A DNA stretch of 64,000 bases from Planctomycetota bacterium (GTDB lineage Bacteria > Planctomycetota > Phycisphaerae > Phycisphaerales > UBA1924), in assembly GCA_039819165.1 (NCBI GenBank), contig JBCBSM010000001.1, positions 434,001 to 498,000 of the forward strand. The letters run 5' to 3'. The translations under genes and the position numbers were made by a program. The notes under the pieces are model-generated. The model was given only the letters and a program-made list of their open reading frames with translations, was not told the DNA's origin and ran no database searches. Positions 1-64,000 of the stretch are shown piece after piece. Every line of letters begins with the position of its first letter. Position 1 is the first letter of the stretch.

Positions 1-942
1 ATGGCTAGCTCCGAGCAGACCGACGAGGTCCGCTCGACCAAGGACTGGTCGCACGTCGCCGACCGCGTGGTGGGGGAGAACTGGTACGTCTGCGGCGAGG
101 CGGCCGGCTTCGCCGACCCCATCCTGGCCGCGGGCATGACGCTGGCGCACACGTCGGCTCGCGAGCTGGCGTACACCATCCTCGAGATGGAGCGGGAGGA
201 GTACAACGAATCGTGGCTGGCCTCGAGCTACGACCGCAAGACCCGCCGCAACATTACCCAGCACATCCGCTTCGCGCAGTACTGGTACGCCTCCAACGGC
301 AACTTCACCGACCTGCAGGAGCACTGCCAGGCCATCGCCGAGGAGGCCGGCCTGGAGCTTACGCCCCAGGACGCCTGGCGCTGGCTCGCGCAGGGCGGCT
401 TCACCAACCAGACACTGCACTCGGCCAACCTCGGGTCGTTCGACCTGGGCACCGCGCGGCAGATCGTCGGCAAGTTCGGCGACGCCGAGCTGGACCTGGC
501 CAGTGAGACCTTTACCTTCATGGACGCCAACACGCTCGTACTCGATCTCGAGGGCGCCACCGAGGAGCGGGTGGCCGAGTACGACAGCGGCCGCGTCAAG
601 CCCATCGACTGCTTCACGCGGAATGGCAAGGTGCTGCCCAAGACCGGGGCGTACGCCGTGCTGGTGTCGATGCTTCGCCAGAGCGACGACGCGAACCAGA
701 TCTTCGGCTACCTGCAGAACCACCTGCGCACCAACCACACGCCCGCCGACGCCAAGCGATACATGAACGAGTCCGTCCAGGCGATGGAAGTGATGGTGGT
801 CGATGGCTGGGTGAAGGCCAAGGTCGACCCCGATCGCCCGATGCCGCAGTGGTCGCTGGGCACCAACCGCCAGCTGCGGAGCACCGAGGAAGGGCTCCGG
901 GCCTACGAAGCCTCCCGGGGGGCGAGCACCACCGCGGGCTGA
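1..942 (+). CDS. FAD-dependent halogenase/monooxygenase-like protein, C-terminal part
   Basis: The first visible codon is an ATG at the window edge, but the protein starts in the middle of a flavoprotein fold, so the gene is almost certainly cut on its 5' side. Residues 32-45 (GEAAGFADPILAAG) match the FAD-contacting GDAAGFxDPxxxxG segment of flavin-dependent tryptophan-halogenase-like and p-hydroxybenzoate-hydroxylase-type enzymes. The downstream Thr/Ser-Ala-Arg-Glu helix also fits. The N-terminal GxGxxG dinucleotide motif and any halogenase WxWxIP motif would lie outside the window, so halogenase cannot be told from another monooxygenase. The remaining 260 residues are rich in aromatic and acidic residues and probably form the substrate-side and C-terminal domains. 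It converges on pckA with a gap of about 20 bases. Confidence 0.7.
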   Translation: MASSEQTDEVRSTKDWSHVADRVVGENWYVCGEAAGFADPILAAGMTLAHTSARELAYTILEMEREEYNESWLASSYDRKTRRNITQHIRFAQYWYASNGNFTDLQEHCQAIAEEAGLELTPQDAWRWLAQGGFTNQTLHSANLGSFDLGTARQIVGKFGDAELDLASETFTFMDANTLVLDLEGATEERVAEYDSGRVKPIDCFTRNGKVLPKTGAYAVLVSMLRQSDDANQIFGYLQNHLRTNHTPADAKRYMNESVQAMEVMVVDGWVKAKVDPDRPMPQWSLGTNRQLRSTEEGLRAYEASRGASTTAG

Positions 943-961
943 AAAACCGGAGCGTACGGCG

Positions 962-2557
962 CTACGCGTTCGGGCCCGACGCCCGCACGGCGTCCGCCAT
1001 GTCGTACTTGGCGTCGTTGGCTCGGAAGCGCTGGGCGAGGTCCTTCGCCTTGGCGTCGTAGGCGGCGCCGTCGCTCCACGTGTTCCGCGGGTCGAGCACC
1101 TCCGACGGCACACCCGCCACGGCGGTAGGCATCCGCAGGCCCAGGATCGGGTGTTCGGCGTACTCCGCCTTCGCGAGCTCGCCCGAGAGGATGGCCGACA
1201 CCATCGCACGGGTATACGCCAGCTCGAAGCGGTGGCCCGTGCCGTGGGGGCCGCCCGTCCAGCCCGTGTTGAGCAGCCAGACGTCGGCGTCGTGCTTCTT
1301 GATCCGCTCGGCGAGCATGCCGGCGTACTCGGCGGGCGGCCTCGGCATGAATGGGGCGCCGAAGCACGCGCTGAAGTTGGGCTGGGGCTCCGTGACGCCG
1401 GCCTCGGTGCCCGCCAGCTTGCTGGTGTAGCCGTTGATGAAGTAGTACATCGCCTGCTCGGCCGTCAGCTTGGACACGGGCGGCATTACACCGAACGCGT
1501 CGGCCGTCAGGAAGATGACGTTCTTGGGGTGCGCGCCCGTCGATGGGATCACCGCGCCCGGGATGTACTCCACCGGGTAGGTCACGCGGGTGTTCTCGGT
1601 GATCGAGCCATCGTCGTAGTCGGGCTCGCGGGTCTCGTCGTCGACGACGGTGTTCTCGAGCACGCTGCCGAAGCGGATGGCGTCCCAGATCTGCGGCTCG
1701 CCCTCCTTCGAGAGCTTGATGCACTTGGCGTAGCAGCCACCCTCGAAGTTGAACACGCCCTTGTCGCTCCAGCCGTGCTCGTCGTCGCCGATGAGGGCGC
1801 GGTCGGGGTCGGCGCTCAGCGTCGTCTTGCCCGTGCCGCTGAGGCCAAAGAACAGCGCGACATTGCTCGGATCGTCCTTGGCCACGTTGGCCGAGCAGTG
1901 CATGGGGAACACGCCGACCTCGGGCATGTCGAAGTTCATGGCGTAGAAGATGCTCTTCTTGATCTCGCCGGCGTACTCGGTGCCGAGGATCACCACCGTC
2001 TTGCGCTCGAGCGACTGGGCGATCAGGATCGGCCCGGGCACGCCGAACTGGCGGGCCTCGTCCTCGGTCAGCCCGCGGCGGCCCGCATTCAGGATCGTCC
2101 AGTCGTGGTTCCAGTCCGTCGAGCCGCCGGCGGCCTCGGTGCCCTGGCGGATGAACAGCGTGCTTGCGAAGAGGTTGTGCCACGCCTGCTCGGTCACCAC
2201 GCGGACGCCCAGGCGATACTCGGGGTCGGCCCCGGCGAAGCCCTCGAAGCAGTACAGCCGATCCTGGGCGTTGAGGTGCTCGGTGGCGATCGCCTCGGCC
2301 AGTTCGAACTGGTCGGCGGTCATCGGCTGGTTGACCTTGCCCCAGTCGATCTTGCCGTGGATGGCCGGTGTGTCCTCGAGGTACTTGTCGGTGGGGCTGC
2401 GGCCGGTCCGGTCGCCGGTCATGCACACGAGCGCGCCGTTGGATGCCAGCGTGCCCTCGCCGGCGGCCAGCGCCAGCTCGACGAGCCGCGCCGGTGGCAG
2501 ATTGCGGAGGGTGCGGGCGGCCGAGAGGTCGAGGGCGGTGGCGGTCTTCGTCGGCAT
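962..2557 (-). CDS. pckA: Phosphoenolpyruvate carboxykinase (ATP)
   Basis: Converts oxaloacetate and ATP to phosphoenolpyruvate, CO2 and ADP, the entry step of gluconeogenesis in the cytosol. The 531-residue product has the usual length for the ATP-dependent class. Visible motifs are the N-terminal TGDRTGRSPTDKY substrate segment (about 47-59), the kinase-1a P-loop GLSGTGKT at 238-245, the following metal-binding LIGDDEHGW segment, and the ENTVVD and FLTADAFGVMPP segments typical of PckA. The C-terminal NTGWTGGPHGTGHR element is also intact. The ATG at 2557 follows a GGAG-containing leader. A TAGCAT hexamer on the same strand (2635-2630) is a possible -10 element. Nothing is missing, so the assignment is secure. 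Confidence 0.97.
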   Translation of the reverse strand: MPTKTATALDLSAARTLRNLPPARLVELALAAGEGTLASNGALVCMTGDRTGRSPTDKYLEDTPAIHGKIDWGKVNQPMTADQFELAEAIATEHLNAQDRLYCFEGFAGADPEYRLGVRVVTEQAWHNLFASTLFIRQGTEAAGGSTDWNHDWTILNAGRRGLTEDEARQFGVPGPILIAQSLERKTVVILGTEYAGEIKKSIFYAMNFDMPEVGVFPMHCSANVAKDDPSNVALFFGLSGTGKTTLSADPDRALIGDDEHGWSDKGVFNFEGGCYAKCIKLSKEGEPQIWDAIRFGSVLENTVVDDETREPDYDDGSITENTRVTYPVEYIPGAVIPSTGAHPKNVIFLTADAFGVMPPVSKLTAEQAMYYFINGYTSKLAGTEAGVTEPQPNFSACFGAPFMPRPPAEYAGMLAERIKKHDADVWLLNTGWTGGPHGTGHRFELAYTRAMVSAILSGELAKAEYAEHPILGLRMPTAVAGVPSEVLDPRNTWSDGAAYDAKAKDLAQRFRANDAKYDMADAVRASGPNA

Positions 2558-2740
2558 GGGCGCTCCATCTCCAGCCTGCGTGAACGTCCCGATGCCGCGT
2601 GCCGAGAGGCCGGGCGGAGGGAAAGAGGGATGCTAGCTCGCCGTCGCCCGATCCGCCAGCCGCTTGCCCCGTCCGGCGAGCGTGCTAGCGTTACCGCTCG
2701 GCGGTAGCCGGCCCGAATACCGGACGTACGTCGTTCGCAC

Positions 2741-2815
2741 GGTGGCTGTAGCTCAGTTGGTTAGAGCACCAGGTTGTGGTCCTGGGGGTCGCGGGTTCGA
2801 ATCCCGTCAGTCACC
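2741..2815 (+). tRNA. tRNA-His (anticodon GUG)
   Basis: A full cloverleaf can be drawn. The acceptor stem GTGGCTG (2742-2748) pairs with CAGTCAC (2808-2814), with one G-U pair. The D arm is GCTC...GAGC, the anticodon stem is CCAGG/CCTGG around loop TTGTGGT, and the T arm is GCGGG-TTCGAAT-CCCGT. The anticodon GTG (2776-2778) reads His CAC/CAU. The extra G at 2741 facing discriminator C at 2815 is the G-1:C73 identity pair specific to tRNA-His. No CCA is encoded (the next bases are CCT), so CCA must be added post-transcriptionally. A weak TTGCCC/TAGCGT pair at 2664-2691 with 16-base spacing could be its promoter. Confidence 0.97.
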
Positions 2816-2825
2816 CTTCGCCCCG

Positions 2826-3707
2826 CTACGCACGCCCCAGGACGCGCGCCATTGCGGCCTCGGCTTGCGCTCCGTAGCCCCCGCCGAAGAGCGTGGCGTG
2901 CACCAGCAGCGGGTAGATCGTGTACAGGTCGCGTCGGAACTCCCAGAAGCCGGGCTGGATGGGCCGCAGCTCCCCGTAGCGCCCAAAGAACGCGTCGCCC
3001 ACGCACCCGAACAGGGTCACGAACGCCAGCTCGATCTCGCGGTCGGCGAAGTAGATGGCCGGGTCGATCAGCCCGGTGACCCGGCCTCCGTCTGACAGCA
3101 TGTTGCCCGACCAGAGATCGCCGTGGATGAGCACGGGGTCCTCTCCCGGCGCCACGTACCGCTCGGGCGACGACCGGATCGCGTCGGCGAGCGCGTGGGC
3201 CGTACGCAGGCCCGCCTCCGAGATCGACCCGCGAGTCCGCGCTCTCGTGGCGAAGGCCCGAACTCGGTGTTCGGCGAAGAAGTCCGCCCAGCAGCCGGGC
3301 CGCGACCCGGCCGCGTTGGGCTGGGGCAGCGAGCCGATAAGTGTGTCTCGTGGGTAGCCGAACTTCGGCGCCGTTACGCCGTGAAGCTCGGCCAGCAGCT
3401 CGGCGAGGTGCGGCTGGGCATCGATGCCGATGCCCGTCGACCCCGGCAGCCGCTCCATGATCAGCAGGCCGGCGTCGGCGTAGTAGATCTCGGGATTGGG
3501 CAGGAATGGCGCGCGTACGGCGAGATCGCGGAGCATGCCGGCCTCGACGTCCAGCGTGCCGTCCGAGCCCGCCAGCTTGGCGACGATCGGTCCGTGGTGC
3601 CGCGTTGTTGTTGCGACGACGTCGGCGATGCAGCCGCCCGCCAGCCGCTCCAGCGGCTCGATCTCGGTGCCGAGCGCCGCCGCGATGCGTTCGCGTCCCG
3701 ATGCCAT
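2826..3707 (-). CDS. Fructosamine-3-kinase / aminoglycoside-phosphotransferase family protein
   Basis: A small-molecule kinase of the fructosamine-kinase (FN3K/YniA) family, which phosphorylates ketosamines formed by protein glycation so that they decompose. The 293-residue protein shows the choline-kinase-like fold: an ATP-anchoring Lys near 44 (VAKLAG), a GMLRDLA helix, a hinge at MERL (about 84), an LHG motif at 108-110, the catalytic Brenner motif HGDLWSGN at 195-202, and the metal-binding IDPA at 214-217. The HGDLWSGN form with Trp-Ser is the fructosamine-kinase variant rather than the usual aminoglycoside-kinase HGDxxxxN. The gene ends ten bases after tRNA-His on the opposite strand. 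Substrate assignment is by family only. Confidence 0.8.
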   Translation of the reverse strand: MASGRERIAAALGTEIEPLERLAGGCIADVVATTTRHHGPIVAKLAGSDGTLDVEAGMLRDLAVRAPFLPNPEIYYADAGLLIMERLPGSTGIGIDAQPHLAELLAELHGVTAPKFGYPRDTLIGSLPQPNAAGSRPGCWADFFAEHRVRAFATRARTRGSISEAGLRTAHALADAIRSSPERYVAPGEDPVLIHGDLWSGNMLSDGGRVTGLIDPAIYFADREIELAFVTLFGCVGDAFFGRYGELRPIQPGFWEFRRDLYTIYPLLVHATLFGGGYGAQAEAAMARVLGRA

Positions 3708-3772
3708 GGCGGATCATCGCGGGCCGCGGGCGGCGTGTCGAGTGCGTCGCGCCCTCGCGCGGTTGGGCCGCT

Positions 3773-4912
3773 TCAGCCGGCCTTGGCTCGGTTGCATTGG
3801 TCGATCAGGGCGTGGATCTCGCTGACGGCGAAGCTCACCTCGCCGGTCTCGGCCAGCATCGCCAGCACGCGATCCGCCGCCGCCGCCGCCATCCCGTGCC
3901 CGAGCAGCGGCCCGGTGCCGCGGATGCGTGCGCAGATGTACCGCACCTTCTGGGCGTCGTTCTCTTCCTGGCACTTCTCGAGCTCGCCCGCGAAGTTCTG
4001 TAGGTCCTCGGCGAACATCTCGGCCAGGCCGTCGAGCTCGGGGTTCTGGCCCTCGGCGGTGGCCTCTACCTCGTCGACGGCCGTGGCGTGCAGCACCATG
4101 AACTCGCCCAGCGCCCGCAGCAGGTTGCCCCGCTGCAGCGGCTTGGACAGGAAGCCGGTGGCCTCGGACTGTCGGACCGCCGCCCGTCCCCGGTTGCTGG
4201 AATCCGACGACAGCGCGATCAGCGGCATCACGCGGCCCTGCGAACGCAGCTGCCGGACCATGTCCCGCGCTTCGTTGGCGTCGAGGTCGAAGTCGCACAA
4301 GACGACATCGAAGGGCTCGGACAGCAGCGGCTCGGCCTCCTCGTAGTCCTTGGCGGTGACCAGGCGGATATTGGTCTCCGAGAGGTACACCTCGACCAGC
4401 TTGCGATCCAGGTCGTACCCGGTGATCAGCAGCACGCGGCCGCGCAGCTCGGCGGGGTCGACGTTCTCGAGGGAGTACTCCTCGTTGAGGCGGTCGACGG
4501 CGACGAAGTCCTGCACGTCGACCTCGCCGGCGAACCGCAGGCCGACCTCGTGCACGCGGCCCGAGACGTGCCGGCACTGCACGACGCTGGCCGAGAGCCA
4601 GACGTCCTCGGCGCCCTTGAGCGGCCGCAGCCGCACCTTGCAGGTCGTCCCGAGGTGCATGTACGCGCTGTGCAGCACGCTCATGCCGCCGCGGGAGAGG
4701 TTGCGGCACGCCACGTGGATCGTGACCGACCCACCGCTGGGCTGCATGACCTCCATCTCGATGCCGCGGGTGCGGAACGGCAGCCGGGCGTGGCCCCGCC
4801 GGGGCGACGAGCCCGCGGAGTCGGCATCGAGCTTGTCGAGCAACGCATCGAGGCGGTCGGTCGCCATGCGGATGCTGGACGGCGTCGGATCGGCATCTGG
4901 CTGCTTGGGCAT
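3773..4912 (-). CDS. PilZ - receiver - degenerate HPt regulatory protein
   Basis: A cytoplasmic signalling protein with three modules. Residues about 40-135 form a PilZ domain with both c-di-GMP ligands, RxxxR (RLPFR, 43-47) and NxSxxG (NLSRGG, 71-76), so it should bind c-di-GMP. Residues about 157-275 form a CheY-like receiver with phospho-acceptor Asp207 (LCDFD) and Lys257 (LSKP). Residues about 290-379 look like a histidine-phosphotransfer helical bundle. The HxLKG core there reads ARIRG (328-332), with Ala where the phospho-accepting His should be, so phosphotransfer by this domain is unlikely. There is no output DNA-binding or enzymatic domain. It probably integrates c-di-GMP and phosphorylation for motility or surface behaviour through a partner. 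It lies downstream of gyrB on the same strand. Confidence 0.85.
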   Translation of the reverse strand: MPKQPDADPTPSSIRMATDRLDALLDKLDADSAGSSPRRGHARLPFRTRGIEMEVMQPSGGSVTIHVACRNLSRGGMSVLHSAYMHLGTTCKVRLRPLKGAEDVWLSASVVQCRHVSGRVHEVGLRFAGEVDVQDFVAVDRLNEEYSLENVDPAELRGRVLLITGYDLDRKLVEVYLSETNIRLVTAKDYEEAEPLLSEPFDVVLCDFDLDANEARDMVRQLRSQGRVMPLIALSSDSSNRGRAAVRQSEATGFLSKPLQRGNLLRALGEFMVLHATAVDEVEATAEGQNPELDGLAEMFAEDLQNFAGELEKCQEENDAQKVRYICARIRGTGPLLGHGMAAAAADRVLAMLAETGEVSFAVSEIHALIDQCNRAKAG

Positions 4913-5029
4913 ACCGCTTCTCCCGACGGCAACATCGGGAGCTTGGCGGCCCCGCTTGGGCCCGGACGCCGAAATGGGGGTCGGCCCGGTGCGGATCCGC
5001 GGGCGGGCGAGCGGTCCTATCGGACGCCG

Positions 5030-9036
<4,007 letters not shown>

Positions 9037-9088
9037 GCGACCTCCTTGCGCGTGCGCGATCCAAAGATCTTGCGCGGGCCGGCTCGGG

Positions 9089-9718
9089 CTAGCGGCCCAC
9101 GTCGTCCAGCACGGCGGCGATCCGCGGGCCGTTGATCTCCAGCAGCCGCCGCTCGGTCGCGACCGCATCCAGGCGGGCGTCGTGCGGTTCGGTCGGCACC
9201 CGGGAGATCAGCTGGGCCTCCAGAGCGAGGCCCAGTGCGAGCCCACGGCGATCGGGCCGTGCCAGCAGGCGATCATAGAACCCGCCGCCCCGGCCCAGCC
9301 TGAAGCCGCGGAGGTCGAACGCGACGCCCGGCACCAGCACGACGTCCACCGACGCCATCGCGACCGCGGGCGCATGGGGCGCGGGCTCGGGCACGCCGTG
9401 GCGGCCCTCGACGATGTCGGCTTCCGCGTCCCGCAGCTCCGCGGGCGTCAGCACGCGACCATCCCAATCCACGCGGGGCACGGCCACCTTCACGCCGCGG
9501 GCCATCAGGCGATGCACCAGCTCGGCCGTGTCGGCCTCCCCCGGCATCGACAGGAAGACCATCACGCAGCGGGCGTGCTCGATGGGCGTCCACGCCAGCA
9601 CCCGCTCGGCCAGCCGGTCCGAGGCCTGCCGGAGGTCGGCCTGCGGCACCCGCTCCACGATCTGGCGGACCCGCGTGCGAACGAGCGACTTGTCTTCTTC
9701 GTCGGGCATCGCGGGCAT
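9089..9718 (-). CDS. 5-formyltetrahydrofolate cyclo-ligase
   Basis: Converts 5-formyl-THF to 5,10-methenyl-THF with ATP, salvaging folate from its storage form. From the ATG at 9718 the protein is 209 residues, the usual family size. The diagnostic C-terminal loop RLGRGGGFYDRLL and the preceding VDVVLVPGVAFD strand are present, as are the N-terminal helix (LVRTRVRQI) and the FLSMPGEADT segment. The start is not certain: ATGs at 9718 and 9709 and a GTG at 9787 are all in frame, and none has a clear ribosome-binding site. Family length favours 9718 or 9709. It lies between rarA and the L,D-transpeptidase gene on one strand, and together with folP (23.7-24.6 kb) it serves folate metabolism. Confidence 0.88.
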   Translation of the reverse strand: MPAMPDEEDKSLVRTRVRQIVERVPQADLRQASDRLAERVLAWTPIEHARCVMVFLSMPGEADTAELVHRLMARGVKVAVPRVDWDGRVLTPAELRDAEADIVEGRHGVPEPAPHAPAVAMASVDVVLVPGVAFDLRGFRLGRGGGFYDRLLARPDRRGLALGLALEAQLISRVPTEPHDARLDAVATERRLLEINGPRIAAVLDDVGR

Positions 9719-9829
9719 CGTCGGCGGCCACGCGGGGCCGTACGAACGGCGTGCGGGGCGACGTGGGGCGGGAACGCTCACAGCCACGATATCGGGTCGC
9801 CGCGGAGGGGGGCTGCACCCGGAACCCCC

Positions 9830-11254
9830 TCAGCCCGGTGGCGCACCACCGACCGGCCCGGCGGGCCCCGCCGGCTCGCCACCGGGATTGGCCGAGGCAC
9901 GCCGTTCCCGGCGTCTGCGGCGGACCTCCTCGAGCCGCTCCCGCATCGCCGCTTCGGCGCCGGCGTCGGTCGGTTCGTAGTAGGCCTTCTCGACGCCTAG
10001 GTAGTCCTGCCCGGTCAGGGCGTCCTCGTGGCCGTGGCTGTACTCGTAGCGCTCGCCGCCGGCCTGCTTGGTCCGCACGCCGGCGCCCTCGCCCGCCGAC
10101 ACCGGGGACGAGTTGGGATCCCGCAGGTACAGCGGCACGGGCACGGTGCGGCCCTCGCGGACATCCTCCAGCGCCGCCCGGATCGCCATGTAGCTCGCGT
10201 TGCTCTTGGGCGCCAGGGCGAGGTAGCAGGCGGCCTGCCCCAGCGTGATCCGCGCCTCGGGCATGCCGATCCGCTCGACGAGCGACCACGCCGAGGCGGC
10301 CACGGTGATCGCCTCGGGATCGGCATTGCCGATGTCCTCGCTGGCCAGGATCGCCATGCGCCGCGCGATGAACCTCGGGTCCTCGCCGCCCTCGAGCATC
10401 CGCGCGATCCAGTAGAGCGCCGCGTCGGGGTCGCCGCCCCGCATCGCCTTGATCATGGCCGACGCCGCGTCGTAGTGCTCGTCATCGCCGTAGACCATCG
10501 CCTTCTGCTGGATCGACTCCTCGGCGACCGCCCGGTCGATCACGATCACGCCCTGGGGTTCGCGATCCTCGGGCAACGAGCTGAGCACCGCGACCTCGAG
10601 GGCCGTCAGCGCCCGTCGCGCATCCCCGTCGCACTTGGTGGCCCACACCACGAGCGCGTCGTCGCGGACATCGAGCGGCAGCGCTCCGAAGCCCCGCGGC
10701 TCGTCGGCGATGGCGTGCCGCAGCACGGCGACGATTTCGTCCTCGCCGAGCGGTTCCAGCCGGAACAGCGTGCTGCGGCTCACCAGCGCGGCGTTGCACG
10801 CGAACAACGGGTTCTCCGTCGTCGCGCCCACGAGGGTGAGCACGCCGGCCTCTACGTCGCCCAGCAGCACGTCCTGCTGGCTCCGCGTGAACCGGTGGAT
10901 CTCGTCGAGGAAGAGCACCGTCCGCGGGCCGCCGTCCTCCAGCCGGCTGCGGGCGACGTCGGCGATCTCGCGGACCCGCTTCACGCCGACGGAGGCCGCG
11001 TTGGCCTGCTCGAAGTGCCGCTTGGTGTGCGCCGCGATCAGCTGGGCCAGCGTCGTCTTGCCCGTGCCGGGCGGGCCGTGCAGCACCAGGCTCGTGATCG
11101 CGTCGGCCTCGAGCATCCGCCGCAGCAGCTTGCCGGGAGCCAGGATGTGCCGCTGGCCCGCGAACTCGTCGAGGGAACGCGGCCGCATCCGCATCGCCAG
11201 GGGCTCGGCCAGCCGCCGGCGACGCTCGCGGGCGGCACCAAACAAAGTGCTCAT
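9830..11254 (-). CDS. rarA: Replication-associated recombination protein A (AAA+ ATPase)
   Basis: A RarA/MgsA/WRNIP1-family clamp-loader-like ATPase that acts at stalled replication forks. The 474-residue product has Walker A GPPGTGKT at 60-67, Walker B with DEIHRF at 117-122, sensor-1 GATTENP, the arginine finger in ALVSRS, and the C-terminal tetramerisation part with DEHYDAASAMIKAMRG and the GVEKAYY-type ending. The start at 11254 opens on a typical MSTLFG N-terminus. An upstream in-frame codon at 11269 is less likely. A low-complexity tail rich in Arg, then Gly/Pro, follows residue 440. It diverges from the PlsC gene, with about 70 bases between. Confidence 0.95.
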   Translation of the reverse strand: MSTLFGAARERRRRLAEPLAMRMRPRSLDEFAGQRHILAPGKLLRRMLEADAITSLVLHGPPGTGKTTLAQLIAAHTKRHFEQANAASVGVKRVREIADVARSRLEDGGPRTVLFLDEIHRFTRSQQDVLLGDVEAGVLTLVGATTENPLFACNAALVSRSTLFRLEPLGEDEIVAVLRHAIADEPRGFGALPLDVRDDALVVWATKCDGDARRALTALEVAVLSSLPEDREPQGVIVIDRAVAEESIQQKAMVYGDDEHYDAASAMIKAMRGGDPDAALYWIARMLEGGEDPRFIARRMAILASEDIGNADPEAITVAASAWSLVERIGMPEARITLGQAACYLALAPKSNASYMAIRAALEDVREGRTVPVPLYLRDPNSSPVSAGEGAGVRTKQAGGERYEYSHGHEDALTGQDYLGVEKAYYEPTDAGAEAAMRERLEEVRRRRRERRASANPGGEPAGPAGPVGGAPPG

Positions 11255-11326
11255 ATCCGGATGATACAAAGCTGCGCGGGGCGGGCAAGCCGCCGGCCAA
11301 AGCTACTCCGTGCTAACCTCCCGCCC

Positions 11327-12085
11327 GTGTTCTGGCTCGCCGCCGCCATCGTGCTCTGGATCGTGGTGGCCCTGCTCGCCGGCCCGCTGCTGCGCAATCC
11401 GCGGGACGACGTCGAGGGCGGGCTGGTCTACCACACGCTGCGGCTGTACGTCTGGCTGCTGCACCGGCCGGCCGTCGCGGGCCGCGAGCACGTGCCCCGG
11501 ACCAACGCTCCGGGCTCGATGATCGTCGTGGCCAATCACGCGTCGGGCGTCGATCCGCTGCTCGTGCAGTACGTGCTGCCCTTCGAGCCCCGCTGGATGA
11601 TGGCCGCCCACATGCGCCATCCCCTCGGCGAGGGCCTGTGGCGCTGGGCCAGGATCATCTTCGTCTCGCAGCGCGAGCGGGATGCCGCCGGCGTCCGCGA
11701 CGCGCTGCGGCACCTGGCCGACGGGGGCGTGCTGGGCCTCTTCCCCGAGGGCGGCATCGAGCGTCGGAAGCGGACGCTTCGGCCCTTCCAGCCCGGTATT
11801 GGCATGCTCATACGCCGCAGCAACGCGCCGGTGCTGCCCATCGTGATCGAGGATGCGCCCATGGCGTCCACGGCGTGGGCGAGCCTGGCCAAGCCCAGCC
11901 GGCCGCGCATCCGCATCCTGCCGCCGGTGCAGTACGACCGCACGACGCCGCCCGCCGAGATCGCCGCGGACCTGCAAGCCAGGTTCGAGAAATGGACCGG
12001 CTGGGCGGTCGAGGGCAAGCCCGATGACGCACCCGAGGATGATGCCCGGGCGGAGAACGGTGCATCGGCCGGGGTGGCGGTCTAG
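11327..12085 (+). CDS. 1-acyl-sn-glycerol-3-phosphate acyltransferase family protein
   Basis: A PlsC-type membrane acyltransferase, likely making phosphatidic acid in phospholipid synthesis. The 252-residue protein starts at GTG 11327 with an N-terminal membrane helix (about 2-22). Motif I is HASGVD at 71-76 (HX4D, catalytic His-Asp), and motif III is FPEGG at 139-143 (glycerol-phosphate binding). The motif-II region around residues 113-118 (VSQRER) and the final VLPIVIE strand also fit. The last 20 residues are acidic and disordered. A TAACCT hexamer ends only seven bases before the GTG and there is no purine-rich ribosome-binding site, so the transcript may be leaderless. Acceptor specificity (lysophosphatidate or other lipid) is not determined. 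Confidence 0.88.
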   Translation: MFWLAAAIVLWIVVALLAGPLLRNPRDDVEGGLVYHTLRLYVWLLHRPAVAGREHVPRTNAPGSMIVVANHASGVDPLLVQYVLPFEPRWMMAAHMRHPLGEGLWRWARIIFVSQRERDAAGVRDALRHLADGGVLGLFPEGGIERRKRTLRPFQPGIGMLIRRSNAPVLPIVIEDAPMASTAWASLAKPSRPRIRILPPVQYDRTTPPAEIAADLQARFEKWTGWAVEGKPDDAPEDDARAENGASAGVAV

Positions 12086-14721
12086 CGATCGAGCCGCGCG
12101 TTAATGGCGTCGAGCCGCTGCTGGTGGATGGCGCGGCCGGGCTCGATTGCGATCAGCGCCTCGACGTGCAGCCGTGCTTCGCGGAGATCGCCGGCGCGGA
12201 TGGCCGCCATCGCCGCCAGCTCGCGGGTCGGCGCGTCGAAGGGTTCGATGCGGACCGCCCGCTTCGCCCAGTGCAGTCCGTCGCCGAAGTCGCCCCGTCG
12301 CATCGCCAGCCGCGAGAGCTCGGTCGCGAAGGCCGCCGAGTACTGCTCGCGGGCATCCAGGTGCCGCAGGTGGTCCGCCGCCTCGGCATCCGCCGGATCG
12401 ATGCCGCCGTCCCGCCGGGCGAGTAGCACCAGCATCCGCCGGGGCTGGTCGGCGATGGGCTGCACACGGGCCCAGGTCCGCAGCAGGTCGGCCATCTCGG
12501 GCGCGGGCCGGCCGCTACGGCGGTCCAACTCGGCCTTCGCCCGCATCTCGACCAGCTGCGGGTGCTCGGGGTGCTGCACCAGCAGGTCATCGAGGGTCTC
12601 GATCGACACCGACCCATCGCCCTCGTACTGCTCGAGCAACTCGCCGGCGCTCGGCACGCCGTCGGCGGGCAGCAGCCCCCACGCGCGGGCGCGGCCGTGG
12701 GCCCAGTTGAGGAACTCGGCCTCGAGGTCGTCCTGGGGCAGCCCGAGCACGTCCTCGAACGCCTCTCGCTGCGTGAGGCCCTGCGCGTAGCCGTCCATCA
12801 GCCGCAGCGGCGCCTCGCTCCCAAAGCGTTCAACGATGAACTCGTACACCCAGGCCGACTGCGCGTACGCGAGCGCCCGGCCGTTGGGGCGATCGGGCCG
12901 GATAAACCCCAGGCTGAGCGTGTCCAGCGGGTAGAGCGTGTCGTCCCGCAGCGACGCCACCAGCATGCGGGCCCGCCGCTCGTCCCACGGCGCGTCCTCG
13001 AGGTAGACCGCGGCGGCCTCCGTAAACCAGTGGGGGATGCGGTTGCTGGTCCGAGAAAGGCTGACGGTGTGCACGTACTCATGCTGCAGGACGCGGGCCC
13101 AGTCGTAGCCTCGCTGGGTGCGGCCCGGTCCGGGGCGAGGGCTCTCCATCGCGATGGCCGGACCGGTGCTGGCGGCGATGGTGAAGATGTCGGGCATGCC
13201 GGTGATCCGCACCGCGAAGGTTGCGTGGTCGGGCATGAGGTCGATGACGGTCCGCTCGGCGGGTTCGTGATCGAGGCCGTCGCGTGCCGCGCCGGACACG
13301 CGGTCGTGGATGCGCTCGAGCTCGGGCCCCATGACACGGGCGAGCAGCTCGTCCGGGCCCGCCTCGTAGCGGATCAGGAAGTGGTCGGTCTCGATGGTCT
13401 CGAAGCCCGCGAGCTTCTGGGCCAGCGTCAGGCTATTGCGCGCACGGCGGTTGAAGGGGTCCAGCTCCGTGGCGCGTGTCAGCGCGGCGATCGCCTCGCC
13501 ATCGTCGGCGGCCTGCATCGCCAGCAGCCCCAGCTCGATCCACGCCTCGGGCCACGCCGGCTGGAGCTCGGTGGCTGCGCGGAGGTGGGCCGCGGCGGGG
13601 GCGTACTGCCGCCAGTCGCTGAGCTGCACGCCCGCCTCGTAGTGGCCCAGCGCCGTCCCGGGCGACAGCTCGTCGAGCCGCGCCAGCAGCGCGGCCTCCG
13701 TGGCGGCGTCGTTGTACACCGCGGCGACGGCGGCCCGCAGCGCGAGCGCACCGCGCATCGCGGGGTAGGCCGTGAGCACCCCGTCGGCGTGTTCGGCAGC
13801 CTTCGCGGGCTCGCGTTGCCGCAGCATCGCCCGGGCGCGGATCAGGCCCGCGTGCGGCGATTGCGCACCTTCCCGGAGCGTGCCGGTAATCGAATCGAGC
13901 CTGTCGGCGATCGCGTCGGCTTGGTCGAAGTTGAAGCCGCGCACCTGCAGCTCGCCGAGCGTTGCCCACGCCTCGGCGGCCCGCGGGTTGAGCGCGAGCG
14001 CCTCGGTGATGGCCTGCTGCGCGCCCAGGCGGTTGTCGCGGGCGTCGAGCAGCTGCGCTTCGGCCAGCCGCGCGGGCCAATGCAGCCGGTCCAGATCGTC
14101 GCGAACGCGCGCAAGCAGGCTGGTGATCAGTTCGTACTCGCCCGCGCCGGGATCGACGCCGATGGTCCGCGCGCGGATCGCCAGCAGCCGCGCGCCGTCC
14201 GTCAGCGCGGCGGGATCCTCGATGGCCTCGCTCGCCAGCCGCTCGACGCCGGCGTCCGTAACGCGGGCCACGCCCGCGAGGTCGCCGAGGAGTTCGAGGC
14301 CGCGTGCCCGCAGCCGCAGCGCGCGGAGCGAGTCGTTGTCCTCGATCAGCGCGAGCGCATCGCGGACGTCGCCCCGCAGCACCATCGCCTCGGCCCGGTC
14401 GAGCGGGTCGACGCCCTCCGCATCGAACGCGGGGCTGCCATAGTCACCGGCGAGGAGTGCCGCACGCGCCGCCAACGCCGGCTCGACTAGGTCGGCGTCG
14501 GTCCACTGGCCGTGGAACACCCGCAGCGCGGCTCGCTCGGAGTCGCTCAGGTAGTCGGCGGCGATCGCTCGCTCGACGGCTGGCGAGAGCGCGGGCTCGC
14601 CCGGCTGACCCTGCTGCGCGAGCGACGGCACCGCGAGCCCCGCGAGCAAGAGCATCGCAAGCAGCCTGGACCCGCGCAGCTTGGAACCGTTGGACCGCAT
14701 CACCTGATTAACGCGTGGCAT
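12082..14721 (-). CDS. Exported TPR-repeat protein with gluzincin-type metallopeptidase motif
   Basis: An 879-residue exported protein. A cleavable signal peptide is visible (about 17-35, ending SLAQQ after a Leu/Ala-rich core). Residues about 40-480 are alpha-helical repeats of TPR type, including the pattern EAWATLGELQVRGFNFDQAD. Then comes a domain with HEYVH at 547-551 and a following WFTEAAAVYLED helix, giving the HExxH...E zinc site of peptidase-MA-like/DUF1570 gluzincins. Position 4 carries Val, so the motif is intact. More TPR-like helices complete the C-terminus. The ATG at 14721 has a weak GAAG upstream, while the internal ATG at 14700 has a GGTG too close to use. It is the last gene of the ruvA-manC-ruvX-lipoprotein series, 80 bases after the previous stop. 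Substrate unknown. Confidence 0.82.
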   Translation of the reverse strand: MPRVNQVMRSNGSKLRGSRLLAMLLLAGLAVPSLAQQGQPGEPALSPAVERAIAADYLSDSERAALRVFHGQWTDADLVEPALAARAALLAGDYGSPAFDAEGVDPLDRAEAMVLRGDVRDALALIEDNDSLRALRLRARGLELLGDLAGVARVTDAGVERLASEAIEDPAALTDGARLLAIRARTIGVDPGAGEYELITSLLARVRDDLDRLHWPARLAEAQLLDARDNRLGAQQAITEALALNPRAAEAWATLGELQVRGFNFDQADAIADRLDSITGTLREGAQSPHAGLIRARAMLRQREPAKAAEHADGVLTAYPAMRGALALRAAVAAVYNDAATEAALLARLDELSPGTALGHYEAGVQLSDWRQYAPAAAHLRAATELQPAWPEAWIELGLLAMQAADDGEAIAALTRATELDPFNRRARNSLTLAQKLAGFETIETDHFLIRYEAGPDELLARVMGPELERIHDRVSGAARDGLDHEPAERTVIDLMPDHATFAVRITGMPDIFTIAASTGPAIAMESPRPGPGRTQRGYDWARVLQHEYVHTVSLSRTSNRIPHWFTEAAAVYLEDAPWDERRARMLVASLRDDTLYPLDTLSLGFIRPDRPNGRALAYAQSAWVYEFIVERFGSEAPLRLMDGYAQGLTQREAFEDVLGLPQDDLEAEFLNWAHGRARAWGLLPADGVPSAGELLEQYEGDGSVSIETLDDLLVQHPEHPQLVEMRAKAELDRRSGRPAPEMADLLRTWARVQPIADQPRRMLVLLARRDGGIDPADAEAADHLRHLDAREQYSAAFATELSRLAMRRGDFGDGLHWAKRAVRIEPFDAPTRELAAMAAIRAGDLREARLHVEALIAIEPGRAIHQQRLDAINARLDR

Positions 14722-14801
14722 CTCGCTTTTCTTCGCGTCCCGGGCCGTCCGGGGTTGAGCATCGGCCCGCTGTCCCGGGCAGCCCCGAACGGATGTAGCG
14801 A

Positions 14802-15716
14802 TTACCCGTTTCCGCCGGCGGGCTCGCCCGGTCCGTCCTGCAGCCGCCGCTCGGTCACGGCCCAGCCCTCGGGGATGGCGGTGGAGAGCAGTTCGCCGCG
14901 GATGGGCTCGTTGATCGACAGCGGGTGTGCCAGTTCCACGATCGAGACGTCGCCGCGGCGGTCGACCGTGCGGGACATCCGCGGCAGCAGCCGGCCCGAC
15001 GCGTCGGACTTGTACCACAGCCGGATCTCGGCGAAGCGCTCGTCGCCCAACCCCGCCCGGGGCACGAGCAGCAGCTGCGTCGCGCCCTCCGCGAACCGCA
15101 TGAGCTGGGCGGCGTGGTCGTACTCGGCCTTGTCCAGCTCGGGGTCGAGGTCGGGATCGGGCTCGAGGCCATCGGTCGCCGACACGAGCCGGATCACGTA
15201 GCGGCGCTGCAGGTCGTCGGCGCGCTGGCCGATGGGCAGCGGCGGGAAGAACCCGGTGCCCATCTCGAAGGGGTCCGCGATCTCGCCCTCGGCCACGATT
15301 TCGTAGCGGTTGATCTGCCGCTGGCCGGCGAACTTCTCGGCGAACCATCGGCCATCGAAGGTGATCGCCTGCTGCGCGTTCTCGTCGTCGAAGATCTGGT
15401 CGCCCACCCAGACGCGGACGAACTCGACGCCGAAGCGGCGGCGGGGGGCGCCGTCGTCCCGGGGCTCGACCTCGAAGACCAGCGTGCCGACGCGCTGGCG
15501 GAACGCGCCTCCCAGATCGGCGATCGTCGTATACCGCACCTGGGCCGAGAACGTCCGCAGCCCATCGCCTGCGCGCTCGAGGCGGCGGAGCACGTCGTCG
15601 AGCGGTTCGCGTTCGGCGACAACGCGGTCCGGGTCGGGCGCCTGCGCCGTGGACGAGGCACACCCGCACGCGATGGCGACCGCCGACACGATGCACTGCA
15701 CGAAGAACCTTCTCAT
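14802..15716 (-). CDS. LolA-like outer-membrane lipoprotein carrier-type lipoprotein
   Basis: A 304-residue predicted lipoprotein. The N-terminus MRRFFVQ precedes a hydrophobic core and a lipobox-like AIAC with the lipidated Cys near 17. The body begins with a helix (LDDVLRRLERAGDGLRTFSAQV), followed by repeated beta-strands (VGTLVFEVEP, WFAEKFAGQRQINRYEIV). This resembles the LolA/LolB-like 'lipoprotein-sorting' fold in which an unclosed beta-barrel covers a hydrophobic pocket. The resemblance is by pattern only. The ATG at 15716 overlaps the ruvX stop in ATGA, and an AAGGA lies upstream, so the two are translationally coupled. It may carry lipids or lipoproteins or sense the envelope. Confidence 0.7.
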   Translation of the reverse strand: MRRFFVQCIVSAVAIACGCASSTAQAPDPDRVVAEREPLDDVLRRLERAGDGLRTFSAQVRYTTIADLGGAFRQRVGTLVFEVEPRDDGAPRRRFGVEFVRVWVGDQIFDDENAQQAITFDGRWFAEKFAGQRQINRYEIVAEGEIADPFEMGTGFFPPLPIGQRADDLQRRYVIRLVSATDGLEPDPDLDPELDKAEYDHAAQLMRFAEGATQLLLVPRAGLGDERFAEIRLWYKSDASGRLLPRMSRTVDRRGDVSIVELAHPLSINEPIRGELLSTAIPEGWAVTERRLQDGPGEPAGGNG

Positions 15717-16225
15717 GGATCGCGTCCTTTCGCCTCGTTGTTCGGATGCGCGGCCGGGGGGTTGCCGTCGGCGTCCCCGTCCGCGGCACGCAGGAAGCCG
15801 GCGAGGATGCCCGCCGCCGCGATCGCGTCCCGCCGCATCTTCTTCTGCTTGTGGGTGAGCCCCGAGCCGCCCAGGGCCCAGTCGGCCTGCTTGCTGGTGA
15901 GCCGCTCGTCGGCCAGGTGCACGGCGACGCCCAGCCGCTTGGCGAGCCGGCCCGCGAAGCTGCGAGCCAGCCGCGCCCGGTCGCCCTCGGCGCCATCCAT
16001 GTGCAGCGGCAGCCCCACGACGACCTCCATCGGCGGGGCGGAGCCGAACTCGCCACGGATCGCCCGCTCGATCGCGGCCAGCAGCGCATCGCCGCCCTGG
16101 TGCGCGAGGGGCACCTCCAGGACGGTCCAGGGCGCGGGGAGCCTCGTGAGGCTGTCGGCGAGCGCCAGCCCGGTCCGCTTGTCGCCCAGGTCGACGCCCA
16201 CGTACCGGATGACGCGCGCCGCCAC
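15713..16225 (-). CDS. ruvX: Holliday junction resolvase-like protein RuvX (YqgF)
   Basis: A putative pre-16S rRNA nuclease/RuvX of the RNase H fold. The 170-residue product shows the family's N-terminal VGVDLGDKRTGLALAD (catalytic first Asp), the VVVGLPLHMDG strand, and the DERLTSKQAD segment with the second acidic residue. The KMRRDAIAAAGILAGFL helix carries a third acidic residue. The gene starts at GTG 16225, three bases after the manC stop, with a GGAG inside the manC end. It ends in an ATGA overlap with the next gene. The tail (about 25 residues) is hydrophilic. Function in rRNA maturation is by family. Confidence 0.9.
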   Translation of the reverse strand: MAARVIRYVGVDLGDKRTGLALADSLTRLPAPWTVLEVPLAHQGGDALLAAIERAIRGEFGSAPPMEVVVGLPLHMDGAEGDRARLARSFAGRLAKRLGVAVHLADERLTSKQADWALGGSGLTHKQKKMRRDAIAAAGILAGFLRAADGDADGNPPAAHPNNEAKGRDP

Positions 16226-16227
16226 GG

Positions 16228-17355
16228 TCAGCGCAGCTCCGCCGGAAGCCGGCCGTGCAGGTCCTTGAGCCGTTCGGCCTTGTCGCGGGGCATGATGAGC
16301 GTGGCGCCCGGCGTGTGCACCACCACCAGCCCCTCGCAGCCCAGCAGCGCGACGGCGTGCCCCGCCTCGTCGTTGACCACCAGGTTGCGCTCGCTGTCGA
16401 CCAGCACCGCGTGGCCCGCTCCGGCGGTGTGCGCCACGCCGTTGCCAGTGTCGTCGGCCTCGAGCGTCTCGGCGTAGCTCGTCCACGAGCCGACATCGAG
16501 CCACGACACGTCCATCCGCAGCGTAGCGACGTTCACGCCGACCTCCGCCGTCCGCTCGCCCGTTGCGGGTTCCATGATCGCGTAGTCGACACTGGTCTTG
16601 GGCAGGGTCGGGTACACCCGCTCGAGCGTTGCGCGGCGCTGCGGCGTATCCCAGGCGGCTGCGATCTCCGAGAGCCCCGCGTGGGCCTCGGGGGTGAAAG
16701 CTCTGAGGCAGGCCAGGAAGGTGTCGGCCCTCCAGACGAACATGCCGCTGTTCCAGCCGTAGCCGCCGGAGTCGAGATAGCCGCGAGCGGTTTCGGCGTC
16801 GGGCTTCTCGACGAATCGCTCGACGCGAGAGCCGAGCCCGCCGGTGCCGTCGATGGCCCCACCCCGCTTCACATAGCCGTAGCCGGTGGCCGGGAAGGTC
16901 GGCTCGATGGCGAAGGTGACCAGCGTCCGCGGGCTGCGGTCCACGAGATCGAAGCCCGCACGCACGATCTCGGCGAACCGGTCAACGGGCTGGATGATGT
17001 GGTCGGCGGTCATGACGCAGAAGGTCGCATCGGCATCGCGTTGTGCCAGCACCGCCGCCGTCAGCCCCACGGCGTTCACGGTGTCCCGGCCGACCGGCTC
17101 GCCGAGGATCTGGTCGTCCGAGAGCGTCGGCAGCGCGGCCCGCACGGCGTCGCGGTAGCGCTCCTGGGTGCACACCAGCACACGGCCGTGGTCCACGACG
17201 TCCGTGAGTCGATTTGCCGAGATCTCCAGCAGGCTGCGGGGCGCGTCGCCGCCGCGATCAATGATGAACGGCAGGAGTTGCTTGGGCCGCTCGACGCGGC
17301 TCATGGGCCACAGCCGAGTGCCGCTGCCACCGGCCATGATCATCGCGTATCGCAT
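16228..17355 (-). CDS. manC: Mannose-1-phosphate guanylyltransferase
   Basis: Makes GDP-mannose from mannose 1-phosphate and GTP for polysaccharide and glycan synthesis. The 375-residue protein is the single-domain form, without the C-terminal phosphomannose-isomerase domain of the ~480-residue bifunctional type. The nucleotide signature MAGGSGTRLWPMSR (7-20) with following Lys (PKQLLPF) is intact, as are the FVEKPD motif and the WNSGMFVW segment. It lies 34 bases after ruvA and is followed directly by ruvX, an unusual insertion of a sugar-nucleotide gene between two Holliday-junction genes. A nucleotide-sugar enzyme of the CapD type lies divergently just beyond ruvA. Confidence 0.93.
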   Translation of the reverse strand: MRYAMIMAGGSGTRLWPMSRVERPKQLLPFIIDRGGDAPRSLLEISANRLTDVVDHGRVLVCTQERYRDAVRAALPTLSDDQILGEPVGRDTVNAVGLTAAVLAQRDADATFCVMTADHIIQPVDRFAEIVRAGFDLVDRSPRTLVTFAIEPTFPATGYGYVKRGGAIDGTGGLGSRVERFVEKPDAETARGYLDSGGYGWNSGMFVWRADTFLACLRAFTPEAHAGLSEIAAAWDTPQRRATLERVYPTLPKTSVDYAIMEPATGERTAEVGVNVATLRMDVSWLDVGSWTSYAETLEADDTGNGVAHTAGAGHAVLVDSERNLVVNDEAGHAVALLGCEGLVVVHTPGATLIMPRDKAERLKDLHGRLPAELR

Positions 17356-17389
17356 CGACGCAGCCTATGCGCTCTGCATGGGCGGGCGG

Positions 17390-18016
17390 TCAGAGGCTCA
17401 GCGCGGTGGCGACGAGGTCGCCCGCCTCGGCGTCCGGTCCCATGCTGCGGGACGCCTGCTCGACCTTCCGCTCGGCGTTGGCCGCCTGCTCGCCGAGCGA
17501 CACGAGCGCCCGGATCGCGTCGGCGACGGCGGGGGAGGCGTGCTTTGGCTCGGGCGTCGACGCACGCTCGACCTCCTCGATCGCCAGCCGATCGCGGAGC
17601 GTCGGGCCCAGTGCCTCCACGATGGCCTTGGCCAGCTTGGCCCCGATCTCGGGCAGCCGGCGGAGGCTCACCTCATCGCCCCGTGCGATCGCGGCGGCGA
17701 TCTCCTGCGGCGGCTCGGCGATCGCCCGCAGCGCCCGGCGGTGGCCGAGCCCCTTCACCGTCGTCAGCAGTTCGAACACGTCGCGGTCGGCCTCCGTCGC
17801 GAAGCCCATGAGCCGCGGCAGCAGCGTTACGCCCTGGTTGGGGGACTCCATCAGGCAGACGGTGTGCAGAGTCGCGGGCGAGCCGGCATCCGCCGCCCGC
17901 AGCGTGGCCTCGAGGTAGGGCGGCAGCAGCACGGCGAAGGCAACGCCCGAGTCGGTCTGGATCAGCGCCCGCTGGTCGTCGACCGCCGCCAGCCGCCCCG
18001 TGATGCACGCGATCAT
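17390..18016 (-). CDS. ruvA: Holliday junction branch migration protein RuvA
   Basis: RuvA binds four-way junctions as a tetramer and positions the RuvB motor. The 208-residue product starts MIACITGRL with the OB-fold domain (1-65), followed by the HhH region (LTTVKGLGHRRALRAIAEP and LRRLPEIGAKLAKAIVEAL, about 80-130) and the C-terminal RuvB-contacting helices (VADAIRALVSLG). The usual acidic pin between beta-strands is weakly conserved. RuvB and RuvC are not in the window. The gene is transcribed away from the CapD-like gene, with 57 bases between the two starts. It leads the ruvA-manC-ruvX series. Confidence 0.93.
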   Translation of the reverse strand: MIACITGRLAAVDDQRALIQTDSGVAFAVLLPPYLEATLRAADAGSPATLHTVCLMESPNQGVTLLPRLMGFATEADRDVFELLTTVKGLGHRRALRAIAEPPQEIAAAIARGDEVSLRRLPEIGAKLAKAIVEALGPTLRDRLAIEEVERASTPEPKHASPAVADAIRALVSLGEQAANAERKVEQASRSMGPDAEAGDLVATALSL

Positions 18017-18073
18017 GCCGCGGAGCGTAGCGGCGGCCAATGGCGCGGGCCGCCGGTGGCCGATACACCGCCC

Positions 18074-19612
18074 ATGACCGCCGCCCCCGCCCAGCACGCC
18101 ACGCACGCCCGGATCGCATCCTCGGCGCCGCCCGCGGTGCTCATCGGCACGCCGAGAACGCTCTCGGAGGCCGTGCGGCTGCTGCCCGACGGCGGGCCGC
18201 ACGTCGCCGGCATGGTGCTGGTCGCCGACCCCGAGGCCGACGCCGGGCCGGCTCCCGAGATCGTCGGCTTGCCCACGCTCGGTTCGCTGGAAGCGCTGGG
18301 GGACCTGCACGACCGGCTGGGCGTGGCGATGGCGATCGTCTGCCTGCCCCTCGACGAGGCCGACCTCATCGCCCGCGTGCGGGCCGAGATCGGCCGCGCG
18401 GGGCTCGAGGAACGCTTCGTGCCCGCCATCGCCGACCTGCTGACGCGTCGGCCGCCCGTGCTCGTGGGCGTCGGGTCTTCGGGGCCCACGATGGCGACCA
18501 CGCCGCGGATCGATCTGCAGTCGCTCATAGGCCGGCCGATGCGCACGCCAGACCCCGAGCCGCTGCGGGATCTGCTGCGGGGCAAGCGGGTGCTCGTGAC
18601 CGGCGCGGGCGGGTCGATCGGCGCCGAACTCGCCACGCTGTGCGGCAGCTTCGAGCCCTCCGCGATCATGCTGATGGAGCGGGCCGAGAATGCGCTGTTC
18701 GAGATCGATCGCCGGCTGGCCACGCGGTTCCCGCAGGTCCGCCGTGCAGCGCTGCTGCACGACGTGGTCGATGCCGACGGCACGCGACGATTGGTGACCC
18801 GCCACCGGCCCGACGTCGTCTTCCACGCCGCAGCGCACAAGCACGTGCCGCTCATGGAGGACCACCCCAGGGCCGCCATCGAGAACAACGTCTTCGGCAC
18901 GCGCTCGATCGTCGATGCGGCGTGCGACGCCAACGCGGGCCGCGTGGTGCTGGTGTCGACCGACAAGGCCGTGCAGCCGCGGTCGGTGATGGGGGCGACC
19001 AAGCGGATCGCCGAGGCCTACACGCTGAGCGCGGACGCTCGGTGCCGTGCCGATGGCCGGCGCACGCGGACGGCGATCGTCCGATTCGGAAACGTGCTCG
19101 GGTCGTCGGCCAGCGTGCTGCGGATCTGGAGCGCGCAGCTCGCCGACGGCCAGCCCATCACCCTGACCGATCGCCGCATGTCGCGGTACTTCATGACGAT
19201 CCCCGAGGCGGCGCTGCTGGTCGCCCACGCGGCCGCCATCGAGCCCGGGGATGCCGCCGGCATCTTCGTGCTCGATATGGCCGATCCCGTGCCCATCGCC
19301 GATCTCGCCGACCGCTTCGTACGGGCCCATGGCCTCGAGGTCGCGGGCGCCGCCCAGGCCGGCCCGGGCCGCGTCGAGATCGCCGAGACGGGCATCCGCC
19401 CGGGCGAGAAGCTCCACGAGGCGCTTGTGCACGCGGCCGAGCGGCTGCGGCCGACCGGCGTGGACGGCGTGCTCCGCCTGTCGGGTACCGACGATTTGCT
19501 CGACGGTGAGGCCGCTCTGGACGAACTGCGTGGCCTTGGTCCCCGGCCAACGCCCGAAGATGTTGTCGCAGCTCTCGTGCGGCTCGTTCCCAGCCTCGCG
19601 CGCACCCAGTAG
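18074..19612 (+). CDS. CapD-like nucleoside-diphosphate-sugar dehydratase/epimerase without membrane domain
   Basis: A 512-residue enzyme of the extended SDR class that usually makes UDP-4-keto-6-deoxy or epimerised HexNAc for surface polysaccharides (CapD/WbpM/FlaA1). Residues about 20-150 form a Rossmann-like CoA-binding-type domain (VAGMVLVADPE, VAMAIVCLP). Residues 170-460 carry the catalytic SDR part with GAGGSIGAE (177-185), FHAAAHKHVPLMEDHP, the STDKAVQPRSVMGATKR active-site helix, and RFGNVLGSSASV. Membrane helices that normally precede these domains in CapD/WbpM are absent, so this is a soluble version. The last ~40 residues are acidic. With manC nearby, it points to glycan precursor synthesis here. 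Confidence 0.88.
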   Translation: MTAAPAQHATHARIASSAPPAVLIGTPRTLSEAVRLLPDGGPHVAGMVLVADPEADAGPAPEIVGLPTLGSLEALGDLHDRLGVAMAIVCLPLDEADLIARVRAEIGRAGLEERFVPAIADLLTRRPPVLVGVGSSGPTMATTPRIDLQSLIGRPMRTPDPEPLRDLLRGKRVLVTGAGGSIGAELATLCGSFEPSAIMLMERAENALFEIDRRLATRFPQVRRAALLHDVVDADGTRRLVTRHRPDVVFHAAAHKHVPLMEDHPRAAIENNVFGTRSIVDAACDANAGRVVLVSTDKAVQPRSVMGATKRIAEAYTLSADARCRADGRRTRTAIVRFGNVLGSSASVLRIWSAQLADGQPITLTDRRMSRYFMTIPEAALLVAHAAAIEPGDAAGIFVLDMADPVPIADLADRFVRAHGLEVAGAAQAGPGRVEIAETGIRPGEKLHEALVHAAERLRPTGVDGVLRLSGTDDLLDGEAALDELRGLGPRPTPEDVVAALVRLVPSLARTQ

Positions 19613-19778
19613 CTCGGGATGCCCCGCACGGCGAAACCGGATCGTCTCCAACCGGTTTGAAGAAGGAAGCACCTAGAAACCGTTTGATTCGAGTAAATGG
19701 GCGGCGCAGAATCATGATCATCACGCCGGTGCACACCGGCGCCTTCCGACGGCGATCGCCAGACAGCGAAGGAGAGCG

Positions 19779-20090
19779 ATGCCAGCAACCCTTTCGAAGG
19801 CCGCAGACGCCGGCGAGATCCTCCGCTCGCTCCGTGCGCACCGCGCCCAGGCGCGGGCGTGCTTCGAGGAGATCCGCGAGGCCCAGCGCCTCAGCCGAGA
19901 GAACCTAGCGACCATCGAGGCGAGCGACCTGGTCAAGAGCGTGACCGGGCACTCGTCCCTAGAGCGCGCCATCGCGAGGCTCGAGCGGCTGATCGAGTCG
20001 ACCGACCGGCAGATCGCCGACGCCTCCGCCCGGCTCGCCCGCGTGGAGCACGGGCCGGAGTCTTCGGCCTGGATCGGCCGCGTCCGGTGA
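19779..20090 (+). CDS. Small coiled-coil protein upstream of dUTPase, unknown function
   Basis: A 103-residue soluble protein with no recognised family. The start at ATG 19779 has a very good GAAGGAGAG ribosome-binding site. The sequence is mostly helical: an N-terminal helix rich in Arg and Ala (RSLRAHRAQARACFEEIREAQ) and a longer coiled-coil-like helix with heptad-spaced Leu/Ile (LERAIARLERLIEST, IADASARLARVE). It contains no Cys pair, metal site or membrane segment. Its stop is inside the GTGA that starts dUTPase, so the two are translationally coupled and probably co-regulated. The 166 bases before it hold no other gene. Confidence 0.7.
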   Translation: MPATLSKAADAGEILRSLRAHRAQARACFEEIREAQRLSRENLATIEASDLVKSVTGHSSLERAIARLERLIESTDRQIADASARLARVEHGPESSAWIGRVR

Positions 20091-20554
20091 GCGAGCCGCT
20101 CCGGGTCCGCACCCTCGACGCCCGGGCGACCGTGCCGCGTCGGCACTCCGCGGACGCCGCGGGGGTCGACCTCGCGGCCTGCCTGCCGGCGGATGCGCCC
20201 GCCATCGTGATCGAACCCCGGGCCATCGTCGTCGTGCCCACGGGCCTTGCCGTGGCGATCCCGCGGGGCTGCGAGGGCCAGGTGCGGCCCCGCTCGGGCC
20301 TGGCGACCACCCGGGGCATCACGCTGCCCAACTCGCCGGGCACGATCGACGCCGACTACCGCGGCGAGCTCCGCGTGGCTCTCATCAATCTATCCGAGCG
20401 GCCACAGCGCATCGAGCACGGCGACCGCATCGCGCAACTCGTGATCGCGCCGGTCGTGATGTGCGAGGTCGAGGAAGTCGACGAACTCGAGGCGACCGCC
20501 CGTGGCGAGGGTGGCTTCGGCTCCACCGGCGTATCGGCGGCCACCACGTCCTGA
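20087..20554 (+). CDS. dut: Deoxyuridine 5'-triphosphate nucleotidohydrolase
   Basis: Hydrolyses dUTP to dUMP and pyrophosphate, keeping uracil out of DNA and feeding thymidylate synthesis. The 155-residue trimeric-type enzyme has all five motifs: I (SADAAGVDLAA), II (PRSGLA), III (PGTIDADYRGELRVAL, with the uracil-recognising loop), IV (RIAQLVIAP), and V (RGEGGFGSTG, which closes over the active site). It starts at GTG 20087, overlapping the previous stop by four bases. It converges on the S1-domain gene. A short GATCG inverted repeat (20563-20578) lies between them without a T-run, so it is a poor terminator. Confidence 0.96.
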   Translation: MSEPLRVRTLDARATVPRRHSADAAGVDLAACLPADAPAIVIEPRAIVVVPTGLAVAIPRGCEGQVRPRSGLATTRGITLPNSPGTIDADYRGELRVALINLSERPQRIEHGDRIAQLVIAPVVMCEVEEVDELEATARGEGGFGSTGVSAATTS

Positions 20555-20595
20555 TCACCGGTCGATCGCTTTCGATCGCAATGCGAACGTGACGC

Positions 20596-21984
20596 CTAGC
20601 CCAGGCCGCCCTTGAGGTTGCCGCCGAATTTCTCGCGCAACCGCCGCAGCGCGGGCGTCTCCTTGAGGATCTCGTCGGCCGACGGCCCCCGCTCGCCCCG
20701 GCCCCGCTGGCCCGCGGGCGGCTCCTTGAGCGCCTTGATGCTCAGCGAGATCCGCCGCTTGCCGTGGTCGATGCCTAGCACCTTGACCTTGACGACCTCG
20801 TCGACGCTCACAGCATCACCGACCGAGCGGACCCGCTTGTGGTCCAGCTCCGAGATGTGCACGAGCCCCTCGACGCCCGGCGCGACCTCGACGAAGGCGC
20901 CGAACTCCAGGATCTTGGTCACCCGGCCCGACAGTTCCGCGCCCTCCTCGACCTTCTCCTGGGCTTCGGAGAACGGGTCGGCCTCGAGCTGCTTCATGCC
21001 CAGCGAGATGCGGTTGTTGTCCCAGTCGACCTTGAGCACCTCGACGCGGACCCGCTGGCCCTCCGAGACGACCTTGCGGACGGCGTTCTCGCCCTGGCCG
21101 ATGCGGTTGTGCGACAGGTCGCTCACGTGCACGAGGCCGTCGATGCCGCCGATGTCGACGAAGGCGCCGAAGGGCGCGACGCGCCGCACCACCCCCTCGA
21201 TCTTCTGGCCTGGTGCGAGCGTGTCCTTGAGCGCTTCGGCGGCCTTGGCCCGCTCCCGCTCCAGGACAGCGCGCCGCGAGAGCACGACGTTGCCGCCGCC
21301 GCGGCGTTCGACCCGCTGCACCTCGCACTCGAGCTTCTGGCCCACGAATGTGGACAGATCCTCGATCCGCTCGAGCGCGGCCTGGCTCGCGGGCAGGAAC
21401 GCCCGGTGCCCGCCGGCGAGCTCCATCTCCAGCCCGCCCTTGTTGGTGCCCGTGCACGTGGCTTCGATGACCATGCCCGGTCGCAGCTGGTCCCACACCG
21501 CCTTGCGGATGGCGCCGGGCCGCGAGCAGACGTTGATGTTCTCCTTCTCGTCGTAGCGATCGACGAGCACCTCGAGGCTCTGGTCGACCTGTGGCACGTT
21601 CTCGCCCTCGCGCCATTGGTCCCGCGGCACGATGCCCAGGTCCTTGGGGCCGAACTCCAGGAAGACGTCCGTGTCGGTCACGTTGACGACCCGGCCGGTC
21701 CGCGTCTCCCGCGCGGGCGCACCGCCGACGACGCGCGGACCGCGGATCTTGGGTTGGGCCGCGGGCGGCGCCGACGCCTCCATTGCCGCGTCGATCTGCG
21801 CGGAGAGTTCGGCACCGAGCTCCGGGGCCGCCTGCTGCGTTGCGGCCGCGGCGGGCGCGACCGTCGATTGCTGCCCACCGGCATCCTCGGGCTTGGGCGG
21901 GGCCTCGGTTGCAGGCGGTTCGCTCGCGGGTGCGGCGTGCTCGGGCGTCTCGGTCGACGTCTGCTGCTCGGTCTGATCGGACAT
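20596..21984 (-). CDS. S1 RNA-binding domain protein (30S ribosomal protein S1-like)
   Basis: A 462-residue protein with a disordered Pro/Ala/Glu/Gln-rich N-terminal ~80 residues followed by four S1 (OB-fold) domains: about 90-160, 172-245, 262-335 and 352-425. Domains 3 and 4 carry the canonical pattern (VVRRVAPFGAFVDIGGIDGLVHVSDLS and its counterpart with VEGLVHISEL). The first two are more diverged. Ribosomal S1 usually has four to six such domains. This looks like the S1 of the lineage, but a separate S1-domain regulator is not excluded. The ATG at 21984 lacks a strong ribosome-binding site, and S1 genes often show that. It lies 97 bases after the Gfo/Idh gene on the same strand. Confidence 0.85.
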   Translation of the reverse strand: MSDQTEQQTSTETPEHAAPASEPPATEAPPKPEDAGGQQSTVAPAAAATQQAAPELGAELSAQIDAAMEASAPPAAQPKIRGPRVVGGAPARETRTGRVVNVTDTDVFLEFGPKDLGIVPRDQWREGENVPQVDQSLEVLVDRYDEKENINVCSRPGAIRKAVWDQLRPGMVIEATCTGTNKGGLEMELAGGHRAFLPASQAALERIEDLSTFVGQKLECEVQRVERRGGGNVVLSRRAVLERERAKAAEALKDTLAPGQKIEGVVRRVAPFGAFVDIGGIDGLVHVSDLSHNRIGQGENAVRKVVSEGQRVRVEVLKVDWDNNRISLGMKQLEADPFSEAQEKVEEGAELSGRVTKILEFGAFVEVAPGVEGLVHISELDHKRVRSVGDAVSVDEVVKVKVLGIDHGKRRISLSIKALKEPPAGQRGRGERGPSADEILKETPALRRLREKFGGNLKGGLG

Positions 21985-22081
21985 GGCGTGGAATCCGTCC
22001 GCCGCCGGACCGGCCGGCGGGGCGCTCGGGGTGGATCGGTGCGGCAAGTCTAGCGAAGCTCCGGGCCGATGCGACCGGACG

Positions 22082-23173
22082 CTATCCGCCCGACGGCGTC
22101 AACGCCGGGCTGGCGCCCATCGTCTCGGCGATCGAATCGACGATCCGCTGGGCGGTCCGCACGTTCGCGAAGCCCGCGCGGGCATCGATCGGCGGGGGCG
22201 TGCCGGTCCGGACGGCGTCGAGGAAGGCCTCGATCTCCATGACGATGGGCTCGCCGTTGTCGATCTCTAGGTTCTCCACGTTCACCAGTTCGTCCCACTT
22301 CAGGTCGGTGAGGTCCACGCCGTCGCGCAGCTGCTGGCGAATCTCCTGCATCTGCAGCTCGTTGGCGGTGCGGCGGATGATGACGCCCGCCTTGGCGGCG
22401 TAGTCCATCTTGATGTAGGCGTTCTCGCCGGTGATCCGGGTGACCCGCTCGGTCTTGAGCGCCAGCCGGCTTGCGGTGATGTTCGCCACGCACGTGCCCG
22501 TGGGCCGCCGCCACGTCAGGCGGGCGTTGCAGATGTCCTCGTGCTCGGAGACGACCGCGACGCCGGCGGCCTGGATGTCGTCGGGCTCCTCGCCGCCCAT
22601 GAGCATCAGCACCACGTCCAGGTCGTGGATCATCATGTCCATGACCACGCCGATGTCGACCGAGCGGAAGGTCATCGGGCTGACGCGGTGCACCTCGATG
22701 AAGCGGGGCGTGATCGACTCGTCGGCCGCGGTCGCCCGCTGCATCGCCCGCATGATGGGATTGAAGCGTTCGATGTGGCCGACCATCAGCACCGTGCCGC
22801 GCTTCTCCGCCAGGTCGCGGATGGCGTCGGCGTCCTCGGCCGTGCCGGCGAGGGGCTTCTCGATCAGGCAGTGCACGCCCGCCTCGATGCACCGCTCGGC
22901 CAGCGCCCGGTGCGCCGATGTCGGGGCCGCGATGGACACCGCGTCGACGCCCTTCTCGATGAGCGCGTCGAGCGACTCGAACACCTCGGCGTTGTGGGTC
23001 TCGGCGATGTCGGCGGCGCGATCGGGATGGGGATCGACGATGCCGACGAGCTTGGTTGTGGGCAGCTGCGCATATACGCGGGCGTGGTGGCGGCCCATGC
23101 GGCCAACACCAACGGCCCCGCATCGGAGCACGGGGCCGTTGGACGACTGCGATTGGTTGCCGTGGTCAGCCAC
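22082..23173 (-). CDS. Gfo/Idh/MocA family NAD(P)-dependent oxidoreductase
   Basis: A 363-residue oxidoreductase. An N-terminal Rossmann domain has GVGRMGRHHARVYAQL (GxGxxG, about 17-32) and the family's catalytic EKPLA (Lys-Pro) near residue 103. The C-terminal alpha/beta domain includes VGHIERFNP, found in sugar-nucleotide dehydrogenases of this superfamily such as the UDP-GlcNAc 3-dehydrogenase GnnA type. That link is suggestive only. The start is probably GTG 23173, 26 bases after trxA, since no ATG upstream is in frame outside trxA. It is followed by the S1 gene. It could take part in surface-sugar synthesis or in sugar catabolism. Confidence 0.85.
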   Translation of the reverse strand: MADHGNQSQSSNGPVLRCGAVGVGRMGRHHARVYAQLPTTKLVGIVDPHPDRAADIAETHNAEVFESLDALIEKGVDAVSIAAPTSAHRALAERCIEAGVHCLIEKPLAGTAEDADAIRDLAEKRGTVLMVGHIERFNPIMRAMQRATAADESITPRFIEVHRVSPMTFRSVDIGVVMDMMIHDLDVVLMLMGGEEPDDIQAAGVAVVSEHEDICNARLTWRRPTGTCVANITASRLALKTERVTRITGENAYIKMDYAAKAGVIIRRTANELQMQEIRQQLRDGVDLTDLKWDELVNVENLEIDNGEPIVMEIEAFLDAVRTGTPPPIDARAGFANVRTAQRIVDSIAETMGASPALTPSGG

Positions 23174-23199
23174 TCGGATGGATCGCGCGGAGGCCGGCC

Positions 23200-23538
23200 T
23201 CAGGCGGCACCCACGGCGCCCTCGATGGCCGCCGCCAGCTCGTCGCGGCTCTTGAGCCCGACGAAGCGCTCCACCGGTTCGCCGTCCTTGAACAAGATGA
23301 CCGTCGGGATCGCGTGGATGCCGTACTTGACGGCAACCTCGCGGTTGGCGTCGGTATCGAGCTTGCCGATCTTGGCCTTGCCGTCGAACTCCTCGGCCAG
23401 CTGGTCGACGATGGGAGCCAGCAGCCGGCAGGGCATGCACCACTCGGCCCAGAAATCGACCAGCACGGGCTGGTCGCTTCCGAGCACCTCGGACTCGAAG
23501 TTGCCATCGGAGAACTCGCGGACGTGCTCGTTGGCCAT
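23200..23538 (-). CDS. trxA: Thioredoxin with WCMPC active site
   Basis: A 112-residue classical single-domain thioredoxin (disulfide reductase, electron donor to ribonucleotide reductase, peroxiredoxins and others). Active site WCMPC is at residues 33-37: the two redox cysteines are intact, but Met replaces the usual Gly between them (WCGPC). The cis-Pro loop (HAIPTVILF) and the Asp of the buried pair (LVDFWAEWC) are normal. The ATG at 23538 has AAGGAG nine bases upstream, and a promoter candidate lies at 23612-23640. It may reduce the Bcp peroxiredoxin encoded at 27.7 kb. The gene is followed by the Gfo/Idh and S1 genes. Confidence 0.95.
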   Translation of the reverse strand: MANEHVREFSDGNFESEVLGSDQPVLVDFWAEWCMPCRLLAPIVDQLAEEFDGKAKIGKLDTDANREVAVKYGIHAIPTVILFKDGEPVERFVGLKSRDELAAAIEGAVGAA

Positions 23539-23611
23539 CGTGCCGACTCCTTAGGTTGATGCACTACCTCGCGGCCGAGCCTCAACCCATCCCGTGAGCG
23601 CGGCTCGCGGG

Positions 23612-23640
23612 ATACTAGCTCGGCCGCCTGTCGCTTCCAA
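23612..23640 (-). promoter_or_regulatory. Sigma-70-type promoter candidate for trxA
   Basis: On the minus strand, TTGGAA (23640-23635) and TAGTAT (23617-23612) are spaced by exactly 17 bases, matching the -35/-10 consensus at four of six positions each. A transcript from here would have a leader of about 65 bases before the trxA ATG at 23538. The folP gene ends at 23692, so this is the only intergenic space available. Confidence 0.5.
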
Positions 23641-23691
23641 CGGCGGCAACCCGCCGCACCGCAAACCCGGGGAACCGCGCCGCGGTCGATT

Positions 23692-24561
23692 TCATTCCCG
23701 CCCCGCGACCCGGCAGAGCCGCAAGGCCTGCACATGCGGGGCCGCGTCATGCACCCGGTGCAGCAGGGCGCCGCCCCGCGCCGCCAGCACCGTTGCCGCG
23801 ATCGAGCCCGCGAGCCGCTCAGCGGGATCGCTCTCGCGGTCCAGCGACACGCGGCCCACAAAGCTCTTGCGGCTGGCCCCGACGAGCACCGGGAAGCCCC
23901 GCCCGGCCAGCTCCGCGATGCCCGTCAGCAGTTCCATGTTCTGCTCCACCGACTTGCCGAAGCCCAGCCCCGGATCGATGGCGATGTTGCCGCGGGGCAC
24001 GCCCGCGGTAATGGCGTCGGCCGCACACTCATCCAGCGCCGCCGCCACCATGCGCACGACGCCTCCCTCGTACGCGGGGTCGTGTTCGTAGGCGTCCGAG
24101 AATCGATCGCGCTCCGGCCGCACACGGCGGTGCATCAGCACGAGTCCGGCGCCGAGTTCCGCGACGGTCGAGCACATCGCCGGGTCGGCGGTGCCGCCCG
24201 AGACGTCGTTCGCCGCATCTGCGCCCGCCTCGATGCACGCGCGCGCCACCGCCGCGCTCGTCGTGTCCACGCTAATGGGCACGTCCGCGAGCGCCGCATC
24301 GCCCGCCGAGCGGATCGCCTCGACGATCGGTCGCACGCGGCGGATCTGCTCGTCGGGGTTGACGGCGTGCGCGCCCGGTCGCGTCGATTCGCCGCCGATA
24401 TCGAGCATCGCGGCGCCGTCGGCAACCGCTCGCGCGCACAGATTCAGCGCATCATCGAGCGATCGCAGCACGCCGCCGTCGTAGAAGCTGTCGGGCGTCG
24501 CGTTGACGATGGCAACGACGCGCGGCCGATCGAGATCGACCACGCGTCCGTGAGCCAGCAC
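23692..24561 (-). CDS. folP: Dihydropteroate synthase
   Basis: Condenses p-aminobenzoate with dihydropterin pyrophosphate to give dihydropteroate, the sulfonamide target in folate synthesis. The 289-residue TIM-barrel shows all landmarks: VAIVNATPDSF (loop 1), LDIGGESTRPGA, ISVDTTSAAVA, ANDVSGGT, AIDPGLGFGKS, VGASRKSF and the final RVHD. It starts at GTG 24561, 29 bases after the stop of the preceding gene. No in-frame ATG fits. Folate partner genes such as folK are not nearby. The nearest folate gene in the window is 5-formyl-THF cyclo-ligase. Confidence 0.95.
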   Translation of the reverse strand: MLAHGRVVDLDRPRVVAIVNATPDSFYDGGVLRSLDDALNLCARAVADGAAMLDIGGESTRPGAHAVNPDEQIRRVRPIVEAIRSAGDAALADVPISVDTTSAAVARACIEAGADAANDVSGGTADPAMCSTVAELGAGLVLMHRRVRPERDRFSDAYEHDPAYEGGVVRMVAAALDECAADAITAGVPRGNIAIDPGLGFGKSVEQNMELLTGIAELAGRGFPVLVGASRKSFVGRVSLDRESDPAERLAGSIAATVLAARGGALLHRVHDAAPHVQALRLCRVAGRE

Positions 24562-24590
24562 CCATCGGGCGGGTTGTGCGGGCGGCGTGG

Positions 24591-26321
24591 TCAGAAGTCG
24601 ATCGAGTCGTCCTGGCCGCCGCCGCCGAACTGCGGCCCCATGGCGCCGAAGAGCGTGCCCAGCTCGACGCCCTTGGCGATCACCGCCGGGGGCAGGTGGA
24701 GTGCGATCTCGGCCGTGCCGCTGCCGCTGGCGGCGACAAAGCCGATCGGCGGCATCGGATCGACCGGCCCGAGGAACGCCTGCGCGGCCCCGAGCAGCTG
24801 GTCGGCGTCGATGTAGAGCTCCAGCGCCCGGTTGCCCGGAAGCTTCGACGAGATCGCCCGCAGCTCTGCGTCGCTTGCCAGGCCGCCCCCGGCGTTGGCC
24901 GATGCCACGGCGCTCGACAGCATCTCGCTGTTGCGGGCCATCGTCATCACGATGCCATCCTCGGTCTGGGCGACGTACCCGCCCGGTCCCGAGAGGCCGA
25001 ACATCAGCCCGACGACCTGCTGGGCCTGCGCAGCGGCCTGCAGGGCCTCGGGGCCCGCGCCCTCGGCGGGCTGGAAGCTCGACATGGTCGACCATTCGTC
25101 CACATCGATGTCGCCGATCTTCCGGGCGTTCTCGGTGTAGCTGGCCGTCGTGGTGACCACCAGGCCCTGCTGCTCCTGGACCTGGCCGTCGGCCGCCCGC
25201 GTTGCGGTCGCCAGGCTATCGCGCAGCGCCGCGGGATCATCGCCCCGGAAGTACGCCGCCGAGCCCACGAACATGCCCGCGCCGATGGTGAGCTGCTGGG
25301 GCGTTGGTGCGCCCATGACGAACGCGGCGCCGGACGAGTTGTTGATGAGCTCGAGCCCGGCCTGGAGGTTGGCGTTGTCCTGCGGCAGGCCCTGCGCGAG
25401 CAGGCCCACGACCGACTTGAACGCCGGCGACGACGTGTCGTACGCCAGCGCCAGCCCGAAGTCCTGCTTGGGCAGGTGGGCCATCAGATCGTCGGTGTTC
25501 GAGCCGCCGTTGAACAGGCTCGCGAGCAGCGAGCCCTCCTTGAATCGGCTGAGCACGCGGGCGGTGACGCCGTCGGCCTCGAAGTCGATGGCGATCGTGC
25601 CGGCACCAGCGTCGTTGAGGAAGGCGCTGGCGATCGGGTCGATGGCCGCGAAGCCCTGGGCCGCCTCGGGCCCGCCGAACATCGCCGCCATCTGCTTGAC
25701 GCCCTCGTAGCCCTCGCGCCACTCGGCCGTGAGTGATGCGAGGTTGCCGACGATGATGACGTCGGCATCTCCCGCCGCTGCTGCGGCCCGTGCACCCGCC
25801 GCTGCCCCGTGCGCCGCCAGGTTGCCCCCGGCCGGCTCCCACGCGTCCAGCAGGTCGCCGGCGTCCGAGATCGCAGCGTGGCCGTTACCCGCCCTGCGGA
25901 CGAAGACCTCCTCACCCGCAAATTCGATCTCCTCGACCCCCGCGCCCACGCCGCCGCGCGCGCCCACGAACGCGCCGTAGTCATCCACGGGCATCAGCAG
26001 CACGACCTGCGGCTCCCGCTCGCCCGGCAGGAAGAACAGTGCCGCCGATCCATCGCCGTTGATCGCATCCCCATCGAGCTCGCCCATGACCGCCTCGAGG
26101 GCGCCGCCGCCGAGCGGCAGTTGGGCCGCGCCCGCGAACGCCTGGAGGTCGGCCATCGCCGAGCCGAGATTGGCCACCGCGATCGCGCCGGCGGCCTGCG
26201 TGGGCACGAAGTCCAGCGACGACGGCAGCGATTGGGCCGACGCCGACGCGGCGAGCCCGCACGCGGCGACCGTGGCACTGGCAACGAACGAGAGCTTGGG
26301 CGATCGGCCTTGCATCGGCAT
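24591..26321 (-). CDS. Large exported protein of unknown function
   Basis: A 576-residue protein with a clear signal peptide: Met-Pro-Met, basic residues, a hydrophobic Ala/Val core (about 11-25), and an ASAQS cleavage site near 30. The mature part is rich in Ala, Gly, Asp and Phe, with repeated stretches of the form GxxxxIxFEADGVTARVLSRF, and shows no recognised domain, repeat, Cys pair or membrane anchor. Such proteins resemble DUF3352-like or other surface beta-rich proteins, but I cannot assign a family. The ATG at 26321 has a good CAGGAG six bases upstream. A second ATG at 26315 is less suitable. The gene precedes folP by 29 bases and follows a gap of about 210 bases with no gene. Confidence 0.6.
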   Translation of the reverse strand: MPMQGRSPKLSFVASATVAACGLAASASAQSLPSSLDFVPTQAAGAIAVANLGSAMADLQAFAGAAQLPLGGGALEAVMGELDGDAINGDGSAALFFLPGEREPQVVLLMPVDDYGAFVGARGGVGAGVEEIEFAGEEVFVRRAGNGHAAISDAGDLLDAWEPAGGNLAAHGAAAGARAAAAAGDADVIIVGNLASLTAEWREGYEGVKQMAAMFGGPEAAQGFAAIDPIASAFLNDAGAGTIAIDFEADGVTARVLSRFKEGSLLASLFNGGSNTDDLMAHLPKQDFGLALAYDTSSPAFKSVVGLLAQGLPQDNANLQAGLELINNSSGAAFVMGAPTPQQLTIGAGMFVGSAAYFRGDDPAALRDSLATATRAADGQVQEQQGLVVTTTASYTENARKIGDIDVDEWSTMSSFQPAEGAGPEALQAAAQAQQVVGLMFGLSGPGGYVAQTEDGIVMTMARNSEMLSSAVASANAGGGLASDAELRAISSKLPGNRALELYIDADQLLGAAQAFLGPVDPMPPIGFVAASGSGTAEIALHLPPAVIAKGVELGTLFGAMGPQFGGGGQDDSIDF

Positions 26322-26534
26322 GGGGTTCTCCTGGGTGGCTCCGGCCGATGGTCGGCGGCGAGCCGGGATGTTCCTCTTCGCGAACATGCGGCGCGTTCCG
26401 TCCGCCGCGGCACCACTGTATCGGAGGCTCGGTAGCCGGATTTCCGGTCGCTGGGGGCTCCGGCCATGCTTTGATGCATGCGGATCCGTACAGAATGCTG
26501 ACACATGCCCGTGTCCGGCGACTCCGAGCCCTTT

Positions 26535-27059
26535 CTAGCCGCGGTCCGCGGCGAGCGCCCGCGTGATCGCCTCGTGCGATCGATTCGCGCCCTCGAGCGT
26601 GGTCGCCCGGGCCTGGCGGAGCATCCACCACCACGTAGGCGCGATCGGCAGGATCGTGAGCGGGTAGTACCACCACATGATCGAGCCCAAGCCCCACGAT
26701 CCTGGGATCATCTGCTCGAGCAGGTACCGCCCGGGCTCGACCGTCACGATCATCACGATCGCGTAGACGACGGGCATCCGCAGCCGCCATCGCAGGTGGA
26801 AGCGCAGCCGCGTCTTCGGACCCTCGTCCGCCGCGGTTGACACGAGATCGCGATCGAACGGGGCGCCAAGCGCCCCGGCCATGAACAGGGCGTCGTGCGG
26901 ACCACCCCGCCGGAACTCGGGCAGGTCCCCCCGCCGCGCGGCCCGCTCGAGCGTGTCGACGATCTCGGCGGGCGACGCATCCACGTAGAGGTCCGGGAGC
27001 GTCGTGTCGGCGGCGGGTGGCGCATCGGCGTCGGGTTTTGTTGTCGGAGCCGCCGGCAT
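26535..27059 (-). CDS. Two-helix membrane protein, unknown function
   Basis: A 174-residue protein with an N-terminal low-complexity Pro/Ala/Thr/Asp region (1-30), a soluble helical part (ASPAEIVDTLERAARRGDLPEFRRG), and two hydrophobic segments (MPVVYAIVMIVTV and GSIMWWYYPLTILPIAPTWWWML). The tryptophan-rich second segment is notable. It ends with an Arg/Ala-rich tail. No family is recognised. The start at ATG 27059 is chosen because the coding pattern begins there, and the upstream sequence is part of the opposite-strand gene's leader. It diverges from the gene at 27136. Confidence 0.55.
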   Translation of the reverse strand: MPAAPTTKPDADAPPAADTTLPDLYVDASPAEIVDTLERAARRGDLPEFRRGGPHDALFMAGALGAPFDRDLVSTAADEGPKTRLRFHLRWRLRMPVVYAIVMIVTVEPGRYLLEQMIPGSWGLGSIMWWYYPLTILPIAPTWWWMLRQARATTLEGANRSHEAITRALAADRG

Positions 27060-27135
27060 GGACGCCGAGTGTATCAGCCGACCGGCGCCCCGCTGGCCCA
27101 GCGGCGGCACGCCGTCTGCACAAGGCCCCGGAGCC

Positions 27136-27705
27136 ATGGCCGACGAGCCGCGAGATCGGGTGACGTTGCGTCTTGCGGGCACGCCGCGTCGCGAGTCCGC
27201 AACATCGTTGCGCGCTGGCAACGCCCAGGGCCCACGCAGTGGCGGTGCTCCGAAGGCGTCCCTCCGCCCGGCGTTCGGGGCCGGTGCGGGTCCGCATACC
27301 GCCGGCGACGCCGCCGCCCGCGCCATCGAGGTCGCTCGGGCGAATCGTGAGGCCTCGGCCCTCGATGCCCTGGACGCGCGGTGGGTGCTCGCGTGCCGAG
27401 TCTCGGTCCAACTCGAGGGCGGCCGGGCGGCCATCCTCTCGTCCGAGCGACGCGAGCGGCTGCTGGTAGAGGCCCAGCGGCTCGGTCTCCGCCGCTTCGA
27501 CGCCAACCTCATCATCGCCATCGTGCAGGACTCGGCCCGCTGCGGGGAGCCGCCGCTGGGCATCACTACGGCCGACCGGCTGCCCCTCGTGCGCGAGGCC
27601 CGGCCGGCCGAGGACCACACGCTCTCCGTGCCCGCCCGCATCCTCATCGCCGCGGCGGCGGGGGGCGCGCTGGCGGCCTCCCTCGTCCACTGGGTGCTTT
27701 CCTAG
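27136..27705 (+). CDS. C-terminally anchored hypothetical protein
   Basis: A 189-residue protein with an N-terminal disordered half rich in Ala/Gly/Arg/Pro (1-80), a conserved-looking helical region (EVARANREASALDALDARW, CRVSVQLEGGRAAILSSERRERLL) and a final membrane helix (VPARILIAAAAGGALAASL) close to the C-terminus, so a tail-anchored arrangement is likely. No family is recognised. The ATG at 27136 has a GGAG close upstream. It is followed by the Bcp gene on the same strand with about 40 bases between. The reading frame runs opposite to the previous gene, and the coding signal is better here than in other frames. Confidence 0.5.
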   Translation: MADEPRDRVTLRLAGTPRRESATSLRAGNAQGPRSGGAPKASLRPAFGAGAGPHTAGDAAARAIEVARANREASALDALDARWVLACRVSVQLEGGRAAILSSERRERLLVEAQRLGLRRFDANLIIAIVQDSARCGEPPLGITTADRLPLVREARPAEDHTLSVPARILIAAAAGGALAASLVHWVLS

Positions 27706-27747
27706 CCACCGCGTTTCGTGCGCGAGAGCGCCGGCCTAGCTTCACGC

Positions 27748-28254
27748 ATGCTCGATCCAGGCAAGAAGGCGCCCGCGTTCACGCTGGCCGACCAGTCCGA
27801 CACCAAGCACGCGCTGAAGGACTACGCCGGGCGGCCGCTCGTGCTCTTCTTCTACCCCAAGGACGGCACCTCGGGCTGCACGACCGAGGCCTGCGACTTC
27901 CGCGATCTGCTGCCCGAGTTCGAAGAGATGGACGCCGCCGTGCTCGGCATCAGCATCCTGGATACCAAGAGCAAGGCGAAGTTCGCGAAGAAGCACGACC
28001 TGAGCTACCCGCTGCTGGCCGACGACCGCATCGATGCCGACGAGCGGCCCGACCCCGAGGTCGCCCAGAAGTACGGCGTCTGGGTCGAGAAGAGCATGTA
28101 CGGCAAGACCTACATGGGCATCGAGCGGACGACCTTCTTGATCGACGCGGCGGGCAAGATCGCGCAGGTGTGGAGCAAGGTCAAGGTGCCCGGGCACGCC
28201 GAGGCCGTCCGCGACGCGGTCGCCGAGCTCGCGTCGGCCGAATCGCGGGGCTAG
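27748..28254 (+). CDS. bcp: Thioredoxin-dependent peroxiredoxin (Bcp/PrxQ family)
   Basis: Reduces hydrogen peroxide and organic peroxides with electrons from thioredoxin. The 168-residue protein has the thioredoxin-like fold with active site FYPKDGTSGCTTEACDFRD. The first Cys is peroxidatic and a second, five residues later, is the resolving Cys of the PrxQ/Bcp type. Thr and Arg of the Pxxx(T/S)xxC...R catalytic set are present. A TAGCTT hexamer ends five bases before the ATG at 27748 and no ribosome-binding site is seen, which would suit a leaderless transcript. Its stop shares the CTAG palindrome with the stop of the opposite gene at 28251. TrxA (23.2 kb) is a likely reductant. Confidence 0.92.
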   Translation: MLDPGKKAPAFTLADQSDTKHALKDYAGRPLVLFFYPKDGTSGCTTEACDFRDLLPEFEEMDAAVLGISILDTKSKAKFAKKHDLSYPLLADDRIDADERPDPEVAQKYGVWVEKSMYGKTYMGIERTTFLIDAAGKIAQVWSKVKVPGHAEAVRDAVAELASAESRG

Positions 28255-29771
28255 CGCCGCCGCCGCGAGGCCAGCAGCCCGCCGGCCCCGAGCACCGCGA
28301 GCACGCCGGGCGAGGGGACTGCGTTGACGAAGATCTGCAGGCGGTCGTCCAGGAACACCGCGTCGACCTCCGCGCCCTGGCCCAGCCCCTCGATGACGAT
28401 GTCGTCGAATTCGCCCTGCACGACCTGCGCGAGCAGCACGTCGAAGGCATCGCCCTGCATGATGGGCGGCTCGCCCGTAAAGGGCGAGAACCGCACGATG
28501 AGCGTGCCACCGAAGATGTTGGCGACGCCGTTGACCTCCAGCACGTCGTGATCCGAGATGGGCTGGCGGCCCTCGATGTCGAAGATCAGCGTGCCCTCGT
28601 TGTCCTGCTCGAAGAGGGCCGTGCCGCTGGGGCTCTCGATGCGAAGCAGGCCCGGCGATTGGCCCGGGCTGACCACGCCCGAGTTGAGCACCATCGCCGC
28701 CTCGGCGGTGCCCGAGCCGTTCAGCTCGCCGCCGTTGTTGAGGCTCAGCATGCCCGTGCCCAGCCCGGCCGACACCACGCCGCCGTTGAGCACGCTGACC
28801 ACGCCGCCGGCGTTGTTGATCGAGCCCACGGCATCGACGCGCGAGCCCGCACCGTCGGCGGCCAGCAGCCCCTCGTTGAGCAGGCCATCGGGGCTGCCGA
28901 ACGTAAAGGTCGCGAAGCCGGACGCGGTGAAGCGGCCGCGATTCTCGGTGACCGATTCGAAGTCCGGGAACGACGAGCCGTCGCCGTCCAGCTGCACGTC
29001 CGCCTCGCTCTCGCTGAGGGGCGTGCCGTTGAGGTCGAGCGTCGAGCCGCCAAAGACCTCGTAGCGGCCCGTTCCCAGGACGCCCGGCGTGGGCAGCGCG
29101 GGATTGGTGATCGTCAGCGTGCCGTCGGTCACCGCGAGCGTGCCGGGGTTCTCGAACAGCACCTCGTCGATGAGCGTCACGCCGGGCGACTCCTTGCGGA
29201 GCACGCCCTCGTTGCGGAACGTCGCGGTCGAGTCGCCCAGGAAGTCGCCGCTGCTCTCGATGGTGAACAGCGAGCCGTCGCCGTTCGTGAACACCGTGCT
29301 GCCGCCGAAGAACACGTCACCGGTGCCGGTCTTGCGGCCGCCGCCGATGGTGCACATGGGCGTATCGCAGATGTCGGCCAGCAGGCTGCCCGTGAAGATC
29401 AGCGTGCCCTGCGACCGCAGGTCGGCGATGGCCATCGCGGTGCCATCGCCGAACTCCAGCGTGTCGAGCACGGTGATGGTGTTGGCGCCCACGCCCTCGA
29501 TGGTCGCGTCGGCGCTGGTGAAGACGAAGGTGTCGAGGGTGACCGTGACGTCGAGGTCGATCGAGTAGGCCCCGCCCCGCAGGTCGATGGTCGCCTGGTC
29601 GTCCTGGCCCAGCACGCCCGGCACTTCGCCGACGTCCCAGTTGTCCGCCGCACCCCAGGCCCCGCCGCCGGGCGAGTCCCACGAGGCGATCACCTGGGCG
29701 GCCGCGGACGAGACACCCAGACCCGCCGCGCACGCCGTCGCGACAAGAAAACGAGATTGCAACATCTGCAT
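28251..29771 (-). CDS. PEP-CTERM-type surface protein with beta-solenoid-like repeats
   Basis: A 506-residue exported protein. The N-terminus is a signal peptide (QSRFLVATACAAGLGV, cleavage near AAAQ). The body is made of Gly/Asp/Thr-rich short strand repeats (GTLIFTGSLL, GDVFFGGSTVF, LFENPGTLAVTDGTLTI) typical of beta-helical or autotransporter-like surface proteins. The end carries a PEP-CTERM-like sorting signal: PSP, a hydrophobic stretch (GVLAVLGAGGLLA) and SRRRR. Such tails are handled by exosortases, and no exosortase gene is in the window. The ATG at 29771 has GGGAG eight bases upstream. It sits downstream of the kinase gene. Confidence 0.75.
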   Translation of the reverse strand: MQMLQSRFLVATACAAGLGVSSAAAQVIASWDSPGGGAWGAADNWDVGEVPGVLGQDDQATIDLRGGAYSIDLDVTVTLDTFVFTSADATIEGVGANTITVLDTLEFGDGTAMAIADLRSQGTLIFTGSLLADICDTPMCTIGGGRKTGTGDVFFGGSTVFTNGDGSLFTIESSGDFLGDSTATFRNEGVLRKESPGVTLIDEVLFENPGTLAVTDGTLTITNPALPTPGVLGTGRYEVFGGSTLDLNGTPLSESEADVQLDGDGSSFPDFESVTENRGRFTASGFATFTFGSPDGLLNEGLLAADGAGSRVDAVGSINNAGGVVSVLNGGVVSAGLGTGMLSLNNGGELNGSGTAEAAMVLNSGVVSPGQSPGLLRIESPSGTALFEQDNEGTLIFDIEGRQPISDHDVLEVNGVANIFGGTLIVRFSPFTGEPPIMQGDAFDVLLAQVVQGEFDDIVIEGLGQGAEVDAVFLDDRLQIFVNAVPSPGVLAVLGAGGLLASRRRR

Positions 29772-29818
29772 TGTCGTGGCTCCCAGGCGGCCCGCCGGGC
29801 CGCGCTCCTCCGCCCGCT

Positions 29819-29847
29819 AAGGTACCCGGCCGCTCCGGGGCGCTCAA
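29819..29847 (-). promoter_or_regulatory. Sigma-70-type promoter candidate for the PEP-CTERM gene
   Basis: TTGAGC (29847-29842) and TACCTT (29824-29819) on the minus strand are spaced by 17 bases. The -35 matches four of six positions and the -10 three of six. It lies in the 123-base gap after the kinase gene, giving a leader of about 40 bases to the ATG at 29771. Confidence 0.4.
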
Positions 29848-29894
29848 GGCCAAACTCGCCCGATTGCCGGCACAACCGCCCGGATGCGTCCGGT

Positions 29895-32537
29895 TTACCC
29901 GTCCGAGAGCAGCCCGCGGACCCGATCGATCTGTCCCTCGATGAACGCCTGGTGGGTGTCGCCGGGTGGCTCGCCTGCATCGATCTGCTGCTGCACGAAT
30001 CCTGCGGCCTGCTCGTACGCGTCGAGCGCCTCCTCGAGCAGGCCCCGCCCGCCGCCCCCGGCGCCACTTGCCTGGCTCTCGAGCAGGGCACCGAGCCGAT
30101 ACCAGCCGACGACGGCGTCGCTGCGGTGCTGGTTGGTGGGATCGGTCGCCGCGAGGTCCCGCCGGATGGCCAGCGACTGGTCGAAGGTCGAGCGCGCCTC
30201 TGCGTATCGCCCGAGATCTTCGAGCGCACGCCCGAGCTTGTTGAGCAGCAAGGCGTGCGCCCTCAGGTGCAGCACGTTGGACTCGTCGGCCAGCACCGCC
30301 CGGCCCGCGGACTCGGCGCCGCCGCCCAGCACCTCGATGGCCCGCAGCCGCAGCCGGGTGGATTCGGTCTCGTCCGTCGCGGCCACCAGCATCGCCTGCT
30401 GGCGGAGCAGGTCGCCCCAGGTCTCGATGGCGACCCACGACTCGCGGTCGTACACGCCGCTGGCGGGATCGCGCTCGGCCATCTGCCGCATCTCGCCCGC
30501 GACGCCGGCGGCCATGGCGATTGCACGATCGAACAGCGCCACGGCTTCGTCGCGGCGGCCGTCCTCGCGTGCGAGCGTCGCGGCCCGCCGCCCGAGCATC
30601 CGAGCCTGGCGATCGAGCACGTGGGCCCGGCCCCGCGCGATGCGGGGGGCGGCGGCTTCATCGTCGCCGGGTTCGAGCCCGTCGTAGGTGTCCAGCGTGC
30701 GCGCGAAGATCATCTCGGCCCGGTCGGCGGCCCGCTGCCGCTGGTCGCCGTCGGCGGATCGCATCGATTGCTCGAGGTAGGCGTTGCCCATCTCGAACAT
30801 TGCGTCGGCGCGGTCGAGCCGGAAGCCCAAGGCCGCCGCGTCCTCGCCCGCCGCATCGATCAGCCGGTCGTACGCGGCCACGGCGTCGTCGAGCGCTGCC
30901 TGCGATGCCGCGTAGCCGCGCTGCAGCCGCTCGGCGTGGCCGATCGATGCCAGCGCGTCGGCGCGCAACGCGAGCGCCTCGGCCGACTCGGGCTCGGTCG
31001 CCAGCACGCCATCGGCATCCGCGAGCGCCCGGCGATACAGCGCCATGCCAAGCTCGGGCGAGCCCACGCGGTGCATGCCCCGCCGGCCCGTGTAGAGGCT
31101 GCCCACCCGCAGCCGCTCGCGGCCGATGAACAGCTTCTCGAGCGTGTTCTCGGGATCGCCGTCGGCGTCGAGCTCGTCCAGCACGCCCACGCCGGCCTCG
31201 CCCAGCGCGATCTTCGCGGGCGTCGCGCCGCGGAGCGCGTTGATCGAGTCCCAGTAGTCGTTGAGCATGACGCGGGCCAGCTCGAAGGCCTGGTCCCGGC
31301 GGCGCTCGGCGAGCTGCCGCTGCACCGACTCGCGCTGCCCCGCGGCCACCGCATCGGCCCGGGCGTCCTCGGCCTTGCCGTAGAGCACCGTGATCGTGAT
31401 CGCGAAGACGACCAGCGCCACCGCGGCCGCGACACCCAGCCCCACCGGCACGCGGTATCGCCGCAGCGTCTTGGTGATGACGTACCACCCGCTGTCCCGC
31501 TTGGCCTCGATGGGCTGGCCGTGCAGGAACCGGGTGATGTCCCGGCCCAGGTCGCCCGCGCTCTGGTACCGCCGGTCGCGGTCCTTGGCCAGCGACTTGA
31601 GGATGATGGTCTCGACCTCGTCGTTAATCTGCCGCCGGATGGTGCTGGGTCGCGCGGGCTCGGCCTTCAGGATGTTGTCCAGCACGTCCCGCATGTTGCC
31701 GGCCACCTCGTAGGGGAAGCGGCCCGTCAGCAGCTGGTACAGCATCACGCCGAGCGAGTACACGTCCGTGCGGACGTCGATGGCGGCGGGGGAGCCCTCG
31801 GCCTGCTCGGGGCTCGCCCACGGGAGCGAGCCGATGAACTGTCCGGTCATCGACATCAGCCGCGGGCTCTCCTTGCCGTCCAGCTCGGGCACCGCCGTCT
31901 TGGCCAGCCCGAAGTCGACCACGATGGGCTCGCCCTTGTCGTCGATGCGGACGTTGGCGGGCTTGAGGTCCCGGTGGATCACGCCCTTGAGGTGCGCGGC
32001 GTTGACGGCGTCGCAGATCTTCGCGAACAGCTGCAGCCCCTCGCGGATGGGCAGCTTGCCGGCCGCGATGAGCCGATCGAGCGGCTTGCCGCTGATGTAG
32101 TCCATCACGTAGAAGCACGAGCCGTCGCCGGTCACGCCGCTGTCGTGGATCCGCACGATGTTGGGGTGGTCTAGCTGCCCGAGCACCTGGACCTCGCGCT
32201 CGAAGCGGGCCCGGCCCGAACTGCCCATGAACGGGCCGCTGTGCATCACCTTGATCGCCACCCGCCGCCGCGTGGCGAGTTGCACCGCCTGGTACACCAC
32301 GCCCTGGCCGCCCCGGTGGATCTCGCGGACCAGCTCGTACCCCGGGAACGCGCCCGCGGGTGGCATCGGTGGCCCTTCGGCCCAGGCCCTCGGGTTCTCG
32401 GGCCACGAACTCTTCGGTTCGGCGGCCTGCAGCGCGGCCTCGATCAGCTTCCGCTCGCCGTTGCCGCCGGCGTCGGACCCATCGCGCCCCTTGCCCTCCG
32501 GGCCGTTGCTGCCGGCGGTGCTGTCGGAGTCGGCCAT
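29895..32537 (-). CDS. Transmembrane Ser/Thr protein kinase with C-terminal TPR-like domain
   Basis: An 880-residue Hanks-type kinase. After a disordered N-terminus, the kinase domain spans about 65-340: glycine loop HRGGQGVVY (74-82), ATP Lys96 (VAIK), catalytic HRDLKPANV (188-196) and DFG (208-210), with APE replaced by SPE. One membrane helix lies at about 363-386, and the remaining ~490 residues form an extracytoplasmic, helix-rich TPR-like sensor region. It is probably autophosphorylating and may bind peptide or wall ligands outside. It lies 60 bases downstream of an ECF sigma gene on the same strand, an arrangement known in planctomycetes for sigma factors tied to Ser/Thr kinases. Confidence 0.93.
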   Translation of the reverse strand: MADSDSTAGSNGPEGKGRDGSDAGGNGERKLIEAALQAAEPKSSWPENPRAWAEGPPMPPAGAFPGYELVREIHRGGQGVVYQAVQLATRRRVAIKVMHSGPFMGSSGRARFEREVQVLGQLDHPNIVRIHDSGVTGDGSCFYVMDYISGKPLDRLIAAGKLPIREGLQLFAKICDAVNAAHLKGVIHRDLKPANVRIDDKGEPIVVDFGLAKTAVPELDGKESPRLMSMTGQFIGSLPWASPEQAEGSPAAIDVRTDVYSLGVMLYQLLTGRFPYEVAGNMRDVLDNILKAEPARPSTIRRQINDEVETIILKSLAKDRDRRYQSAGDLGRDITRFLHGQPIEAKRDSGWYVITKTLRRYRVPVGLGVAAAVALVVFAITITVLYGKAEDARADAVAAGQRESVQRQLAERRRDQAFELARVMLNDYWDSINALRGATPAKIALGEAGVGVLDELDADGDPENTLEKLFIGRERLRVGSLYTGRRGMHRVGSPELGMALYRRALADADGVLATEPESAEALALRADALASIGHAERLQRGYAASQAALDDAVAAYDRLIDAAGEDAAALGFRLDRADAMFEMGNAYLEQSMRSADGDQRQRAADRAEMIFARTLDTYDGLEPGDDEAAAPRIARGRAHVLDRQARMLGRRAATLAREDGRRDEAVALFDRAIAMAAGVAGEMRQMAERDPASGVYDRESWVAIETWGDLLRQQAMLVAATDETESTRLRLRAIEVLGGGAESAGRAVLADESNVLHLRAHALLLNKLGRALEDLGRYAEARSTFDQSLAIRRDLAATDPTNQHRSDAVVGWYRLGALLESQASGAGGGGRGLLEEALDAYEQAAGFVQQQIDAGEPPGDTHQAFIEGQIDRVRGLLSDG

Positions 32538-32597
32538 GGCTGGGCTTCCGTGCGGATTGTGCCGTGCGCGGCGAGCGAACTGCGGGCGCGGCTGCGA

Positions 32598-33308
32598 TCA
32601 GCCGCCGGTGCGCGTGAAATAGTTGCCCTCGTCGCCCATCGCCTCGCGCAGCCGATCGTGCGCCCTCGACCGCAGCATGTACACCGCGCCCACCGAGCGA
32701 CCCATGGCCCGGGCGACCTCCTCGACGGGCCGGCCCGCCAGGTCGTACTCGCGGATGACCCGCGCGTAGTCCCCCGGTAGCGTCGAGAGCATCCGCTCCA
32801 TCATCACGACGGCCTCGTCCCGCGCCGCGAACCGCGACGGCGTCGTCCGGCTCGCCCCAGAGATCTGCTCGATGAGCGTGACCGCCGAGTCGCTCGCATT
32901 CGGGCTCGCGTGCGCCCGCCGCGCGGGGTCCGGCCGCTTGGCGGCCTGCGCCGCGCGGATGGCGTCCAGCAGGTTGTTCTCGGCGATCCGCGTGACCCAG
33001 GCGCGGAAGCCGCGGGCCCCGCCCTCGCGGAACTGGCCGATGCGACCGACGACCTCGATGTAGGTCACCTGCAGCACGTCGTCGGCCTCGATGGTCGTCC
33101 GCAGCACCGCGGGGATGCGGGCGTCCAGACGCGCCCGCAGCGGACCCGCCAGCCCCTCGAGAGCGTCCACCAGCGCGCCCCGGTCGCCCCGCAGCGCCCG
33201 GGCGAGAAGGGCCTCGGCGGCGTCGGCGTGCGGATCGCCCGCCCGCGGACGACGCGGGCCCGCATCGCCGGGCTGAGACTCGCCGGACTGTGCGTGATTC
33301 GAGGGCAT
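32598..33308 (-). CDS. ECF sigma factor (kinase-associated type)
   Basis: A 236-residue RNA polymerase sigma factor. Region 2 (DVLQVTYIEVVGRIGQFREGG...FRAWVTRIAENNLLDAIRA) and region 4 (LSTLPGDYARVIREYDLAGRPVEEVARAMGRSVGAVYMLRSRAHDRLREAM) match the sigma-70 family ECF pattern. Region 3 is absent, as expected. The long N-terminal region (about 60 residues, Pro/Arg/Ala-rich) is disordered and not typical. No anti-sigma gene is adjacent. Instead the Ser/Thr kinase lies 60 bases downstream, so activation by phosphorylation is likely. The start could be ATG 33308 or 33359. The former has a GAGGA, although distant. Confidence 0.85.
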   Translation of the reverse strand: MPSNHAQSGESQPGDAGPRRPRAGDPHADAAEALLARALRGDRGALVDALEGLAGPLRARLDARIPAVLRTTIEADDVLQVTYIEVVGRIGQFREGGARGFRAWVTRIAENNLLDAIRAAQAAKRPDPARRAHASPNASDSAVTLIEQISGASRTTPSRFAARDEAVVMMERMLSTLPGDYARVIREYDLAGRPVEEVARAMGRSVGAVYMLRSRAHDRLREAMGDEGNYFTRTGG

Positions 33309-33403
33309 GGCGGCGCGATCCTCGGGTGCCGGGGTCGCTGCATTGTAAGCGGGAGGCATGCGGGTTTTCACGGAGATTGCGTCCCGAGAGGTAGCCGGCC
33401 TGT

Positions 33404-34459
33404 TCAGCGATGCTGCGGGTGCCATGCCCCCCCGAGCGACACCGGCGGTCCCGACTCACGCGGCCCGGTGGCCCCGGGCAGAAAAACCAGCAATGCCACG
33501 CCGCCGATGGCCACCACGGCCCCCACGAACGCCCGGGGCGACACCCGCTCGCCCTGCAGCAGCACCATCGGCAGCACGAATACGGGGGCCAGCGAGCACA
33601 GCGTCTGGGCCACGCCCACGCTGGTCAGGTCGGCCGTCACCAGCGACATCCACATGCCCAGGAACGGCCCGACCAGGGCTCCGAGCGCCGTGAACCCGAA
33701 TCCGATCCAGAAGATCCGGCGGGGGATCTTGTGCTCGGGCTTGCCGGCCGTGAACCGCCAGCGCGCGAACAGCACCGGCGTCATGCAGAGGATCGCAACG
33801 GCGATGCGGACCTGCGTGGCTGCCAGCGTGCCCAGGTGCTCGTCCTCGGGTAGCCACCCGTGGCCCATGCCCGCCTTGCTGAGCAGCAGCCCGCCGCCCT
33901 GGCAGACCGCGCCGACCAGCGCCAGCACGATGCCCCGTACGCGGTGGGGGTGCGGCCGATCATCAACCCTCGTGTGCGGCCGCTCCAGGATGACCCAGGC
34001 CACGCCACCGATGGTGACCGCGATGCCCACCAGCGCCGCCCCCCCGAGCGTTTCGTCGAGGAACAGCCAGCCCGCGAGCGCCGCCCAGATGGGCGCGGTG
34101 GCCATCATCAGCAGGCTGAGCCTGGGCCCGATGTCCACGAAGGCCGTGAACAGCGCCTGGTCGCCGATGACGATGCCCACGATGGACGAGGCCGCGAGCA
34201 GGAGCACCATGCGGTCGTTGACGTCGGGCAGCGGGCTGCCGGTGCTCGCCCAGAGCGCCCCGGTCAGCAGCACGATCGCCACGTACAGCCGCAGCCCATT
34301 AACCAGCGTGGGCCCGATGCGCCTTCCGCCGGCGGCGAAGCAGATCGACGTCAGGGCCCACAGCAGGCTCGTGAAGACGCCGGCGGCGTAGCCGAGGTAG
34401 GCTGTGTGCTCCACGCTCGCCGCTCCCGCCGCCCCGGACCGTCCGAGGCCGGCGAGCAT
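33404..34459 (-). CDS. EamA (DMT superfamily) transporter
   Basis: A 351-residue integral membrane protein with about ten hydrophobic helices arranged as two EamA repeats. The first half includes AGVFTSLLWALTSICF, VLLLAASSIVGIVIGDQALF and LSLLMMATAPIWAALAGWLF. The second half starts at IVLALVGAVCQGGGLLLSKAG and includes VAQTLCSLAPVFVLPMVLLQ. Members export amino acids, nucleosides or other metabolites, and the substrate is not predictable here. The start is taken at ATG 34459. A later GTG within the first residues is possible. It is divergent from the ChaN gene and 95 bases downstream of the sigma-factor start region. Confidence 0.85.
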   Translation of the reverse strand: MLAGLGRSGAAGAASVEHTAYLGYAAGVFTSLLWALTSICFAAGGRRIGPTLVNGLRLYVAIVLLTGALWASTGSPLPDVNDRMVLLLAASSIVGIVIGDQALFTAFVDIGPRLSLLMMATAPIWAALAGWLFLDETLGGAALVGIAVTIGGVAWVILERPHTRVDDRPHPHRVRGIVLALVGAVCQGGGLLLSKAGMGHGWLPEDEHLGTLAATQVRIAVAILCMTPVLFARWRFTAGKPEHKIPRRIFWIGFGFTALGALVGPFLGMWMSLVTADLTSVGVAQTLCSLAPVFVLPMVLLQGERVSPRAFVGAVVAIGGVALLVFLPGATGPRESGPPVSLGGAWHPQHR

Positions 34460-34497
34460 AGAGCGCCGCCGGCACGCAACGCCATCGAGGAATGACG

Positions 34498-35481
34498 ATG
34501 ACCAGGATTCTGATAGTGCTTCTCGCGGCGATCGTGGCGTCGGGGTGCGCAAGCTCCCCCGGGCCTCGCCAACCCCGAAGCGAATCGGTCCTGGCCAGCC
34601 TCACCGAGCAATACACGCGAGTCCGGCTCATGGACGGACGCACCGGCGAGCCCGTGGCCGCCGGCGACCTCGCCGAACGCCTCGACCGGGCGGACGTGGT
34701 GCTCTTCGGCGAACTGCACGGCCACCCCGTCGGGCTGCCTGTAGCCGCCGCCATCTGGCGCGACATGCTTGGGCACCGCGAGGAGGGTCGGCGGCCCGCG
34801 CTGCTGCTGGAGTTCTTCGAGCGCGACCAGCAGCTGGCCATCGATGACTACCTCGCCGGCATGATCGAGGAGGACGAGTTCCTCGGGGCGACCGGCAAGC
34901 GGCCGGACTACGACCACCGGGAAATGCTGGAGTTCGCCAAACTGCGGGGCCACCCGGTGATCGCCGCCAACGCGCCGCGTCGCTACGTCCGCCTCGCCCG
35001 CACCGACGGCTTCGATCGGCTGCGAGGCCTGAGCCCAGCCCAGCGATCCATGTTCGTGCTGCCGCCGACCGATGACGGGCCCAAGGCCTACCGAGATCGC
35101 TTCGTCGAGGCCATGGGCGGCATGGACGCGGGCCACGGCGGCTCGGGACCGCTCGACTTCCTGCGGGCCCAGCTCGTGTGGGACGCGACGATGGCCGACA
35201 GCGTGGCGACCGCCCTGGAGCACAGGCACGCGCCCGTGGCGCTCGTCGTCGGCCGCTTCCACGTCGAGTTCGACGGCGCGACGCGGAGCTACCTGCAGGC
35301 CCGCCGACGCGGCGCGGACATACTGAGCATCGTCATGGTCGACGCCTGGAGCGACGAACTCCGCGAGGAGGACCGGGGCCGCGGCGACATCGTCGCGTAC
35401 GTGGGGCCCGTGGAGCGGGCCTCGCGGCCGCCCGCGGGCAGCGCCGAATCCGGGTCGACAGACGGGGACTCGGGCGGCTGA
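34498..35481 (+). CDS. ChaN-type lipoprotein (Tiki/haem-binding fold)
   Basis: A 327-residue lipoprotein: N-terminal MTRILIVLLAAIVASGC with lipobox ASGC. The mature domain is the ChaN/DUF399 type of the EreA/ChaN (Tiki-like) family. Diagnostic segments are VVLFGELHGHPVGLP with Glu and His that line the active or haem site, LLLEFFERDQQ, and VVGRFHVEFDGA. These proteins bind haem or act as putative metalloproteases. The start was moved to ATG 34498, since GAGG lies at a good seven bases from it but only two from the ATG at 34492. The C-terminal ~40 residues are disordered and acidic. Confidence 0.8.
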   Translation: MTRILIVLLAAIVASGCASSPGPRQPRSESVLASLTEQYTRVRLMDGRTGEPVAAGDLAERLDRADVVLFGELHGHPVGLPVAAAIWRDMLGHREEGRRPALLLEFFERDQQLAIDDYLAGMIEEDEFLGATGKRPDYDHREMLEFAKLRGHPVIAANAPRRYVRLARTDGFDRLRGLSPAQRSMFVLPPTDDGPKAYRDRFVEAMGGMDAGHGGSGPLDFLRAQLVWDATMADSVATALEHRHAPVALVVGRFHVEFDGATRSYLQARRRGADILSIVMVDAWSDELREEDRGRGDIVAYVGPVERASRPPAGSAESGSTDGDSGG

Positions 35482-35534
35482 GCGCGGACGTCGCGCCGCG
35501 ACTCATCCGCCGCACGGAACGAAGCGTTCGTCGT

Positions 35535-36131
35535 CTACTGACGCCGCGCAATTGCCTCGTCGATTGCGGCCATCAGCGTCTCGGGCTCGGGCATGCGACC
35601 CGGGCCAACGTGGCGGCAGGCCTGCCAGCCGCTCTCGGCATCCAGGATCACGAAGCCGTCGCCCCGCAGCTGTGCGATGTTCCGCTGCGTGCTGGGCTGG
35701 GCCAGCATCACCCGGTTCATCGAGGGCGACAGCAGCACCGGCACACGCGCACGATCGGTCGCCGCCAGGATGAGCGCGACGGGATCGTCGGCGCGGCCCG
35801 TCGCCAGCCGCGCGAGGCAGTCCATCGAGCAGGGCGCCACGAGCGCCACGTCGATCGCGTCCGCCACCGCGATGTGCCGGACCTCGCCGCCGCCCGCCGC
35901 GGTCGCATCGGACCAGATGTCGGTGATGACCGGCCGGCCGGCGAGGGCGGCGAAGGACTGCGCGGAGACGAACCGCGTCGCCGCCTCGGTCATGGCGACG
36001 GTGACCTCGGCTCCACGCTGCGCGAGCGTGCTGACCAGGGCGGCGGTCTTGAAGGCCGCGATGCCACCGGTGACGCCGACGAGCATCCGCCGGCCCTGCA
36101 GATCCCGGACGGTGGTATCCATGGGCGGCAT
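35535..36131 (-). CDS. coaC: Phosphopantothenoylcysteine decarboxylase (CoaC) flavoprotein
   Basis: Decarboxylates 4'-phosphopantothenoylcysteine with FMN in coenzyme A synthesis. The 198-residue protein is the free CoaC domain, without the fused CoaB synthetase. Landmarks are LVGVTGGIAAFKTA, the active-site His in VRHIAVADA, PSMNRVM (the PxMN motif), and GWQACRHVGPGRMPEP with the conserved Cys. The family's PASANT segment is poorly conserved here (APCSMDC), so another flavin-Cys decarboxylase role is possible. The start at ATG 36131 is preceded by GGGGA from a repeat array. It lies downstream of rpoZ, an arrangement (rpoZ-coaBC) seen in other bacteria. Confidence 0.85.
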   Translation of the reverse strand: MPPMDTTVRDLQGRRMLVGVTGGIAAFKTAALVSTLAQRGAEVTVAMTEAATRFVSAQSFAALAGRPVITDIWSDATAAGGGEVRHIAVADAIDVALVAPCSMDCLARLATGRADDPVALILAATDRARVPVLLSPSMNRVMLAQPSTQRNIAQLRGDGFVILDAESGWQACRHVGPGRMPEPETLMAAIDEAIARRQ

Positions 36132-36184
36132 GGATCGGTCCCCGTGGATCAATCCCCGTAGGTCGATCCCCGTAGATCGGTCCC
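36132..36184. repeat. 14-bp imperfect tandem repeat between rpoZ and coaC
   Basis: Nearly four head-to-tail copies of a 14-base unit fill the whole gap: 36132-36145 (GGATCGGTCCCCGT), 36146-36159 (GGATCAATCCCCGT), 36160-36173 (AGGTCGATCCCCGT) and the partial 36174-36184. The CCCC core is invariant. On the minus strand each copy gives a GGGGA, so the array places several ribosome-binding-like sites ahead of the coaC start at 36131. Confidence 0.85.
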
Positions 36185-36432
36185 TAGAGCAGCGGCTCGT
36201 CGTCGCCGCCGGAGGCGAGCGCCGGCGCGGCGTCCTCCTCCGTCCAGCCCAGCGCGATCTTGTCCTGCTGGATCTCCTCGATCACGAGCTCGAGGTCGCT
36301 GCGGCCCTCACGCTCCACTAGCGGGCGGGCACCATCCAGCAGCTCGACCAGCCGACGCTGGATCAGCACCGTGAGCTTGAAGCGGCCCCCGACCTTGTTG
36401 GCGATCTCGTTGCTCTTCAGGGCTTCGATCAT
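36184..36432 (-). CDS. rpoZ: DNA-directed RNA polymerase omega subunit
   Basis: An 82-residue omega subunit that helps fold and assemble the beta' subunit. The N-terminal half has the family core: NEIANKVGGRFKLTVLIQRRLVEL, the last part matching the RExxxL/QRxxEL helix. The acidic C-terminal tail (DDEPLL) is short. The start at ATG 36432 gives the usual size. A TAGCAT hexamer on this strand (36525-36520) about 90 bases upstream may be its -10 element. It is followed by coaC after the repeat array. Confidence 0.85.
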   Translation of the reverse strand: MIEALKSNEIANKVGGRFKLTVLIQRRLVELLDGARPLVEREGRSDLELVIEEIQQDKIALGWTEEDAAPALASGGDDEPLL

Positions 36433-36595
36433 GGGCGTAGCGGGCTCCGATGGCCGACACCCGGGCACGCGGGCCGCGGGCATCGTCGCGGGGGACGATG
36501 GGATCAACAATCAATCGTAATGCTAGGCCCGCGGGCCGCTACCATCGAAACTCAGCCCGCCCGCACTCCACTCACCCAATCCGACGGAGATCCGC

Positions 36596-37174
36596 GTGGA
36601 TCCTGATGCCGAGCCGGCGGCGACCGGCGTCAAGAAGGGCGACCGCGTCCGACTCAACACCCGCCCCGAGTGGGGCCACGGCGAGGTGCTGTCGGTCATC
36701 GCCACCATCGTCGATGGGGCGCCCACGCGGAAGGTCCGCATCCGCTTCGCCCGGGCCGGCGTGCGGGAGGTCGTCGAGGGCCCGGCGCTGGCGGCCGACG
36801 AGGCGGGCCCGATCGACCTCGACCCCGCCTCGCTCAACGCGAAGCTCTGCGCACTGCCCGAGCACGTCCGAGATCCGCTCCGGCCGCTGGCCGACCGCTT
36901 CCGCGAGACCGGCGTGATGTTCCGCTACACGGGCCAGGGCGGCTCGCTCATCGACTGGGCCGCCTCCCAGACCGGCCTAGTCGATCCGCTGTCGGCCCTT
37001 GCTCGGCACGACATCGAGAACGCCTTCGTCCGCTTCCGCCCGCTGCTCACCGAGCACCTCCGCACGCTGGGCCGCTCGATGAAGCAGCAGGACGAGGCCG
37101 AGTTCCGCCGCCTGGCGCTCGCGATGCCCGAGGCGGCGCAGCACGTGTTGCGGGGACGCAACGCCCGGCGTTGA
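36596..37174 (+). CDS. DUF3553-like domain protein, unknown function
   Basis: A 192-residue cytoplasmic protein starting at GTG 36596 with GGAG six bases upstream. Residues about 10-60 resemble the small beta-barrel DUF3553/SH3-like fold (GDRVRLNTRPEWGHGEVLSV, VRIRFARAG). This fold occurs in UvrD/PcrA C-termini and in planctomycete proteins as an apparent RNA polymerase or DNA contact module. The rest is helical with an acidic segment. The final residues are basic (RGRNARR). Nothing else is recognised. The family call is a pattern-level guess. Confidence 0.6.
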   Translation: MDPDAEPAATGVKKGDRVRLNTRPEWGHGEVLSVIATIVDGAPTRKVRIRFARAGVREVVEGPALAADEAGPIDLDPASLNAKLCALPEHVRDPLRPLADRFRETGVMFRYTGQGGSLIDWAASQTGLVDPLSALARHDIENAFVRFRPLLTEHLRTLGRSMKQQDEAEFRRLALAMPEAAQHVLRGRNARR

Positions 37175-37390
37175 GGCCCGGCGACATCCGCCACCGCCCG
37201 CGGAACGCCGCCGACCGCCCGCCGCCGCCCAGAACGCACAAACGGACCCGCTGGCGTTGCTGAGGCTCGCTTTTATGGGACGTCCGTCCTCCCGGCGCAT
37301 CCTGGCACGCCCCGGGCGCACGGGTTGTACTCCGCTCTTGCGGTGGTCGTGGCAGGGCGGCCCCGACATGCACAGACCCGGAGGCAGGCC

Positions 37391-37666
37391 ATGAACGACC
37401 AGGACTTCCATGCGAGGCTTAGCAGTTTGCTCACCAAGATCAACGAACTGCCCGAGGGCGAGCGCGACCGATTGCAAGAGCTCGCCGATCAGACCAAGTC
37501 TCGCCACGATCGCGTCAAGAAGGCCATCGGCGAGATGCAGGAATCGCTCGACTACCTCCGCCTGAGCGTGAAGTACCTCGTCTTCGATCTCGAGGCCACC
37601 CGCCGCGAGAACCGCTACCTCCGCAGCATGCTGGCCCGCTCCGCGGGCGATGAGGCCCAGGACTAG
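37391..37666 (+). CDS. Small helical coiled-coil protein, unknown function
   Basis: A 91-residue soluble protein. Nearly all of it is amphipathic helix with charged residues at even spacing (LSSLLTKINELPEGERDRLQELADQTKSRH, then LDYLRLSVKYLVFDLEATRRENRYLRSML). The second helix has a leucine/aromatic heptad and could dimerise. The first resembles small adaptor or regulator proteins. No known family. The start at ATG 37391 is preceded by GGAGGC. A terminator lies 90 bases downstream. Confidence 0.6.
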   Translation: MNDQDFHARLSSLLTKINELPEGERDRLQELADQTKSRHDRVKKAIGEMQESLDYLRLSVKYLVFDLEATRRENRYLRSMLARSAGDEAQD

Positions 37667-37753
37667 TCCGGGCCGACCCCCGTCCACGCGACGAAGAACG
37701 CCCATCGCGCCCGTCCGCCCAGCGGCGTCCGCGGCGCATTGCCCTCCGTGAGG

Positions 37754-37779
37754 CCGGCCAGACGTGGCCGGTTTCTTTA
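37754..37779 (+). terminator. Rho-independent terminator
   Basis: The stem CCGGCCA (37754-37760) pairs with TGGCCGG (37765-37771) over a GACG tetraloop and is followed by a T-rich run (TTTCTTTA, 37772-37779). It lies about 90 bases after the coiled-coil gene ending at 37666 and is the probable end of its transcript. Confidence 0.75.
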
Positions 37780-37871
37780 TGCCTGCCTCGCGTCCGGAAT
37801 CGACACGGCCCAAGCCGGACGGGCCGCCGACCTTGCTCGGCATGGTCTGGGAGCCACGATCCCGGCGCGAG

Positions 37872-38720
37872 CTACGCCTTGCGATAGCAGAAGCCGCCGG
37901 GCTCGGCCCGGGCGACGAAGGGCCCGTCCGCGGGTCCGATGCCATCCGACGGACCGAGCACGAGCGTGCCGTCGTCGGCCAGCTGGCGACGGAACAGATC
38001 GAGCACCTTGCCCCTGGTATCCGGGTCGAGGTCCACGAGCCCGTCGCGGCAGATGATGGCGTCCCAGACGCCGTGCCGCCGCGCCGCAAGCGCATCCTTG
38101 AGCGTGTGCGGCTTGAAACTGACCAGGGAGCGGATGTCGTCGTGCACCCGCCATCCCTTGCCGTGTCGCTCGAAGTACCGCTGCTTGGCCGCCTCGGGCG
38201 TGCCGCGGAGCGCCTCTTCGGAATAGCAACCCTCCAAGGCGATCTCGAGGCGGCGCTCGGAGATGTCGGTCCCGAGGATCTCGACGTGCCAGTCCCAGAG
38301 ACTCGCGCCGAGCGAACGGTGCACCATCATCGCCAGCGCGTAGGCATCGGCGCCCGAAGCGCAGGCCGCCGACCAGATCCGCAGGCGCCTCGTTGTCTGG
38401 CGGGCCTCGAGCAGCTCGGCCAGCACGACCTGTTCGACGACCGCGAGCTGGGACTCACCGCGGAAGAACGAGGCGTCGTGGGGGGTGATGCGGTCGAGCA
38501 TCTCCTGGAATTCCTGGTGCTGGTAGGGTCCCATCGAGAGCAGCGAAACGTACTGGTCGAAGTCGTCGAGCCCCAGTTCTTCCAGCCGCGGCCACAGCCC
38601 CGACTCCAGCATCTTCCTGTGGTCGGCCCGGACGCGGACGCCGGAACGATCGAAGGCGATCTGTGCGAGCCGGTCGAAGGTGGCGTCGGAGAGCGTGATG
38701 GTGTCGGCGGCGACCGTCAT
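37872..38720 (-). CDS. Divergent CheR-type methyltransferase
   Basis: A 282-residue protein of the chemotaxis CheR family, which methylates Glu residues of chemoreceptors with S-adenosylmethionine. The N-terminal helical domain is followed by the family's FFR (DASFFRGESQ). The motif that is normally AGCSTGEEPYSLA reads SAACASGADAYALAMM, and the usual RNVLIYF reads CRDGLVDLD. So key SAM and catalytic residues are altered, and activity is doubtful. The ATG at 38720 has GAGGAA upstream. No CheB, CheA or receptor gene is nearby. It may be a binding or regulatory relative that acts on other signalling proteins. Confidence 0.75.
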   Translation of the reverse strand: MTVAADTITLSDATFDRLAQIAFDRSGVRVRADHRKMLESGLWPRLEELGLDDFDQYVSLLSMGPYQHQEFQEMLDRITPHDASFFRGESQLAVVEQVVLAELLEARQTTRRLRIWSAACASGADAYALAMMVHRSLGASLWDWHVEILGTDISERRLEIALEGCYSEEALRGTPEAAKQRYFERHGKGWRVHDDIRSLVSFKPHTLKDALAARRHGVWDAIICRDGLVDLDPDTRGKVLDLFRRQLADDGTLVLGPSDGIGPADGPFVARAEPGGFCYRKA

Positions 38721-39105
38721 GGAACGTTCCTCAGCTTGCTGCGGCGCTCCGGAGTGGCGGCCTGCACCGCGGCTTTCCTGGTCTCGTGCAGGACCTCCGG
38801 TGCCGCTGGGGCACGCAGGCCGTCGGCCCGCGCGGCATTGCATACGCCGCAGGGTGCGGGTCTTGGAGTAGCTATCGGCCGCTGGCCGGTGCGTCTGAAT
38901 GGCAACTCGCCGTGGCCGAGAGGCCGGGCGTATGCACACCAAGACGGCCCTTGGGCGTTCCATCCGCGCGACGTCCGGCCACGGCGGCGGGCCCATCGAG
39001 GCGCGAACACCCGTCGTGAGGCAAGCGCGATCGAGAGAATGCTCGCGATCCGATTGCGATCCACAGATGGAATCCAGAGCGAACACGCGAACGTGTCCGC
39101 GGAAA
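38721..39105. other. Gap of about 385 bases with no gene
   Basis: Between the CheR start and the tRNA-Leu 3' end. All open frames here are short and overlap without ribosome-binding sites or recognisable proteins. I see no convincing terminator, and no repeat. The first 100 bases presumably hold the CheR promoter and leader. Confidence 0.5.
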
Positions 39106-39189
39106 TGCCCAGGAGAGGACTCGAACCTCCACCCCGTTGCCGGGACTACCACCTCAAGGTAGCGCGTCTGCCAATTCCGCCACCTGGGC
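39106..39189 (-). tRNA. tRNA-Leu (anticodon GAG)
   Basis: On the minus strand the acceptor stem GCCCAGG (39189-39183) pairs with CCTGGGC (39113-39107). The anticodon stem CTACC/GGTAG frames loop TTGAGGT with anticodon GAG (Leu, CUC/CUU). A long variable arm (TCCCGGCAACGGGG) and the T arm GGAGG-TTCGAGT-CCTCT are present, as expected for a class II leucine tRNA. The discriminator is A (39106), the leucine identity base. No CCA follows (TTT). Confidence 0.96.
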
Positions 39190-39217
39190 TCGCGGCCGCC
39201 ACGGCGGCGCAGGAGGG

Positions 39218-39246
39218 AGGATAGCGAACGGTCCGAGATGAGTCGA
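39218..39246 (-). promoter_or_regulatory. Sigma-70-type promoter candidate for tRNA-Leu
   Basis: TCGACT (39246-39241) and TATCCT (39223-39218) on the minus strand are spaced by 17 bases, each matching consensus at four of six positions. The -10 element ends 28 bases before the tRNA 5' end (39189), which leaves a short leader to be trimmed. Confidence 0.45.
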
Positions 39247-39349
39247 GCGTACTATCTCGTGCAAGCGTTCGCGGCTGCGCAGGCCGCCGGCGACCGGCCC
39301 GAGTGGGTCCCGCGGGTCTCGGGCCGCAACGAACGATCAGGGAGGGTTC

Positions 39350-39841
39350 ATGCAGGCTCCGGGAACGTCGTCGGTCATGCCGGCCGGATTCGAGACGCTG
39401 CTCGATCGCATCGCCGCGGGCGCCCGCGAGGCGGACGTCTTCGGGGACGTGCGGAAGGAAGCGGGCCGCCTCGCCTGCGACGCTCGATCGTCGGCCGAAC
39501 CGGCGACCTACCGGCTGGAATGGGACGGCGGGCCATGGGTGTCGCTCGTGACGGCGAACCGCTGGCTCAGCGAGTCGATCGAGGCCGACCTCATGCACAC
39601 CGGCGACAAGCTTGAAGAATTGCTGGAAGAGGAAATGGTCGAACTCGGCTACGACGGATCGTCGCCGACCTTCGAGCACTTCCGCTCCGAGGATCTACTG
39701 TTTACGTTCCGAACGCCGCTCGAACTGGGCGACGATATCGCGAGCGAAGAGGCGGGCACGCGAGCCCTCGCCATGCTGCTGGGATACGAGGCGTGCTTCC
39801 GCCAACTCGGCGATATGGACGACTCGGGAGAGGGCGACTAG
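39350..39841 (+). CDS. Acidic hypothetical protein, unknown family
   Basis: A 163-residue soluble acidic protein with a strong AGGGAGG ribosome-binding site before ATG 39350. The sequence is mixed alpha/beta (ATYRLEWDGGPWVSLVTANRW, then LLEEEMVELGYDGSSPTF, and a final helix TRALAMLLGYEACFRQL). It shows no recognised motif, metal site or membrane segment. The regular amphipathic pattern and good start suggest a real, possibly lineage-specific gene. It lies between tRNA-Leu and a convergent small membrane protein gene. Confidence 0.6.
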   Translation: MQAPGTSSVMPAGFETLLDRIAAGAREADVFGDVRKEAGRLACDARSSAEPATYRLEWDGGPWVSLVTANRWLSESIEADLMHTGDKLEELLEEEMVELGYDGSSPTFEHFRSEDLLFTFRTPLELGDDIASEEAGTRALAMLLGYEACFRQLGDMDDSGEGD

Positions 39842-39860
39842 CCGACCGAGAGGGCCCGGA

Positions 39861-40169
39861 TTACGAGCCGCCGACCTCGTAGCCCTGCTCGATGTAGCTC
39901 TGCTGCTGCTCCTCGATGCGTTGCAGTTCTTCGCGCTTCTCTTCTTCGGTCGGAGGCACGTACCGCACCGTATTGCCGCTGCTGTCCTTGGGCCCGCTGC
40001 TGCCGAAGGGCGAGGGGATGATGTTCAGCTGCATGGCGATCACGACGCCCGCGACGACGAAGATGGCCGCGGCGATCCCGATCTTGATGACCTTCGGATC
40101 GACCCCGCCGCCTCCGCCGGAGCTACCACCCGAACCTGCAACATCGATGCCGTCGAGAAGGGATGACAT
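39861..40169 (-). CDS. Small single-pass membrane protein with polyglycine linker
   Basis: A 102-residue protein: a short N-terminus, a Gly/Ser linker (SGGSSGGGGG), one membrane helix (IKIGIAAAIFVVAGVVIAM) and a hydrophilic C-terminal tail with Glu/Gln-rich helix (EEEKREELQRIEEQQQSYIEQ). ATG 40169 has GGAGG eight bases upstream. The orientation of the helix is undecided. It may be a small membrane partner. It is downstream of the ABC permease gene and could be in its transcript, although 165 bases separate them. Confidence 0.6.
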   Translation of the reverse strand: MSSLLDGIDVAGSGGSSGGGGGVDPKVIKIGIAAAIFVVAGVVIAMQLNIIPSPFGSSGPKDSSGNTVRYVPPTEEEKREELQRIEEQQQSYIEQGYEVGGS

Positions 40170-40334
40170 GGGGAGATCCTCCGAATCCAGGTCTGGGCTG
40201 GTTGGCCGCGCCCAGGCCCCGCGGGTACACCAAACCGATGGCAACTCTAGTCGCCGCACGGGCACGCATCGAGCCCTGGCAGACGCCCCAGACAGGAGTC
40301 TGTACGCGAGCCCGAGGCGGCGGTTCTGCGGCCG

Positions 40335-41690
40335 CTAGCCCACGTCGCGACGCTGGAACAGGGCGACGGCGAGCGCCAGGAAGGCGGCGATCTGGAGCGA
40401 CGCGTAGACCACAATCATCGCGAAATGGGTTACCGGAACGGCCCGGTTCTGGGTCACCGCGTCGAGCAGCCAGAAGTAGTGCATATTGGGCACGACCGCC
40501 CACAGCCCCGCCACCAGCGGATTGACGCGAGTCGGCCTCATAAAGACGTAGTCGTCCGACCTGGGCGCCCGGGCGACCGCCTGCGGCTCCCGGCCCACGT
40601 TCCGCACCACCAGCGTGGTGCCATCGGACTCGACCACCACGAGGCCCGGCGGGGTCTCGGGCCTAAACAGCGCCGCGGTCTCCGACGCGTCGCCCTCGAA
40701 GGGCGCAAACGTGCCCGAGGCGAGCGAGAAGCCGTTCGGGTTGGCGCCGTAGAAGAAGGAGCTGCCCGCCGGCACCCGCTGCCTTGGCAGATCGGTCAGC
40801 GTGATGGTGTAGGTGGCCCCACGGCTGCCGAGCCCCTCGTCCGCGGTGGACGCCGGCTCGGCCGACGCGATGACCCCCAGCACGTCGTTCTGATAGGCCT
40901 GGCGGCCCAGGAAGTGGTTGGAGAGAAGACCGCCGAAGAACACCGCCGCGCAGGTGATGATGGTCATCACCTGCCCGAGCCTGGTCGATGCGGCCGTCGC
41001 CACCGCGGTCAGGACGAGGATCGCCAGCGCCATCGCGCCGCAGGCGACCAGGATCTTGGGCTTGAGGTCCACCATCGGCGACTGCAGTTCCCACCGCTTG
41101 GAGAACAGCAGCACCGCGACGTAGGCCAGCACGATGAGCGGCAGCAGCGTCGTCATGGCCGTCTGGTTGAACGACCATCCGTACATGTAGTTGGCGGCAG
41201 CCGCCAGCAGCAGCGACGCAAACACCGCACCGAATCCGAACAGGAGCACCGGTTGGTCGAGGTGGTCGCCCGCGGTGCTGAGCACGCCGTGGCGGATGGC
41301 CAGCATCAGGAAGGCCAGCATGATGACCACGGCGCCGGTGATCGCCCCGGCGACCCCGATGTACTTGCCCGCGACAACCACGGCCCGCGGGATGGGCTTG
41401 CTGATGACCGTGAGCATCGTGCGGCGCTCGATCTCGGAGGAGACCACCGCCGTCGCCAGGAACGAGGCCATCAGCACGCCACAGCCGAAGATGGTCGCTA
41501 AGCCGATGTCCAGCAGCAGCTTGTTGTCGGCGGAGACCTCCGCGGTCGAGCTGCGGCCCATGGAGAATGCCGCCGTCCACGTGTTGAAGACCTGCAGCAG
41601 GGCGCAGGCGAGCACCAGCAGAAGCAGCACGGGCTGGCGGACGCTCTCGACGAACGTGTTGCGGGCGATGGTCAGCAGCTGGTTGAGCAT
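40335..41690 (-). CDS. ABC-2 type transporter permease
   Basis: A 451-residue membrane protein with an N-terminal amphipathic region (ARNTFVESVRQPVLLLLVLACALL), several helices (ATIFGCGVLMASFLATAVVSS, IGVAGAITGAVVIMLAFLML, FGAVFASLLLAAAANYMYGW, ACGAMALAILVLTAV), and a hydrophilic stretch of about 150 residues before the final helices (MIVVYASLQIAAFLALAVALF). The motif RRTMLTVISKPIPRAVVVAGKY is the cytoplasmic coupling region typical of ABC-2 permeases and resembles QRDKIIWQTVTKPVAAWHYLLGK in the permease at 47914. No ATPase gene lies beside it on this strand, so the one at 46692 may serve both. Confidence 0.8.
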   Translation of the reverse strand: MLNQLLTIARNTFVESVRQPVLLLLVLACALLQVFNTWTAAFSMGRSSTAEVSADNKLLLDIGLATIFGCGVLMASFLATAVVSSEIERRTMLTVISKPIPRAVVVAGKYIGVAGAITGAVVIMLAFLMLAIRHGVLSTAGDHLDQPVLLFGFGAVFASLLLAAAANYMYGWSFNQTAMTTLLPLIVLAYVAVLLFSKRWELQSPMVDLKPKILVACGAMALAILVLTAVATAASTRLGQVMTIITCAAVFFGGLLSNHFLGRQAYQNDVLGVIASAEPASTADEGLGSRGATYTITLTDLPRQRVPAGSSFFYGANPNGFSLASGTFAPFEGDASETAALFRPETPPGLVVVESDGTTLVVRNVGREPQAVARAPRSDDYVFMRPTRVNPLVAGLWAVVPNMHYFWLLDAVTQNRAVPVTHFAMIVVYASLQIAAFLALAVALFQRRDVG

Positions 41691-42002
41691 GGGGGTCTCG
41701 GCGGCGCAGCTCGGGATCGGTGAGCATCATTCGCTTCCTGTGGCCGCCGGGGTCGGTCCATTTTGGTTTCCGTGATCCCGCGAGCAACCGACAGGAGTCC
41801 GCTCCGCGATGGAGCGTAAAAGGTCGATGCGAGCCCACCGATCATCGAACTCTGCGACCCGCGCCTCGTAGCACGCGGTTACCCACGCCGGTCGGCGGGG
41901 CGGTTCCGGGGTGGACACCCGGGGCCGGGTGCGTCAGAATGCGGGGCGGTCGGGGGCGGTTCGGGCAGGCCGCCCGCCGCGGGCCGTGCCTCGGAGCCGA
42001 GC
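41691..42002. other. Divergent intergenic region (about 310 bases)
   Basis: Separates the permease start from the SPFH gene start and must hold both promoters. I find no strong -35/-10 pair, repeat or terminator. A 63-residue frame on the minus strand (41727-41918) begins with GTG but has no ribosome-binding site or recognised motif, and I do not annotate it. Confidence 0.5.
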
Positions 42003-44111
42003 ATGTCGGGCGACATCAACACCTACCGCCGCGCGTCGGGACACTGCGTCCTGGGCCTGATCCTGCAGATCATCGTGGGCTGCGGCCTGCTGATCTACGG
42101 TGCCGTCGGCCAAGAACCGACCGCGATCACCGGCTCGATATTCGCGTTGGCGGGGGTGCTGCCCTGGCTGGTGCTGCTGATCCTCTACGACCAGCACCGC
42201 CGCGAGCGGATCGAGGCGATGGAGGCCGAGGCCTTCGCCGCCACCGACGCGGCGACGTCCTCGGTGTTCGAGGAGGTCGGCGACGACCTGCGGGTCTCGG
42301 GCCGGCGGCTTCGCCTGCTTCGGCTGTACGCGGTTCCCGCCGTCGGGCTGGTGTTCGCCGCGATCCTCGCGACGCTCGGGGTGCTGCGGTTCGGGCCGGG
42401 CCGAGAGGCCGCCCAGCCCGCCACCTTCGTCGAGCCCACGCACGATCTGGTGGGCCTGACGCTCGGCCTGGCGATCGCGGTCCTCGGGTTCATGTTCAGC
42501 CGCTACACCGCCGGCATGGCCAAGCGTCCCGCGTGGACGGCACTGCAGGGCGGCGCGACGGTGGCCGCCGGTACCGCGCTCTTCGGCTTCGTCGTCGCAC
42601 TGGGGCACATCGTCAACCAGCTGGGATCGGACCAAGTGCTGCGGGCGATGCTCTACATCGCTCCGGCCTTGCTCGTCGTGCTCGGCGCCGAGACGGTGCT
42701 CAACTTCCTGCTGGAGCTCTACCGCCCCCGCAAGCCCGACGAGGGCTTCCGCCCGCCCTTCGCCTCGAGGCTGCTCGGCCCCCTGGCCTCGCCCGAGACC
42801 GTGGCCGAGTCGGTCAGCGGCGCCATCGACTACCAGTTCGGCTACGAGGTATCGCGGAGCTGGATGTACCAGCTGCTGACCCGCCGTGCATGGCTGCTGG
42901 TGCTTGTCGCGCTGCTGCTGATCTGGGGCATGACCTCGGTCGTCGTGGTGCGGCCCGACCAGACGGCCATCCATACCCGCTTCGGCGGCGTCGTGCGGGC
43001 GAGCGTGGAGCCCGGCCTGCGATGGAAGTGGCCCTGGCCCATCGACCGCATCGAGGTGCCCGGCGTGTACGAGCCCCTGGAGGACGGCGGCACCCGGCTG
43101 ACCGGGCGCTCAACCGCCGTCGTGCGCATGGTCTGGGGCGCCAGCGCGCCGCGGGCCCTGGACGACCGACCGCCGCTGTGGTCCAACCTGCAGGAAGAGG
43201 ACGACTCCTCCATGCTGGTGCAGCCCTCGCGGGACACCGTGTCCGGTGTGGGCGGCGCCACCGACGGCCGCGACCTGAGCCTGATGCGGGTGGAGGTGCC
43301 CGTCCGCTTCGCGATCGACGACGTGGAGGCCTGGGCGCTGCTCACCCAGGATGGCGCCCACCAGGAGATCCTCGACCGCATCACCCAGCGGGTGGTCATG
43401 CGGTACCTCGTGCGGACCCGCGTGGACGAGCTGCTCGGCGCACAGCGGCGGGAGATGGCCGCCGAGATCCGCGATCGGCTGCACGACGAGTACGTGCGGA
43501 TCAACCCCAAGTCGGACGGCGAGCCCGTCGTGCGGATCCTCTCGGTGGGCGTGACGGGTGTGGCTCCGCCGGCGGGCGCCTCGCTGCAGTTCGAGCAGGT
43601 CATCGAGGCCCAGCAGAAGTACCTCGCGCAGAAGGCGGCGGCCGAGGCCGACGCCATCCAGACGCTCACCGAGGTCGTCGGCTCGGTCGACCTGGCCGAT
43701 TCGATCGTGGCCTCGATCGAAGAGCTCAACGCCCTGACCGAACTGCAGTCGCAGGAGGCGACCGACGAGCGGTCCCGCCGCATCGTCGAGAAGCAGATCG
43801 AGATCGAGGCCTTGCTGGCCGACGCTGGCGGCGAGGCCGCGGCGCTCATCGCCGAGGCCAACGCCGGCCGGTGGGAGCGGCACATGGGCGAGCGGGGTGA
43901 CGCGGCGCTGTACGCCGGCCAGCTCGCCGCCGACCGCGCCAACAGCTCGTATTATCGCGCGCAGCTGTACCTGCAGCGGTTCTTCGACGCCCTGCAGGAT
44001 CGCCGGGTCACCATCGTGCCCGACGCCGCCGACCTGCAGCTCGACGTCGACGTCACATTCGAGAGGCAGGACACGGGATTCCTGCAGGACGACTTCCGTG
44101 GCGGCGGCTGA
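42003..44111 (+). CDS. SPFH/band-7 protein with polytopic N-terminal membrane domain (HflK-like)
   Basis: A 702-residue protein. Seven hydrophobic segments lie in the first 316 residues (about 15-35, 43-62, 107-127, 149-166, 184-204, 214-236, 296-316), and the last of them leads into an SPFH domain (VVVVRPDQTAIHTRFGGVV, LRWKWPWPIDRIEVPG). The helical part follows (DRITQRVVMRYLVRTRVDELL, EQVIEAQQKYLAQKAAAEADA), ending with DALQDRRVTIVP. HflK proteins normally have one N-terminal helix, so the added six-helix domain is unusual. The family forms membrane rings with HflC that control FtsH or organise membranes. It leads the operon 42003-51890, 60 bases before the HflC-like gene. Confidence 0.85.
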   Translation: MSGDINTYRRASGHCVLGLILQIIVGCGLLIYGAVGQEPTAITGSIFALAGVLPWLVLLILYDQHRRERIEAMEAEAFAATDAATSSVFEEVGDDLRVSGRRLRLLRLYAVPAVGLVFAAILATLGVLRFGPGREAAQPATFVEPTHDLVGLTLGLAIAVLGFMFSRYTAGMAKRPAWTALQGGATVAAGTALFGFVVALGHIVNQLGSDQVLRAMLYIAPALLVVLGAETVLNFLLELYRPRKPDEGFRPPFASRLLGPLASPETVAESVSGAIDYQFGYEVSRSWMYQLLTRRAWLLVLVALLLIWGMTSVVVVRPDQTAIHTRFGGVVRASVEPGLRWKWPWPIDRIEVPGVYEPLEDGGTRLTGRSTAVVRMVWGASAPRALDDRPPLWSNLQEEDDSSMLVQPSRDTVSGVGGATDGRDLSLMRVEVPVRFAIDDVEAWALLTQDGAHQEILDRITQRVVMRYLVRTRVDELLGAQRREMAAEIRDRLHDEYVRINPKSDGEPVVRILSVGVTGVAPPAGASLQFEQVIEAQQKYLAQKAAAEADAIQTLTEVVGSVDLADSIVASIEELNALTELQSQEATDERSRRIVEKQIEIEALLADAGGEAAALIAEANAGRWERHMGERGDAALYAGQLAADRANSSYYRAQLYLQRFFDALQDRRVTIVPDAADLQLDVDVTFERQDTGFLQDDFRGGG

Positions 44112-44170
44112 CGCCACCGCTCCAGACGTGCAGCCAATCATCGATCGCGTGAAAACCGGAGCCCGATCGC

Positions 44171-45202
44171 ATGCCCAAGACCAAGTTCCTCGTGTCGATG
44201 CTCGTCGCGGCCGCCTTCGTGGTCGTGCTGGTGCTGTACTCGGTGACCTACACGGTGCGATTCACCGAGGTCGCGGTGGTGACGCGGCTCGGCCAGATCG
44301 TCGATACGCGGGCCGAGCCCGGGTTGGGCGGCAAGCTCTTCTACCCCATCGACTCGGTCACCAAGTACGAGACCACGAGCCGGCTGACGCAGGCCAAGAT
44401 CGAGACCTACCAGACCCGCGACGATCGCCAGCTGATCATCGGCGCCTTCGCGATCTGGCGGATCAAGCCCGAGGAGGCCGACGTCTTCTACCGCCGCTTC
44501 GGCAGCGCGGGCACGCGGGACGAGCACTACGAGGCCGCTGCGACCCTGGTCGAGGACACCCTCCGCAGCGCCATGTCCGAACTCAGCTCGTACGCAATGG
44601 CCGAGCTGTTTACGCCCAACGAGGGCGAATCCCGCCTCGATGAGCTCGAGGCGGCCGTGCTGGCGCAGATGAAGGCCAACCTCGAGGGCCAGGGCGAGCG
44701 GAGCTTCGGCATCGAGGTCCAGCAGACCGGGCTCGCCCGCGTCACGCTGCCCCAACAGACTACCGAGGCTGCCCTCGAGCGGATGCGGCAGGACCGCGCC
44801 CGCCTCGTGACCGAGTTGGAGGGCCAGGGCGAGTCCGAGGCGCAGGCGATTCGCTCGACCGCCACCTCACAGGCCAACATCATCCGCGAATTCGCCGAGA
44901 ACCGCGCCAAGGAGATCCGCTCACTCGGCGAAGCGGAGGCGGCCCAGTATCTCGCCGCCATGCAGGCCAATCCGGACCTGGCAATCTTCCTCAAGCAGCT
45001 CGAGATGCTCGACCAATCGCAGTTCTCTCGGGCCACGCTGATCTTCTCGACGGCGGCGCCTGGACTGAACCTGCTGGATCCATCGCTCTTCGCGAACGCG
45101 CGGCCGGGCGAGATCCCGGGCCTCGAGCCCTTCGTGTCGGCCGATCGGGGCGACGCGATGCTCGCCGATCCCCAGTCGGTGGAGGACGATTCCGGTGAGT
45201 GA
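44171..45202 (+). CDS. HflC-like SPFH protein
   Basis: A 343-residue protein with one N-terminal membrane helix (about 6-25), then the SPFH domain (EVAVVTRLGQIVDTRAEPGLGGKLFYPIDSV) and a helical stalk with KANLEGQGERSFGIEVQQTGLARVTLPQQTTEAALERM. This is the standard HflC pattern, including the downstream EAQAIRSTATSQANIIREFAENRAKEIRSLGEAEA. HflC pairs with HflK in the membrane. Here it is encoded between two other SPFH genes. Its stop overlaps the next gene's start by eight bases (GTGAGTGA), so those two are tightly coupled. Confidence 0.9.
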   Translation: MPKTKFLVSMLVAAAFVVVLVLYSVTYTVRFTEVAVVTRLGQIVDTRAEPGLGGKLFYPIDSVTKYETTSRLTQAKIETYQTRDDRQLIIGAFAIWRIKPEEADVFYRRFGSAGTRDEHYEAAATLVEDTLRSAMSELSSYAMAELFTPNEGESRLDELEAAVLAQMKANLEGQGERSFGIEVQQTGLARVTLPQQTTEAALERMRQDRARLVTELEGQGESEAQAIRSTATSQANIIREFAENRAKEIRSLGEAEAAQYLAAMQANPDLAIFLKQLEMLDQSQFSRATLIFSTAAPGLNLLDPSLFANARPGEIPGLEPFVSADRGDAMLADPQSVEDDSGE

Positions 45203-46649
45203 CGCGACCAACGGCGAACCAACACGCCCCGAGGATGGGCACGACGACTCCATCGAGTCGGTGCTGCCCGCCGCCGAAGAGCAGGAATCGACCGCCCGCG
45301 CGGCCTCGCTGCGGCTCCGCACGCAGGAGGAGAGCGGCGAGCGGACCATCGACGACATGCACGCCGCCAACGAATCGCTGGCGGCGGCCTTCCGGACGAT
45401 GTTCCGGTTGCTGCAGGTCGCGATCGTCGGCCTCGTCGTCGTCTACGGCGTCAGCGGCATCAAGGCCGTCGATGCCGGCCAGCGGGGCATCAAGACGCGC
45501 TTCGGCGAGCCGCTGGGCACCGAGGTCTCGCCCGGCATCACCTTCGCCTGGCCCTACCCCATCGGCCAGCTGATCCGGGTCGAGACCGGCCAGCGGACGC
45601 TCCAGCTCGAAGAGGAGTTCTGGTTCGAGGTCCGCGAGCAGGATCGCAACCTTCCCTTCGAGCAGCTTGCGCGGCTGCCGAGCCGATCGCTCAACCCGGT
45701 CCGCGATGGCTCTCTGCTCACAAGCGACCAGAACCTCGTGCACACGCAGTGGACCATCGTCTACCGCCGTGCCGATCCCACGCAGTTCGCCCAGAACATC
45801 GCGGCCGAGGACGAGGAGGCCATCGTGCGATCGGCCGTGCAGCGCGGGGTCATCCGCGCCGTTTCGGCCACGACCATCGACGACCTGCTCCGGTCCGCCG
45901 CGGGCGCCGGGGGCGTGGCGGCGCGGGCTCAACGGGTCGCCCAGGAGACGCTCGATGCCGTCGACTCGGGGCTGATCGTCGAGTCGCTGGTGATGCGGCA
46001 GCGCACGCCGCCCATGAGGGTGTGGAACGCCTTCACCGAGGTGCAGGGCGCGGAGACGGCCGCCCAGACCGCACGCGTCTCCGCCGAGTCGTTCGCGCAA
46101 AAGGAACTCAACCGCGTGGCGGGGCCCGCCGCCGGCGAGATCCTCCGCCAGATCGACCGCTACGAGGCGGCCGTCGAGCTGGGGGACGATGCCGAGCAGG
46201 CGCTCGCGCTCGACACCGTGCGTGGGCTGCTCCATGGCGACGAGGTCCTCATCGACGGCGACCTCGAAGTCATCCCCGTCAGCGGTGAGGTCACGCAGAT
46301 CCTCAACGAGGCCGAGCGACAGAGGGTGGAGGTCGCCCAGGCGGCCCGCCGGATGCTCCGCCTGTACGAGGTCAAGCAGGCCCAATTCCTCGAGGATCCC
46401 GACCTGGTCGTGCGTCGGGACTGGGCCGAGGCGATGACCAGCTTCCTCGAGCGGGAGACCGTCACGACGATGATGGTGCCGCCCGGCGTGCTGCGGCTTG
46501 CGCTCAACCTGGATCCCGAGACCCAGCGCCGCGCCCGCGAACTGGAGCAGGAGCGGCTCAACGAGGAGGCAGCCGATCGACGCGAGCGGCGGCTCCGCGA
46601 GGAGGCCTTCCGCACCGATACCGGCAGGCGGGAACTCGATGGCGGCTGA
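45195..46649 (+). CDS. Second HflK-like SPFH protein
   Basis: A 484-residue SPFH protein starting at GTG 45195. The N-terminal ~65 residues are acidic and disordered, followed by a membrane helix (LLQVAIVGLVVVYGVSGI, about 72-89) and the SPFH domain (GQRGIKTRFGEPLGTEVSPGITFAWPYPIGQL). A loop of nearly 30 residues (RLPSRSLNPVRDGSLLTSDQN) precedes the helical part (AFTEVQGAETAAQTARVSAESFAQKELNRVA). The C-terminal ~80 residues are Arg/Glu-rich helix (RRARELEQERLNEEAADRRERRLREEA). A third ring-forming partner in the same operon is not usual for HflKC. Confidence 0.85.
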   Translation: MSDATNGEPTRPEDGHDDSIESVLPAAEEQESTARAASLRLRTQEESGERTIDDMHAANESLAAAFRTMFRLLQVAIVGLVVVYGVSGIKAVDAGQRGIKTRFGEPLGTEVSPGITFAWPYPIGQLIRVETGQRTLQLEEEFWFEVREQDRNLPFEQLARLPSRSLNPVRDGSLLTSDQNLVHTQWTIVYRRADPTQFAQNIAAEDEEAIVRSAVQRGVIRAVSATTIDDLLRSAAGAGGVAARAQRVAQETLDAVDSGLIVESLVMRQRTPPMRVWNAFTEVQGAETAAQTARVSAESFAQKELNRVAGPAAGEILRQIDRYEAAVELGDDAEQALALDTVRGLLHGDEVLIDGDLEVIPVSGEVTQILNEAERQRVEVAQAARRMLRLYEVKQAQFLEDPDLVVRRDWAEAMTSFLERETVTTMMVPPGVLRLALNLDPETQRRARELEQERLNEEAADRRERRLREEAFRTDTGRRELDGG

Positions 46650-46691
46650 GTGCCGACGCGTGGACGCTCGTTCACCCCAGGAGCACAGGGC

Positions 46692-47912
46692 ATGACGCAG
46701 ACGGCAGCGACCACCGCGGCCACGCAAGGCGGGGAGGCCCCGCGGCCGGTCATCGCCTGCCAGGGCCTGACCAAGATCTTCCGCGACTTCTGGCTCAGGC
46801 CCAGGGCCCACGCCGTGGGCGACCTGACCTTCGACGTCCGGCCGCACGAGGTCTTCGGCCTGCTGGGCCCCAACGGCTCGGGCAAGAGCACGACCATCAA
46901 GATCATCCTGGGCCTGCTCAAGCCGACGCGGGGCCGGGTCGCCGTGTTCGGCCGACCGCCGACCGACGTCGCCATCAAGAAGCGGATCGGCTACCTGCCC
47001 GAGGAGAGCTACCTCTACCCCTTCCTCAACGCCCGCGAGACGCTGGACTACTACGGGCGGCTGTTCGGCCTCGACCACCGCACGCGGCAGGGTCGCATCG
47101 ATGAGCTGCTGGATATGGTCGGCCTCAGCGGTGCGCAGTACCGCCAGGTCCGCGAGTACTCCAAGGGCATGCAGCGGCGGATCGGGCTCGCGCAGGCGCT
47201 CATCAACGATCCTGACCTGCTGATCCTCGACGAGCCGACCACGGGTCTGGATCCGATCGGCACCCGGCAGGTCAAGGACCTAATCCTCGAGCTGGGCCGC
47301 CGCGGCAAGACGGTGCTGCTCTCCAGCCACCTGCTGGCCGACGTCGAGGACGTGGTCGATCGCATGGTCGTGCTCTACGGCGGCACGCTGCGCAAGGCGG
47401 GCGACCGCGACGCGCTGCTCGAGAGCCAGGACAAGACCACGATCGAGACCGACGCGCTCGACGACGCCACGCTCAGCGAGATCGACGAGGTCATCCGCCG
47501 CCGCACGGGCGGGGCGAAGTCGGTCCGCCGCGTCGCGCACCCGAGGCAGCGGCTCGAGGAGCTGTTCCTCAGCATCGTCGAGGAAGCCCAGGCCGAGCGC
47601 CTGGACAACGCCGGCGCCGCCCACGGGGGGCGGACGGCCGAGTTCCTCCGCGATGCGGGCGAGCCCGACGGCGGGGCGCTCATCGATGACCTGGTGCGGG
47701 GCGCGCCCGAGCCCGAGGAGCCACCGGCGCCCGCCGAAGCCGCGGAGCCGGCCGAGCCCGAACCCGTGGAGGACGTCGTCGAGAGCCTACTGGACGAGGA
47801 CGTCCGGCCCAAGGAGGCGGCCGAGCCCGACGAGGCCGCCGAGGTCGACATGAACGTCATCGGCTCGCTCGTCGACGACGACGGCGACGCCCCCAAGCCG
47901 CGGGAATCCTGA
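46692..47912 (+). CDS. ABC transporter ATP-binding protein with long acidic tail
   Basis: A 406-residue ATPase. The nucleotide-binding domain (about 20-240) has Walker A GPNGSGKS (59-66), Q-loop, the signature helix (YSKGMQRRIGLAQALINDPD in place of LSGGQ), Walker B LLILDEPTTGLDP and the H-loop SSHLL. The C-terminal ~170 residues include a helical part and a low-complexity acidic Pro/Ala/Glu tail ending DGDAPKPRES. It starts at ATG 46692 with AGGAG upstream. An earlier GTG at 46650 is less likely. It is followed after one base by the permease gene and probably energises that permease and the one at 40335. Confidence 0.92.
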   Translation: MTQTAATTAATQGGEAPRPVIACQGLTKIFRDFWLRPRAHAVGDLTFDVRPHEVFGLLGPNGSGKSTTIKIILGLLKPTRGRVAVFGRPPTDVAIKKRIGYLPEESYLYPFLNARETLDYYGRLFGLDHRTRQGRIDELLDMVGLSGAQYRQVREYSKGMQRRIGLAQALINDPDLLILDEPTTGLDPIGTRQVKDLILELGRRGKTVLLSSHLLADVEDVVDRMVVLYGGTLRKAGDRDALLESQDKTTIETDALDDATLSEIDEVIRRRTGGAKSVRRVAHPRQRLEELFLSIVEEAQAERLDNAGAAHGGRTAEFLRDAGEPDGGALIDDLVRGAPEPEEPPAPAEAAEPAEPEPVEDVVESLLDEDVRPKEAAEPDEAAEVDMNVIGSLVDDDGDAPKPRES

Positions 47913-47913
47913 C

Positions 47914-49884
47914 ATGGGCGAGCTGTGGGCGCGGCTGGACCGGCTGCAGAAGACCACCGGATTCAAGATCATCATGACGGCGATCGCCGCGGCGGTCGTG
48001 GTGGCGGCGGGGCTGGTCTACGTCGTCCAGTCGGGCGGGGACAGCCGCGCGAGCGATCAGATCGCGCTGGCCGACACCACCCAGATCGAGGACGCCGCGC
48101 TACGGGCCGCCGTCGAACGCGACCAGCGGGTCATCCTGGAGGTGCTGGACCAGGACCGCAGCCCGCAGGCCGTCGCGATCGGGCTCGCCGTCGCCGCGGG
48201 CGTGGGCATCACCGTCATCTGGCTGGGCCTGGCGATCACCTACATCGCGATGGGCCTGGGTGTCGCCGTCGTCGCGACGCCGCTGATCCTGGCGTCGAGG
48301 TACGGCTACGCGGGACCGATCACGGGGGAGATAGGCCGCATCCTCGTGGGTGCGGCGGCGCTGGCGGTGTGCTTCACCGCGGTGCTCGAGGTGCTCCGGC
48401 TGCTGCTGTCGGTGCCCACGGGCCCGGTCTTCGCCGTCGCGCGCAACGTGCTGGCCGAGGCGGTCCGCATGCGGGTCTCGCTGGTGTTCATCGTGATGCT
48501 CATCTTCGGGCTGGCGGCCGTACCGCTGCTGCTCAACGAGAGCGTCCCGCTCCGCTATCGCATGCAGAACTTCCTGCAGTACGGCACGGGCGGGGCGTTC
48601 TGGGTCATCGCGATCCTCACGCTGCTGCTGTCGGCGGCGACCGTCAACTTCGAGCAGCGCGACAAGATCATCTGGCAGACCGTGACCAAGCCCGTCGCCG
48701 CCTGGCACTACCTGCTCGGCAAGTGGCTCGGCGTCATCACCCTCAACGCCGCGCTGCTGGTGGTCACCGGGTCGGCGGTCTTCCTCTTCGCCGAGTACCT
48801 GCGGCAGCAGCCCGCGCAGGGCGAGCGGCAGGCCTACGTCGCGGCGGGGGTCCAGCTCGGGCGGTCGCCCATCAGCGAGGATCGCCGCATCCTGCACAAC
48901 CAGGTGCTCCAGGCCCGCGTCGCCCGCGAGATCGACAACCCCATCGACAAGAACAGCGAGCAGTTCGACGAACTCGTCGAGCGATACCTCGAGCAGCAGG
49001 AGGCCGCCGACCGCTTCGGCGACGATCTCCGCAGCGCCGAGACCCGCACGCAGATCCGCGAGGATCTGTACAAGGACTTCGTCTCGAGATACCGCTCGGT
49101 GCCGCCGGGCCGGACGCAGACCTACGTCTTTTCCGGCCTCGAGAAGGCGGCGACGCTCGATACCCCGCTGGTGCTCCGCTACAAGGTCGAGTCGGGCAGC
49201 AATCGCCCCGACGAGTTCTTCACGATCAGCTTCAATGCCGGCGGCGTGCCCTACGAACGCACGGTCGGACTCGCCCAGACGCTGATCATCGACGACATCC
49301 CGCCGACGGCCATCAACGATGAGGGCCAGCTGCTGCTGCAAGTGCTCAACGGAGGTGACGTCCACGAGCGCAACGGCGAGATCGTCGTCGTCGCCAATCC
49401 GAGGACCATCACCTTCCCGCCGGGCGGGCTGGAGCTCTCGTACAGCGTCGGCGGCTACCGCATGAACTTCTTCAGGGTCATCGTGGTTCTGTGGATCAAG
49501 CTGGCCTTCCTCTCGATGCTCGCCATCACCTGCTCCACGGCCCTGAGCTTCCCGGTGGCCTGCCTGACGGCGTTCGGCGCGTTCTTCGCGGCCGAATCGG
49601 CCCTCTTCCTGGAGGATTCCCTCGAGGTCTTCAACCCCTTCTACGGGGAGGGCGTCGGACCCGCGATCCTCTGGGTGGCCGAGTCCATCGGCGGCGCGAT
49701 CATCTGGGTCTTCCGAACGTACGCAGAGTTGAAGCCCACCAGCAAGCTCGTGCAGGGCGAGCTGGTCTCGTGGACGAGCGTGCTCGTCGGTGTCGTAGTG
49801 CTCAGCGCGTGGTGCGCGGCGCTCTTCGGCATCGGCTGGCTGGTATTCCGTAGCCGGGAACTGGCGATCTACTCGGGCAACTGA
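47914..49884 (+). CDS. Large ABC-2 type transporter permease
   Basis: A 656-residue membrane protein. The N-terminal helix (about 18-38) is followed by an extracytoplasmic helix and a cluster of hydrophobic segments (VAIGLAVAAGVGITVIWLGL, MGLGVAVVATPLILA, LVGAAALAVCFTAVLEVL). After the coupling region (QRDKIIWQTVTKPVAAWHYLLGKWL) comes a further helix (NAALLVVTGSAVFLFAEYL) and a soluble domain of about 200 residues rich in strands. The C-terminal helices end with AAESALFLEDSLEVFN...LVGVVVLSAWCAALFGIGWLVF. It belongs to the same broad permease type as the gene at 40335 but is longer. The start immediately follows the ATPase stop. Confidence 0.8.
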   Translation: MGELWARLDRLQKTTGFKIIMTAIAAAVVVAAGLVYVVQSGGDSRASDQIALADTTQIEDAALRAAVERDQRVILEVLDQDRSPQAVAIGLAVAAGVGITVIWLGLAITYIAMGLGVAVVATPLILASRYGYAGPITGEIGRILVGAAALAVCFTAVLEVLRLLLSVPTGPVFAVARNVLAEAVRMRVSLVFIVMLIFGLAAVPLLLNESVPLRYRMQNFLQYGTGGAFWVIAILTLLLSAATVNFEQRDKIIWQTVTKPVAAWHYLLGKWLGVITLNAALLVVTGSAVFLFAEYLRQQPAQGERQAYVAAGVQLGRSPISEDRRILHNQVLQARVAREIDNPIDKNSEQFDELVERYLEQQEAADRFGDDLRSAETRTQIREDLYKDFVSRYRSVPPGRTQTYVFSGLEKAATLDTPLVLRYKVESGSNRPDEFFTISFNAGGVPYERTVGLAQTLIIDDIPPTAINDEGQLLLQVLNGGDVHERNGEIVVVANPRTITFPPGGLELSYSVGGYRMNFFRVIVVLWIKLAFLSMLAITCSTALSFPVACLTAFGAFFAAESALFLEDSLEVFNPFYGEGVGPAILWVAESIGGAIIWVFRTYAELKPTSKLVQGELVSWTSVLVGVVVLSAWCAALFGIGWLVFRSRELAIYSGN

Positions 49885-49928
49885 TCTGGCGGCCACGCGA
49901 GCCGCAGGGTCCAAGCGGAGGATTCGAC

Positions 49929-51890
49929 ATGCCGACCGGCCGGGGCGTCCAGATCATCGCGATTGCGCTCTGCATCTTGTCCCTTGGGTTGTCGGGCGTC
50001 GTCTCGGCGCAGCTGACCGCGTCGGCGGGGCGGCACAAGCTGACCTACGCCGAGCGGGCCGAGGAGGGCGATCCGCCGGAGGTGGCCGTTGGCATCGCGA
50101 TGGGGGCCTTCCGCGGGCTGTTCGTCAACATGCTGTGGATCCGCGCCAACCAGCTCAAGGAAGAGGGCAAGTACTACGAGGCGGTCGACCTCGCCCGGGC
50201 GATCACGAAGCTCCAGCCCCGCTTCCCGCAGGTGTGGTCCTTCCACGCCTGGAACATGGCGTACAACATCTCGGTCACCACCAACACGCCCGAGGAGCGC
50301 TGGAACTGGGTCCGCCAGGGCATCGACCTCATCCGTGAAGAGGGCGTCGTCCACAACCCGGCCGACCTGGTGATCCACAAGGAACTCGCGTGGCTCTTCC
50401 TGCACAAGGTACAGGCCTACGCCGACGACGCGCACTTCTACTACAAGCTCCAGCACGCCGCCGAGTGGCACGAGATCCTTGGCCCGCCGCCGCACCCCGA
50501 GCCGGGCAACAACAACCGCGAGCGCCGCATCGAGCAATTCGAAGAGTGGCTCACGCCCATCGTCGAGGCGCCCGACACGCTCAGCGGGGTGATCGCCACC
50601 AACCCCGACGTCGACGAGCTGGTCGCCCAGCTTGCGGTGCTCGACATCGAGCCCAGTGGCGCGAAGATGCTCCGCAACGTCACCCGCACACGGGCGGCTC
50701 GGAACTCGGCTACCTGGCCCGTGCTCCAGCGGCAGGCCGACGATCGCTTCCGGCAGATCGCCGCCCTCGTAGAAGACCCGAGGCACGCCGACGCGTGGGA
50801 GGATCTGCTGGCCTACGGCCGGCGGCGGATCCTGCTCGAAGAATACAACATGGAGCCGGCCCGCATGCTCCGCTACACCAGCAAGTACGGCCCGCTGGAC
50901 TGGCGGCACCCCGCGGCGCACTCGCTCTATTGGTCGCAGAAGGGCGTCGAGGCGGCGCTGCTCCGCGTCGAGGACGAGAATCGCTCCGACTACGATTTCA
51001 TCAACACCGACCGTATGGTCGTGCAGTCCGTGCAGGAGCTCTGGCGCAGCGGCGACCTGTGGTTCGACTACAACGGCATGCTGCTCAACCCACACGGCGG
51101 CCAGCCCTTCTACCTGGGCCTGCCCAACACCGCCTACATCCCGGTGTACGGCGAGATCCTCGAAGAGGTGGTCGCCCGCAGCTGGGCCGACGGCCTCGAT
51201 CGCGCGTACAGCTCCTACTTCGCTGGCTACGAGAACTTCATGAAGGACGCCATCCGCTACCTGTACCGGCGGGGCCAGAAGCAGCTTGCCGCCGAGATGA
51301 AGGACGAACTCGCCCAGTTCCCCTTTAGCAACACGAATGACAGGACGCGTGCGCAGTGGCTGGCCCAGGACATCGATCGCTTCGTCAAGGCCGAGATCGT
51401 CGATCGCGTCGGTTCGCCCGTGGTCGCCCAGACCGAGGTCCGCGGCGCGATCCAGGACGCGCTGCTGTCGGGCCTGATCAATGGCGACGACGACATCTTC
51501 GACAACCAGATCGCCTACGCACGGCAGTTCCACGCCGCCTACCTCGAGGAGCAGCTCCGCGAGAACAACGTGACCAACCAGGGCGGCCGGATGGAGTTCC
51601 TCGATCGCCGCTTCGACTTCGAGGTCGGCAACATGTTCCGCCGCCTGCTGCTCACCCTGGATCTGGATTACGCCACCACGGGCTACGCCAACGCGCCGCC
51701 CGAGCTCAAGCGGTGGGCGTACGACGACCTCGTCGGCGCCGTCAGGCCGGCCTTCGAGGAGGCGACCGAGGAGGGCGACCCCGACTTCGACGTGCTCTTC
51801 CCCGAGCCCGAGGGCATGGAGCAGTTCCGCGCCATGGTCCGAGGCGAGCTCGAGGGCCGCGCACGGGACATCGAGCGCGAGGCCAAGTAG
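49929..51890 (+). CDS. Large exported or anchored protein of unknown family
   Basis: A 653-residue protein with an N-terminal hydrophobic segment (IIAIALCILSLGLSGVVSA, about 9-27) that is a signal peptide or anchor. The mature part is helical and aromatic-rich, with repeated TPR-like pairs (KEEGKYYEAVDLARAITKLQPRFPQVWSFHAW, VQAYADDAHFYYKLQHAAEWHEI) and several tryptophan-rich stretches (WFDYNGMLLNPHGGQPFY). No known domain is recognised. Its place as last gene of the SPFH-ABC operon, 44 bases after the permease, suggests it is the extracytoplasmic substrate or helper of the transporter. Confidence 0.7.
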   Translation: MPTGRGVQIIAIALCILSLGLSGVVSAQLTASAGRHKLTYAERAEEGDPPEVAVGIAMGAFRGLFVNMLWIRANQLKEEGKYYEAVDLARAITKLQPRFPQVWSFHAWNMAYNISVTTNTPEERWNWVRQGIDLIREEGVVHNPADLVIHKELAWLFLHKVQAYADDAHFYYKLQHAAEWHEILGPPPHPEPGNNNRERRIEQFEEWLTPIVEAPDTLSGVIATNPDVDELVAQLAVLDIEPSGAKMLRNVTRTRAARNSATWPVLQRQADDRFRQIAALVEDPRHADAWEDLLAYGRRRILLEEYNMEPARMLRYTSKYGPLDWRHPAAHSLYWSQKGVEAALLRVEDENRSDYDFINTDRMVVQSVQELWRSGDLWFDYNGMLLNPHGGQPFYLGLPNTAYIPVYGEILEEVVARSWADGLDRAYSSYFAGYENFMKDAIRYLYRRGQKQLAAEMKDELAQFPFSNTNDRTRAQWLAQDIDRFVKAEIVDRVGSPVVAQTEVRGAIQDALLSGLINGDDDIFDNQIAYARQFHAAYLEEQLRENNVTNQGGRMEFLDRRFDFEVGNMFRRLLLTLDLDYATTGYANAPPELKRWAYDDLVGAVRPAFEEATEEGDPDFDVLFPEPEGMEQFRAMVRGELEGRARDIEREAK

Positions 51891-51902
51891 CGAGACGCGG
51901 CC

Positions 51903-52859
51903 CTAGCGGCCGCCGGTGACCTTCTCGAACGCCTCGGCGTACCGCGCCGATGTCTGCCGCACGATCTCCGACGGCAGCGGGGGGCCGGGCTCGGACTTGT
52001 CCCACGCGCCCCGATCGACCAGCGTCTCGAGGTACTCGCGCACGAACTGCTTGTCGAAGCTGGGCTGCGCGCGGCCCGGCTCGTAGCCGTCCGCCGGCCA
52101 GAAGCGCGAGCTATCCGGCGTGAGCACCTCGTCGGCGAGCATCGCCTCGCGCGCGCCGCCCACGCGATCCAGCGGCAGCGCGAACTCGAACTTGGTGTCG
52201 GCCAGCAGGATGCCCCGGGAGGCGCAATGCTCGGCGGCCGCGGCATAGATCGCCAGCGAGCGGTCCCGCAGGTCGCCGACGAGATCGCCGCCCAGCATCG
52301 CCACGGCGGCCTCGAAGGAGATCGGCTCGTCGTGCTCGGGGGGCTCGGCCTTGGTGCTGGGCGTGAAGACCGGCTCGGGCAGCCGCTCGCATCGCCGCAG
52401 GCCGGCCGGCAGCGCCACGCCGCTCACGGATCCGGTTGCGTGGTAGTCTCGCCAGCCCGAGCCCTCCAAATAGCCCCGCACGACGCACTCCAGGCGGATG
52501 ATTTCGCCACGAATGGCCTCCGTGGTTCGGCCGGCGAGCAGGTCCCGCGGCGTAGCGTCCGGGGGCGCGAAGGCGGCGTCGGGCCAGCTCGGATCGTCGC
52601 CGATGAAGTGCGTCGGGCCGAGCCCCCGCGACTCGATCCAGCCGAACCACCACGCCGACATCCGCGTCAGCAGGCGGCCCTTGTCGGGGATGGGCGTGGG
52701 CAGCACGACGTCGAAGGCCGACAGTCGATCGGTGGCGACGATGGCGACGCGATCGGCCGCCAGCTCGTAGACCTCGCGGACCTTGCCGCGGTGCAGCCGG
52801 CGCAGCCCGAGCGTGGACTCGAAGAGCGTGCTCGACCCCGGCTGCACGATGCCCGCCAT
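51903..52859 (-). CDS. purC: Phosphoribosylaminoimidazole-succinocarboxamide synthase
   Basis: Adds aspartate to CAIR in purine synthesis, forming SAICAR with ATP. The 318-residue enzyme shows GKVREVYELAADRVAIVATDRLSAFDVVLPTPIPDKG (glycine loop and substrate segment), ECVVRGYLEGSGW with the conserved Arg, FTPSTKAEPPEHDEPISF, LADTKFEFAL, and DEVLTPDSSRFWP near the C-terminus. It is slightly longer than the ~240-residue bacterial form and resembles the ~300-residue type. ATG 52859 gives the family start. It is 12 bases from the opposite-strand gene's end and diverges from the GH10-like gene. Confidence 0.95.
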   Translation of the reverse strand: MAGIVQPGSSTLFESTLGLRRLHRGKVREVYELAADRVAIVATDRLSAFDVVLPTPIPDKGRLLTRMSAWWFGWIESRGLGPTHFIGDDPSWPDAAFAPPDATPRDLLAGRTTEAIRGEIIRLECVVRGYLEGSGWRDYHATGSVSGVALPAGLRRCERLPEPVFTPSTKAEPPEHDEPISFEAAVAMLGGDLVGDLRDRSLAIYAAAAEHCASRGILLADTKFEFALPLDRVGGAREAMLADEVLTPDSSRFWPADGYEPGRAQPSFDKQFVREYLETLVDRGAWDKSEPGPPLPSEIVRQTSARYAEAFEKVTGGR

Positions 52860-52923
52860 GGCGATATGGTAGAGATCGCGGCCGGGAGCCGCGGCGAATC
52901 CCCTCCCCGGAGAGCAGCCGCGC

Positions 52924-54564
52924 ATGCTGAGGTTTTTCGTGCTACGAGGGGGCCGCCCCGCCGATGCCTGGCCCCTCCACCACGCGATGCTCGTTGCGGC
53001 GGACGGCTCGACGGCCCAGGGCCGGGCGCGCGTCGAGGCCGGCATGCTCATCGCGGAGACCGAGACCGCCAGCCCCGTCTCCCTGGAGCTGCTCACCCCG
53101 CTCGAGGGCGGCGCCGAAGCCCGAGACCGCGAGTTGATGCTCTCCACGACGCTGCTGCCGCACCGCGAGCGGCCCTACCTGCTGAGCCTCGAGCTGGCTC
53201 GCAAGCAGGTCATGCGCTTCCTCAATGCGCTCGAGTCCTGGAACCTCGCCGACATCCCGCCAGACGGCACCGCGATGCAGACCTTCAATCGCGCGCGGCA
53301 GGACTTCTCGACGGCCGTCGTCGCGTGGCGGAGCGTCCGCGTCGACGACGGCGACGCCGACATGGACGGCGTGATCGCCGCCGATCGCCTCGCCCGTCGC
53401 GCACTCGTCGACGCGGTCGAGGCCGGCGAGGAACTCGTCCGCGAGGCGACCGCCCGCGGCATCGCGGCGCGGAGCGACGGGTCGGTATTCAAGGATGCCC
53501 TCGCGCGGGCCGAACGCTCGCTGGGCCGCACCGCCGAGAGCACCATCGCGGTCGTCAAGGCGCCCGAGACCAGCGGCGTGGCGATGGCGGGCGTGGCCAA
53601 GCTGGGCTGCACGGTCTCGCCGCGGCGGTTCGATGACGCGAGCCAGTCGGCCGCCGCGCGGGCCGCCGAGTTCGTCAGCGTGCCCATGCCCTGGCGTGAG
53701 ATCGAGCCGAGCGAGGGCACCTACGCCTTCGCCGGCACCGATCGCTGGATCGAGTGGGCCATCCGCAAGGCCAAGCTGCCGGTGACCGTCGGCCCGATCA
53801 TCGACCTCGACCCCGACGCGCTGCCCGAGTGGCTGTTCATCTGGGAGAACGACTACGACACGCTTCGCGAGATCTTCTACGAGCACATGCGGCAGGTCGT
53901 CACGAGGTACCGCCGCACGGTGCAGTGGTGGACGCTGGCCTCATCCCTGGGCGTCGAGGGCGGCCTGAACCTCCGCTTCGAGCAGATCGCCGACCTGCTC
54001 CGCGTGGCGACGACCGTAGCCCGCAAGTTGCACCCCCAGGGCCGCGTGCAGGTCGAACTGGTCGACCCGTTCGCGGCCTACGCCGCCCGCACGCCGCGGA
54101 CGCTGCCTCCGCTGCTGCTCGGCGAGCTCATCGCGCAGGCGGGCATCAACGTCGACGCCATCGCGCTGCGGGTCGACCTGACCGGCGAGGGCCCGAGATC
54201 GGTCGTCCGCGATGCGATGGCCTTCTCCGAGATGCTCGATCGCTACGCCGAGTTCGACCGCCCGCTCGCCGTCACCGGGCTGCTGTGCCCCGCCGGAGCG
54301 GCCGACACCTCGACCGGCCACGAGCACGGCCACTGGGACGGCCCCTGGTCGCCGCAGATCCAGGCCCGCTGGCTGGAGACCATGGCCTCCGTGGCGGCGT
54401 CCAAGCCCTTCGTGCACTCGATCTGCTGGGGCGCGGCGTCGGACGCCGACGGCGGACGCGCCGGGCTCGTCGACGCCGGCGGCCAGCCCCGTCCGGCGCT
54501 CGCGTCCATGGCCCAGCTCCGCGGCACGCTGCGGCAGGGCGTGGGCGAGGCGCTGCCCACGTGA
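52924..54564 (+). CDS. GH10-like protein lacking recognisable catalytic acids
   Basis: A 546-residue protein. The N-terminal ~190 residues form a separate mixed domain. The part from about 205-530 has the layout of a GH10 TIM barrel: FVSVPMPWREIEPSEGTYAF (the WxxxEPxxGxxxF motif), the loop with WTLASSLGVEGG where xylanases have the acid/base WxVxNE, and a late strand LAVTGLLCP in place of the nucleophile ITELD. So the sequence keeps the fold but not the two catalytic glutamates. It may bind carbohydrate without hydrolysis. No signal peptide is seen. The start at ATG 52924 is 64 bases from the purC start. Confidence 0.7.
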   Translation: MLRFFVLRGGRPADAWPLHHAMLVAADGSTAQGRARVEAGMLIAETETASPVSLELLTPLEGGAEARDRELMLSTTLLPHRERPYLLSLELARKQVMRFLNALESWNLADIPPDGTAMQTFNRARQDFSTAVVAWRSVRVDDGDADMDGVIAADRLARRALVDAVEAGEELVREATARGIAARSDGSVFKDALARAERSLGRTAESTIAVVKAPETSGVAMAGVAKLGCTVSPRRFDDASQSAAARAAEFVSVPMPWREIEPSEGTYAFAGTDRWIEWAIRKAKLPVTVGPIIDLDPDALPEWLFIWENDYDTLREIFYEHMRQVVTRYRRTVQWWTLASSLGVEGGLNLRFEQIADLLRVATTVARKLHPQGRVQVELVDPFAAYAARTPRTLPPLLLGELIAQAGINVDAIALRVDLTGEGPRSVVRDAMAFSEMLDRYAEFDRPLAVTGLLCPAGAADTSTGHEHGHWDGPWSPQIQARWLETMASVAASKPFVHSICWGAASDADGGRAGLVDAGGQPRPALASMAQLRGTLRQGVGEALPT

Positions 54565-55088
54565 CTCCCGGCACCAACGAAGCCGGCCGGGACTGGTCCC
54601 GCGGGCCCGCCCGATGGATCGCCGCGGCCGTGCTGGCCGCCGCCGGCATCGCGGGCATCGTCTACGGCGTCGTCGTGCGGCCCACGCCTGCGCCGCCACC
54701 CGTCGTCTTCCTTGTCAATCCGCCTCCGCCTGGACCCCCGCGTGGACCTTCGCCGGATCTCGCACACGAGCCGACGCGGGCTGGCGGCGCCGAGCCCGCC
54801 GAGTCCACGCCCATCCGTCCCCCAGCCTCAGCCCGACCGGACGCCGGGGTCATCCCCGCTCCGCCAAGAACGCTGGCCGACGGCCTGCGGATCGACCCCA
54901 ACACCGCCTCGCTCGAGCAGCTCCAGCTGCTGCCGGGCATCGGCCCCGCCCGCGCGCAGGCCATCATCGACGAGCGGACCACCAACGGCCCCTTCCGCAC
55001 GCCGGAGGATCTCGAGCGGGTGCACGGCATCGGCCCCAAGACCGTCGAGGCCGTCCGCGAGTTCGTCGCCATCGTCGGCCCGGGCTGA
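54561..55088 (+). CDS. ComEA-like membrane-anchored helix-hairpin-helix protein
   Basis: A 175-residue protein with one N-terminal membrane helix (about 17-37), a Pro-rich linker (PTPAPPPVVFLVNPPPPGPP and more) and a C-terminal double HhH domain (DPNTASLEQLQLLPGIGPARAQAI, then LERVHGIGPKTVEAVREFV). ComEA binds incoming DNA in transformation, and this layout matches. HhH of this kind also appears in other DNA-binding membrane proteins. It starts at GTG 54561, overlapping the previous stop by four bases. No comEC or pilus gene is in the window. mfd follows 18 bases later. Confidence 0.82.
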   Translation: MTPGTNEAGRDWSRGPARWIAAAVLAAAGIAGIVYGVVVRPTPAPPPVVFLVNPPPPGPPRGPSPDLAHEPTRAGGAEPAESTPIRPPASARPDAGVIPAPPRTLADGLRIDPNTASLEQLQLLPGIGPARAQAIIDERTTNGPFRTPEDLERVHGIGPKTVEAVREFVAIVGPG

Positions 55089-55106
55089 GCACTAGCATCG
55101 CAGTCC

Positions 55107-58100
55107 TTGAAGGATCGCGTCGGCGGGCTTGCTGGCATCGATGCGCTAGGCCGTGCCCTGGATCTCGGCGGGGATGCCGCTGCGCGCGGCGCGATCGGAT
55201 CCTCGCCCGCGTTCACCGCCGCGGGCCTGGCAACCGCTCACCGCCGGCCGATCGTCGTGATCTACGCGCACACGAGCGACGCCGAGCACGCCGCCGACGA
55301 GCTGGCGAGCCTGGGCCTCGCCGTGGTGGAGGTCCCGGCGATCGAGGCCCTGCCCGGCGAGGGCGAGCGGGAGGCCTCGGGCCTGGCCGAGCGCATCGCC
55401 GCCATCCGCCGCATCGCCGCCCTCGAGAACGCCGGCGAGCCCTTCGTCGTCGTCGGATCGATCCACGCGTTCATGCAGCGGGCGCCCTCCGCCACCGCGG
55501 CCGAGGGCGTCTCGCGACGCATCGCGCCGGGCGATCGCCTCGACCCGAGCGATCTGGTGGCGTGGCTCGCAGACGCGGGCTTCCGCCGCGTCGAGGCCGT
55601 CGAAGAACCCGGCGACTTCGCGCAGCGGGGCGGCATCATCGACGTCTTCCCGACGCACGCCACGGGCAGCGGCGGGGGACCGGTTCGCCTGGACTTCTTC
55701 GGCGACGAGGTCGATCGCCTGGCCGAGATCGATGCCGAGACCCTCGCCGCCTCGGCCACGCTGGACGCCGTCGAGCTGGTGGCGGCGGGGGACCGCATCC
55801 GCGCCGCGTCCGAGGCGGGCGTCTGCCTGCTCGAGCACTGCCCCGCCAACGCCTGGGCGCTGCTCATCGAGACGATGGAGGTCGGCGAACAGGCCCGCGG
55901 CTACTACGAGCGCGTCACCAGCGACGCGGCCGTGCTCGCCCCCGCCGAGGTCATCAAGCACGCGCGGACGCGGTTCGCGGCCTTCGCCGAGCTCAACCAG
56001 TATTCGCCCCCATCGGGCGGCGCCGAGGTCGCGCTGCCGATCGAGCGGCCGCCGGACTTCTCTGGCGAATCTGCCGTCGCCGCGGTGCGGAGCCTCGCCG
56101 CCTGGACCCAGGAACGCGGTGCCAGGGCGGTCGTGCCCTGCGCAACGGCGGGCGAGCTGAGCCGCCTCGGGGAGCTGATCGCCGAGGCCGGCGTTGACGA
56201 GGACGCCATTGAGCCCTGGCATGCCTCGATTGCGCACGGCTTTGCGTGGGGCGGCGAGGCGTCGGTCGCCGTCCTGCCGATGCACGAGCTGCTCGGCCGG
56301 GCGCCGGCCCGACGCCGCTCGGCCCGCCTCCGCGCCGCGCGCACCGTCGACACGTTCCTGGAGTTCGCCCCGGGCGACGCCGTCGTGCACGCCGACCACG
56401 GCATCGCGCGATTCGTCGGCCTCACGCTCCTGCAGCCGAGCGGCTCCAAGCGGCTGGTCCGATCCAAGCGTGAGGCCGATCTCGAGGAGTACCTGACCCT
56501 CGAGTTCGCCGGCAACGCCCACCTCCACGTCCCCTGCACGCAGATCGACCTCGTGCAGAAGTACGTCGGCGGCTTCAGCGGCTCGCCCCCGCTCAGCCAG
56601 CTCGGCGGCCAGCGCTGGAAGAGCCAGAAGCAGCGGGTCGCCGACTCCGTCCGCGACCTGGCCGGCGAGCTGCTGCGTGTTCGGGCCGCGAGGGAGGCCG
56701 TGCCCGGCATCGCCTACCCCGCCGATACGACGTGGCAGAAAGAGTTCGAGGCCGAGTTTCCCTACACCGAGACCGAGGACCAGCTCGCCGCCCTCCAGGA
56801 GATCAAGCGGGACATGGCCTCGCCCCGGCCGATGGACCGCTTGATCTGCGGCGACGTCGGCTTCGGCAAGACCGAGGTCGCCGTGCGGGCCGCCTTCAAG
56901 GCCGTCGAGTTCGGCAAGCAGGTCGCGGTGCTCGTGCCCACGACGGTGCTCGCCGAGCAGCACGAGCGGACCTTCCGCGAGCGCTTCGCGGCCTATCCGT
57001 TCCGGGTCGAGTCGATCTCACGGTTCAAGACCACCAAGACCATCAACGCCACCCTCCGCGACCTCCGCAAGGGCCAGGTCGACGCCATCATCGGCACGCA
57101 TCGGCTGCTGAGCAAGGACGTCCGCTTCGGCGACCTCGGCCTCGTGATCGTCGACGAGGAGCAACGCTTCGGCGTCGAGCACAAGGAGTCCCTCCTGCGG
57201 ATGCGGACCGCCGCCGACGTGCTCACGCTCAGCGCCACGCCCATCCCCCGCACGCTGCACATGGCGATGCTGGGGCTGCGGGACATCTCGAGCCTGTCCA
57301 CGCCGCCGGTCGACCGCCAGAGCGTGGTGACCGAGGTCGTGCCCTTCGATCGAGAACGGGTCTCGCAAGCCATCGCACGGGAGCTGTCCCGCGAGGGCCA
57401 GTGCTTCTTCCTGCACAACCGGGTGCACGACATCCGGGCCCGCGCCGCCGAGGTGCAGTCGCTCGCGCCCGATGCCCGCATCGTCGTGGGTCACGGCCAG
57501 ATGCCCCCCCGCGAGCTCGAAGAGGTCATGCTCAAGTTCGTGCGGCACGAGGCGGACATCCTCGTCTGCACGACCATCATCGAGAGCGGCATCGACCTAC
57601 CCAACGTCAACACCATCTTCGTCGCCGAGGCCGACAACTTCGGCCTCGCCGACCTGCACCAGCTCCGCGGCCGCGTCGGCCGGGGCAGCCGGCGGGGCTA
57701 CTGCTACCTGCTGCTGCCCGAGGACGGCATCCTGAGCGCGGTCGCCAAGAAGCGGCTCGCCGCCGTCGAGCAGTACAGCATGCTCGGCGCGGGTTTCAAG
57801 ATCGCGATGCGGGATCTGGAGATCCGTGGGGCGGGCAATTTGCTCGGGGCCGAGCAGTCGGGCCACATCGCCGCCGTTGGCTACGACATGTACTGCCGGC
57901 TGCTCGACCAGACCGTCCGGCAGCTCGGCGGCGAGACCGCCGTTACCCACAGCCGCATCGCCGTCGATCTGGGCATCCGCGGCTACATCCCCAAGGCCTA
58001 CATCCCCAGCGACATGCGGCGGATGGATGCCTACCGCCGCCTCGCGCTCGCCGCCAGCGACGACGGCGTCGCCGACCTCCGCACCACACTCGCCGAGGCC

Positions 58101-58436
58101 TACGGCGAGCCGCCCGCACCCGTCGAGCGGCTGCTGACGCTGGCCGAGCTCCGCGTCGCGATGGCCGCCGCGGGCGCGAGCGGCGTAGCCATGCGCGGCC
58201 GAGACGTCGTCGTGTTCACGCCGCGGCCCGAGGCCATCCTCGAACGCCTCGATGGCATCGCCGGCACGCTTACGGCCCTGGCGCCCAAGACCGGCGGGGG
58301 CGGCCGCCGCGACGCCGACACCGAGCAGCCGCTGCACGAGGTCTACTGGCGACCGCCCGAGAGCTACCGCGAGCCGCCGACGCTGGTCGAGGTGCTCCGC
58401 CGACGCCTCGCCGAGGGTGCGCCCGTCGCCTCCTGA
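55107..58436 (+). CDS. mfd: Transcription-repair coupling factor
   Basis: Releases RNA polymerase stalled at lesions and recruits UvrA. The 1109-residue product has the N-terminal UvrB-like part (about 1-330), the RNA-polymerase-interacting domain (FAPGDAVVHADHGIARFVGL, about 425) and the DNA translocase with Walker A GDVGFGKTEVA, DEEQRFGVEH, SATPIPRTLHM, and the later helicase motifs (ESGIDLPNVNTIF, QLRGRVGRG). The C-terminal D7 region is present. The only in-frame start before the conserved region is TTG 55107. A TAGCAT hexamer ends eight bases upstream of it, so the transcript may begin at or near the start codon. Confidence 0.96.
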   Translation: MKDRVGGLAGIDALGRALDLGGDAAARGAIGSSPAFTAAGLATAHRRPIVVIYAHTSDAEHAADELASLGLAVVEVPAIEALPGEGEREASGLAERIAAIRRIAALENAGEPFVVVGSIHAFMQRAPSATAAEGVSRRIAPGDRLDPSDLVAWLADAGFRRVEAVEEPGDFAQRGGIIDVFPTHATGSGGGPVRLDFFGDEVDRLAEIDAETLAASATLDAVELVAAGDRIRAASEAGVCLLEHCPANAWALLIETMEVGEQARGYYERVTSDAAVLAPAEVIKHARTRFAAFAELNQYSPPSGGAEVALPIERPPDFSGESAVAAVRSLAAWTQERGARAVVPCATAGELSRLGELIAEAGVDEDAIEPWHASIAHGFAWGGEASVAVLPMHELLGRAPARRRSARLRAARTVDTFLEFAPGDAVVHADHGIARFVGLTLLQPSGSKRLVRSKREADLEEYLTLEFAGNAHLHVPCTQIDLVQKYVGGFSGSPPLSQLGGQRWKSQKQRVADSVRDLAGELLRVRAAREAVPGIAYPADTTWQKEFEAEFPYTETEDQLAALQEIKRDMASPRPMDRLICGDVGFGKTEVAVRAAFKAVEFGKQVAVLVPTTVLAEQHERTFRERFAAYPFRVESISRFKTTKTINATLRDLRKGQVDAIIGTHRLLSKDVRFGDLGLVIVDEEQRFGVEHKESLLRMRTAADVLTLSATPIPRTLHMAMLGLRDISSLSTPPVDRQSVVTEVVPFDRERVSQAIARELSREGQCFFLHNRVHDIRARAAEVQSLAPDARIVVGHGQMPPRELEEVMLKFVRHEADILVCTTIIESGIDLPNVNTIFVAEADNFGLADLHQLRGRVGRGSRRGYCYLLLPEDGILSAVAKKRLAAVEQYSMLGAGFKIAMRDLEIRGAGNLLGAEQSGHIAAVGYDMYCRLLDQTVRQLGGETAVTHSRIAVDLGIRGYIPKAYIPSDMRRMDAYRRLALAASDDGVADLRTTLAEAYGEPPAPVERLLTLAELRVAMAAAGASGVAMRGRDVVVFTPRPEAILERLDGIAGTLTALAPKTGGGGRRDADTEQPLHEVYWRPPESYREPPTLVEVLRRRLAEGAPVAS

Positions 58437-58505
58437 GCATCAGCGTGACGGGTGCCCCGAATCGGCGCCCCGGTGGCCAAGAACCACGCCTCCCGACGGC
58501 CAAAC

Positions 58506-60320
58506 CTACGGGCAACCCTGCGCGAACGCGTCCTGGAACGCCAGGAAGTCGAACAGCGTCAGCGCCCCGTCGCCGTCGAGATCTGCCTCCGGATCGTCGG
58601 CGTCGAACAGATTGCTGAAGGCGAGAAAGTCGAACAGCGTGGCGTTGCCGTCGCCGTCGAGGTCGACCCCGCACGGCTCGCCACTGCAGGGGCCCAGCGG
58701 CAGCACTCGCACGAGCGGCAGCGCGCCGTCGTCCCGTGCGTCGTGCACCCGGGCGAGCACATCGTCCAGGCTGCTCGTGCCCCAGTCCACGCAGCGAGCG
58801 TCCGAATCGGCGACGGGGAACGCCGAGTCGGGCACCTCGAGGTACAGGTCCGCGCCCACGCCTGCGGTGTTCGCCGCGAAGCGCACCACGCCCACGCCGC
58901 TCGGGCCCACCTCGCCCGTGAGATCGAGGCCCGAGCCCAGGGCGGTGACGTAGATGGCCCCGCCCCGCGGCGCGTCGTTGTCCTCGAAGTCGGCCGACAG
59001 GAACTCGAGCCCGTCGGCGTCGATCGCGACGGCCCCGCCGGCCTGCCATGCGGTGTTGCCGCGGAACACGTCCGGATTGCCCGGCGTGCCGACGAGCGAC
59101 CGCCGGGCGCTCTCGGGCAGGAACAGCGCACCGCCGAAGTCGGCGCTGTTGTTCACGAAGGTGTTGCCGCCCGAGAGGATGCTGCCCCCCAGGATCGCAG
59201 CCCCGCCGCTGGGCGCGCTGTTGCGCTCAAAGGTGTTGTCGAACAGGTCGACGAATCCCCCGGTCGACAGCGCACCACCGGCGACATCGGCGATGTTGCC
59301 GATGAACGTGTTGTGGCGGATGACCGAGCCGCCCACCAGCGCGGGTCCCTGGCGGTTGTCCTCGAACAGGCAGTCCTCGATCACCCCCGCGGCGAGCAGC
59401 CGTCCGCCTCGCCGGAAGACGCTGTCCCGCACGGCCATCTCGCTCGACACCAGGTCCCCGTGCGTGTCGTTCTCGGTGAAGGTGCTGCCCTCGACGACGA
59501 TCCGCCCCGCCCGGGCCAGCACGCCGATCTCGCTGCAGTTGCGCACCTCCGCGTCGCGGATCTCGATCCAGGAGGCCTCCAGGAGGCCGCCCCAGCGGCC
59601 CGTGATGTCCTCGATTGCGCACCCCTCGAGCACCAGATCGGGCTCGGACGGGATCGGCGATCGACTGCTGGTGATCTCAATGTCCATCCCCGCGCCGCGG
59701 CCGTCGGAGATCGCGATCCCCGACAGCTCCACGCCGATGAGCGTCGCGCTCCGGCCACCCTCGATCCGCAGGCCCTCCTCGCTGGTGCGGCCGATGCGCA
59801 CGTCCTCAAGCCGCACGTCGGCAACGCCGCCGAAGCCGTGCTCGATGTCGATGCCTCCGCCGTCAACGTCAAAGACGAACATCGAACGCAGCACGGGCTG
59901 TGCCCGATCGATCTCGATCGCGGCGCCGAAGCCCGCATCGACGTCCCGCAGCACGACGTGTTCCAGGATGCTGCCCGAGACGTACGCGCCCGTGCCCGGG
60001 TCGAGGACGCCGTCGATCGCCTGATCGCCGAACCGGATGCCCTCACCGCCTCGTAACTCGATGCGCCGGTCCTCCCTGCCTCGGGCCACGAGGCCGCCAA
60101 CCTGCACCATCAGGCTCGTGCCCGGCTCGAAGTCGACCTCGACGCCCGTCGCAACCGTGAGCGTGGCCCCCCCGATGATCTCGACGTCCGCCGTGATCAA
60201 GAAGGGGCTGTCAGCGAGCGACCACTCGGTGTCCTGGCTGATGGTGCCGCCGACGGTGGTCTGCCCTTGCAACGCTGCCGCGAGCGTCAGCGTCGCCGCA
60301 ATCATGCACGATAGACGCAT
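58506..60320 (-). CDS. Secreted beta-helix protein with C-terminal GC-type dockerin
   Basis: A 604-residue exported protein. The signal peptide (MIAATLTLAAALQG) is followed by a right-handed parallel beta-helix-type repeat region with many short strand units (GTVSGS, EGSTFTEND, GGSVIRHNTFIGN, LFDNTFERN), like pectate-lyase-fold surface proteins. The last ~60 residues hold two EF-hand-like units (DLDGDGNATLFDFLAF and DLDGDGALTLFDFLAF) ending in GCP, the 'GC-type dockerin' layout found in planctomycete surface proteins. It may be held at the surface by a matching scaffold. ATG 60320 has GGAGGGG nine bases upstream inside the previous gene's end. Confidence 0.85.
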   Translation of the reverse strand: MRLSCMIAATLTLAAALQGQTTVGGTISQDTEWSLADSPFLITADVEIIGGATLTVATGVEVDFEPGTSLMVQVGGLVARGREDRRIELRGGEGIRFGDQAIDGVLDPGTGAYVSGSILEHVVLRDVDAGFGAAIEIDRAQPVLRSMFVFDVDGGGIDIEHGFGGVADVRLEDVRIGRTSEEGLRIEGGRSATLIGVELSGIAISDGRGAGMDIEITSSRSPIPSEPDLVLEGCAIEDITGRWGGLLEASWIEIRDAEVRNCSEIGVLARAGRIVVEGSTFTENDTHGDLVSSEMAVRDSVFRRGGRLLAAGVIEDCLFEDNRQGPALVGGSVIRHNTFIGNIADVAGGALSTGGFVDLFDNTFERNSAPSGGAAILGGSILSGGNTFVNNSADFGGALFLPESARRSLVGTPGNPDVFRGNTAWQAGGAVAIDADGLEFLSADFEDNDAPRGGAIYVTALGSGLDLTGEVGPSGVGVVRFAANTAGVGADLYLEVPDSAFPVADSDARCVDWGTSSLDDVLARVHDARDDGALPLVRVLPLGPCSGEPCGVDLDGDGNATLFDFLAFSNLFDADDPEADLDGDGALTLFDFLAFQDAFAQGCP

Positions 60321-60323
60321 GGC

Positions 60324-60938
60324 TCACCCCCTCCTACGCCGACCAGCAAGGCCCAGCGCCATCGCGAGCACGAGGCCGCTCGCCGGTGCGGGCACGACGC
60401 GGATCGTCGCGGTGCCCTCCTGGAAGCCGTCGAGCCGGCTCTCCGAGGTCGACGAGTCCATGCTGATGTACACGTCGAACCTCGACGTGCGCGTCTCGAG
60501 GTCCACGTCGAACGGCGTATCGACGACGTCCGGCGCGGTGAAGGTGGCCTCCCAGAACGCGATGGGGTCGCTCGGATCCGGGAAGATGCCCGCGCCAACG
60601 AATAGCAGCTGCCCCGCGATGATGCCGCGGACGCCGCGATCGCCGATCATGCCCGCCGACGTACCGGGTCCGTCCATCGGCTCGACCACGCGGATATCGC
60701 TCAGCCCGAGCGCGCCCGCCGACGAATCGAGCCACGTCGCCACGCCGGCTACCGCGTGGTCCCGGATGGAGTCAAAGTTCGCGTCCAGCCGGATCGTCGT
60801 CGATTCCCCGGGTCCCAGCGTGTCCGTGCCGAGCACGATGTCCAGCCCAGCGGGATCGCGAACCTGCGCTATCGCGGTGCCGCCGATCACGAGCACGGCC
60901 GCGATGGGCGCGCACCTTCCAAGGATGTGCGTTGCCAT
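60324..60938 (-). CDS. Secreted PEP-CTERM-tailed protein
   Basis: A 204-residue exported protein. A signal peptide (about 5-20, APIAAVLVIGGTAIAQ) is followed by a beta-rich body (DIVLGTDTLGPGESTTIRLD, FEATFTAPDVVDTPF-like strands). The C-terminal tail VVPAPASGLVLAMALGLAGRRRRG has the Pro-rich mark, hydrophobic helix and Arg cluster of a PEP-CTERM sorting signal. It probably ends up on the surface. ATG 60938 has GAGGAA seven bases upstream. Its stop is three bases before the next start, so the two surface proteins form one operon and may act together. Confidence 0.78.
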   Translation of the reverse strand: MATHILGRCAPIAAVLVIGGTAIAQVRDPAGLDIVLGTDTLGPGESTTIRLDANFDSIRDHAVAGVATWLDSSAGALGLSDIRVVEPMDGPGTSAGMIGDRGVRGIIAGQLLFVGAGIFPDPSDPIAFWEATFTAPDVVDTPFDVDLETRTSRFDVYISMDSSTSESRLDGFQEGTATIRVVPAPASGLVLAMALGLAGRRRRG

Positions 60939-60988
60939 GTCCGATTCCTCCAATAGAGCACGGCTGAGTACCGCCGAGTCCTACACAC

Positions 60989-61017
60989 AGATTACCGGAA
61001 CATCGCCGCTTCCGCAA
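60989..61017 (-). promoter_or_regulatory. Sigma-70-type promoter candidate for the surface-protein operon
   Basis: TTGCGG (61017-61012) and TAATCT (60994-60989) on the minus strand are spaced by 17 bases in the gap upstream of the 60938 start. Each matches the consensus at three of six positions, and the spacing is ideal. Confidence 0.4.
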
Positions 61018-61058
61018 GAAAACCGGCGGCCGGGCTTGCATAGGCCACATGATGATCG

Positions 61059-61997
61059 CTAAGCCATCCGCACGGCGGTCCATCGCAGCTCGTCATCGAG
61101 GCTGGCGGGTGCAAAGCCGAGTTCCGACATCGCCCTGGAGCCATCCAGCGACACGTCCGGCGCGCGAGGAGCCGGCATGGCGACGTCCGATTGCAGGCCG
61201 GGCGTGAACAGATCCGCCTCGAACCCGAGGGATTCGGCGGCAACCGCCGCGAATCGCCGGCCCAGCTCATAGCGGCTGACGCGCTCGGGCCCCGCGAGGT
61301 GGTACGTTCGGCCGGCGGCACCCCGCCCCAGAGCCAGCAGCAGGCCGGCTGCGGCATCTCGGGCGCTCAGCGGTGTGCGGAACTCGTCGGTGAACAGCGC
61401 GAGCGCCGTCCCGGCGCGGGCGTGCTCCACCCAGCCCGTCAGGAACGAGCCGGGCGCACCATCAGCGGCGGGGGGGCCGAAGAGCAGCGGCAGCCGAGCG
61501 ATAATGGCCGCTGGATAGGCGTCGTGCGTCCGTCGCTCGGCCTCCAGCTTGCTCCGCCCGTACACGTTGACGGGCGATACGGGGTCGTCCTCGGCGTGCA
61601 GGTGGCCGACGCGATCCCCGGCGAACACCAGGTCGGTCGAGCACAGCACGAGCGGGATCGCCGCGTCGCCGCACGCCCGCGCGACCACGTCGCTCGCCCG
61701 GGCGTTGTCCCGCTCGGCGACCTCCGGGAAGCGCTCGCACTCGTTGGTGCGCGCCGCGGCCGCACAGTGGATGGCTGCGTCCGGTGCGACCTGCTCCAGG
61801 GCGTCGCGCACCTCGACCGGTTCCGCTAGGTCCGCGCGCACGGTCGTGTACGTGGTGTTCGGCATGGAACGGACGATGCCGACGACGTCCCAGCCGTCCC
61901 TGGCCGCACGCTGCGCGAGGTGGCGGCCCAGGAAGCCGGCGATGCCGGTGATGAGCAGGCGCTTGGAGTCGCCGGTCTCGTGGGGCTGGGGAGGCAT
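61059..61997 (-). CDS. RmlD-like NAD(P)-dependent sugar-nucleotide reductase
   Basis: A 312-residue short-chain-type dehydrogenase of the RmlD (dTDP-4-dehydrorhamnose reductase) group. It has the Rossmann motif LLITGIAGFLGRHLAQ (GxxGxxG), catalytic YGRSKLEAE (Tyr-x3-Lys) and the upstream Ser/Thr in VLCSTDLVFAGD. The FRTPLSARDAAAGLLL and YHLAGPERVSRYELGRRFA segments match this family. Product is probably dTDP-L-rhamnose or another deoxy sugar, but the substrate is not certain. The rest of the rml genes are absent. The gene is transcribed toward the surface-protein operon. Confidence 0.85.
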   Translation of the reverse strand: MPPQPHETGDSKRLLITGIAGFLGRHLAQRAARDGWDVVGIVRSMPNTTYTTVRADLAEPVEVRDALEQVAPDAAIHCAAAARTNECERFPEVAERDNARASDVVARACGDAAIPLVLCSTDLVFAGDRVGHLHAEDDPVSPVNVYGRSKLEAERRTHDAYPAAIIARLPLLFGPPAADGAPGSFLTGWVEHARAGTALALFTDEFRTPLSARDAAAGLLLALGRGAAGRTYHLAGPERVSRYELGRRFAAVAAESLGFEADLFTPGLQSDVAMPAPRAPDVSLDGSRAMSELGFAPASLDDELRWTAVRMA

Positions 61998-62072
61998 GGC
62001 GGTGCACGATAGCCCGCGATGGCCTCGAGCTTCGCACGCCGTGTGTGTGCGTGGAGGCCACTATCTCTTCGT

Positions 62073-62930
62073 TCACCCGCACTCGGGGCAGGTCGGGCCG
62101 ACGATCCTTCGCAGGTCGTAGCCGCAGCGAGGGCAGCGGCCGGCGAGTTTGTGGCGGAGTGCGCGGGCCAGCGCGATAGCGGTGAGCGCGGCGAACCACG
62201 AGGCGGCGAAGAACGCGGTGTTGGCGATCGCCGCGGATGGCAGGACCCGGTAGGGCAGCGCGAGCGCCGTGGGCTGCATGCCGGGCAGGGGGGCGCGATT
62301 GAGCGCATCGATCGTGATCTGCCCCTCAGTGACCTCGGCCTGCTGGATGCCGGATTTGGCGACCGTGATCTCCACACCCTCCATGCCCTCGAGCATGGGC
62401 GATGGCCAACCGACGCGGCGGGCATAGAAGACAAAGGAGTCCGCCTGTGTCGCCGCCACGCGTTGTGCCAGGTTGGGTGGGGGGAACGACACAATTTGAT
62501 CGTCGATGCGCCGTATCGGAGGCATGTTCGCCTTCGCGTCGGCGTGCGCTTCGGTCATGCTGCCCGGCGGCCTGTTGAGCATCTTCTCGAGCCCGGGCAG
62601 GGATTCCACCGTTTGTCGTTCCAGTTCTTCGGCGTAGGCGGCCCCGCCGAGTTCCAGCACACGATCGGCTCGACGCCGGTTGCTCTCGGACAGGGCGTTC
62701 ACGCGGTCGAGCCGATCACCCGACCACGACTCGGACGTCCAGACTGAGCATCGATTCACGCTCTTCTTGAGGAGCCATGGCTCCACGACACCGATCCCCT
62801 TGTTGAGCCACGACGAGGCGGGGCGGTACCACCCGGTCCACATGCCGACCGTGACGCCCCACGCCACCAGCCAGGCGGTGGCGAAGCCGAGGGGGCCGCA
62901 CCAGAGTGCTCGGCGGATCCAGCGGGGCAT
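62073..62930 (-). CDS. Membrane protein with C-terminal zinc ribbon
   Basis: A 285-residue protein. One hydrophobic helix near the N-terminus (GFATAWLVAWGVTVGMWTGW) and one near the C-terminus (AAIANTAFFAASWFAALTAIALA) flank an extracytoplasmic or soluble segment of about 180 residues. The final residues carry CPRCGYDL...CPECG, a four-cysteine zinc ribbon of the type often found at the ends of Phycisphaerae membrane proteins. Its role is unknown. Possible functions are sensing or binding at the membrane. ATG 62930 is the start. It is 60 bases from the PrpD gene. Confidence 0.65.
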   Translation of the reverse strand: MPRWIRRALWCGPLGFATAWLVAWGVTVGMWTGWYRPASSWLNKGIGVVEPWLLKKSVNRCSVWTSESWSGDRLDRVNALSESNRRRADRVLELGGAAYAEELERQTVESLPGLEKMLNRPPGSMTEAHADAKANMPPIRRIDDQIVSFPPPNLAQRVAATQADSFVFYARRVGWPSPMLEGMEGVEITVAKSGIQQAEVTEGQITIDALNRAPLPGMQPTALALPYRVLPSAAIANTAFFAASWFAALTAIALARALRHKLAGRCPRCGYDLRRIVGPTCPECG

Positions 62931-62990
62931 GGACGATCGTACGAGGGTGGGTTTCGGATCAGCGTGCCGGGCTACGCGCGACTTCTCGGC

Positions 62991-64000
62991 CTACTCGGCG
63001 TCGTCGAAGTCGTCCTTGTACGCCAGGTCGAAGTCGTGCAGGCCGGCGATGTCTTTGGCCGATTTGCTGGCGAGACCCTCGAACCGCTGGACGAGCTGCC
63101 CGGGGTTGTTGCCTGCCAGTGCGCCCATCACGCGGAACTTGTTGGCCAGGATGTCGTGCAGGTCGGCGGTGGTGTTGCGTGCGTGGCCCGCGGGATACAT
63201 CACGAGGCCCGAGTCGTAGGCCTTGCCGTTGTCGTCGGTGATCACCACGCTGGTGGGGATGCCGTCGGGGTAGCGGTCGTCGTACTCCTGGCCGCCGTGC
63301 TCGAATTCGATCGTCTCCATGAGCCGGCGGGTGACCGGGTGGTCGATCGCCCTGCGGTCGTAGTCGTACGGCGTGAGGATCAGGTCCTTCCAGTTGGTCC
63401 GCTTGGTCTCCAGGGCCTTGCGGATGAGCGTGGAGACGATGTAGACCATGCTGTGGTCGGCCGACTGGCGGGTGCGGGGGTCGCGCTTGGCCGGGTCGCC
63501 GATGATGCCGAATGCCGGCTCGTAGGCGACGATCTTGATGGTCTTGATCGCGCCGCCGTCGGCCTGTTCGAGCAGCGACGGATTGGTGTCCAGCAGATCG
63601 ATGACGGCCTGCAGCGCGCCGGCGCTCTGGTGCTCGTAGAGCCCCAGCTTGAAGTGCATGCCCATGACGGCGAAGTCGTCGCCGGCGCGTCCGAGCACGA
63701 GGTCGAAGGGCGACGCGTCGGCCTGCTCGGTGTTGGCGTCGGCGGCGTTGACGGCCTTGAACATCTGGCCCGGCCCCTCGAAGATGCGGAAGATCGCCTC
63801 GGGGTTGCGGAAGATGTCGCGCGGGCCGAGGAAGCCGGCCATCGCCCGCTTCATGCTGAGGATGGCGACCTCGGTGCTGATGGCGGCGCTGGCGCCCTTG
63901 CTGTCGCTGAGCTGCTTGCCTGCGCGGATGGCCCTGAAGGGAATGTAGTGGGCGACGACCATGCCGATCGCCCGCTCGATCTGCTCGTCGGTGGCGCCGA
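62991..64000 (-). CDS. MmgE/PrpD family protein, C-terminal part
   Basis: At least 337 residues are visible. The frame continues to the right edge without a start, so the N-terminus is missing. The product matches the MmgE/PrpD superfamily (2-methylcitrate dehydratase and related): segments GATDEQIERAIGMVVAHYIPFRA, SDSKGASAAISTEVAILS, FRNPEAIFR and YDDRYPDGIPTSVVI. The family covers methylcitrate dehydratase in propionate degradation and other dehydratases, and the substrate cannot be told. The C-terminus ends near the zinc-ribbon gene's start (62930) on the same strand. Confidence 0.85.
   Translation of the reverse strand, partial: GATDEQIERAIGMVVAHYIPFRAIRAGKQLSDSKGASAAISTEVAILSMKRAMAGFLGPRDIFRNPEAIFRIFEGPGQMFKAVNAADANTEQADASPFDLVLGRAGDDFAVMGMHFKLGLYEHQSAGALQAVIDLLDTNPSLLEQADGGAIKTIKIVAYEPAFGIIGDPAKRDPRTRQSADHSMVYIVSTLIRKALETKRTNWKDLILTPYDYDRRAIDHPVTRRLMETIEFEHGGQEYDDRYPDGIPTSVVITDDNGKAYDSGLVMYPAGHARNTTADLHDILANKFRVMGALAGNNPGQLVQRFEGLASKSAKDIAGLHDFDLAYKDDFDDAE

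Follow-up and report, generated by a model that had tools for sequence, protein, structure and literature searches.

The gene found at positions 42003-44111 of the window, by which is meant the whole stretch of 64,000 nucleotides that was analysed, raises the question of why a protein of the HflK type should carry an elaborate membrane domain ahead of the single helix that normally anchors such proteins, and what that domain might do there. The open reading frame, on the forward strand, starts with ATG and encodes a product of 702 amino acids, here called SPFH1. Kyte-Doolittle analysis with a 19-residue window gives hydrophobic peaks at residues 15-33, 42-60, 110-128, 148-166, 186-204, 219-237 and 298-316, of which the seventh runs into the SPFH domain and the other six lie N-terminal to it. 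The AlphaFold2 (AF2) model places helices at residues 5-36, 39-80 (with a break at 51), 98-130, 148-172, 181-206, 211-240 and 287-310, and the same seven peaks are seen in 36 of 38 aligned relatives at a threshold of 1.3, with six in the remaining two. The alignment used for this comparison (A1) holds 38 rows, namely SPFH1 of the window and 37 of the 40 loci that were fetched out of 79 matching genomes; L056 and L072 were left out for their split frames, and L069 by choice. The pattern of seven peaks is not a matter of chance, because the N-terminal part has residues that do not vary across the 38 sequences, namely E71, G171, E230, S255, Q278 and G280. The initial annotation had counted six hydrophobic segments ahead of the one that continues into the SPFH domain, against a single helix in known HflK proteins, and both statements are borne out: the HflK proteins of Escherichia coli, Tistrella, Azospirillum and Alkaliphilus show one hydrophobic peak apiece, compared to seven in SPFH1.

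The distribution of charge suggests how the protein is oriented. All 38 sequences have more lysine and arginine on the side predicted to face the cytoplasm (mean 18.6 inside versus 2.6 outside). This excess owes much to two long inner loops; when the count is confined to the N-terminus and the short loops, it is seen in 27 of 38, with 7 ties. This predicted N-in topology would make the SPFH domain periplasmic, as it is in HflK. From the N-terminus, the protein is read as a six-helix domain at residues 1-240 (42003..42722), delimited by the hydrophobicity peaks and the AF2 model; a predicted cytoplasmic linker at residues 241-295 (42723..42887), which opens with YRPR and bears the strongly conserved consensus motifs DSRLL and DYQFGFxVSxTWFYRLL in alignments A1 and A2; a seventh transmembrane helix at residues 296-316 (42888..42950), marked by its hydrophobicity peak and the AF2 model and occupying the position of the single helix of HflK; an SPFH/Band 7 domain of the HflK type at residues 317-530 (42951..43592), identified by Pfam, profile and Foldseek matches; and a long C-terminal helical region at residues 524-664 (43572..43994), taken from the AF2 secondary structure, all on the forward strand. 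A weak eighth hydrophobic peak (1.24) lies at residues 509-527, within the SPFH domain. The AF2 model of the full-length protein has a low pTM of 0.46, and that of residues 1-318 has a pLDDT of 87.8 and a pTM of 0.82.

What the six helices are is not revealed by conventional family searches. Pfam gives zero matches over residues 1-295 at E 0.1, Cation_efflux included, and searches of NCBIfam and of PDB sequences with the N-terminal domain returned nothing useful, the best PDB match being VPH2 at E 0.23. A search of the open literature, with little subscription content, turned up no description of a polytopic HflK, of an HflK fused to a cation diffusion facilitator (CDF), or of the SPFH1 architecture, and within the scope of these searches the view of the initial annotation that the protein is not explained by standard family architecture holds. 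Structural comparison of residues 1-318 is more informative. Foldseek ranks the CDF proteins ZnT7, ZnT1 and YiiP highest, with weak E-values (best 0.013) and zero CDF matches at E < 0.001. Re-examination of the 1000 best Foldseek matches by VIA-align places CDF chains at all of ranks 1-33, with Z from 19.6 to 8.8, ahead of the first non-CDF row, a rhodopsin at Z 8.1. The best pair is with chain B of YiiP (8f6k_B; Z 19.6, 206 residues, 3.1 Å), and the 16 best matches to CDFs have Z 15.1-19.6 across 179-206 residues. These scores are to be read with the caution that helical bundles may reach about Z 13 through arrangement alone, and Z is below 13.5 in 17 of the 33 CDF rows. Rows for ExbB and GPCRs in Foldseek, and for rhodopsins in VIA-align, were judged to be chance matches.

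Since CDF structures ranked first but with weak Foldseek E-values, a comparison of sequence profiles was undertaken, between the N-terminal domains of 38 SPFH1 proteins (A2) and 22 CDF proteins from related genomes. The two match with hhalign probabilities of 69.5 and 93.5 in the two directions, over 186-194 columns and in register from TM1 to TM6, whereas reversed profiles and the families of two neighbouring permeases, permA and permB, used as controls, all remain at probability 11.4 or lower. None of 40 permuted profiles with preserved hydrophobicity exceeded a score of 31.3, a probability of 22.1 (reached by one of them) or a match length of 84 columns, against a score of 53.6, a probability of 92.9 and 195 columns for the real match in the same comparison. 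Circularly shifted CDF profiles were dropped as a negative control because intact stretches survive in them, and A2 still matched these at probabilities of 8-89.

A natural counterpart is provided by a plasmid gene of Aquibium oceanicum annotated as hflK (WP_072608301.1), whose product of 515 residues matches both Pfam Cation_efflux (4.5e-25) and Band_7 (2.9e-20). As in SPFH1, the CDF domain precedes a membrane helix and an SPFH domain, and the gene is the first of three SPFH genes; beyond the third lie genes for a peptidylprolyl isomerase and a heavy-metal P-type ATPase. The CDF domain of this protein aligns to the SPFH1 family profile over 231 columns with probability 75. It is the only CDF-HflK fusion among 30 of 61 plasmid records listed, a survey that covered plasmids alone.

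It could be argued that the resemblance to CDFs is no more than a chance likeness among six-helix bundles, and that the domain of SPFH1 is an unrelated polytopic scaffold, as the weak Foldseek values, the Z-scores within reach of ordinary bundles, the blank Pfam result and the single permuted profile at 22.1 would allow. Such a coincidence is nonetheless very improbable in the face of 33 consecutive CDF rows headed by Z 19.6, of a profile match that is in register where the controls failed, and of an outright fusion of the same two domains in Aquibium. The predicted six-helix CDF transmembrane fold of the N-terminal domain, and its fusion to an SPFH protein, are considered well supported. The suggestion in the initial annotation that SPFH1 is a fusion with a separate membrane protein is accordingly upheld, and that protein can be given a name, the transmembrane domain of a CDF of the YiiP/ZnT kind, by the structural matches, the profiles and the Aquibium fusion together.

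The likeness to CDFs (YiiP, ZnT1/3/7/8 and SLC30A10; PF01545) lies in the number, topology and order of the six helices and in the profile similarity, but SPFH1 departs from that family in lacking the four-residue metal site, the C-terminal cytoplasmic domain and any Pfam Cation_efflux match, and its six helices continue into a seventh and an SPFH domain. In the AF2 model the CDF C-terminal domain is absent after TM6, where about 55 residues lead to TM7. The metal site of CDFs, (H/D/E)xxxD in TM2 and HxxxD in TM5, corresponds by profile alignment to positions 47, 51, 187 and 191 of SPFH1. In the 22 CDFs these are E/H/D, D/N, H (18 sequences) and D (22). Across the 38 SPFH1 sequences, position 47 bears mixed residues with H in 10, so that one ligand-like residue persists in some; position 51 is G in 34; position 187 is mostly Y (20) and never H or D; and position 191 is N, T or S in 27 and likewise never H or D. 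The counterpart of the [R/K]A beside the CDF metal site, position 182, is R in 35 of 38 and Q in the protein of the window. As read from this alignment, the CDF metal site is lost as a set in all 38 sequences, which leaves the channel-like unit proposed in the initial annotation unsupported.

Might the domain still be a working ion or metal transporter that relies on other residues, with the SPFH ring serving as its assembly platform? The CDF fold itself would suit such a role, as would E230 of TM6, conserved as E in 38 of 38, and position 238, acidic (D or E) in 22 of 38; both HxxxD motifs are kept in the Aquibium fusion (HSLAD at the TM2 site and HSQVD at the TM5 site), and metal P-type ATPases adjoin related trios, as described below. 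With the equivalents of site A gone as a set from every one of the 38 sequences, the CDF C-terminal domain missing from the model and E230 sitting, within its helix, in the third predicted to be nearest the cytoplasm, this proposal is nevertheless considered improbable, and the CDF domain of SPFH1 is probably a docking platform and not a transporter itself.

The architecture is not peculiar to one genome. A single-sequence search with residues 1-295 matches 79 of 392 genomes of the phylum, and profile searches with the N-terminal part, for which genomes of 90% completeness were requested, find the family in 163 of 198 genomes when run on the class and in 77 of 294 when run on the phylum, 54 of these 77 being from the class of the window. 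The pattern [DN]YQFGFx[VI][ST] occurs in at least 592 stretches of genome contigs, 569 of which were confirmed by tblastn. The 80 of these 569 loci that were named, and used solely for their names, all carry planctomycete names but one ('uncultured bacterium'), and belong mostly to Phycisphaerae, Phycisphaerales and Sedimentisphaerales, with Brocadiia and Kuenenia also represented; beyond planctomycetes, coverage consists of these 80 and the plasmid collection. SPFH1 is thus a conserved planctomycete family. A search with the N-terminal region by itself, in line with the proposal of the initial annotation (240 residues) but made with 295 residues, found nearly all of the matches listed to be fused, in frames of about 580-1040 amino acids, and the idea of a stand-alone N-terminal domain was set aside, except perhaps as a rarity. 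Shorter matching frames do exist, among them G480, G111, G171, G149, G107, G164, G388:C112 and G276, which could be explained by the end of a contig, by a split frame or by a weak match to part of the domain.

The genes around SPFH1 form a compact unit, which the initial annotation does not bring up and which offers the chief hint as to function. Directly downstream on the forward strand lies SPFH2 (44171..45202), an HflC-like protein with one N-terminal hydrophobic peak (Band_7 6e-18; TIGR01932 4.6e-23, below cut-off; also placed by the tree), followed by SPFH3 (45195..46649), a third SPFH protein that is HflK-like and also has one hydrophobic peak (Band_7 7.4e-14; TIGR01933 2.9e-23, below cut-off; also placed by the tree). 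An ABC transporter ATPase (46650..47912; ABC_tran 1.9e-32), for which the best NCBIfam models are DrrA and GldA, both below cut-off, begins directly after the SPFH3 stop codon. It is succeeded by permB (47914..49884), an ABC-2-type permease with 12 Kyte-Doolittle peaks and a large extramembrane insert at about residues 293-521 (ABC2_membrane_3 8.3e-4, below cut-off), and by the final gene of the conserved unit, encoding a TPR-like protein (49929..51890) that is recognised by its conserved position and a sole TPR_14 match of 0.039, below cut-off. From SPFH1 to the TPR gene the gaps are of 59 bases or fewer, and SPFH2 and SPFH3 overlap by 8 bases. On the reverse strand, divergent from SPFH1, is a second ABC-2-type permease, permA (40335..41690; ABC2_membrane_2 1.3e-8), which is homologous to permB (hhalign probability 98.5, 101 columns).

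This arrangement is kept to a considerable extent among the 40 relatives. SPFH2 and SPFH3 follow SPFH1 in 36, the complete series of SPFH2, SPFH3, ABC ATPase, permB and TPR gene is present downstream in 33, and 35 have permA on the upstream side, pointing away from SPFH1 in 22 cases and in the same direction in 13. At the incomplete loci L062 and L076 the end of the contig is reached; L056 is without permB and the TPR gene, and L064 without the ABC ATPase and the TPR gene. At L069 the third SPFH protein is present, being found by the family profile though missed by the SPFH3 query. L074 has SPFH2 alone downstream, with no further partner in about 9-10 kb, and L067 has SPFH1 without any SPFH or ABC partner in about 12 kb downstream. 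At E ≤ 1e-25 the TPR gene is found, by hand tally, in 162 of 163 SPFH1-positive genomes of the class and in 2 of 35 SPFH1-negative ones; at a limit of 1e-5 it is found in 196 of 198, those in SPFH1-negative genomes being mostly weak matches. The retention of SPFH1 in a gene set with two ring proteins and a pump suggests a cage around a transporter; gene neighbourhood and co-occurrence are the basis of this putative functional coupling of the SPFH trio with the transporter.

Related trios occur beside a transporter of another type. Eighteen plasmid records matched, and the 11 that were opened comprise seven trios (L158, L159 and L189-L193) and four others (L195-L198). In all seven, from Paraburkholderia, Burkholderia, Rhizobium and Klebsiella, a polytopic HflK, an HflC-like protein and a third SPFH protein are accompanied by a P-type ATPase; four of the loci are annotated, and the others were read by similarity. 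The order of the trio, polytopic HflK-type, HflC-type and third SPFH protein, is the same as in the window, but a metal P-type ATPase adjoins it in the plasmid trios where an ABC ATPase and permease take that place in the window, whose operon has no P-type ATPase. The first gene shows seven peaks in five of the plasmid trios and fewer in L189 and L193, as viewed to residue 400. Its N-terminal domain matches the planctomycete profile with probability 97 over TM4-TM7, and the proteobacterial N-terminal profile compared directly with the CDF profile gives no match (probability 0.1). Within the planctomycetes, five divergent loci also have a polytopic first gene (6-8 peaks), with a full trio in four and a short contig in the fifth. 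A wider scan of two of these, L160 and L162, shows the trio next to a heavy-metal P-type ATPase and an ArsP-type permease in each case.

The SPFH domain of SPFH1 is itself of the HflK type. SPFH1 matches Pfam Band_7 at E 2.6e-10 (41.1 bits versus a cut-off of 23.6), a search with profile A1 recovers E. coli HflK (7vhp_E) at E 7.7e-40, and the best Foldseek matches of the model are also HflK chains (7vhq_E and 9cz2_XA), making HflK the top match in both sequence and fold. The resemblance to the HflK subunit of the E. coli HflK/HflC-FtsH complex (PDB 7vhp, 7wi3 and 9cz2) extends to the C-terminal helix, the predicted periplasmic location of the SPFH domain and the adjoining gene for an HflC-like partner, but E. 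coli HflK spans the membrane with a single helix and its gene is not accompanied by a third SPFH gene, whereas SPFH1 has six further helices of the CDF type and a transporter operon. A phylogeny of SPFH domains was built by a quick method, with SH-aLRT support without bootstrap and one long outgroup, from 16 of the 40 SPFH1 loci, 5 of the 7 plasmid trios and 2 of the 5 divergent planctomycete loci. In the free tree the SPFH1 family and canonical HflK fall in separate clades, and a constraint uniting them is not rejected (AU p 0.69). One clade of 24 rows (SH-aLRT 95) contains both planctomycete SPFH1 and the proteobacterial polytopic HflK proteins, the HflC-like members of the trios cluster (SH-aLRT 94), and for the third SPFH members the tree gives no clear placement beyond a position at its base. 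The SPFH domain of the Aquibium fusion, which differs from SPFH1 also in its intact HxxxD motifs, groups instead with canonical HflK, and a clade of Aquibium and the SPFH1 family is rejected only marginally (AU p 0.0425). That marginal rejection favours two fusions without proving them, and a CDF domain may thus have been joined to HflK at least twice.

This closeness to HflK invites a simpler reading, in which SPFH1 is the planctomycete HflK, the trio cages FtsH and governs membrane protein turnover, the extra helices recruit substrates, and the transporter genes have no physical link to the complex. Besides the profile match and the unrejected single clade, such a reading can draw on the presence of FtsH in the genome and on the trio seeming to be the only HflK/HflC-like set there, since the other two Band_7 genes of the genome resemble, by eye, flotillin and prohibitin. 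FtsH, however, is encoded on a contig other than that of SPFH1, and the 51.6 bits of SPFH1 against the HflK equivalog TIGR01933 lie well below its cut-off of 159.4. What is fixed in the neighbourhood is a transporter, of different type beside related trios. The HflKC-FtsH complex of E. coli, moreover, is not known to include either a third SPFH protein or a CDF domain. A cage for FtsH only is hence regarded as unlikely, although it deserves more credence than the other two alternatives considered above.

Computation has shown a predicted fold and a similarity of profiles, a metal site without its ligands, an operon that is conserved, and transporters that differ from one related trio to another. 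The explanation that we regard as moderately probable is that the degenerate CDF domain is the platform, within the membrane, of an SPFH cage of three parts that is reserved for the neighbouring transporter. SPFH1 would be an HflK-type subunit that joins HflC-like SPFH2 and SPFH3 in a three-component complex, its six N-terminal helices representing a CDF transmembrane domain stripped of the metal site and of the C-terminal cytoplasmic domain. The three proteins would build a periplasmic cage in the manner of E. coli HflK/HflC, with the degenerate CDF domains placed in the membrane at its foot. There they would dock or confine the co-encoded transporter, which is an ABC exporter with two permeases in the window and, in the other branches, a heavy-metal P-type ATPase, and the cage would control the surroundings, assembly or turnover of that transporter. 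In more general terms, and more tentatively, these loci could represent a class of transporter-specific SPFH cages made of three subunits, one of which bears a degenerate zinc-transporter ring, in which ABC exporters and heavy-metal P-type ATPases have replaced one another as the client, and for which CDF and HflK were perhaps fused two or more times.

A comparable gene cluster is found in Pseudomonas aeruginosa, where PA2439-PA2438-PA2437-(PA2436)-hmtA brings together an HflK-family protein, HflC and a further SPFH protein with a transporter, a P-type ATPase there and an ABC exporter in the window. The plasmid trios of Burkholderia, Rhizobium and Klebsiella share this layout, with a polytopic first gene. 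Three SPFH proteins of strain PA14, PaFlo5-7, are presumably the same set as PA2439-PA2438-PA2437. According to the accessible portions of the published reports, in a znuA mutant of strain PAO1 expression of PA2439 rises 9.0-fold, of PA2438 10.6-fold and of PA2437 14.4-fold, along with a 5.6-fold rise of the importer HmtA (PMC4542158); zinc depletion raises the PA2437-PA2439 proteins, with varying significance (PMC11761036); and the PA2439 promoter is bound by Zur, while hmtA mRNA stayed low, with no repression by zinc (PMC8531726). Those portions also relate that PaFlo5-7, which form an operon, are among nine SPFH proteins studied in PA14, and that their deletion led to about 20% less biofilm, attenuation in Galleria and little else (PMC13086221). 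The accessible text of the sources on the PA2439 operon mentions neither seven helices nor a CDF domain, and that of a survey of bacterial SPFH proteins mentions N-terminal membrane regions and names no seven-helix HflK (PMC2636767). The PA2439 operon is apparently equivalent to the SPFH trios described here, and its gene order suggests that PA2439 would be polytopic and part of the same trio as in the sister modules.

What is new here is an HflK-type SPFH protein that bears a CDF-type domain and forms a conserved family, undescribed within the open-literature search. The finding bears on what cages of the HflK/HflC type enclose besides FtsH, and an SPFH trio locked to a transporter operon offers a genetic handle on a possible role of SPFH rings as transporter-specific membrane compartments. 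With a domain delimited to residues 1-295 and, in Aquibium, a naturally occurring fusion of CDF and SPFH domains whose site is intact, the arrangement is now open to testing, and it may also lend structural context to the zinc-starvation SPFH operon of Pseudomonas.

The predicted cation diffusion facilitator (CDF)-SPFH architecture of SPFH1, the HflK-type protein heading the three-SPFH operon of the window (42003-44111, plus strand), also occurs on a plasmid of Aquibium oceanicum (NZ_CP018172.1), where a fusion annotated as HflK (locus L196, 1288-2835) retains both metal motifs (HxxxD in TM2 and TM5). This gene is likewise part of a three-SPFH operon, and both a peptidylprolyl isomerase gene and one for a heavy-metal P-type ATPase lie nearby. 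In two loci from divergent planctomycetes (L160 and L162), a polytopic first gene heads the three-SPFH operon, which has flanking genes for an ArsP-type permease and for a heavy-metal P-type ATPase, joined in L160 by one for a NicO/DsbD-like protein. Within approximately 12 kb downstream of the SPFH1 homologue of locus L067 (11987-13987, minus strand), SPFH2, SPFH3 and the ABC partner were not recognisable. CDF-like frames of only ~200-215 amino acids, found in the genome of the window and its relatives (L186, L187, L188 and L182), seem to be transmembrane domains lacking the C-terminal domain.

Beside the SPFH locus in the window, a small 134-amino acid protein (39861-40265, minus strand) displays one hydrophobic segment, as judged by eye, and returned no match in a Pfam search; it also adjoins the locus in the close relatives L037 and L038. 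Further along the operon, the ABC-2-type permease permB (47914-49884) bears a large extramembrane insert, and its gene is conserved together with the SPFH trio, as is the TPR-like protein (49929-51890), although the latter belongs to no clear Pfam family.
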